33,233 bases of DNA from Spirochaetota bacterium (GTDB lineage: Bacteria; Spirochaetota; UBA4802; UBA5550). Of this stretch, positions 1 through 33,233 are shown in pieces (within the stretch, counting starts at the first letter, position 1; each line of letters starts with the position of its first letter). The notes under the pieces were generated by a model that was not told the origin of the DNA, did no database searches, and saw only the letters and a list, made by a program, of their open reading frames with translations. The translations under genes and the position numbers were made by a program. The DNA is taken from positions 1-33,233 of the forward strand of contig JAAYBQ010000282.1 in NCBI GenBank assembly GCA_012730035.1, read 5' to 3'.

Positions 1-430
1 CGTGCGAGTATTTTTTGCGGTTGATCGATCCGCCATTGACCCCTATACGAATCGGCACGCCGTTGGACTTAGCCGCAGCCACAACCTCGCGCACCTTCCA
101 TTCCTCGCCTATATTTCCGGGATTGATGCGGATCTTTGCTGCGCCTGCCTCCATTGCGGCGATAGCTATGCGGTAATCAAAGTGTATGTCCGCCACGAGC
201 GGAATTTTAACAGCAGCGGCAATGGCACGCAGGTGCGACGCGGACTTTTCAGTTCGAATGGCAAGGCGGACCATATCCACTCCGCAACTTTCCAGTTCAT
301 GTATCTGCCTTATGTTCGATTCAGTCTCCTCTATGGGGATATTGGTCATGGACTGCAGGCTTACGGGTGCGCCGCCGCCGATGAGAAGTGATCCTGCCTT
401 AACCTGTTGTGTGTTTTTACGCTTAATCAT
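1..430 (-). CDS. ispG: 4-hydroxy-3-methylbut-2-enyl diphosphate synthase, 5' part
   Basis: Partial gene running off the left edge; about 143 N-terminal residues are visible. IspG (GcpE) is the iron-sulfur enzyme of the MEP isoprenoid pathway that converts methylerythritol cyclodiphosphate to HMBPP in the cytoplasm. The start MIKRKNTQQVKAG is followed by the family signatures GGGAPVSLQSMTN (around residues 18-30), VADIHFDYRIA (around 80-90) and KIRINPGNIG (around 99-108), which belong to the TIM-barrel domain. The ATG at 430 has a GGAG element 8 nt upstream. The C-terminal [4Fe-4S] domain lies outside the window. A promoter-like element at 559-587 points toward the gene. Identification is firm from these motifs. 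Confidence 0.95.
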   Translation of the reverse strand, partial: MIKRKNTQQVKAGSLLIGGGAPVSLQSMTNIPIEETESNIRQIHELESCGVDMVRLAIRTEKSASHLRAIAAAVKIPLVADIHFDYRIAIAAMEAGAAKIRINPGNIGEEWKVREVVAAAKSNGVPIRIGVNGGSINRKKYSH

Positions 431-558
431 ATAAGTTCTCCGGCAGTTGTCCGGCTTTTCACCAGAAAATCCGGAATTCAAATACAGGCAGTTTCCTGAA
501 AAACATAAGACTGCTACTGCATCGCAGGACCTGTCACCATGTATGCCCTGTAACTGAA

Positions 559-587
559 TATTTACACACAATCAGTTTCACGGTCAA
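559..587 (-). promoter_or_regulatory. Putative sigma-70-type promoter for ispG
   Basis: On the minus strand TTGACC (582-587) is followed after exactly 17 nt by TAAATA (559-564). Transcription would start near 550 and leave a leader of about 120 nt before the ispG ATG. The same TTGAC/17/TAAATA arrangement is found before the nitroreductase gene, which supports it as a genuine promoter form in this genome. Confidence 0.45.
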
Positions 588-617
588 TACAATTATATGA
601 ATAGTATCATAAGTTCA

Positions 618-657
618 TTAAACAGAAGAAGCGGCAGATGCCGCTTCTTCTGTTTAA
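618..657 (-). terminator. Perfect 18-bp hairpin after the barrel-protein gene
   Basis: Positions 618-635 and 640-657 are perfect inverted repeats with a 4-nt loop (AGAT). The hairpin lies 15 nt past the stop of the minus-strand gene at 672. No long T-run follows on the minus strand (the arm ends CTGTTTAATG), so it may be a weak intrinsic terminator or an mRNA 3'-end stabiliser. Confidence 0.6.
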
Positions 658-671
658 ACATGCCATTTTTA

Positions 672-1499
672 TTACAGGCTCATACCGAAAGCTGCACCTG
701 CAGCCCAGTCCCTGTTCTCATCAAGGGCATCTGTAATTATCAGGTCAAGGTTAAGTTTAAACTGCTTGTCTCTCATGAGTGCAAACCTGAGGCCGGTATT
801 AAACGCACCTCTGTTATCTGAATTAGCGCCGCCCGGCTCGGTGCTGTATGAATAGTTCGCAAAATCACTGATCCAGTGTACATAATGCTTAAATAACTGC
901 GGTGCAAAGTCAAGGTCAAATCCCATTGAAAAATCGATATTCTCATTGTCGTCGTCATTATACTCATCATCAATAAATGTATGGCCTATTACTATTGTTG
1001 TTTCCGCGGGCATTGAGAAAAAATTTCCAGGGTATGTCGCAGCCAGGTAAACCTGAAAGTCATTTCTTTCATCACCATCAATACCGGTATTCAGATTCAT
1101 GAGCTGGGCATTTCCGCCTATGGCGAGCCCCTCTGTGAATTCCCACTTGGCGCTGATAAGCATATCATCGGTTTCATCATCAGCAGCCCGGTCCGGCTGG
1201 TCATCATAGGCAAAACCTATCTCAAGGTTGCTGCCTGCAACACCAAGGTGAAGCAGCACCAGCGGAATGCTATACCCGTCATCATTTACATCGTCATTAG
1301 CATCGATATAGTGATATGCAACATCAATTCCGAATCCAGCACCTTCCCATCCCGTGTGAGACGTTGGTGTGGATATAAGTCCTGTCGCGCCGCCAAAACT
1401 GGGGCTTTTAAACGGTTCAGCATGTAATGCAGATACGAATGAAAAACTGATTATTACAGCTGCCATTAGTAAAAAAATATTTTTTGTTTTAATTCCCAT
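672..1499 (-). CDS. Predicted outer-membrane beta-barrel protein, unknown function
   Basis: 275-residue protein starting MGIKTKN. The ATG at 1499 has GGAGG 8 nt upstream; a 17-codon longer frame to 1550 exists but lacks such a site. An N-terminal signal peptide (about residues 1-27, hydrophobic LLMAAVIISFSFVSALHA) is followed by FGGATGLISTPT, a glycine-rich opening of the kind seen in YjbH-like and other small outer-membrane barrels. The rest alternates polar and hydrophobic residues, is rich in Asp, Asn and Gly, and ends in GAAFGMSL, with a terminal hydrophobic residue compatible with BAM-dependent insertion. No catalytic motif is visible. It stands alone between ispG and the divergent lon gene. 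The barrel assignment is inference; I do not recognise the precise family. Confidence 0.7.
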   Translation of the reverse strand: MGIKTKNIFLLMAAVIISFSFVSALHAEPFKSPSFGGATGLISTPTSHTGWEGAGFGIDVAYHYIDANDDVNDDGYSIPLVLLHLGVAGSNLEIGFAYDDQPDRAADDETDDMLISAKWEFTEGLAIGGNAQLMNLNTGIDGDERNDFQVYLAATYPGNFFSMPAETTIVIGHTFIDDEYNDDDNENIDFSMGFDLDFAPQLFKHYVHWISDFANYSYSTEPGGANSDNRGAFNTGLRFALMRDKQFKLNLDLIITDALDENRDWAAGAAFGMSL

Positions 1500-1667
1500 C
1501 GAACCGATCCTCCAAATAAATTTGTCATCATTGATAGCATTGTACGGCAATTAGGCAAGTAAATTTTATAATTTTTAGAGCACCCGGACCCGTCAAATTA
1601 CTCGATTACAGCATCTTAAGCCCTGTATATTCAGACTGCCCGGTGCAGCAGCAGGGCGGGTTACCTT

Positions 1668-1790
1668 TTAAAACCCCAGTACGAGTAATATACCATTCTT
1701 GAATAAGATCCCGGCAGCCATAATGAAATTACTGCCAACCACATAAAGTATATTCCTCCCCTCCTGTAAAACATCCAGAGCGATATACAC
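1668..1790 (-). other. Possible small hydrophobic ORF or gene remnant
   Basis: A 40-codon frame beginning with GTG and ending in TAA. It reads as a short amphipathic stretch followed by an aliphatic segment (AAGILF, GILLVLGF) that could be one membrane helix. The open frame continues some 17 codons upstream of the GTG without ATG. There is no Shine-Dalgarno sequence. It could be the tail of a decayed membrane protein or chance. Confidence 0.2.
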
Positions 1791-1874
1791 GTGCCAGCAG
1801 AGCAAAGGGAAGGTTGCTGTATACGAACAGTTTCGTTAAAAGTTTTCTTCTACAAAATCAGCATTATTACACAC

Positions 1875-1902
1875 TTGAAAAATCCCTCAATTGATGTACA
1901 TT
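1875..1902 (+). promoter_or_regulatory. Putative lon promoter, possibly heat-shock type
   Basis: TTGAAA (1875-1880), 16 nt, then TACATT (1897-1902). The extended CTTGAAA resembles the -35 element of sigma-32 promoters, which would suit a heat-shock protease gene, but the matching CCCCAT-type -10 is not clear. A CIRCE element is not present. Confidence 0.35.
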
Positions 1903-1990
1903 GAATTAATCCTTTTTTTTACTGTAAAAACCTTGATTAATATGCACACTGTTGTGTAGTAGCCCTTTACACAGAACTGGAGAAGTTTTA

Positions 1991-4408
1991 ATGGAAATAG
2001 ATGACATCATGACCGACGGGAGTGAATTCTCGATCGATGCTGAAATTCTGGAGAGTGACCTGGTTAACATTGACCATGTTCTTCCCGACCAGATTTACCT
2101 TATACCAATACGATACAGGCCCATATTCCCCGGTATTGTGACGCCGCTGATTATTTCACAGGGAAGGTTCACCAAGGTCATAGACAGGGTGCTGGGGGAA
2201 TCACGCACCATAGGCCTTGTTCTTATACGTGACGACGAAAAAGGTGAGATCGACTTTGACGACCTTTATACCTACGGCACCGCTGCCCGCGTACTGAAGA
2301 AGATTAACCTTCCCGACGGCGGAGTAAACGTCCTTATAAACAGCGTCCGGCGCTTCAGGATCATCAGGCCCGTTGAACAGAAAAAATATCTCATGGCCGA
2401 AGTACAGTATCTTAACGACAGCCTTGGCCGCAAGAACCGGCTCGAAATAAAGGCGCTTACGCGCGAGGTACTCTCGCAGCTTAAGCTTCTCTCCGACAAC
2501 AACCCTCTCTTTACAGAAGAGATGAAGCTCACCATGCTCAACGTCGAAGAACCGGGCAAAATCGCGGACTTTGTCACATCCATACTTAACATAGAGAAGA
2601 AGGACTACCAGGATGTTCTCGAAACTCTTGATGTGCGCCTGCGCCTGGTGCGCGTACTCCACCTGCTGCACAAAGAGATGGAGGTAATGGACGTTCAGAA
2701 AAAAATACAGCACCAGATAAGCGACAAGGTGGACCGGCAGCAGCGCGACTATTTTCTGCGTGAACAGCTCAAGGCCATAAAGACCGAGCTTGGCATAGAC
2801 GAGGATGAACGGAGCGTTGAAGGCAAAGAGATGCGCAAAAAGGTCGAAGACCTCAAGCTCAAGGGTGAAGTAAAGGACAAGGTAAACGAGGAGATCGACA
2901 GGTTCATGTTCATGGAACCCGCATCGTCCGAATACTCGGTCACAAAAAATTACATAGACACCGTACTCTCTCTGCCATGGAACACTTCATCCCCGGATTC
3001 GATTGACCTTGAACGTGCCGAAAAGATTCTTACCCACGACCACTACGGGCTTGAGGATGTCAAGAAACGCATACTGGAATTTATTGCACTGCGTAAAATC
3101 AAACCCGACGCGCGCGGATCAATCATCTGCCTGGTGGGCCCCCCCGGAGTAGGCAAAACCTCGCTTGGCAGGTCCATCGCTGCGGCACTAAACCGCAAGT
3201 TCTTCCGCATATCCCTTGGCGGCATGCGTGACGAGGCCGAGATTAAGGGTCACCGCAAAACATACATAGGCGCCATGCCCGGCAAGATTATACAGGGACT
3301 CAAGGTCACCAGGACAAACAACCCGGTCTTTATGCTGGACGAAATAGACAAGATGGGGCAGAGCTTCCAGGGTGACCCCGCCTCGGCCCTGCTCGAGGTG
3401 CTTGACCCTGAGCAGAACGTCGAGTTCCGCGACTACTACCTTGACCTTCCATTCAACCTGTCCGATGTGCTGTTTATTACAACTGCCAATACACTGGACA
3501 CCATACCTCCCGTACTGGCCGACAGGATGGAGATAATAAGGCTCTCCGGGTACATCGCAATGGAAAAGTACGAAATCGCGCGCCGATACCTGCTTCCCAA
3601 ACAGTTAAAAGCGCATGGACTGCAAAAGAACAGCGTCAGGCTGGACAAGGCCGGCTACATGATGATAATAAGCGGCTGGGCACGCGAGGCAGGCGTTCGT
3701 AACCTGGAACGCAACATAGAGAGTATATGCCGTAAGACAGCAACACTCGTGGCCAAGAATAAAAAAATCCCCGACAAACCGCTCACATCCGGGCAGATAA
3801 GGGATTACCTGGGCATTGAACTCTTTACAGAAGAAGAAAAACTGCAAATAACAAAGCCGGGCATAGTAACCGGGCTTGCGTGGACATCACTGGGCGGCGC
3901 AACCCTTTCGATAGAATCTATAGCGGTAAAGGTAAAGAGCGGGGCAGGCCTTAAACTGACGGGCCAGCTTGGCGAGGTAATGACCGAGTCCGCGAACATA
4001 GCCTACACCTACATAAACCATCTGCTGCAGGATGACGAAAAAGCCCGCAACCTTTTTGAAAACCAGCTCATTCACGTGCATGTCCCCGCGGGCGCAACGC
4101 CCAAGGACGGCCCTTCGGCCGGAGTAACAATGGCTTCATCGATATATTCCATGATAAAACAGGTAAAGGCGCCCGACAATCTTGCAATGACCGGGGAACT
4201 TACTCTTTCGGGCAGGGTGCTCCCCGTAGGCGGAATAAAAGAGAAGGTAATTGCCGCAAAAAGGGTCAATATTAAGCATATAATCCTTCCAGCTGAGAAC
4301 CGTAAAGATCTGGAAGAAATACCCGCATATATAAAAAAAGGGCTGACTTTTCATTTCGTTAGTGATATAATTGAAGTACTCGAAATATGTTTCAAAAAAA
4401 AGAGATGA
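1991..4408 (+). CDS. lon: Lon ATP-dependent protease
   Basis: 805-residue cytosolic AAA+ serine protease that degrades misfolded and regulatory proteins. The ATG at 1991 is chosen because GGAG (1979-1982) lies 8 nt upstream; a TTG at 1952 would add 13 residues without such a site. Order of domains: N-terminal substrate-binding LonN domain (about 35-230), coiled helical linker, AAA+ module with Walker A GPPGVGKT (383-390) and Walker B FMLDEID (447-453), and the C-terminal protease domain with catalytic Ser709 in KDGPSAG and Lys752 in GGIKEKV. The 43-residue Ser-Lys spacing equals that of the E. coli enzyme. Length is normal for LonA. The ComFB-family gene follows after 18 nt, probably in one transcript. 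Confidence 0.98.
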   Translation: MEIDDIMTDGSEFSIDAEILESDLVNIDHVLPDQIYLIPIRYRPIFPGIVTPLIISQGRFTKVIDRVLGESRTIGLVLIRDDEKGEIDFDDLYTYGTAARVLKKINLPDGGVNVLINSVRRFRIIRPVEQKKYLMAEVQYLNDSLGRKNRLEIKALTREVLSQLKLLSDNNPLFTEEMKLTMLNVEEPGKIADFVTSILNIEKKDYQDVLETLDVRLRLVRVLHLLHKEMEVMDVQKKIQHQISDKVDRQQRDYFLREQLKAIKTELGIDEDERSVEGKEMRKKVEDLKLKGEVKDKVNEEIDRFMFMEPASSEYSVTKNYIDTVLSLPWNTSSPDSIDLERAEKILTHDHYGLEDVKKRILEFIALRKIKPDARGSIICLVGPPGVGKTSLGRSIAAALNRKFFRISLGGMRDEAEIKGHRKTYIGAMPGKIIQGLKVTRTNNPVFMLDEIDKMGQSFQGDPASALLEVLDPEQNVEFRDYYLDLPFNLSDVLFITTANTLDTIPPVLADRMEIIRLSGYIAMEKYEIARRYLLPKQLKAHGLQKNSVRLDKAGYMMIISGWAREAGVRNLERNIESICRKTATLVAKNKKIPDKPLTSGQIRDYLGIELFTEEEKLQITKPGIVTGLAWTSLGGATLSIESIAVKVKSGAGLKLTGQLGEVMTESANIAYTYINHLLQDDEKARNLFENQLIHVHVPAGATPKDGPSAGVTMASSIYSMIKQVKAPDNLAMTGELTLSGRVLPVGGIKEKVIAAKRVNIKHIILPAENRKDLEEIPAYIKKGLTFHFVSDIIEVLEICFKKKR

Positions 4409-4426
4409 TAGGGGGATTGAAAATCA

Positions 4427-5098
4427 ATGGAATATTTCAATCTGATGGAACTTGTAGTCAGGGACACAGTGGACGAAATTCTCGGCAGGGATGAATCTCT
4501 TAAAAGCATAAAATTCCAGAGAAATGATATCATAGCTTATGTACTTAACAGGATCGCTCCCAGGTATGTAACAAGCGAAAGGGGCATAATTCACACACGC
4601 ATCGAAAGCAGGTTCAAATTCCAGGAACATTCGGACATACTCTTTCTTGCCTACGAGGCGATCGACCTCTTCCTTAAAAGGCGTGGTTCAGAAACCGGAA
4701 CAGCCCATCCTGCAGACACACGAACAAACCTGCTCCCATACCTCATAGGCGAAGTGCTCGAAGAATCCACTCTCTCCATAATTCCAGGCCTGAAGGTTAC
4801 TCTTATGTACGGGGATTCGCCTGCCAGGCTCATGGAAGAAGGGTGGAAGAACCCGTACGAGATCACAAAGGCTACAAGGGGATATTACCATTTCTGGCCT
4901 GAATTTGACGGCTCGGTAATGTCCGGCAGGGATATGGTTGAATTCAGGATAGTCTTTTTGCACGAAAAATTTCAGGAGAGAACCATTTCCGTATCGGTTA
5001 AGCCCGCGACAAGTAGTGAAAGCGGCAAGGCTGTATCTGTACCGCTTGTGCTGCTCAAACTTAAAGAAGGCATAGACGCCGATTTTCTCTGCAGCTGA
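4427..5098 (+). CDS. ComFB-family protein
   Basis: 223-residue soluble protein. The N-terminal part (NLMELVVRDTVDEIL, then NDIIAYVLNRIAPRYVTS at about 37-54) matches the ComFB (late competence development) family, in which this segment reads DI-x-ALN-x-PP-x-Y. The usual cysteines just before the DI motif are absent (here SIKFQRNDI). The C-terminal half contains NPYEITKATRGYYHFWPE, like the second conserved block of longer ComFB-like proteins. Family members have been linked to cyclic-dinucleotide binding and motility or competence control; whether this one binds a nucleotide cannot be told. A GGGGG run at 4411-4415 lies 11 nt before the ATG. It follows lon closely and its stop directly abuts the tadA stop on the other strand. 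Confidence 0.7.
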   Translation: MEYFNLMELVVRDTVDEILGRDESLKSIKFQRNDIIAYVLNRIAPRYVTSERGIIHTRIESRFKFQEHSDILFLAYEAIDLFLKRRGSETGTAHPADTRTNLLPYLIGEVLEESTLSIIPGLKVTLMYGDSPARLMEEGWKNPYEITKATRGYYHFWPEFDGSVMSGRDMVEFRIVFLHEKFQERTISVSVKPATSSESGKAVSVPLVLLKLKEGIDADFLCS

Positions 5099-5563
5099 TC
5101 AACCTTCTTTTTTCAGGGCTCTTTTGCCCTGAAAAAATTCACGCAGCATGGATGAACTCTTTTCCCGCAGCATGCCGAAACCTATTTCAGGCACATGATT
5201 CATCCTGGCGCTGCCGCACACATCAAAAACCGAGCCGCATGCGCCGTACTTAATATCCTCGGCACCTATAACAACGCGCACAATCCTTGAATGTACTATT
5301 GCGCCGGCGCACATTGCGCATGGTTCCTTTGTAACATATAGCACGCAGTTTGTAAGGCGTTCATTTTGCATAAAGGAGGCAGCCTCCCTTATGGCAATAA
5401 TCTCGGCGTGCATGGTGGGATCGTTAAGCTCCCTGTTGCGGTTCCTGCCCTTTCCGATAACAGCGCCATCTTTAGCAACAACCGCGCCCACGGGAATCTC
5501 GCCGCAGACCGAGGCTTCGCCTGCGAGCAACAGGGCAAGCTCCATCAACTCCTCATCAGTCAC
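5099..5563 (-). CDS. tadA: tRNA-specific adenosine deaminase TadA
   Basis: 154-residue zinc enzyme converting A34 to inosine in tRNA-Arg(ACG). Zinc and catalytic residues are visible: His52 and Glu54 in TMHAEI and Cys82/Cys85 in EPCAMC. The LNDPTMHAE and CAGAIVHSRI context is typical of TadA rather than cytidine or guanine deaminases. The start is GTG at 5563, one nt after the TAG stop of the upstream nitroreductase gene, so translation is probably coupled. The C-terminus ends in a basic segment (FFQGKRALKKEG) as usual. The stop codons of this gene and the convergent ComFB gene are immediately adjacent, leaving no spacer for a terminator. Confidence 0.95.
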   Translation of the reverse strand: MTDEELMELALLLAGEASVCGEIPVGAVVAKDGAVIGKGRNRNRELNDPTMHAEIIAIREAASFMQNERLTNCVLYVTKEPCAMCAGAIVHSRIVRVVIGAEDIKYGACGSVFDVCGSARMNHVPEIGFGMLREKSSSMLREFFQGKRALKKEG

Positions 5564-5564
5564 A

Positions 5565-6146
5565 CTACGCCCCGGTCTTTATTATTATATCGCGCAAAGA
5601 TCTCTTAGGCACGTGGTGTATATTGTGCTTATCCCTGAAGTACTTTATATCACCATCCTGGCTTATCTCGTCGATAACAACATGCTCCTTCGGGTAACCC
5701 AGTGCTATCACAAGTTCAATCACATACCTTCCGGTTATGCGTAGCGCGTCTGAAAGCGATTCCCTGTCCACTGAACCGACTATGCAGCCCCCCATGTTTT
5801 TCCACGCAGCCGCAAGCAGTATGGTCTGCGCGGCAATGCCGTGGTCCCACTTCACGTTTTTAGAAACAAGTGCGTCCGACAGTATTACAATATAAGCCGA
5901 TGGCCTCTCGCCCTCTTCAGGCCCGTCCCAGTCTTTAAGGTATGCAGCCCACCTGCAGTGCGGGAAGACTTTTTCCCTCTCTTCGTCAGTTACAATAATA
6001 TATCTCAGGGGCTGAAGGTTCTGCGCAGAGGGGGTCATTCGCGCGCAGTCGACCATGTATTCAAGTTCTTCGATTGTAATTTTTTTATTTTCGTAGAAAC
6101 GCCTGTAGCTCCTGCTTCTCTTAACAATGTCTCGAAAATCCTCCAT
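5565..6146 (-). CDS. Nitroreductase-family FMN-dependent oxidoreductase
   Basis: 193-residue protein of the nitroreductase fold. The start MEDFRDIVKRSRSYRRF is chosen because AAGGAG lies 7 nt upstream of the ATG at 6146; the longer frame to 6248 lacks a site. RSRSYRRF is the N-terminal FMN-phosphate-binding arginine motif, MTPSAQNLQPLRYIIV is the SAxNxQPW-like block, and GGCIVGSVDR with VIALGYPKE near the end are the usual C-terminal FMN contacts. The physiological substrate cannot be inferred; members reduce nitroaromatics, quinones or enones, or act in vitamin and cofactor metabolism. It is upstream of and coupled to tadA. A strong promoter candidate lies at 6281-6309. Confidence 0.9.
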   Translation of the reverse strand: MEDFRDIVKRSRSYRRFYENKKITIEELEYMVDCARMTPSAQNLQPLRYIIVTDEEREKVFPHCRWAAYLKDWDGPEEGERPSAYIVILSDALVSKNVKWDHGIAAQTILLAAAWKNMGGCIVGSVDRESLSDALRITGRYVIELVIALGYPKEHVVIDEISQDGDIKYFRDKHNIHHVPKRSLRDIIIKTGA

Positions 6147-6280
6147 GTTTATCACTCCTTTAGTGTCGTATATTTCCAATTTTTCCGGGCAGAGCGCTTC
6201 AAAAAAAATCAGATGAAATGACAGCAGGCTTTCTGGTAATCGATACACGAATAATAAAACGGATTAATATGATGAATAAA

Positions 6281-6309
6281 TATTTACATCGTGGTGCAAA
6301 AACTGTCAA
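6281..6309 (-). promoter_or_regulatory. Putative promoter of the nitroreductase-tadA operon
   Basis: Minus strand: consensus -35 TTGACA (6304-6309), 17-nt spacer, TAAATA (6281-6286). Expected start near 6273, giving a leader of about 130 nt. It lies between the end of the histidine-kinase gene (6345) and the nitroreductase start. Confidence 0.6.
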
Positions 6310-6344
6310 TAAGTTTACGGCGGAACATCAAAAACTGACACTGC

Positions 6345-8204
6345 CTACTTCAAATCGAGGATCGATCTTATTCCTGTACCCAGTGTTTCAAGCGAAAATG
6401 GTTTCTGTATCAGCCTGACCCCGTCAGACAGTATGCCATTGTGTGCAATAACATCATTGGTGTAGCCTGACATAAAGAGGCACTTAATGCCGGGCTTTAT
6501 AGCCAATATTTTATCACGAAGGACCCGGCCGTTCATCCCCGGAAGAATTACGTCGGTAACCAGAAGGTCAATGCTTCCGCTGTACTCCGCAACTATCTTT
6601 ATGCTCTCCTCCGGCCCGGACGCGCATAATACATTATATCCCAGCTTTCGCAAAAGATTTGACGTGAGAATCAGAACTGAACTTTCATCTTCAACAAGAA
6701 GTATAGTTTCGTCTCCTCCGTTTACTGCGCCACCTTCAGAGTTCTTTGCAACATCAGCATCATAACCACACCGAGGCAAATATATCCTGAATGTTGAACC
6801 TGAGCCTGACTCGCTGTTTACATCTATAAACCCTGAGTTCTGTCGGACAATGCCGTAAACAGTTGCAAGCCCAAGCCCTGTCCCCATCCCTTCAGGCTTT
6901 GTGGTAAAAAATGGTTCAAAAATATTTGCCATGGTCTCACGGTCAATGCCGCTGCCGTTATCGGTCACTGCAAGCATAGTGTAATCGCCCTTCAGGGCAC
7001 CAGGTATATTCATGGCAAATAATTTATCAATTTCAACAGATGAAGTTTCAATTTTTATTATCCCCTCACCTGTAATTGCGTCGCGCGCATTCACGACCAG
7101 GTTTACCAGCATCTGATCCACCTGCGACGGGTCTATGCTCACGCTCCAGACATGATTGCCGGGCCGCCAATCAAGCCTGATGTTTTCACCTATCAGACGT
7201 TTGAGCATCTTTATCATACCGTTAATTGTACTGTTCAGATCGACCGGCACCGGCCTTATAGCCTGCCTGCGCGCAAAGCCGAGCAGCTGCCGTGTCAGAT
7301 CAGCAGAACGCATTCCCGCCGTATGAATATCATCGGCAATAGACCGGTACATTTCAGGGATCTCCCGTTCTTCACGAAGAATTTCCGAATTCCCCAGAAT
7401 TACACTTAGCATGTTATTAAAGTCGTGGGCAATACCTCCGGCAAGCCTTCCGATTGAATCCAGCTTCTGCGACTGCAGAAGCTGCGACTGGAGCTTATCC
7501 CTCTCCACCTCCGATCGCCTGCGCTCTGTTATTTCATTTTCAAGCGAAAGATTTATTCTGTGAAGCTCGGCGCTCTCTTTAATAAGCCTGTCACTTAGCG
7601 CTTTTTCCCTGCGGAACGACCCGTTCAGCCTGTTAAGCAGCACACTTACCGGAAGGCTTGAAGCCAGAGAAAGCAACGATATATTAACAATAAACATCAT
7701 CCTTGTCATAAGCGGTTCATTGTACGTCTCTGCCCACGAATCAAGTTGCAAAAAATCAGCAAAGCTCATGGTTGAAAGCATGGCCGCGTTCAGCGCAACC
7801 GAAATAAAAGCCGCCGGGGTTCCAAAAATAAGAGACGCAGTTACAGTGCTGAATATAATCCAACCCGGCCTTGAATAGGAAGGCCCGAAATACACAAGAT
7901 GCACAATAACCAGCGTGTAGAGCAACCCGAACAGCATTATTTTTTTTAAAAGATCCACCCGCCGGGTAACAAATATTAACGAGACAACAATAATAAGAAC
8001 GTCCATAACAATAATGCCGTAGCTATTCGTTGAGATGAGTACAGGCAGCCCTACAAAAAAACCGGCAGGAACAAGAATAATTGAGAGCAGAAACATAAGA
8101 TCCACATAAAATACTCTCCAATCCTCAAGCTCGCGCAGATCACCCGTACGTTTTACAAACGACGAATCCGCAATGTGCTTTTTAAGAGATAAAAAAATAT
8201 TCAC
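6345..8204 (-). CDS. Membrane-bound hybrid histidine kinase
   Basis: 619-residue sensor with a C-terminal receiver. GTG start at 8204 with AGGA 9 nt upstream. Residues about 33-205 form roughly six hydrophobic segments with little periplasmic sequence, so sensing is probably within or near the membrane. A coiled-coil linker (about 210-250) leads to the HisKA domain with phospho-acceptor His260 in GGIAHDFNNML, then the ATPase domain with N box (NLVVNARDA), DNGSGI and GTGLGLATVYG. This sequence type is the PAS/NtrB-like hybrid group. The receiver domain (about 500-619) has Asp551 in LLVTDVILPGMNG and the IQKPFSLE lysine. There is no adjacent response regulator or output domain, so it is an orphan hybrid whose phosphorelay partner is elsewhere. 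Confidence 0.93.
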   Translation of the reverse strand: MNIFLSLKKHIADSSFVKRTGDLRELEDWRVFYVDLMFLLSIILVPAGFFVGLPVLISTNSYGIIVMDVLIIVVSLIFVTRRVDLLKKIMLFGLLYTLVIVHLVYFGPSYSRPGWIIFSTVTASLIFGTPAAFISVALNAAMLSTMSFADFLQLDSWAETYNEPLMTRMMFIVNISLLSLASSLPVSVLLNRLNGSFRREKALSDRLIKESAELHRINLSLENEITERRRSEVERDKLQSQLLQSQKLDSIGRLAGGIAHDFNNMLSVILGNSEILREEREIPEMYRSIADDIHTAGMRSADLTRQLLGFARRQAIRPVPVDLNSTINGMIKMLKRLIGENIRLDWRPGNHVWSVSIDPSQVDQMLVNLVVNARDAITGEGIIKIETSSVEIDKLFAMNIPGALKGDYTMLAVTDNGSGIDRETMANIFEPFFTTKPEGMGTGLGLATVYGIVRQNSGFIDVNSESGSGSTFRIYLPRCGYDADVAKNSEGGAVNGGDETILLVEDESSVLILTSNLLRKLGYNVLCASGPEESIKIVAEYSGSIDLLVTDVILPGMNGRVLRDKILAIKPGIKCLFMSGYTNDVIAHNGILSDGVRLIQKPFSLETLGTGIRSILDLK

Positions 8205-8566
8205 CTGATACTGTCCTGGGTCCTCGGAGAATCCTGTGTTCTGAAAACTGATGATGTGTCTGAAGCCGTGTAAAGGAATCCGGTTCTGATCATTTAAATT
8301 ATCGGTAATTTTAGCCGCAAGGAATTAATAAATATTCCCCCCTCACGCTGATTTCAGGTGCAGACATTTATTCATCCTGTCCCGGGCCCCCTTGCCGCCT
8401 TTTTTGTTACAAAGTTGATCAGGCTCTGACCCCGTATAATGCCGCAAAACAGCATTTTTAATCCGACAACTCTTAAAAATTGTTAATAAAAATAGTTGCC
8501 ACATCCCCTTAAAATGCTTTAATGACACTTATTTATTTCTTACAATATCTGTCAACAGGGCGTACT
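8205..8566. other. Spacer between divergent kinase and dsbD genes
   Basis: About 360 nt without a convincing gene. It contains AT-rich stretches, an inverted repeat (AGCATTTT near 8451 and AAAATGCT near 8510) and the motif GATCAGGCTCTGACCCCG (8418-8435), which resembles motifs seen near REP-associated transposase elements. A 61-codon minus-strand frame here (8343-8528) has no coding character. Confidence 0.45.
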
Positions 8567-10381
8567 ATGAACGGGATAACACTCAAAATTCTTTTAATTA
8601 CTCTCTCTTTACTGCTGCCGCCGGCCTCCGGGAAACCTGCTTTTGCCGGTAACGAATTACTTGACGCGGCAGTACCGGCCGTTATCAATGCACCCGCAGG
8701 TGGAACATTCACATTCCCTGTAAAAATAACAATCCCGGAAAAATCGTACATATACGCAAATCCCAAAGGCCCTGGAATCGGCAAAGCCACATCACTTGAT
8801 TTTAAACTTCCCGTCGGCTTCAGGCTTGTAAAGGTGGATTACCCTGCGGGTGAAAAATATACACCCGCAGGTTTCGATGACCATGTTATTATCTGGAAAA
8901 AAAATGCCCTTGTAAATGTCACCATATATGTTCAGCCCGATCTTAAACCCGGCAGATACCCGCTGCCGCTTAACATAAACATGCTGCAGTGCACCGATGT
9001 ATGCATCCCCTTTGACCGTGATTACATCATCACCCTGGATGTTTCAGAGCTGTCTGGCGCCGCCATAAGCATAGACTCAGCAGTAAATGGCGGACCTTCA
9101 ACAGGCACACACAAATCCGCCATCACGAAACTGCCAGCCGAATTTTCACAGCTCACGCCTGTCTGCATCGATAAAAAAATTACCGGCATAATACAGGCCA
9201 TTCTGCTCGGAATAATTGCCGGGTTCATACTCAATCTTATGCCATGCGTACTCCCGGTTGTCAGCCTTAAGGTTATGGCGCTCATACAGCACAGGGAATC
9301 AGGTGACCTGCAGAGCCAGCGTAACCACGGACTTTTATTCTCAGCGGGCATAATATCAAGCTTCCTTCTTCTTGCCTCCCTGGCTGCATTTTCAGGCTAC
9401 AAGTGGGGCGGGCTGTTTCAGCAGACATATTTTGTAGCAGGAATGGCCGTGTTTGTATTTGCCATGGCCCTCTCCCTCTTTGGCGTCTTTACAATTAATA
9501 TTCCCGGTTTCGCGGGCAGGGCTGCTTCACGGCCCGGAAGAGGATATTCAGACTCGTTCATAAAGGGTGTACTGGCGACGTTGCTTGCTACACCCTGCAG
9601 CGGCCCCTTCCTTGGTGGCGTACTGGCCTGGGCTTTTATTCAACCCGCTTTTGTTATATTCCTGATCTTTGCATCTGTTGGTGCAGGAATGGCCATGCCC
9701 TATGTTTTGCTCGCAGCTGTCCCCGCGCTTGCGCGCTTTGTTCCACGCCCGGGCACATGGATGAGTACACTTGAAGTGATAATGGGATTTCTGCTTGTAT
9801 TCACTTCGGTTTACCTTATATCTTTTCTTGGGCATGACAATGCTGTTTCAACTCTGGTTTTGATGGTATTTGTATCAATGGGACTGTGGCAGTACGGAAA
9901 GTACGGCAACATCACGGCAAGCCCGCTATCTCGCCGTATCTCATCTGCACTGCTCGCACTACTGATTATTACCGGCTTCGCCGTATCTTTTATTTTTATT
10001 ACACCCGGAGAAAGTGAGCCCGAAAAAACCGGTTTCAACATAGAGCAGCTGATGTCTAACAGGGACTCTGGTAAAATAACAGTCCTCAGTTTCACTGCAG
10101 ACTGGTGCCCAAACTGCAAACTCGTTGAAAAAACAGCACTCAATACCAGGCGTGTAAAAACAATATTAGCTGATGAAAACGTCCGCTTCATGGTGGCAGA
10201 TATCACCCGTAAAAATCCCGCGGCAGAGGAATTGATGTCCAGGCTGGGCAGCAACTCCATCCCCTTTCTCGCAGTTTTCCCGGCCGGCAAGGGATTTGTT
10301 AAACCTTTCTGCCTGCGCGATATCTATTCAGCGGGTGATGTGGTGACAGCCGTAGAAGCGGCAAAACTTAACAACAGATAG
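8567..10381 (+). CDS. dsbD: Thiol:disulfide interchange protein DsbD-like
   Basis: 604-residue membrane protein that carries electrons from cytoplasmic thioredoxin to the periplasm. The ATG at 8567 follows AGGG and starts a signal peptide (ITLKILLITLSLLLPPASG); a frame to 8522 would add 15 residues. The N-terminal periplasmic domain has Cys142 and Cys146 (QCTDVCIPFD, CX3C). The eight-helix DsbD core has Cys227 (LMPCVLPVVSLK) and Cys344 (LATPCSGPFLGG). The C-terminal thioredoxin-like domain has Cys514/Cys517 in ADWCPNCK. All three redox pairs of the family are therefore present. E. coli DsbD has CX5C in its N-terminal domain, so this is nearer to the CX3C subgroup. The HAD gene starts 9 nt after the stop, implying cotranscription. 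Confidence 0.93.
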   Translation: MNGITLKILLITLSLLLPPASGKPAFAGNELLDAAVPAVINAPAGGTFTFPVKITIPEKSYIYANPKGPGIGKATSLDFKLPVGFRLVKVDYPAGEKYTPAGFDDHVIIWKKNALVNVTIYVQPDLKPGRYPLPLNINMLQCTDVCIPFDRDYIITLDVSELSGAAISIDSAVNGGPSTGTHKSAITKLPAEFSQLTPVCIDKKITGIIQAILLGIIAGFILNLMPCVLPVVSLKVMALIQHRESGDLQSQRNHGLLFSAGIISSFLLLASLAAFSGYKWGGLFQQTYFVAGMAVFVFAMALSLFGVFTINIPGFAGRAASRPGRGYSDSFIKGVLATLLATPCSGPFLGGVLAWAFIQPAFVIFLIFASVGAGMAMPYVLLAAVPALARFVPRPGTWMSTLEVIMGFLLVFTSVYLISFLGHDNAVSTLVLMVFVSMGLWQYGKYGNITASPLSRRISSALLALLIITGFAVSFIFITPGESEPEKTGFNIEQLMSNRDSGKITVLSFTADWCPNCKLVEKTALNTRRVKTILADENVRFMVADITRKNPAAEELMSRLGSNSIPFLAVFPAGKGFVKPFCLRDIYSAGDVVTAVEAAKLNNR

Positions 10382-10390
10382 AGGACCATT

Positions 10391-11227
10391 ATGCCCGAAC
10401 TTGAAAGTCATCTCATAGACGATCTCAGCAACCAGAAAGCATTTTTTATTGACATGGACGGGGTCATCAACAAGGGGAACAGCCTTATACCCGGTGCAAA
10501 GAGATTTGTTGACCGGCTAAAAGAGGGCAATCATAAATTTCTTTTTATAACAAACAATTCTTATTACACAGCAACCGACCTGCGCAACCGCCTTGCATCG
10601 ATGGGTCTTGAAGCTGACGAAAACTGCTTTTTTACATCTGCGATGTCAACGGCAAACTTTCTTGAAAACCAGAACTACGGGTGCAGAGCCTATGTCATAG
10701 GCGGCCCCGGACTCCGCCAGGAACTTGAATCTGCGGGCGTACGTATAACAAAAGAAAAACCGGATTACGTAATTGTAGGCGAAACCGAAGAATATGATTA
10801 CATGAGCATAATCGAGGCCACACATCTTATACAGGAGGGAGCCAGGTTCATCGCAACCAATCAGGACATTACCGGTCCCACACCGCGGGGCCCGGTTCCG
10901 GCATGCGGAGCACTGGTCGCGCCAATAGAAAGGGTAACCGGCGTAAAGGCATACTTTCTCGGCAAACCCAATCCCGTGATGATGTACTGGGCCAGAAAAA
11001 AACTCAAAGTCCACACAAGGAACTCTTTCATGATCGGGGATCGCATGGACACCGATATAGTAGGGGGCCTTGAGGCTGGAATGACATGCTGCCTTGTTCT
11101 AACCGGTGTAACATCCCGCCATTCATTAAAAAAATTTCCATACCAGCCCGACTACATATTCGAGTCCGTAGACGAAATTGATCCGGACAGGATACTCTCA
11201 AAGTGGGACAAGCGCTGCAGAAAATAG
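10391..11227 (+). CDS. HAD-IIA (NagD-like) phosphatase
   Basis: 278-residue cytosolic phosphatase of the NagD / p-nitrophenyl phosphatase group. Motif I is FFIDMDGVINKG with Asp21 (nucleophile) and Asp23; motif II is FITNNS (Thr54); motif III is the lysine of YFLGKPNP; motif IV is IGDRMDTDI with Asp217 and Asp222. The C2-type cap lies between motifs II and III, containing GPTPRGPVPACGAL. The ATG at 10391 has GAGG 6 nt upstream and the gene follows dsbD by 9 nt. Family members act on small sugar phosphates, nucleotides or glycerol phosphates; the substrate here cannot be told. Confidence 0.92.
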   Translation: MPELESHLIDDLSNQKAFFIDMDGVINKGNSLIPGAKRFVDRLKEGNHKFLFITNNSYYTATDLRNRLASMGLEADENCFFTSAMSTANFLENQNYGCRAYVIGGPGLRQELESAGVRITKEKPDYVIVGETEEYDYMSIIEATHLIQEGARFIATNQDITGPTPRGPVPACGALVAPIERVTGVKAYFLGKPNPVMMYWARKKLKVHTRNSFMIGDRMDTDIVGGLEAGMTCCLVLTGVTSRHSLKKFPYQPDYIFESVDEIDPDRILSKWDKRCRK

Positions 11228-11442
11228 ACCTGCGGGATAATTCAGGAATAAACCAGGCAAACTCAGCAATATCTCGTTGACAATAAACCTGATTCATCAG
11301 CATTTAAACGTGGCATTAACCCGGCTGTTCCTGAATGGATATTGTCGTGTTTAAACCATAATACCCGTGAGTATGAGGCAGCCCCGGAATTAATATATTC
11401 CGCATACTCCGGATTAAAAATAACAATCACTGGAGTATCGAT

Positions 11443-12231
11443 CTGAAAAATCTTTCGCAAAAAGATATAGACTTTTTCCTTGAAACAACAAAGTCAGCCG
11501 GTGACTGGGCCTTTGAATACCAGAGGCAGAACATAATCATGTGCCGCAAGGATGACCATTCCATAGTAACCCACGCGGACATCTACATCCAGGATCACCT
11601 CGTAAAAAAAATATCCCGCAGGTTCCCTTCGTTTACATTTATCGGTGAAGAGACCCCTGCTGACCGCGATGTGCTTGCCCCGGATAAAGTATCAGTTATC
11701 ATTGATCCCATAGACGGCACCGCGATGTACAGCATGCACCTGCCTATATGGTGTGTATCTATAGGGATATTCTTCGGCTATAAACCGGTTTACGGATTTG
11801 TTTATTCTCCAGGGTGCGGCATGATGTTCCACTCCGACAATGAATGCGCGTGGCTTAACGGAAACAGGCTCCGTGTTGACCCCGACATTGATATCGACAA
11901 CGAAACAAACATTTTCTATTCATCCGAAATCCGGGATGTTAAAATAAATTTCAGCGGCAAGGTCCGCAACCTCGGGTCAACCGCCCTGCACGCCTGCCTT
12001 ACAACAGACAATATGCGCAACAGGACACTTGCCTTTATAGGCAAATCCTATCTGTGGGACTGGGCGGGTGCTATTCCCATAATGGAAAAGGCGGGAGTAA
12101 AGATTTGCTACATAGATGGCCGGGGCCTTGATTATGCCGCGATTATTGAAAACGGCTACGAACTTGAAGACTACGCGATTGCCTATACCTGCAGTGATTT
12201 TGAAAAAATCCGGACGGTTCTATCCAGGTAA
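11443..12231 (+). CDS. Inositol-monophosphatase-family protein (apparent CTG start)
   Basis: About 262 residues. The first ATG in frame is at 11539, but the family's N-terminal helix is clearly encoded upstream (LSQKDIDFFLETTKSAGDWA, then EYQRQN). From the in-frame stop at 11374 to 11539 there is no ATG, GTG or TTG; CTG at 11443 has GGAG (11432-11435) 7 nt before it, so I choose it. Metal-binding motifs are intact: Glu69/Glu70 in GEETP, Asp88-Pro-Ile-Asp91-Gly-Thr, and Asp206 in WDWAGA. This Mg-dependent, Li-sensitive fold includes inositol monophosphatase, fructose-1,6-bisphosphatase IV and CysQ; the substrate is uncertain. It follows the HAD phosphatase after 215 nt and ends 7 nt before the convergent mnmE stop. 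Confidence 0.85.
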   Translation: MKNLSQKDIDFFLETTKSAGDWAFEYQRQNIIMCRKDDHSIVTHADIYIQDHLVKKISRRFPSFTFIGEETPADRDVLAPDKVSVIIDPIDGTAMYSMHLPIWCVSIGIFFGYKPVYGFVYSPGCGMMFHSDNECAWLNGNRLRVDPDIDIDNETNIFYSSEIRDVKINFSGKVRNLGSTALHACLTTDNMRNRTLAFIGKSYLWDWAGAIPIMEKAGVKICYIDGRGLDYAAIIENGYELEDYAIAYTCSDFEKIRTVLSR

Positions 12232-12238
12232 TTTTCTG

Positions 12239-13594
12239 CTATTTGCCTATGCAGAACCTGCTGAAAATCGATCCAAGCACGTCGTCAGGAGTTATCTCAC
12301 CAGTAACTTCAGACAGTATGGCCACAAGCTCGTCCAGTTCAAATGCAATTATCTCGGGAAGTTCATGCCGCCCGAACAGTTCCGAGAGTCCGTTCATCCG
12401 TTCAATGGCTGAATCGAGAATGTTCAGCACGCGCACATCCGCCAGAAAAGAATTTTTGCAGTCAGAAAATTCTCCCGAGACCACCCCCTTCAGGGCATCT
12501 TCAAGATCAGCGAATCCAACGCCGCTCTTTGCGCTTATCGGTATAAACGGGTAACCGGTCTCACGCGACAGTGATTTCGCGAAATTCTTATCGACCAGGT
12601 CAATCTTGTTTAGTATAAAAAGACATTTCTTGTTGCCTATGCTGCTTATGATCTCTTTATCCTCTGCGGTAATACCTGACGAGGCATCTATTACCATCAG
12701 CACCACGCTGGCGTCCGCAATTTTTTTACGAGTAAGCTCTATACCCATGCGCTCAACATCATCCGAAGGCTCGCCAATACCTGCAGTGTCCGTAAGGTTA
12801 ATCCTTATCCCGGCAATTTGCAGGGTCTCGCGTATAAGATCGCGTGTAGTGCCCGGTATATCCGAAACCAGCACCCTCTCTTCGTTCAGTATCAGGTTCA
12901 TAAGGCTCGACTTGCCCACATTGGGCCTGCCTGCCAGTATTACGTCAAGGCCGTGCGACGCCCGCCTCCCCTCGCCGCATCTCCTTCTGATATCAATGAG
13001 AGAATCCTCCACCGACCTGACCCTGACCAGGGCGCTTTCGTATGACACAAACTCAATATCCTGATCCGAAAAATCTATATCAGCCTCAATGTCAGCCTTA
13101 AGGAGCACAAGTTCTTCACGCAGGGCTGCTACCGCATCTCTGAGAGAACCATGCATCTGCGAGAGTGATGCGCTTATCTCCCACTCGCTGCGTGCGTTTA
13201 TAAGGCTGTTTATGGCCTCTGCCGCCGTAAGGTCCATCCTTCCGTTCAAAAATGCACGCTTCGAAAACTCGCCCGGCCCTGCAGCACGCACACCATGCCT
13301 GAAAAGAACCCTCAGTATCCGGCTTACCACAAGAGGATTCCCGTGACAGAAAATTTCCGTCATATCCTCGCCCGTAAAGCTCGCGGGTCCACTGTAAAAA
13401 ACAAGCACAACGTCATCAACGATGGTGTCTCCATCAATTATAGACCCGTAAGCCGCGTACCTGTTTTTTATTAAGTTACTTTTACTGAAGATTGAGCATG
13501 CGGCCCCGTATGATTCAGGACCGCTCACCCTTATGATTGCAATTGAAGAATTTACCGGCGCAGATGCCGGGGCGCAGATTGTATCGCTGGACAT
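12239..13594 (-). CDS. mnmE: tRNA modification GTPase MnmE
   Basis: 451-residue GTPase that with MnmG installs the 5-(carboxymethyl)aminomethyl group at U34 of tRNAs. The N-terminal formyl-THF-binding domain contains TICAPASAP and GPGEFSKRAFLNGRMDLTAA. The G domain inserted in the helical domain has GRPNVGKSS (about 221-229), the DIPGTTRD switch, DTAG and NKID. The C-terminal hallmark FCIGK with catalytic Cys448 is present. The ATG overlaps the jag stop by one base (TAATG), giving translational coupling. Length is standard. Confidence 0.98.
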   Translation of the reverse strand: MSSDTICAPASAPVNSSIAIIRVSGPESYGAACSIFSKSNLIKNRYAAYGSIIDGDTIVDDVVLVFYSGPASFTGEDMTEIFCHGNPLVVSRILRVLFRHGVRAAGPGEFSKRAFLNGRMDLTAAEAINSLINARSEWEISASLSQMHGSLRDAVAALREELVLLKADIEADIDFSDQDIEFVSYESALVRVRSVEDSLIDIRRRCGEGRRASHGLDVILAGRPNVGKSSLMNLILNEERVLVSDIPGTTRDLIRETLQIAGIRINLTDTAGIGEPSDDVERMGIELTRKKIADASVVLMVIDASSGITAEDKEIISSIGNKKCLFILNKIDLVDKNFAKSLSRETGYPFIPISAKSGVGFADLEDALKGVVSGEFSDCKNSFLADVRVLNILDSAIERMNGLSELFGRHELPEIIAFELDELVAILSEVTGEITPDDVLGSIFSRFCIGK

Positions 13595-14238
13595 TATTTT
13601 TTACTGGAAGGCGATATCCTGATCTTTCTGTATATGCCCTGCCCCTCACTCTTTGTAACAACGCGCTTGTCGTTCTGCAGCGTAAGGTGTATAAGCCTTC
13701 TTTCAAGGGGATTCATCGGCTCAAGAGTCAACGGCCTGCCCGACTTGACTACCTTGATGGCCATGTCCCTTGACATCTTTTTAAGCGCCTTCTCTCTCTT
13801 ATCCCTGTAAGCCTCAATATCGAGGATTATCTTCTTTTCGCTTCCGGTCGCATTGTTTATCATAAGATTAACCATGAACTGGAGTGCCTCAAGTGTTTTT
13901 CCTTTTTTCCCGATTATCAGGCCCGAACTGCTTTTGCTGTCCAGCTCCACATATACTTTTGTTTCGCCCTCTTTTATATCTTTAACTGTGCCCTCTATGT
14001 CCATCTTATTAAGCAGGGTTTCGAGAATTTCCCTGACTTTATCACCGACATCCTCTCCTCCCTCGTTGTAATAGATCCTGACCTTTGCCGGCCTTGACAC
14101 ACCGAACCCGAAAATTCCGCTTTTACCCTGATCAATAACCTCTACATTAACTTTAGAGGCGTCCCTTATTCCCAGTTCCGCAAGGGCTTTCTTGGTCGCA
14201 TCATCAGATGTGCGGCCTTCAACTTCGATTACTTTCAT
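13594..14238 (-). CDS. khpB: RNA-binding protein KhpB/Jag
   Basis: 214-residue protein with the three Jag modules. The Jag-N domain (about 1-50) contains GRTSDDATKKALAELG and GKSGIFGFG. The KH domain (about 80-150) contains the loop GLIIGKKGKTLEALQFMVN. The C-terminal R3H domain (about 155-212) ends with KSEGQGIYRKIRISPS. It binds RNA and in other bacteria affects cell division and envelope synthesis together with KhpA. GGAGG lies 7 nt upstream of the ATG. It sits between yidC and mnmE, as in many genomes. Confidence 0.95.
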   Translation of the reverse strand: MKVIEVEGRTSDDATKKALAELGIRDASKVNVEVIDQGKSGIFGFGVSRPAKVRIYYNEGGEDVGDKVREILETLLNKMDIEGTVKDIKEGETKVYVELDSKSSSGLIIGKKGKTLEALQFMVNLMINNATGSEKKIILDIEAYRDKREKALKKMSRDMAIKVVKSGRPLTLEPMNPLERRLIHLTLQNDKRVVTKSEGQGIYRKIRISPSSKK

Positions 14239-14284
14239 TATAAAGCCTCCAGACTTGTAATTGTATAATATCGTATATCACCAT

Positions 14285-15925
14285 TTAAGCTTTTTTCCCT
14301 ATCCTGTTAACTATCGTCTGGTTAAGTATCTGGTAAAGGTTCTGCAGCAGCCAGTAAAGAACCAGTCCGGACGGCATGGTCCAGAAAATAAAGAGCAGAA
14401 TTACCGGCATCATGTACATCATCATCTTTTGCTGCTGGTTCCCCGTATCCACCATTGTCTGTTTCTGCTGTATGATTGTTGATACAGTCATAAGAAGGGG
14501 CAGAATGTTTATGTTAAAACCAGATACTGCAAAAACAGTGTCGGGCATTGAAAGGTCTTTCATCCAGAGCATGAACGGGGCATTCCACATATCAATAGAA
14601 TTGATGAGCGCGCTGTAAAGCCCGAAGAAGAAAGGCATCTGCAGCAATAACGGCAGGCATCCCCCCAGGGGATTAACCTTGTTCTCCTTGTACATCCTCA
14701 TCATTTCGCGCTGAGCCACATCGGGCTTGTCCTTGTATTTGGCCTGCATCTTCTTTATTTCCGGCGCAAGCTCCTGCATTTTCTTCATCGAGTCCGTGGA
14801 CTTCTTGGTAAGAGGCATAAAAACTATTTTTGTCAGGACAGAGAAGACCACAAGAGACCATCCCAGGTTCCCGAAAAGTTTATTTATCCAGCTGAGCGAC
14901 CATATAACAAAATACCTTATCGGTTCAATAAGCGTGCTCACGTCAGAGGCATCAACCAGCATCGGGTCAACGGACTTCAGCATTGTCTTGTCCTTTTCAC
15001 CCAGATAAATCCTGAAGGAGCGCACAAGCTGTTGGCCGGGGGCAATCTCTTTCATTTCAACAGCCATACCCGTCCTGCACCCTGTATGCGCCCTGTTATC
15101 AAAGAGCATTGTTGCTCCCGTAAAATCAGCTGGCTTCATTATAAGCAGAAAGTACCTGCTCATAATACCAGTGTAATCGATTGCTCCGCTTACCCTTTTC
15201 AGATCCTCAGCCTTCGAAAAAAAGCCGCCCCCCTTCAGGTTCTGCTCATAATCATTCGCTACAGAATATATACCGGTCATACCGTTGTACCTGTTGGAAT
15301 AATCCAGTTCAGGCCCCAGTATGTCCGAAGGCGAAAATACTGCTAAACTGTTTTTAAACGCAAGTGGCTGCCGGCTTCTGTTAATAAAGTTATAATCAAT
15401 TGTAAAATCATAACCCTTCTCTGTAAAGCGGTAGACCTTTTCAATCCTCAGAGGTTTGCCGTCCATGTTAAGGTCGGTAAAAAATTTAATGGTTTTATCA
15501 TCCAGCTTTACATAATTCCAAACTGCATCAGCAAGGCTGTTGCCTGTCATGAACTCATCTTCTGTAAAGTGGACAGCAAAATCAAGGGTACCCTTTGTGC
15601 TGAAATGATTGCCGAAAACCAGGTCAATATTACGTTCCCTGTAATTGGCTTTTTTTATTGCCGCACCGCGGCTGGTCAGTTCAAATTTAAACTTTTCCGT
15701 AGAAAGGTCTATCGATTCCTCTTTTGCGTTTTTTGATGCTGGAATTATTATTACAGATTTTTCCGGAATAATCTGCTCTGCTGCCACAGTCTTGTCTGTG
15801 CTGACTGCAGTTGTCCCGGGTGTGGCATTCTGCTCAACTTTATCAGCGTCAGGGGCAAAATACCATATCCACGCAGCCCACAAGCCGGCTGTGAGGACAA
15901 ATGCTAACAAGGTTCTTTTTTCCAT
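14285..15925 (-). CDS. yidC: Membrane protein insertase YidC
   Basis: 546-residue inner-membrane insertase acting alone or with SecYEG. The protein begins MEKRTLLAFVLTAG, a first transmembrane helix (about 5-22), followed by a large periplasmic beta domain (about 60-330) typical of Gram-negative YidC. The conserved C-terminal insertase core starts near residue 345 (WSLSWINKLFGNLGWSLVV) and includes KPDVAQREMMRMYKE, NPLGGCLPLLLQMPFFFGLY and the final WTMPSGLVLYWLLQN segment. AAGGA lies 7 nt upstream of the ATG. The neighbouring yidD and jag genes are the usual context. Confidence 0.98.
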   Translation of the reverse strand: MEKRTLLAFVLTAGLWAAWIWYFAPDADKVEQNATPGTTAVSTDKTVAAEQIIPEKSVIIIPASKNAKEESIDLSTEKFKFELTSRGAAIKKANYRERNIDLVFGNHFSTKGTLDFAVHFTEDEFMTGNSLADAVWNYVKLDDKTIKFFTDLNMDGKPLRIEKVYRFTEKGYDFTIDYNFINRSRQPLAFKNSLAVFSPSDILGPELDYSNRYNGMTGIYSVANDYEQNLKGGGFFSKAEDLKRVSGAIDYTGIMSRYFLLIMKPADFTGATMLFDNRAHTGCRTGMAVEMKEIAPGQQLVRSFRIYLGEKDKTMLKSVDPMLVDASDVSTLIEPIRYFVIWSLSWINKLFGNLGWSLVVFSVLTKIVFMPLTKKSTDSMKKMQELAPEIKKMQAKYKDKPDVAQREMMRMYKENKVNPLGGCLPLLLQMPFFFGLYSALINSIDMWNAPFMLWMKDLSMPDTVFAVSGFNINILPLLMTVSTIIQQKQTMVDTGNQQQKMMMYMMPVILLFIFWTMPSGLVLYWLLQNLYQILNQTIVNRIGKKA

Positions 15926-16010
15926 TATTTATTCCTTACTATTAAATTAATTAAAATTACCCGTACTTATGGATACACTTACAGACTGGAAAAAGGCCGG
16001 AATATTAAGG

Positions 16011-16073
16011 CAGGAACAGGATCAAATATGAAGTTATTTCCTGAAACTGAATGTTTCAGGAACAGGATCAAAT
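16011..16073. repeat. 17-nt direct repeat spanning the yidD 3' end
   Basis: CAGGAACAGGATCAAAT occurs at 16011-16027 and again at 16057-16073. The right copy codes (minus strand) for FDPVP of YidD; the left copy lies past the yidD stop. Confidence 0.8.
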
Positions 16074-16306
16074 CCGCAGCCGCCGAAAGGATTACATGAC
16101 AATATCCTTTTTACGGCAAGATAGCCACCCTTGATTATCCCGAATCTTCTGATTGCCTGGACCGAATAGGCCGAGCACGTGGGATAATACCTGCATGCGG
16201 CAGGCAAAAGAGGTGATATTAACAGCTTATAAAACTTTATTATATAAACAGCCGCTTCTGAAAAAATCCTGCCGGCTGAACTGCTGATAATTCTAATCAG
16301 ATTCAT
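16034..16306 (-). CDS. yidD: Membrane protein insertion efficiency factor YidD
   Basis: 90-residue membrane-associated protein that assists YidC-dependent insertion. Family signatures are KFYKLLISPLLPAACRYYP, TCSAYSVQAI, GGYLAVKRILSCNPF and the terminal FDPVPE. The ATG at 16306 overlaps the rnpA end by 14 nt, and GGGG lies 8 nt upstream of it. An amphipathic N-terminal helix precedes the core, as usual. A 10-bp inverted repeat (16038-16047 with 16053-16062) overlaps its last codons. Confidence 0.96.
   Translation of the reverse strand: MNLIRIISSSAGRIFSEAAVYIIKFYKLLISPLLPAACRYYPTCSAYSVQAIRRFGIIKGGYLAVKRILSCNPFGGCGFDPVPETFSFRK
16038..16062 (-). terminator. Hairpin within the last codons of yidD
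   Basis: Perfect 10-bp inverted repeat TTCCTGAAAC / GTTTCAGGAA with a 5-nt loop. It ends just before the yidD stop and is followed on the minus strand by AATAACTTC, without a strong T-run. It may attenuate or process the transcript between yidD and yidC, where a 108-nt gap occurs. Confidence 0.35.
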
Positions 16307-16664
16307 TTAAGATCCCCGAGTTTTTGAATACTTTTACCAGATCGCCCCTAAATTCTTCAAAACTCATCTCCCTGGAGCCCGGGCCGGGTTTAATTATAAT
16401 AGAGATCCCTGTATTCATATTATCTAATAATTCATAGCAAATGGCTCTAATTCTTCGCTTAATCCTGTTTCTGTCATGAGCCTTTCCCAGCTTTCTGCTG
16501 AGTGATATTCCTATCCTTATATTCTTTATGGCTGAATTATTACTTTTTTCTTCAAATTTGCTCTTTAAATGGAAAACAATAACTGTTCTACCCCTAAATT
16601 TTTTTCCCCTGGTGAAGACTTCGTTATATGCTCTCCTCCCTTTAAGTGAATATTCCTTTTTCAC
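16293..16664 (-). CDS. rnpA: Ribonuclease P protein component
   Basis: 123-residue basic protein that assists the RNase P RNA in 5' maturation of tRNAs. The family core is visible: GRRAYNEVFTRGKKFRGRT near the N-terminus and the RNR signature LGKAHDRNRIKRRIRAI in the middle. Start is GTG at 16664, 23 nt after the rpmH stop. An ATG a few bases upstream (16675) is in another frame and closes after four codons. Typical rpmH-rnpA order. Confidence 0.95.
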   Translation of the reverse strand: MKKEYSLKGRRAYNEVFTRGKKFRGRTVIVFHLKSKFEEKSNNSAIKNIRIGISLSRKLGKAHDRNRIKRRIRAICYELLDNMNTGISIIIKPGPGSREMSFEEFRGDLVKVFKNSGILNESD

Positions 16665-16687
16665 ACCCTTTTCATGCTGAAATCAGA

Positions 16688-16846
16688 TTATTTGGGCATC
16701 CTTTTCTCGTCAGAGACTGTAAGTCTCTTTCTACCTTTTCTTCTCCTTCTCATAAGAACTTTTCTTCCTTCCTCTGTGAGCATTCTTGCCCTGAAGCCAT
16801 GCTTCCTTACCCTTTTCGTTTTGCTCGGCTGAAATGTCCTCTGCAT
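16688..16846 (-). CDS. rpmH: 50S ribosomal protein L34
   Basis: 52-residue, strongly basic ribosomal protein. It begins [20 protein letters not shown] and continues with [20 protein letters not shown] and RLTV, the complete L34 consensus. Most L34 proteins stop at about 44-47 residues soon after RLT; this one continues with VSDEKRMPK. The ATG at 16846 has GAGGTA 7 nt upstream. It is the first gene of the rpmH-rnpA-yidD-yidC-khpB-mnmE cluster, and no dnaA lies upstream, so the replication origin is not evident here. Confidence 0.97.
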
Positions 16847-16927
16847 TTGAAGTACCTCTCTAAGATTATGATTTCAATATCTGAATATTGGTTATTTTCA
16901 GTTAAAACAGTCCCAAATTAAAGGATT

Positions 16928-16955
16928 ATCGTAAAATCAGTACGGTTTTTGTCAA
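16928..16955 (-). promoter_or_regulatory. Putative rpmH promoter
   Basis: Minus strand: perfect -35 TTGACA (16950-16955), 16 nt, then TACGAT (16928-16933). Expected start near 16920, giving a leader of about 75 nt before the L34 ATG. Confidence 0.5.
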
Positions 16956-16982
16956 TATTAATTTCCGGCAAAACAGTACTCA

Positions 16983-17894
16983 TTAACCCCTCTTCATAAG
17001 GTCTGCCAGGGCTGAATTAAGATCGGGAAAGCTAAAGCTGAACTTCTCAGATGCAAGTCTTTCCGGCACTGCTTTCTGCCCTCCGGCCAGGTATACCCCG
17101 AATTCGCCGAGCATAATTCTCAGGGCAAAAACCGGAACAAATGGCACAATAACCGGCCTTCCGCAACTGCGGGCAAGCTCCCTTGTAAAATCGATGTTGC
17201 GCACAATTCCCGGGGCAGTGCAGTTATACGGGCCGGACATTTTTTTGTCCTTCAGCGCCCTCATTATAACAGAGCATACATCATCACAATGAATCCACGG
17301 GAACCACTGGTTTCCGTTGCCAAGCTTTGCCCCCATCATAAGACTGAAAACTTTTTTCATCAGGGGAAAAGCGCCCCCGTTACTCCCCAGAACTGTGCCG
17401 AAACGGAGCAATACAACACGGGCACCGCCTTCCGCAGCCTTTAAAGCTTCATGCTCCCACTGCCTGCACACCATTGCAAGAAAATCAACACCCGACGGGT
17501 ACTTCTCGTTTATAACCTGGTCACCAGACATTCCGTAATATCCCACTGCAGAAGCATTGATAAGTAATTTTGACTTTGACTTGCTCATCCCCATGGCCTC
17601 AACAATATTCGCCGTTGATATTGTCCTGCTGTTATAGATATCCTCCTTTACGGCCCGGTTCCAACGTGTAAAAATCCCTCTTCCGGCCAGATTGATTACA
17701 GCGTCATGTTCACCTATAACCTTCTGCCAGTCACCCTGTACTGTAAGGTCACATTTAACATACCTGAATTTTTTTTTAAAAAGTCCGGGATCGTCATTGC
17801 GGGCAAATACAGTAACATCAAATCCGTTATTAAGGAGCCCGCCAGTAATCTGTTCCCCAATAAAGCCTAGCCCTCCTGTCACAGCTACTTTCAT
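16983..17894 (-). CDS. TIGR01777-family NAD(P)-binding epimerase-like protein
   Basis: 303-residue extended-SDR protein of the YfcH/SulA-like (TIGR01777) family. The start MKVAVTGGLGFIGEQI at 17894 has AGGAG 7 nt upstream and begins directly with the Rossmann glycine motif (GGLGFIG, about 6-12); the longer frame to 17936 is not needed. Further family blocks are VINLAGRGIFTRWN, INASAVGYYG (catalytic-region YxxxG), LLRFGTVLG, WFPWIHCDDV and YNCTAPG. The C-terminal DUF1731-like part contains AGGQKAVPERL. Reaction unknown; some homologues affect cell division. It lies upstream of the ribosomal protein gene in the same direction. Confidence 0.92.
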   Translation of the reverse strand: MKVAVTGGLGFIGEQITGGLLNNGFDVTVFARNDDPGLFKKKFRYVKCDLTVQGDWQKVIGEHDAVINLAGRGIFTRWNRAVKEDIYNSRTISTANIVEAMGMSKSKSKLLINASAVGYYGMSGDQVINEKYPSGVDFLAMVCRQWEHEALKAAEGGARVVLLRFGTVLGSNGGAFPLMKKVFSLMMGAKLGNGNQWFPWIHCDDVCSVIMRALKDKKMSGPYNCTAPGIVRNIDFTRELARSCGRPVIVPFVPVFALRIMLGEFGVYLAGGQKAVPERLASEKFSFSFPDLNSALADLMKRG

Positions 17895-18234
17895 GCTCTT
17901 CTCCTGAGTGCAAAAATACTGATTAATAGTAACCAAAATGCCCGCATGCCATACAAAAAAACAGCAAAATCGCCAAAAAAAAAGATAGATTCCATTATTC
18001 TTTATAAATTAAATTATAATACTGTGTAAATAATGAACACGGATAATTTCATATTTATAAACCGGATTTAATTCCGTAACCATTTGGCAGAATAAAAAGC
18101 TCATTCCCGCCGCTGAAGGCGACGGGGTATTATAAAAAAACTGTATTGCACTAATAAGTATTTTCAGGAATAATTCTGATTATAAACCGTAAGATCCTGT
18201 TTCAACAGCAGGATCTGTTAAAAGGAGGCTTTCA
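17895..18234. other. AT-rich divergent regulatory spacer
   Basis: 340 nt between the epimerase (minus) and cheW (plus). No gene is visible. It contains AT-rich stretches (17985-18060), a GC-rich imperfect hairpin (CCCGCCGC / GCGACGGGG around 18107-18127), the cheW promoter candidate and a hairpin just before the cheW ribosome-binding site. Confidence 0.5.
18146..18174 (+). promoter_or_regulatory. Putative cheW promoter
   Basis: TTGCAC (18146-18151), 17 nt, AATAAT (18169-18174). The -10 is good, the -35 is weak. It is followed by a hairpin of AGATCCTG (18192-18199) with CAGGATCT (18209-18216), directly before the AAAAGGAGG ribosome-binding site. Confidence 0.35.
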
Positions 18235-18738
18235 ATGACATTTACGACAACAGGCGTAATTAATGATCTTGCAGTAAAATCATCCGAACAATATGTTACT
18301 TTTTTTATAAACAATGAGACATACGGAATTGAGGTACTCAAAGTAAAAGAGATTGTTGGAATGACCGGCATCACGCCCGTACCAAACAGTGAAAAATATC
18401 TCAAGGGTGTTATCAACCTCCGCGGCATAGTGGTTCCCGTAATTGACCTGAGGCTTAAATTCAACATCCCTGAGAAGGAATACGATGCATTCACCGTAAT
18501 ACTTATACTTGAACACAAAGATTCGCTTGTAGGTGTTATCGTCGACTCCGTGTCGGATGTAATTACCGCTCCCGGAATGCTTCAGGAGGTCCCGAATTTT
18601 CACGTCAGCATACAGCGCGAGGTACTTAAAGGGGTGCTTAACAAAGACGATACACTTATCATTGTTCTCAACCCGGACATAATGCTGACAGCAAGGGACA
18701 TTGAAGTTCTTTCAGAAATAGACAGTAGCGGTAAATAA
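18235..18738 (+). CDS. cheW: Chemotaxis coupling protein CheW
   Basis: 167-residue single-domain CheW that bridges chemoreceptors and CheA. The family motifs are EQYVTFFINNETYGIEV, VKEIVGMTGITPVPN, YLKGVINLRGIVVPVIDLR, VIVDSVSDVI and the terminal DDTLIIVLNPDIML. An eight-residue to eighteen-residue N-terminal tail precedes the fold. AAAAGGAGG lies 6 nt before the ATG, a very strong site. The chemoreceptor gene follows after 75 nt. No cheA or cheY lies nearby, so the kinase must be elsewhere. Confidence 0.97.
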   Translation: MTFTTTGVINDLAVKSSEQYVTFFINNETYGIEVLKVKEIVGMTGITPVPNSEKYLKGVINLRGIVVPVIDLRLKFNIPEKEYDAFTVILILEHKDSLVGVIVDSVSDVITAPGMLQEVPNFHVSIQREVLKGVLNKDDTLIIVLNPDIMLTARDIEVLSEIDSSGK

Positions 18739-18813
18739 AATTGCAGCCATGCGATCTGTCAGCAACAATAGAGGCAAAGCCCCTGCAACCCGTGCCAATC
18801 TTAACCGGATGAT

Positions 18814-20721
18814 ATGCTGCCGATGAGTTCATCCAGGCTCAAAAATTCTCTATTCGCGGCTGCAGTTATTTCAGCCGTAACAGCCCTGTCCGCAGCAGCA
18901 TTACTTATAACATATTCATCCATCGGCAATAATATTAATCACTACCTATCACTCAAACTGGGCTCCCTGCATCACGACATAGAGTCCCGCCTTGACAGCC
19001 ATTCATCACTTGTTAAGTCGCTTGCACTGCTTGGCCACATGAATGCGGGGAATATTTCACCCATTGAGCACGTAATCATCCTTAAAAATTTCTGCTCTTA
19101 CAGCCCGGAAAACAGGGGATTCGGTATATGGTATGAACCCTACATGTACAAGGGGGTAAAATACTACGGCTCCTTTGTAAACATGGATAACGGCATACCC
19201 GTCTTTTCTGCAGAGTATTCAAGTGCTTCGTACGATCATCTCAGCAGGGAATGGTATATCGCCTGTAAAAAATCGGCCAGCACCGGATCTGTTACATGGT
19301 CCGCCCCGATTTCAGAAAACACTGACGGGACTACAGTTCTCTCTGCAGCCTCGCCATTCTTTGACAGCAGCAACAGGCTTCTCGGCATAGCTGCTGGAGA
19401 TCTGGATATATCGGGAATTATCAAAGAAGTTGAAAGCTTCCGTGATGAAAATACAGGCCTCAGGGCCATTCTTCTTAACGAAGCGGGGATAATAAAAACA
19501 TCTTCCGGTAAAATGATGCCTGACGGCACAGCAACAAACGGTTCCGTCACCGCCGACTTTAAAATTATCGGCAAAGCTGTCAGTGAGTCAGATAACGGAA
19601 TTGCGTGTTTTGATCTTTCAGGCGGACCCGCAATTATGCATTTCAGGCGCATCAACAGTACGGGCTGGACACTATGCCTTATGGCTGACGCAGCTCCGTT
19701 CTACACGACATTCCGCCGCATGCTGATGCTGATGATTTCGCTGATACTAATCGTTATTATTGCCACTGTGGTTTGCCACCGGGCAGTCTCAGTCCGGGCA
19801 AAAACCCCGTTAAATCAGATAAATGACTTCGCACTTAAAATTTCAAATGGCGATCTCTCGGGCAGGATTCCCGGTGAAAATAATGATCAAATGGGTATGC
19901 TGGTGAAAACTTTTAACCGGTCGGCAGACTCGCTTGAAAAACGTATCTCCGAAATAAAAGACGCGGCAGAAAAAATTGACCGCACCATTGAACGTATCTC
20001 AGCGTTAAAGAAGGCAGCCCCATCTGATTCTGACAATCCCGAATCTGTCATTGCACGGATTGACACAGCCATCGGCGAATACATTGCCTCGGTTGAACTT
20101 AATGCGGCAAACATGCGCAGGGCAAGGGAACTGACAGATGAAGGCGTGAACAAATCCTCCGCCGGCAGCAGTGAAGCATCGGGTGTAATTGAATCTATAA
20201 ACGAGATTAATGAATCGAGCAGCAGGATTGGCGATATAACAGCACTGATAAACGAGATCGCATTCCAGACTAACCTACTCGCGCTGAACGCCGCGATAGA
20301 GGCCGCCAGAGCCGGAAATCAGGGGCGCGGTTTTGCCGTAGTAGCCAGCGAGGTCAGAAATCTGGCGCAGCGATCAGCAGGCGCGGCAAAGGAGATTGGA
20401 AAGCTTATTAACGAATCAGCCGCACGCGTTGAAAGGGGGACACGGCTTGTCCTTAAATCTGGTGAATACATGAAAGAGATCTCATCAGCCGCCGGAACAA
20501 CTGCCGCGCTCTTTGCCGAAATGGCCAGGTCCGGAGACGAACAGCTTGCCGGACTTGAAAAAATACGCATTGCTGTCGCAGAACTTGATTCAGTCATAAA
20601 GCGGCGAACAGATTTTTATGCTGGTAATGGCTCCGAAATGAACGAACTTGCAGAGCAGGTAAAGGAAATGATTGAGCTTTTCAACAGCTTCAACTTCAGC
20701 AAAGGCCCTGGAAGAGACTGA
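18814..20721 (+). CDS. Methyl-accepting chemotaxis protein, dCache-type sensor
   Basis: 635-residue chemoreceptor. The first membrane helix is at about residues 10-33 and the second at about 298-322 ([18 protein letters not shown]). The periplasmic region between them, about 265 residues, has the features of a double Cache sensor ([37 protein letters not shown]). A HAMP domain (about 323-376) and the cytoplasmic coiled-coil follow, with the highly conserved hairpin tip [20 protein letters not shown] at about 481-500, then [16 protein letters not shown]. The C-terminus lacks a CheR-tethering pentapeptide. Start ATG at 18814 has only GGATG nearby; an ATG at 18823 is also possible. It follows cheW, which probably couples it to CheA. 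Confidence 0.95.
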
Positions 20722-20751
20722 TTATGAGTAACGGTACATGCAGGTTACGGG

Positions 20752-22053
20752 ATGTTGGCAGACAATCTACTCAGCATAGAACCTTATGAAATATGCTCCA
20801 TCCGGCCGCCGACGGAAAACAGCAGCCTGACATTCAGGCTTGCACGCAACTGCTACTGGAACAAATGCGCTTTCTGCCCCGTGTACAAGAACGGCGCAAA
20901 ATTTTCGCGCAGGTCCATTCATGAGATTCTTAATGATATAGCAACCGCAAAACGCATACTTAACCTGCTGAATGAACATGTTCTGCTGAACAGCCCTTTC
21001 GGGAGGGATGACGCCACACTCTACAGCCTTATAGCAGATGTAAAAAATTCGCACCTTAACCATGGGAAAATAACAAATCTTAACGAAAAGTTAAATGAAC
21101 CTGAAGACGACCCGTTGCTTGACGAAAGGACAAAATGGTTTCTGACCTGGTTTAAAGATAAACCCGCAATTGAAGACAGCCTTATTCACGTATATTCCTG
21201 GATACTTGGTGGAGGCAGAAACTGTTTTCTCGGAGACGCAGATGCCCTTATATTCAAGCCTGAATTTATGAGTAATGTCACCGGTGCCATAAGGTCAAAC
21301 TTCCCTTCTATAAGCAGGATAACAGTTTATGGACGCACAAAGACCGCTGCGGCACTACGCACAGTCGATGACCTGAAACAGTTTGCCGAAGCGGGAATCA
21401 ACCGCATACATTTCGGCATGGAAAGCGGAAGCGACGAAGTGCTTAAAATGGTAAACAAAGGTGTAACAGCCGCGGAACACATAGCGGCTGCCATTAAAGT
21501 ACGGGCTGCAGGAATATCATGCTCTGTGTATGTTATGCCCGGGATCGGAGGGATGGAACTCTCCGGGCAGCACGGTGCAGGCACTGCAAGGACCCTCTCA
21601 TCAATGAACCCGGACTTTGTCCGGCTGCGCACACTTGAAATTTTCCCCGGCACCGGTCTCAGCAATCTTGCAGCATCGGGAAAATTTACCGAAGCAACAG
21701 AGGAGCAGGTTGTACGTGAGATTCGCACTATCATACTTGACACTGAATGCGAAACCGAAATAGTAAGCGACAGCGCAACCAACCTGCTCGAAATAAACGG
21801 ACGTCTCCCCAGAGACCGCAAGTTCATGCTGGAACAGATCGATTCCTACCTTTCACTCGGCAGAAGAGAAAAACTTGAGTTCAGCTTTAATTCAAGAATC
21901 CAGTCATTCATAGGCCAATACGGCGGCCTTACTGCTGACATGTACAGTTTAATCGCCAGGGGGGTAACTGACGGCATGCTCGATGCTTCAGTATTCTCTG
22001 ACAGCGAACTTCTCTCAATAACCAGGCTTATCCGCAATAGGCTTATGCCCTGA
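20752..22053 (+). CDS. Radical SAM protein with CX4CX2C cluster motif
   Basis: 433-residue radical-SAM-like protein. Cys34, Cys39 and Cys42 in ARNCYWNKCAFCPVYK give a CX4CX2C arrangement, with the following KFSRRS; this differs from the usual CX3CX2C but I recall it from a related group of radical SAM proteins (RNCPWNRCxFCP). Later blocks are typical of the COG1032 type: ITVYGRTK, FAEAGINRIHFGMESGSDEV, VNKGVTAAEHIAAA, VYVMPGIGGMEL and RLRTLEIFPGTGL. No B12-binding or methyltransferase domain is present. The substrate is unknown. It begins 30 nt after the chemoreceptor and is probably cotranscribed; it ends one base before the convergent unknown gene. Confidence 0.85.
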   Translation: MLADNLLSIEPYEICSIRPPTENSSLTFRLARNCYWNKCAFCPVYKNGAKFSRRSIHEILNDIATAKRILNLLNEHVLLNSPFGRDDATLYSLIADVKNSHLNHGKITNLNEKLNEPEDDPLLDERTKWFLTWFKDKPAIEDSLIHVYSWILGGGRNCFLGDADALIFKPEFMSNVTGAIRSNFPSISRITVYGRTKTAAALRTVDDLKQFAEAGINRIHFGMESGSDEVLKMVNKGVTAAEHIAAAIKVRAAGISCSVYVMPGIGGMELSGQHGAGTARTLSSMNPDFVRLRTLEIFPGTGLSNLAASGKFTEATEEQVVREIRTIILDTECETEIVSDSATNLLEINGRLPRDRKFMLEQIDSYLSLGRREKLEFSFNSRIQSFIGQYGGLTADMYSLIARGVTDGMLDASVFSDSELLSITRLIRNRLMP

Positions 22054-22054
22054 G

Positions 22055-23002
22055 TCAGCCGAAGACTATTTTTTTCCAGCCACGGAGAAGCAGATCATCA
22101 TCAGTGAAAAGTAAGTAACGCGAAAAATAATTTTTAAGATTCTGTTTAAATTCGGGCTTCAAAAAAACTCCCCCCTCCGAAGAGACAAGACAATCAGGCC
22201 AAGATTCAAGACCTTCCATCACAAGAGAATGGCCGCTCCCCGACACATCAGAAAAGAGATAAATAAAAAGCGGTTCAAATACCGCAGCAGCCTCTGCCAG
22301 ACTGCCATATTCCAGGCCCGGAACATTGATGCATGCCGTAAAATAATCATACACAAGCATGGGGTAGATTGTTACCGGCACTTTAAATATATCTCCGGAC
22401 TTTCTGCTCAACTCTATTGAAATCTCCCTGCTGCTGAAATCGTCAAAAAGAACTGAAGTGAAAAGCCTTCTGCCCGAATCCCCGGCCTCGACACTGACAG
22501 ATCCCCTGAGTTTTATAAAATCGAAATTGCCAGTACCGCTCCCTTGGTAAACCGGAACAAGTCGCGATTTAAAATATATTCTTTCAGTGCTGTATGACGG
22601 AAAGGTGGCAGAATCACCTTTTTTTACAATAGTCCCAGCATTGGATGAGAATTTAAAATCCAGCCGCAACATGTGGATAAAATCGATTATTTTTCCTTTG
22701 ACCGGACATGCAAGGTGGATCGAATGCTCCTCGGATACCGGATTTCTTTTCTCCAGGTAGCTGTGCCCTGCCATGAAACCGGGTATTACCTGCGATATGA
22801 CATTCAATATGTCGGCTGCATTGTTATGTTTAATACTGCTGACTGGAATAGCGGGTATCACAACAGGCGCGTTAAGGCAAAAAAATTCACGCAGGGTCTC
22901 GTCAAGAAAAATCCCGCAGATATCGTTCTTCTGTTCTGTTTTTAGAGCCCCGAGAAGGTTTATAATCCCGGGGATTGATTCTGTTCCGGTCTCTGGTTTC
23001 AT
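22055..23002 (-). CDS. Uncharacterised protein in chemotaxis region
   Basis: 315-residue protein I do not recognise. It starts MKPETGTESIPGIINLLGAL, has no signal peptide or transmembrane helix, and is of mixed alpha/beta composition. The first part has DVISQVIPGF-like and LACPVKGKIIDF segments; a middle part (about 130-200) has a basic-polar pattern (RIYFKSRLVPVY, GDSGRR) that faintly recalls PilZ-type domains, but the RxxxR and DxSxxG motifs are not clear. The C-terminal quarter holds VFEPLFIYLFSDVSGSGHS. It is convergent with the radical SAM gene and lies between two chemotaxis gene groups. A promoter and a palindrome sit directly upstream (23022-23068). A role in signalling is inference only. 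Confidence 0.75.
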   Translation of the reverse strand: MKPETGTESIPGIINLLGALKTEQKNDICGIFLDETLREFFCLNAPVVIPAIPVSSIKHNNAADILNVISQVIPGFMAGHSYLEKRNPVSEEHSIHLACPVKGKIIDFIHMLRLDFKFSSNAGTIVKKGDSATFPSYSTERIYFKSRLVPVYQGSGTGNFDFIKLRGSVSVEAGDSGRRLFTSVLFDDFSSREISIELSRKSGDIFKVPVTIYPMLVYDYFTACINVPGLEYGSLAEAAAVFEPLFIYLFSDVSGSGHSLVMEGLESWPDCLVSSEGGVFLKPEFKQNLKNYFSRYLLFTDDDLLLRGWKKIVFG

Positions 23003-23021
23003 AGTGCGCTGCCCGATAAAT

Positions 23022-23051
23022 ATTTTAAAGAATAACGATTACCCTTGACAA
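23022..23051 (-). promoter_or_regulatory. Putative promoter of the unknown 315-aa gene
   Basis: Minus strand: TTGTCA (23046-23051), 18 nt, TAAAAT (23022-23027). The start would be near 23015, leaving a leader of only about 12 nt. The 16-nt palindrome at 23053-23068 abuts the -35. Confidence 0.45.
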
Positions 23052-23052
23052 A

Positions 23053-23068
23053 TGCAATAATTATTGCA
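23053..23068. promoter_or_regulatory. Perfect 16-nt palindrome, possible operator
   Basis: TGCAATAATTATTGCA is fully symmetric (8+8). It lies 2 nt upstream of the TTGTCA -35 of the minus-strand gene and in the 5' region of cheD (23265). A matching half-site TGCAATAA recurs at 23134-23141. Operator function is inference. Confidence 0.45.
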
Positions 23069-23264
23069 ACAGTAAAAATGAAATATGGCCGGCTCTAATT
23101 GCATTCTTAAGCCGGTGTCGATGCTTCGGAACGTGCAATAACAAATAAACGCATAAACCCGAAAAAAAGTATCAATAATATTTTTTTACATTATATTATA
23201 CTTATGTTACTGACAGCTTTTACAGTTGTTACTACCAAGATTCTAATAAACTCAGAGATAGGCT

Positions 23265-23750
23265 ATGGAAGGATCATTAATAAACGTCGGTGTTGCCCAG
23301 GTCAAAATAGCCAGCGGGCCAGCCGTGTTAAGAACAATACTGGGCAGCTGCGTCGGAATATGCATCTACGACAGAATAAAAAAAATCGGCGGCCTTGCCC
23401 ACATCCTGCTTCCTGTTGACACATCTAACGGTACGGCTATAGAAAAATTCGCAGAAACAGCCATCCCGCACATGGTGCAGATGCTTCTCAAGGAAGGGGC
23501 CAAAAAAGAATTCCTGTCGGCAAAAATAGCAGGCGGAGCTTCCATGTTCAAGTTCGAGGCTTCGGTTTCACTTGGGCAGATAGGTGAACGGAATATTGAA
23601 GAGACAAAAAAAGTTCTGGAAAAACTGCAGATCCCGCTGCTTGACGAAGATACAGGGGGGAGCGCGGGCCGCGTTATAGATTTCTTTCTTGATGACGGCC
23701 ATCTAAAAGTTAAGGCCAACGGCCAGGAAAAAATGTACTATAAGGTTTAA
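23265..23750 (+). CDS. cheD: Chemoreceptor glutamine deamidase CheD
   Basis: 161-residue enzyme that deamidates glutamines of chemoreceptors and often cooperates with CheC. Catalytic Cys29 in LGSCVGICIYD and His46 in GLAHILLP have the family spacing of 17. Further motifs are AKIAGGASMF and the C-terminal GGSAGRVIDFFLDDG. The ATG at 23265 has a weak GAGATAGG region upstream. The HDOD gene follows after 20 nt. CheD may act on the receptor encoded at 18814, whose signalling helices would carry its target glutamines. No cheC is seen here. Confidence 0.95.
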   Translation: MEGSLINVGVAQVKIASGPAVLRTILGSCVGICIYDRIKKIGGLAHILLPVDTSNGTAIEKFAETAIPHMVQMLLKEGAKKEFLSAKIAGGASMFKFEASVSLGQIGERNIEETKKVLEKLQIPLLDEDTGGSAGRVIDFFLDDGHLKVKANGQEKMYYKV

Positions 23751-23770
23751 TGTAACCCGGGGTAATTCAA

Positions 23771-24631
23771 ATGCATGCACATATTAAACAGAGAATAGAA
23801 TCAACCATCAGCAACATAGCTGCACTCCCCACCATTCCGGAGGTCGCAACTAAAATACTCAACATGGTCAATGACCCGGAGGTATCTTTCAAGGCTGTTG
23901 CCGAAGAGATTTCCAAGGATCAGACAATGACCACAAATATTCTCAAGCTCTGCAACTCGGCCTATTTCAGCAAAGGTAAAGAGATCACCTCAATAGACCG
24001 CGCGATTGTGACTCTGGGCATCAAAGAGGTCACAAACATCGTCATGGTAATCGCAGCCAAACCGATCCTCGACAAGGCTGTTATAGGTTATGACATAGGC
24101 AGGGGTGAACTCTGGAAACAGGGACTAATTGTGGGAACTATTGCAAAAAAAATTGCGCTGCTTAAAAACAGAAAAGATATATCTGATGTTGTCTTTACAG
24201 GCGGAATAATTCACAACGTAGGTAAGACCGTGCTTGCGGTTTTTGTACAGAACACATACAATGATATTCTGAACGAAGTAAACACAAAAAATATAACTTT
24301 TAATGAAGCAGAAAAATCGATAATGGGTTACAGCCACCAGGAGATCAGCGAAAAGATACTTGAAAAATGGAACTTCCCTCCCGTTCTGCGCGCCATTGTC
24401 CGATATTACTCTGAACCTGAAAACGCACCCGATACATATAAATCCGAAGTATCCATTGTGCACCTTGCCAACACCATAAGCACCCTCGCGGGAATAGGGA
24501 TAGGCAGCGACGGACTCTATCACCAGATAAGCAAATCCGCTCTTGATATACTTAAAATATCCGGCGCTGAACTTGAAGAGCTTTACACCAGAATACCGGA
24601 GATGACCAGCCAGGTAAGGGACCTGCTGTAA
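23771..24631 (+). CDS. HDOD-domain signalling protein
   Basis: 286-residue single-domain protein of the HDOD family, which occurs widely in bacterial signal-transduction systems. Characteristic parts are LPTIPEVATKILNMVNDPEVSF (about 19-40), LKLCNSAYFS (59-68), IDRAIVTLGIKEV (75-87) and the sequence GGIIHNVGK with His148-Asn149, where the related HD phosphohydrolases have His-Asp; the metal-dependent HD reaction is therefore unlikely. It lies directly after cheD and before the zinc-ribbon gene (7 nt), so the three or four genes form an operon. In other species such proteins connect motility to cyclic-di-GMP or to chemotaxis; here the role is inferred from neighbours only. Confidence 0.9.
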   Translation: MHAHIKQRIESTISNIAALPTIPEVATKILNMVNDPEVSFKAVAEEISKDQTMTTNILKLCNSAYFSKGKEITSIDRAIVTLGIKEVTNIVMVIAAKPILDKAVIGYDIGRGELWKQGLIVGTIAKKIALLKNRKDISDVVFTGGIIHNVGKTVLAVFVQNTYNDILNEVNTKNITFNEAEKSIMGYSHQEISEKILEKWNFPPVLRAIVRYYSEPENAPDTYKSEVSIVHLANTISTLAGIGIGSDGLYHQISKSALDILKISGAELEELYTRIPEMTSQVRDLL

Positions 24632-24638
24632 AGGGTCC

Positions 24639-25007
24639 ATGAAATACATAATTGATTGTCCGTCATGCGGCAGAAAAATCCGGTTCCCCCTGGACAGGGG
24701 CCGGATAAAAGTATCATGCCGTTGCGGATACACTACTTTAATTGACCCTGACGACACCGCTCTCTATAAATCAGGGGAATTCGATCTTAAAACTCAAAAT
24801 CAAGATCCGGGCAGAAGCAGCGGATTTTTTGATTCACTCAACTCTCTTCTTGATAAATTCACATGGCACAGTTTTATTAATGAACTGCTTGAAATTAAAT
24901 ACAAACTTCAGAATATAAAGCACCTTCCCGACAGAGAAAGGAACAAAATAGTTGTGTTCATGCTCGCGCTTATAATTATCATTGCAGCAGTGATCTATAT
25001 TTTATAA
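24639..25007 (+). CDS. Small zinc-ribbon protein with C-terminal membrane anchor
   Basis: 122-residue protein. Residues 7-29 contain CPSCG followed by CRCG, giving Cys7, Cys10, Cys27 and Cys29, a probable zinc ribbon (MKYIIDCPSCGRKIRFP). The middle part is polar and slightly charged. A single hydrophobic segment occupies the last 19 residues (about 104-122), so the protein is probably tail-anchored with the ribbon in the cytoplasm. A short AAGGG lies 3 nt before the ATG. I do not recognise the family. It is in operon with cheD and the HDOD gene. Confidence 0.75.
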   Translation: MKYIIDCPSCGRKIRFPLDRGRIKVSCRCGYTTLIDPDDTALYKSGEFDLKTQNQDPGRSSGFFDSLNSLLDKFTWHSFINELLEIKYKLQNIKHLPDRERNKIVVFMLALIIIIAAVIYIL

Positions 25008-25014
25008 CAAAGCC

Positions 25015-25353
25015 ATGCATATAAAACTTTTCAGATATTTTCATAAAATGTTCACTCAGGATCCCGGAAAAGAAATGCTACAGATACTGCAGGCAGTTAT
25101 CTTTTTATTGTCCAGGCCGGATAATGATTTTACCTGGTCTTCGTGGGGTAATCAGCAGAACGCGATTGAATATGTTTCAGCAATAATTGACGAACTTCGC
25201 AGCGGGCACATATCCGATTTTACAAAACTCGCTGTGCTTTTCGCACCCACTGGTCCAATTCAGGAGGTTAGTATAAACAGCGGATGGATTGAAGAGTTCA
25301 TGCAACTTGCAGATAAATTTGACAGGATAAAATATACTTTACAGTATTCATAA
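25015..25353 (+). CDS. Uncharacterised small protein
   Basis: 112-residue, probably soluble helical protein beginning MHIKLFRYFHKMF. No catalytic or metal motif and no signal peptide are visible. The only distinctive stretch is FTWSSWGNQQNAIEYVSAIIDEL. It begins 7 nt after the zinc-ribbon gene in the same direction, without a clear Shine-Dalgarno sequence, and is the last gene of the cheD-HDOD group. Real because of spacing and continuous protein-like composition, but function unknown. Confidence 0.65.
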   Translation: MHIKLFRYFHKMFTQDPGKEMLQILQAVIFLLSRPDNDFTWSSWGNQQNAIEYVSAIIDELRSGHISDFTKLAVLFAPTGPIQEVSINSGWIEEFMQLADKFDRIKYTLQYS

Positions 25354-25381
25354 AAAACAATCTAAACCAGAAACATTATGT

Positions 25382-26029
25382 TTAAAAGGACAGAATTTCG
25401 TTGATAATTCCGCTTATCTCGCCAGATCTGCTTACGACCATAAAATGATGACCGCCCTGAACCTTAATGCAATTCTTAATGTTTTTCACAGGAAGGAGCC
25501 TGTCTGAAGTGCCGTGAATGTGATAAATATCATCTGAATGAATTATATTCTTCCAGCATAATATACGGGTTATCGCCCATTTGAGAAATCCTGCATCAGT
25601 TTCTCTGATGATCTCTCTAAATAATTCTTTTTCAGAAATATCTGTGATGCCGAATAAATAAAGCATCAGCGGAGTCAGTGATTTAAACATGAATACCGGT
25701 AAAAATTTATCAATCCGAAGCAATCCGGCGATTCTGTAATAGAAAGGAATTTCTTTTTTATTTTTTACACTTGAGATGAGTATGACTTTATCAAACCTGA
25801 AAAATTTTGATAATTCAATACCTATAAGCCCGCCAAAAGATACACAGATCAGAACATTTTCTTTTGATGGATCAATCTGTGAAGCCAGTCTTGCTGCATA
25901 ATTCTCAAGACTTTCATTCTTTCGGGGATCTATCCATTTGACAAAATTTTTATCCGGCACCGGAACATCAAGATATTGAAAAACCCTTTCATCTGCACCA
26001 AGACCGCTTATAAAATTTAATGTTTTCAT
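25382..26029 (-). CDS. Alpha/beta-hydrolase-fold protein
   Basis: 215 residues from ATG 26029 (MKTLNFISGLGADERVF). The N-terminal ISGLGADERVF is an oxyanion-type strand-loop. A nucleophile elbow CVSFGG gives Ser64, Asp176 lies in GTSDRLLP, and His194/His195 lie in QGGHHFMV, so the Ser-Asp-His triad is complete. No signal peptide. Substrate unknown; small esterases or thioesterases of this size are common. An upstream in-frame TTG (26050) overlaps the preceding gene's stop and would add seven residues; neither start has a good ribosome-binding site, so translation is probably coupled. It is convergent with the chemotaxis operon. Confidence 0.8.
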   Translation of the reverse strand: MKTLNFISGLGADERVFQYLDVPVPDKNFVKWIDPRKNESLENYAARLASQIDPSKENVLICVSFGGLIGIELSKFFRFDKVILISSVKNKKEIPFYYRIAGLLRIDKFLPVFMFKSLTPLMLYLFGITDISEKELFREIIRETDAGFLKWAITRILCWKNIIHSDDIYHIHGTSDRLLPVKNIKNCIKVQGGHHFMVVSRSGEISGIINEILSF

Positions 26030-26040
26030 AAAATTTTTTA

Positions 26041-26490
26041 TCAGAAACAAAGAAGATTAAGCAGAATTAACACCAGGTAAAACAGTATAAAATTCATCAC
26101 AATCGACTTCCAGCCTCTAAAGATAACAAGTGACAACAGACTGCAGGCTGCAAAAAGAATCAGATCAAACATTGCAGATAATATAAGGCAAATAAAAACG
26201 TGGTCAGTAGTTATCCCGGCAAAAAATGAGTGAATGATCATAAGATGATAGCATGCAAGCAACTCCGCATTTAAGTTCACTGTATAAAACTTAATTCCAA
26301 ACGGATCTGCAAAAAAGAGAAACAGCGGAACTGCAATATACAGCAACAAAAGATTGACTACATTGCCGTGAATCAGTCTTGATTTAAAATATTCATCAAC
26401 ATGGGGTCTTAAACTGACGGGAGATTTTCTGAATGCCGCAATAACTATCAGCAGGCCTGCAGCAATAAGGATAAGACTTAAAGCCTTCAT
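26041..26490 (-). CDS. Small multi-helix membrane protein, unknown
   Basis: 149-residue integral membrane protein with about four hydrophobic segments (LILIAAGLLIVIAAF; LLLLYIAVPLFLFFA; HVFICLILSAMFDLILFAACSLLSLVIF; NFILFYLVLILLNLLCF). The first may serve as signal anchor. I do not recognise the family. The ATG at 26490 comes 8 nt after the smpB stop, and the gene continues the minus-strand operon smpB, this gene, hydrolase. A few Cys and His residues in the membrane segments are noticeable but not in a known motif. Confidence 0.7.
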   Translation of the reverse strand: MKALSLILIAAGLLIVIAAFRKSPVSLRPHVDEYFKSRLIHGNVVNLLLLYIAVPLFLFFADPFGIKFYTVNLNAELLACYHLMIIHSFFAGITTDHVFICLILSAMFDLILFAACSLLSLVIFRGWKSIVMNFILFYLVLILLNLLCF

Positions 26491-26498
26491 ACAGCTGC

Positions 26499-26957
26499 CT
26501 ACATATACTTCTTGATGTCGCGCTGCATGTCACGTTTGAGATCACGTTCCTGTATGGTCCTTTTCTTGTCGTAGGTGGTTTTACCGCGCGCAAGGCCCAG
26601 TTCAAGCTTGACCTTGCCGTTTTTTAAGTAAAGCAGCAGGGGAATCAGGGTGTAGCCCCGCTCATGCAGTTTCCCGGTTAAACGCTTGATCTCGTGCCTG
26701 TGCATCAGAAGCTTGCGCTCCCGCAGCGGTTCATGGTTAAACCTGTTACCCATCTCGTAGACCGAGATGTTAAGGCCCACAATAAAGACCTCGCCGTTTG
26801 TAATTTTAGCGTAGGCCTCCTGTATACTCACTTTTTTCTGGCGGATTGACTTGACCTCGGTTCCCTTAAGCACAATGCCAACCTCGAAGGTATCAAGTAT
26901 TTCGTACTCAAACCTGGCCTTTTTATTCCGCACTATATCTACAATATTATCTGACAT
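26499..26957 (-). CDS. smpB: SsrA-binding protein SmpB
   Basis: 152-residue tmRNA-binding protein required for trans-translation and rescue of stalled ribosomes. Signatures are [83 protein letters not shown]-like block and the C-terminal basic tail ([11 protein letters not shown]). The start at 26957 has only a weak GGTGG site. A promoter-like pair TTTACA (26988-26993) / TATACG (26966-26971, 16-nt spacer) ends about 9 nt before the ATG, so the transcript would be leaderless or nearly so. The tmRNA gene (ssrA) is not seen in the window. Confidence 0.97.
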   Translation of the reverse strand: [152 protein letters not shown]

Positions 26958-27017
26958 GCAGCCACCGTATAATAAGCGGGATCTATCTGTAAAGTAAATT
27001 TATCAGCCCTCATAGGC

Positions 27018-27049
27018 AGCAGGAGGGTGAAAAATTTCACCCTCCTGCT
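27018..27049 (-). terminator. Perfect 15-bp hairpin between smpB and htpG
   Basis: 27018-27032 and 27035-27049 are perfect complements (AGCAGGAGGGTGAAA / TTTCACCCTCCTGCT) with a 2-nt spacer. It lies 27 nt beyond the htpG stop on the minus strand and is its likely terminator, although no T-run of length follows. Confidence 0.65.
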
Positions 27050-27075
27050 TTAATTCTCTGCCTTTTCCTGATAAT

Positions 27076-28950
27076 CTACAACGACCTGTTCACCACCCTG
27101 TTCAGACGAGAAACAAAAGCGTTCGGGTCTTTGAGTTCCATCCCCTCAACAAGCATTGCCTGTTCAAGGAGCAGCAGGCTTATATCCTCGACCACGGCAT
27201 CATCACCTGCGTTCTCCAGCTTAGTGATGATCTCATGGTCAGGGTTGATTTCAAGCACAGGCTTAAACTCGGGCATGCTGCCCGCCTGTCCCATGGCCTT
27301 GAGCAGGTTCTGCATCTGCACCGTAGGGTCATTCTCATCCGCAACAATGCATGATGGTGAATCCTTCAGCCTTGTGCTGGCAACAACATCTTTTACACGG
27401 TCACCAAGCTTCTCTTTAATTTTTTTAATAAGAGGTTCAATCTTCTTTTCACGTTCCCTGTCATCATCTGTTTTAAGCGACTCGGCCGCATCGCTCCTGT
27501 TCACAGATTTAAGTTCGTGGTCTTTAAATTTCGGTACTGCTGATATGACTATTTCGTCTATCTCGTCATCGAGTATTAGCACCTCAATATTTTTGTTCTT
27601 GTACATCTCCAGGAGTGGTGAATTGCGCAGAACGTTCTCCTTTCCACCTGTGATATAGTATATCCCCCCCTGTTCCGGCGTCATCCTTTCACAGTATTCA
27701 GCAAGGGTGGTGTACCCTTCTTTGCCCGAAGTTTTATACATTGCCAGATCGAGAAGTTTATCCCTGTTTTCAAAGTCCTGGTAAAGGCCCTCTTTCATCG
27801 GTACGCCGAATTGTTTCCAGAACAGGTTGTACTTCTCCCTGTCCCTGTTCTTTAAGGACTCCAGTTCACTCAGTATTTTTTTTACCGAGGAGGACTTGAT
27901 CTTCGCCATTACCTTGTTCTGCTGCAGAATCTCTCTGCTCACGTTAAGCGGCAGGTCCTCTGAATCTATTACTCCCCGCACAAAGCGCAGGTAGGTCGGC
28001 ATCAACTCCTTCTCGTCATCGGTTATGAACACGCGCTTGACATAGAGCTTGACTCCCGCCTTGTAATCCGCCCTGAAAAGATCGACGGGCGCAACAGCAG
28101 GGATGTAAAAAAGCGTCGAGTAATCGAGAGTACCCTCGGCCTGTGTATGCATGTAGAGCATGGGGTCCTCGACATCGTAGGATATCTGCCTGTAAAACTC
28201 CAGGTAATCCTCCTCTTTAAGCTCGCTCTTGGACCGTTTCCAGATTGCAGAGGCCGAATTGATCTGCTCAACCTTCTGCTCCTTTACCTCTTTTTTATCC
28301 TTCTCTTCGCCTTCGTATTTAGTCTCTTCAAAGTGCAGGTAGATCGGGAACGGCACGTGGTTTGAATACTTTCTGATTATACCCTGTATTGACCAGCGGC
28401 TGGCGTACTCCTCACCTTCGTCATTCAGAAACATGTGAACAGTTGTACCCTGCGTGTCACGCTGGGCTTCTTCAATCTCGTAAGACTCCTTTCCGTCACT
28501 TGTCCATTTAAACGCGATATCTGTCCCGGCCTTTCTCGATACAACTTCAACTTTATCAGCAACCATAAACGCGGAGTAGAAACCCACCCCGAACTGACCT
28601 ATAAGGTTCGAATCCCTCCTTTCGTCACCGGTCATGCTCTGTACAAAGTTGCGTGTACCCGAGCGGGCAATGGTACCCAGGTTCTCTTCAAGCTCCGTAT
28701 TGTCCATCCCTATCCCGGTATCCGATATGGTCAGAGTTTTTTCCGCCTGATTAAAACTGATGTCAATACGCGGCTCAAAATTGATGCCTTTGTATGATTC
28801 ATCCGTAAGAGTCAGATACTTCAGTTTATCAAGGGCATCGGATGAGTTGGAGATAAGCTCCCGCAGAAATATCTCCTTGTGTGAATAGAGGGAATGAATA
28901 ATAAGGTGCAGAAGCCTGTGCACCTCTGTCTGAAACTGTTTTTTACTCAT
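27076..28950 (-). CDS. htpG: Chaperone HtpG (Hsp90)
   Basis: 624-residue bacterial Hsp90. The N-terminal GHKL ATPase has ELISNSSDALDKL, DTGIGM and GQFGVGFYS; the middle domain includes RRVFI-type RVFITDD and NVSREILQQN; the C-terminal dimer domain ends in NRVVNRSL. Length is normal. ATG at 28950 follows AGGAG (28959-28963) by 8 nt, and this site is partly enclosed in a hairpin (28961-28978). No CIRCE element is visible. The position next to smpB and Lon in the same window shows a protein-quality-control theme, but htpG has its own transcript. Confidence 0.98.
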   Translation of the reverse strand: MSKKQFQTEVHRLLHLIIHSLYSHKEIFLRELISNSSDALDKLKYLTLTDESYKGINFEPRIDISFNQAEKTLTISDTGIGMDNTELEENLGTIARSGTRNFVQSMTGDERRDSNLIGQFGVGFYSAFMVADKVEVVSRKAGTDIAFKWTSDGKESYEIEEAQRDTQGTTVHMFLNDEGEEYASRWSIQGIIRKYSNHVPFPIYLHFEETKYEGEEKDKKEVKEQKVEQINSASAIWKRSKSELKEEDYLEFYRQISYDVEDPMLYMHTQAEGTLDYSTLFYIPAVAPVDLFRADYKAGVKLYVKRVFITDDEKELMPTYLRFVRGVIDSEDLPLNVSREILQQNKVMAKIKSSSVKKILSELESLKNRDREKYNLFWKQFGVPMKEGLYQDFENRDKLLDLAMYKTSGKEGYTTLAEYCERMTPEQGGIYYITGGKENVLRNSPLLEMYKNKNIEVLILDDEIDEIVISAVPKFKDHELKSVNRSDAAESLKTDDDREREKKIEPLIKKIKEKLGDRVKDVVASTRLKDSPSCIVADENDPTVQMQNLLKAMGQAGSMPEFKPVLEINPDHEIITKLENAGDDAVVEDISLLLLEQAMLVEGMELKDPNAFVSRLNRVVNRSL

Positions 28951-28960
28951 TTACAACACT

Positions 28961-28978
28961 CCTGATTTTTTTATCAGG
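28961..28978 (-). promoter_or_regulatory. Hairpin overlapping the htpG ribosome-binding site
   Basis: On the minus strand CCTGAT (28978-28973), six A, ATCAGG (28966-28961). Three bases of the AGGAG Shine-Dalgarno sequence (28963-28959) are in the 3' arm. Folding would reduce ribosome access. Confidence 0.4.
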
Positions 28979-29065
28979 GATTATCTTTTTTGCCTTATCA
29001 GTTTACCGGTTTTTCAGCATACCGCTAAAGAATTAAAAAAGATGCATCCCTTAAGAAAATTTTAT

Positions 29066-29082
29066 GCGGGGTTCTGCCCCGC
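29066..29082. repeat. GC-rich hairpin between htpG and the membrane gene
   Basis: GCGGGG / CCCCGC with a 5-nt loop. It lies about 115 nt upstream of the htpG start and 67 nt from the next gene's stop; either strand could use it. Role unknown. Confidence 0.35.
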
Positions 29083-29103
29083 GGATGATATTAATCCGTA
29101 AAA

Positions 29104-29143
29104 AATCAGTATTAAAAAAATCAAGAATTTTTTAATACTGATT
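29104..29143 (-). terminator. AT-rich 16-bp terminator hairpin after membrane gene
   Basis: 29104-29119 pairs perfectly with 29128-29143 across an 8-nt loop, ending 5 nt past the stop of the minus-strand gene at 29149. The minus strand continues with a run of T (complement of the A-run at 29100-29105), so it is a credible intrinsic terminator. Confidence 0.7.
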
Positions 29144-29148
29144 CACTC

Positions 29149-29610
29149 TCACTGTTCAGCACTATGCGCAACCAGCGAAAGGGCGATAAAAATTACCGGT
29201 GCCAGAATATTGAACAGAAAACCCCAGGAGAGAAAATACGCTGTTGCACAAAAGGAGTTGGTCCACCACTTTACAAGAAACGCCAGCAGGTACCAGGTGT
29301 TGACAAAAATTCTCAGGGCAAAGACATACCGTCCCCTGAAAATTATTGTAAAGAACATGATCGCCGAAATAAATATAAGGTATACACCAATGGGATTATT
29401 CACGCCGATCCAGCTGTCCCACATCCAGTATTTAACCAGGGGGAGAACAACGGCCAGGAAAGCTACACCTGTATTACCGATAATCAGTTTATCTGTCAGT
29501 GACTGATCCACAAACCACCCGAAAGCCCTGCCTATGAGCCCCGCGCAAAAACGCCCTATCGTATACAGAATCTCTTTTAGTAATCCGAAAATTTCACCCA
29601 GTATATTCAT
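29149..29610 (-). CDS. Small membrane protein, unknown function
   Basis: 153-residue protein with an amphipathic N-terminus (MNILGEIFGLLKEILYTIG) and four hydrophobic segments (IGNTGVAFLAVVLPLVKYW; IGVYLIFISAIMFFTIIF; FVNTWYLLAFLVKW; FNILAPVIFIALSLV). It is rich in Trp and Phe. I do not recognise the family. It is the last gene of the OmpA-HAD-membrane run: its ATG comes 3 nt after the HAD stop, and a terminator follows. No catalytic residues can be named. Confidence 0.7.
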   Translation of the reverse strand: MNILGEIFGLLKEILYTIGRFCAGLIGRAFGWFVDQSLTDKLIIGNTGVAFLAVVLPLVKYWMWDSWIGVNNPIGVYLIFISAIMFFTIIFRGRYVFALRIFVNTWYLLAFLVKWWTNSFCATAYFLSWGFLFNILAPVIFIALSLVAHSAEQ

Positions 29611-29613
29611 CTT

Positions 29614-30399
29614 TTAATCCGGAAATAATTTTATAAAATCCTTCACAGCCTCGGTAAATCCCGCAGGCCCTGCCCCCGTGGTAACAAGAAAACCGGTACC
29701 GGTCATATATGAACCGTCAGGCCTCCTCACAATATAACCGACGTCAACATTGTCAAGCATGTCAAGGTCATTGTAGCTGTCTCCGCACGCACCTGTTTTA
29801 ACACCACCTTCGGTGCTGTAAAACGTGTAGATTCTGCGCACAGCGTAAGATTTACCTGCCCGTGAAGGGAGCAGATGATTGAACCGGCCACCTCGTGTAA
29901 CCTCAAGCCCTGTACCTGCAAGACGGATATTCAGTTCATCAATATCGCTGTCTGAAAAAAGTTCACAATCGCCCGATATAAACGGCAGCGTTGCTATCCT
30001 TTTTTTTGAGAGTGCAGCCCTGCGCATGTCAAGTCCTGAATATGCAGATATCTCTTCATCTGCCAGATCAAGTATTGATGTAAATTTTTTTTCTGTAATC
30101 TCTTCAATCAGGATAAGTTTTTTTTTCAGAACCTGTGTGCCCGGGCCTGAAATTTCTGTTGTATACCCTCCATTTCCGTCCGGGAAGGCGATACCGCATC
30201 CGTTTTCAAAAGCAAAATGATTGTAGAGTCCGGCCTGATCCATAATTGCCGTCATTTCGGCATAGGTTTTGCTGCTGACCAGCACAAGAGGTATGTTATT
30301 CCTGCGAAGAAGATCAACACCCTCCATGGAAAGCTCCATACTGTAAGTATTAAAATCCATGAAAGTGCCGTCAACATCGGCAAACATCATCTTTTTCAT
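29614..30399 (-). CDS. Mannosyl-3-phosphoglycerate phosphatase-like HAD-IIB hydrolase
   Basis: 261-residue HAD phosphatase. Motif I is FADVDGTFMD with Asp8 and Asp10; SSKTYAEM, a block typical of the MPGP subgroup, follows near residue 43; FENGCGI near 69; the cap includes TRGGRFNHL near 166, also MPGP-like; motif III/IV is GACGDSYNDLDML near 211. MPGP converts mannosyl-3-phosphoglycerate to mannosylglycerate, a compatible solute, but no synthase is in this window, so the substrate is inferred only from the family. The ATG overlaps the stop of the OmpA gene (ATGA), which means coupling. Confidence 0.82.
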   Translation of the reverse strand: MKKMMFADVDGTFMDFNTYSMELSMEGVDLLRRNNIPLVLVSSKTYAEMTAIMDQAGLYNHFAFENGCGIAFPDGNGGYTTEISGPGTQVLKKKLILIEEITEKKFTSILDLADEEISAYSGLDMRRAALSKKRIATLPFISGDCELFSDSDIDELNIRLAGTGLEVTRGGRFNHLLPSRAGKSYAVRRIYTFYSTEGGVKTGACGDSYNDLDMLDNVDVGYIVRRPDGSYMTGTGFLVTTGAGPAGFTEAVKDFIKLFPD

Positions 30400-33032
30400 T
30401 TTTCAGCATCGTCCTTTACCAGAAGGAATTCAACCCTTCTGTTTCTTCTGCGGTTTTCTTCATTCGTATTCGGGTAGAAAGGGCTGCTCTCACCCATGCC
30501 AACATATTTAAGCCTTTCAGCGGATGTTCCCTTTTTTACAAGGTAATCCCTCACAGCCAGGGCCCTCTTTTCAGAAAGCGCAAGATTGGTCTCCTCGCTG
30601 CCTATATCGTCGCTGTGACCCTCAATTACAACACTGTAATTTTTATATTTTTCGAGTATCTGGTATACACGGTCAAGTATTTTTGTACCCCGTTTTCTCA
30701 GAACTGCGCTGCCGAATGCGAATTCAATGTTACTGATGCGCATCTTCAGTCCACGCTCGGTAACAATTACAAGTATATCAACGGCAAATCTGTCGGCAGC
30801 CGTCTGCGAAATGTTACCTGCTGCGTCAACTGCGGTAAACTGTATATTGTAATCAGAGGCCGATTCAACCGGTTCACCATTATCTGCGATTCCATCCCAT
30901 TTAAAACTTTCCGGTGAAGGGCCTTTTCCCGCAAATTTTTTAAACAGCATCCCGCTCTCGTTATATACACCTATCTCCCACCCGGCTACTTCTCCATTAT
31001 CTTTTGCAGAAGTATTAATAACCAGGTAATCATTCTCTCCGTCACCATCAGGCGAAAAAAATTCCGGGCTGTGCGATATTTTCACTTCAGGAGCGGTTCC
31101 GTCAAAAATGATTTTCTTTTTATACGATACGGGATTATTCCCGCTGTTATACCATACAGAGAGGCTCGCGTAGTAATCTCCATCATCAAGCTTTTCCCCT
31201 TTTTCATCAAGGCAATCCCAGTCAACGAAAGATGTCACCTGGCCTGTACCACCGATAGTCCTGACCGTATCACCATCACTGTCACTTATTGCAACCTCCC
31301 ACTTTTCCATACCTTTGACCGATGAAAGGTCAGGGAAAAAACGGATCGATTTCTCTTTCGATGACCTGTATGAAAAATATTCTGCCGAAGGACGGAGGTC
31401 TGCGATATCAGTAACTGTTGTAAGTATGATCTCTTTTACACTGGCTGCCGTAGAGTTACCCGCTTTGTCAGAGGAAGTGATTGTGTAATAATAGATGCCG
31501 TCCGGCAACAGGTTGCCGTCTGCACCCGATCCGTTCCAAACCAGTTTTGAAGGGATGTTCGCCCCGTCCCAGTCATAAGCGACAACGACGGCCCCGTTTG
31601 AATTTTTTATCTCACCCTTCCATTTATCATCAGGTGCCGAAATAATTTTCTGCCGTATTACAAGTGTGTCCTTGTTGCCGTCACCGTTAGGTGAAAAAAT
31701 AAGGCTGTCCGCATCCAGCTTCGCATCGGGCTCTGTTGTATCTATTACCATATAGCCCGATTTGACCGGTGCAATATTGTCCCGTTCATCCCACGCAAAA
31801 AAGTGGTACCTGTAGTTTCCATCCGGAAGTTTTTTGCCCGACGCGTCAGAACCGTCCCACATAACAGCTTCGGGAACGGTAAGTGAATCCCTGCTGCTGA
31901 AAAACCTTTTAACAAAAAGCAACGGTGTCAGGTTCTCCTCCATCTCCCGTTCACTCACCTTGAATTCCCTCACTACAATATCGCGTTCGTCGGTCACCTG
32001 CAGACGCCAGCCCTTGATCCTGCTGCGGTCTGTAACATCTATGTCGAACGTAGCGTGGTCCTGTATACCGTCGTAATTAGGTGAAATATAGGTATAATCC
32101 GGTCTTACTTTAATTGAAGGTGCATCCCTGTCCAGTGTGCCATACTCGATCTTTATGCCCGCGTAATGAGACACCCCCTCTTCGCCCGAAAAGGCAAGTG
32201 CATAGTCCAGGGAAAAACCGAAAATATCGCCTGTAAATGTGTATCCAGCACCGTAAGTGTACGTCATGTACGAGTACGTTTCAGGAACTACAGCCCCTGC
32301 GCGAATATGCCAGCTCTGTGCAACTTCGCATTCAACCCCGAACCTGAATGGGTATGCGCCAAAATTATCTACAGCCGAAAACTCATTGTACCATCCCAGC
32401 GAAAAATTATTTGTCTTGAAAAAATCAAAATTATACCCGACCGTTGCAGAATTTATCGAAGCCTCATCACCCGTTGCAAAACCAAGATCAGCAGACACCC
32501 CGAGTGCCGGGTTGAATATGCCGAACCTGCTGTACGAATCTGTTCCATCAAACTTCATAATAAAACCGGGCTTGATCCCGCCATAGAACGATGTTTCATC
32601 CCCGCTCCAATACACGCCGTTGACCGAAAGCCCGAACATAAAATAAGAAGTAATCTCCTTGGCAAGCCCCAGGGTGAACATGTAACCCGTAGAATCAATC
32701 TCACCAATAGATCCTGAGTAATAGCCAAAACCCAGTCCGAATACTCCATATACTCCGGGAATCAGCAGAGTTGCCGCAGGGAATTTATAGTCCCCGGCAA
32801 CAGAACCGTACGATGCCGTAAACAGAACCCTTTCAAGCTGCGATGCCGTGGCAGGATTGAGCATAAAACCCGCAGTGCCGGTCTCTGCGACACCGTTCCC
32901 ACCCCTGCCGATTATAACCGGGTCTGCGCCCGAATAAAACGGGCCCGCCTTATCAGCGGAAAATGATATTCCCCGCAAGATGGACAGAAAAACAATAATT
33001 ACAACAGTAATTTTTATGTTTAAAAATTTCAT
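30396..33032 (-). CDS. Outer-membrane barrel / FlgD-Ig / OmpA-domain fusion protein
   Basis: 878-residue exported protein starting MKFLNIK (ATG 33032, after GAGGGGAG). Signal peptide about 1-27. Residues about 30-290 resemble a PorV/UPF0164-like outer-membrane barrel (VIIGRGGNGVAETGTAGFMLNPATAS). About 300-760 are Ig-like repeats of the FlgD/CHU_C type with SPNYDGIQD (near 316), FSPNGDGNKD (near 447), a degenerate unit (FFPDLSSVKG) and FFSPDGDGEND (near 660), each followed by WDG- and LPDG-type turns. The C-terminus (about 770-878) is an OmpA domain with GHSDDIG, NLALSEKRA and RRNRRVEF, which bind peptidoglycan. It would anchor the outer membrane to the wall with a long spacer. First gene of a run continuing with the HAD enzyme by a 4-nt overlap. 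Confidence 0.85.
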   Translation of the reverse strand: MKFLNIKITVVIIVFLSILRGISFSADKAGPFYSGADPVIIGRGGNGVAETGTAGFMLNPATASQLERVLFTASYGSVAGDYKFPAATLLIPGVYGVFGLGFGYYSGSIGEIDSTGYMFTLGLAKEITSYFMFGLSVNGVYWSGDETSFYGGIKPGFIMKFDGTDSYSRFGIFNPALGVSADLGFATGDEASINSATVGYNFDFFKTNNFSLGWYNEFSAVDNFGAYPFRFGVECEVAQSWHIRAGAVVPETYSYMTYTYGAGYTFTGDIFGFSLDYALAFSGEEGVSHYAGIKIEYGTLDRDAPSIKVRPDYTYISPNYDGIQDHATFDIDVTDRSRIKGWRLQVTDERDIVVREFKVSEREMEENLTPLLFVKRFFSSRDSLTVPEAVMWDGSDASGKKLPDGNYRYHFFAWDERDNIAPVKSGYMVIDTTEPDAKLDADSLIFSPNGDGNKDTLVIRQKIISAPDDKWKGEIKNSNGAVVVAYDWDGANIPSKLVWNGSGADGNLLPDGIYYYTITSSDKAGNSTAASVKEIILTTVTDIADLRPSAEYFSYRSSKEKSIRFFPDLSSVKGMEKWEVAISDSDGDTVRTIGGTGQVTSFVDWDCLDEKGEKLDDGDYYASLSVWYNSGNNPVSYKKKIIFDGTAPEVKISHSPEFFSPDGDGENDYLVINTSAKDNGEVAGWEIGVYNESGMLFKKFAGKGPSPESFKWDGIADNGEPVESASDYNIQFTAVDAAGNISQTAADRFAVDILVIVTERGLKMRISNIEFAFGSAVLRKRGTKILDRVYQILEKYKNYSVVIEGHSDDIGSEETNLALSEKRALAVRDYLVKKGTSAERLKYVGMGESSPFYPNTNEENRRRNRRVEFLLVKDDAEK

Positions 33033-33144
33033 CACTCCCCTCGCGTCCGCATGAAAGTTCAGATTTCTCCGAAGCCTGATCAATTTACCAGACACCATGC
33101 GAACAGAACCGTAAAGTATTTTTTACACTTATGCTCCGCTCAGG
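33033..33144. other. Short spacer before the OmpA gene
   Basis: About 110 nt between a possible recX end and the barrel-OmpA gene. It contains the ribosome-binding site GAGGGGAG near 33037-33044 and, on the minus strand, an AT-rich part; no clear promoter hexamers. Confidence 0.4.
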
Positions 33145-33233
33145 CTATATCTCACCCGTATTATCGCCTGAATCCTTACCCCCAAGCATTCGCATAACTT
33201 TTTTTATCGAATCATAATCAAATCCCCTGCCCC
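33145..33233 (-). CDS. 3' end of possible RecX regulatory protein
   Basis: Twenty-eight codons of an open frame entering from the right edge and ending in TAG at 33145-33147. It reads RGFDYDSIKKVMRMLGG and then a polar tail GKDSGDNTGEI. The RGF-Y-x-I-xx-V pattern is typical of the C-terminal helical repeat of RecX, which inhibits RecA, but the fragment is too short for certainty. Confidence 0.4.
   Translation of the reverse strand, partial: GRGFDYDSIKKVMRMLGGKDSGDNTGEI

Follow-up and report, generated by a model that had tools for sequence, protein, structure and literature searches.

Where does translation of a gene begin when its reading frame holds none of the three canonical start codons ahead of its conserved sequence? 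The question is posed by a gene of the inositol monophosphatase (IMPase) family in a Spirochaetota bacterium. It lies on contig C253, whose full 33,233 nucleotides are called the window below. The original prediction, made from the sequence, was that this gene likely starts with CTG. Such starts are rare. The literature gives CUG as 0.024% of bacterial initiation codons, with weak first-position pairing (PMC11497404), and counts two AUG-to-CUG switches among 61,358 ancestral AUG starts (PMC5622118). A Listeria study reports rare CTG, ATT, ATC and ATA starts in conserved genes, puts core genes with rare codons including CTG, or with flexible starts, at under 0.3%, and states that CTG initiates at reduced rates in E. 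coli (PMC13068326).

Reading frame and candidate start codons

The features of the locus are collected in Table 1. The open frame that follows the TGA covers 11377–12231 and is interrupted by neither stop nor frame break downstream of the start. As originally predicted, it contains no ATG, GTG or TTG before 11539, and the CTG, with GGAG at the spacing proposed for it, is in frame; it is the sole in-frame NTG codon between the TGA and ATG 11539. The 96 nt from 11443 to 11539 amount to 32 codons, so that a start at the ATG would indeed cost 32 residues, the first helix included.

Table 1. Features of the IMPase-family gene and its leader in the window
Feature	Position	Strand	Remarks
IMPase-family gene	11443..12231	+	262 codons plus stop, counted from the putative CTG start
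In-frame TGA	11374..11376	+	Upstream bound of the open frame
CTG, putative initiation codon	11443..11445	+	Aligned with the ATG column of relatives
GGAG, Shine-Dalgarno-like	11432..11435	+	Spacing of 7 nt to the CTG
ATG, first canonical start codon	11539..11541	+	Internal to the gene
Hairpin	11404..11438	+	9-bp stem (one G-U), 17-nt loop, extends over the GGAG; within what chance would produce

It had also been proposed that a sequence error, such as an upstream indel, might conceal the true start. Scanning 11377–11470 in all three forward frames revealed zero ATG, GTG or TTG codons. A nearby indel therefore cannot hide a start and this part of the proposal falls, whereas a substitution could.

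Other near-cognate codons are present in the frame, namely ATC 11437, ATT 11413 and ATA 11404, and ATT, ATC and ATA starts occur in bacteria according to the Listeria study (PMC13068326). However, the ATC follows the GGAG by just 1 nt, and neither the ATT nor the ATA has a Shine-Dalgarno (SD) 4-mer at normal spacing; these two also lie 10–13 codons before the homologous start and would add residues absent from relatives. We regard initiation at any of the three as very unlikely, and the CTG stands, as first suggested, as the best start in the frame.

Comparison with orthologues

A search of 59 genomes yielded 18 close orthologues, not counting the window's own gene, all from related Spirochaetota and 45–62% identical to it. 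The family set comprised 20 genomes, none of the same genus as the window's genome; close members were found in 16 of the 20 with E no higher than 1e-30, and, among 46 genomes from the order, 19 had the distinct group to which the gene belongs with E no higher than 1e-40 (own genome included in both counts). Sixteen of the 18 orthologues start with ATG and one with TTG (L011), while one is without a canonical start (L004). The original prediction had looked to an alignment of homologues for a check, and alignment A1 bears it out: CTG 11443 aligns with the ATG of 14 of the 18 relatives, all 16 ATG starts fall within 2 residues of it, and not one of the 18 starts at the equivalent of 11539. An SD match of 4 nt is absent in 11 of the 16 ATG-starting relatives. 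L011 (genome G001) was considered as a further start-less orthologue and dropped, its in-frame TTG with AAGG 9 nt upstream being canonical.

Three residues whose codons precede ATG 11539, A19, G20 and Q27, are the same in each of the 19 sequences. Similarity is plain from codon 4 onward, and codons 1–3 vary among relatives. Against the 18 relatives pooled, codons 4–32 differ at frequencies of 0.51/0.42/0.65 at codon positions 1/2/3, compared with 0.32/0.25/0.64 for the rest of the gene. The third-position excess, together with the lower differences in the core, indicates that the N-terminal helix is coding, though less conserved than the core.

Properties of the predicted protein

The product matches Pfam family PF00459 at 109.5 bits (cut-off 27), in agreement with the family first assigned to it. 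None of the NCBIfam equivalog cut-offs (HisN, CysQ, SuhB and others) was reached, the best score being 78.8 bits against the 275.15 required for TIGR02067; because the score lies below every one of these cut-offs, no substrate is assigned. An AlphaFold2 model built from 17 aligned sequences has a mean pLDDT of 91.6 and begins with a high-confidence helix at residues 6–27. Its best PDB match with Foldseek is an inositol monophosphatase (2hhm, E 4.3e-21). In a profile search, residues 6 onward of the product align with an IMPase that we take to be the bovine enzyme (2bji), from 2bji residue 9, and the stretch before ATG 11539 would therefore correspond to the first helix that this fold normally has. 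Orthologue alignment, structural model and profile alignment together back the earlier claim that the N-terminal helix is encoded upstream of 11539.

A gene caller would choose ATG 11539, the first canonical codon, as the start. A protein beginning there would lose the helix as well as A19, G20 and Q27, invariant in 19 of 19 sequences; no orthologue was found with an equivalent start, and the SD-like sequence nearest to this ATG, GAGG, is 12 nt away. We consider such a truncated product highly improbable.

Residues E69, E70, D88, D91, G92 and D206 are invariant in 19/19 sequences of alignment A1, and the DPIDGT and WD of the product line up with bovine IMPase. The EE, DPIDGT and WD residues are presumably those that bind metal in this family. 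With the IMPase family (PF00459; bovine and human IMPase, 2bji and 2hhm; SuhB) the product shares its fold, these motifs and the N-terminal helix; unlike the named members, it belongs to a distinct group with DPIDGTAMFSM and WDWAGA, below the equivalog cut-offs. It departs at only 1 of the 53 sites that are invariant in the other 18 orthologues (range among relatives, 0 to 6), and the tree gives it a branch of median length. By these measures the protein is not decaying. Translation of the gene must then begin at some codon, and none is better placed than CTG 11443.

Coding signal and quality of the assembly

The source genome is a 3.3-Mb metagenome bin of 442 contigs, 85.9% complete. Codon usage was surveyed over 206 kb of it, containing 155 genes with an upstream stop, and over a larger sample of 387 kb with 314 such genes. 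Under a simple rule that admits the canonical three codons only, the starts in the 155-gene set are 145 ATG, 5 GTG and 5 TTG. For coding signal ahead of the first canonical start, the phosphatase gene ranked first in the smaller set (10.8 bits; next, 4.6) and second in the larger (11.5 bits), between L115 (14.4) and L122 (7.6). These three genes are the only ones among the 314 to exceed 7 bits; L120 comes next at 6.1 bits, and the region upstream of its ATG looks non-coding. L115:1983-2309 (G000:C70) is a short fragment that is strongly coding by this measure, lacks a usable start and looks broken, with neighbouring pieces apparently in other frames. L122:6240-9158 (G000:C213) is a long open frame cut by an in-frame TAG immediately ahead of 6540, and the sequence on either side of the stop appears to be coding; this looks like a pseudogene, a base error or readthrough. 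A genome-wide habit of CTG starts finds no support here, the other high scorers L115 and L122 looking broken or TAG-interrupted.

At a frequency of 0.024%, about 0.08 CTG starts would be expected among 314 genes. Since they are so rare, an assembly error at a single base competes seriously with a real CTG start: the true genome may have ATG, GTG or TTG at 11443, with the assembled consensus wrong at that base. Each of these codons is one substitution from CTG, ATG is what 14 of the 18 relatives have in this column, and the bin is fragmented, with other broken-looking genes among those sampled. On the other side, only about one error in seven would produce CTG, the most plausible initiator, and the remainder of the gene is without stops or frame breaks. 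By our own estimate, the prior of an erroneous base in this very codon is similar to that of a CTG start. The codon found is one of the seven non-canonical codons that lie one substitution from ATG, which favours a real start a few-fold; hence we hold initiation at CTG to be probable and a consensus error unlikely.

A second orthologue without a canonical start

Orthologue L004 (G005:C286), from another genus, likewise has no ATG, GTG or TTG in any frame between the upstream stop and the region of homology. Its 5' end has an in-frame CTG with GGAG 7 nt before it, about 5 residues upstream of the relatives' ATG column in alignment A1. Ahead of its first canonical start the coding signal is 5.4 bits, the fifth highest of 188 genes. 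In the 232 kb of G005 that hold these 188 genes, four others (L136, L151, L141 and L150) look broken, and the value of L004 as independent proof of a CTG start is weakened by an assembly of this kind.

Among those four, L136:4037-4870 (G005:C268), which from a motif presumably resembles a methylthioadenosine phosphorylase, has a stop right after its apparent ATG and is without a usable canonical start. L151:9794, L141:5718 and L150:4067 have their N-terminal parts in another frame, through frameshifts or assembly errors.

It is doubtful that this phosphatase family is prone to non-canonical starts in these spirochaetes, with at least two genera having separately reached GGAG-7-CTG behind unrelated leaders. 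If that were so, a weak start codon with a good SD sequence would be a tolerated or selected way of keeping the enzyme low.

Leader region and gene order

Of 20,000 shuffles of 11377–11460, 113 placed a core SD 4-mer (AGGA, GGAG or GAGG) 5–9 nt ahead of an in-frame CTG; the GGAG-7-CTG arrangement is thus more than chance. SD matches of at least 4 nt at a spacing of 4–12 precede 115 of 155 gene starts, compared with 367 of 1459 internal CTG codons. Because 4-nt matches are also common before internal CTG codons, the GGAG is supportive but weak by itself, and it stands beside the strong evidence for the start, which is the homology of codons 4–32 and the coding signal.

The hairpin that covers the GGAG is present as a single copy in the genome. 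Its folding gave z -4.66 for a 41-nt piece picked after the hairpin had been seen, and z -1.92 for a 104-nt piece. Stems of at least 9 bp occur in 9/155 gene leaders, and 9/155 fold at least as well. With comparable stems in that many leaders, a regulatory role is not claimed for it. An Rfam scan of the window returned no family at gathering score.

The IMPase gene and mnmE are convergent neighbours, and jag and yidC come next. Among the 9 relatives' regions compared, 6 have these three genes convergent with IMPase and no more than 7 kb from it, directly adjacent in two relatives (L092 and L094). In 6 of the 9 regions an ABC ATPase gene, which we take from its sequence to be livF, lies upstream, its end separated from the IMPase homology by between a few and about 30 nt. 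The best match to the livF-like protein in the window's 85.9%-complete genome is 32% identical. In the window a HAD-IIA hydrolase gene (10391–11227) occupies the upstream position instead, 215 nt from the CTG, and no recognised feature was found in the gap between them (11228–11442). This replacement suggests that the leader of the phosphatase gene is likely new.

A rearranged leader, with the livF-like neighbour of 6/9 relatives lacking a close match in this genome, could also accompany a correct sequence in which the start was recently lost and expression of the gene has ceased. With an intact frame, the single departure at 53 conserved sites and a correctly spaced GGAG before the CTG, this is the least probable of the explanations weighed, and its chances are close to negligible.

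Probable initiation at CTG

The locus probably encodes a complete, working enzyme of the IMPase family, 262 residues long, with CTG 11443 as its initiation codon. The GGAG would pair with the anti-Shine-Dalgarno end of 16S rRNA and set the CUG in the P site, where the initiator tRNA would read it with a first-position mismatch and insert formyl-methionine. Initiation is probably weak, and the level of the protein would then probably be low. Because the position is occupied by ATG in most relatives, the CTG probably derives from an ancestral ATG through a base change, and the ancestral leader was probably replaced upon loss of the livF-like upstream neighbour. Further points against initiation at the CTG are that its SD sequence is of 4 nt and lies under a predicted stem, and that the assembly contains two other broken-looking genes (L115 and L122).

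With bacterial CTG-start genes the locus has in common an in-frame CTG, a normally spaced SD sequence and the position of the homologues' ATG. No canonical start lies upstream, homology and coding signal reach the CTG, and GGAG is found at 7 nt. Unlike CTG-start genes in which initiation was measured, the start here is deduced from sequence, in an organism known from metagenomes alone. A narrow literature search with the one phrase 'CTG start codon' paired with 'spirochet' found nothing, and supports no wider claim.

Conclusions

The phosphatase gene is probably a further case of the rare, already known CTG start, and the understanding of translation initiation is unchanged by it. Callers restricted to ATG, GTG and TTG would report the protein 32 residues short and without its first helix. 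Conserved genes such as this phosphatase offer a clean route to rare starts, and natural CUG cases in which ATG was clearly the ancestral codon help to show what is required for such a switch to be tolerated.
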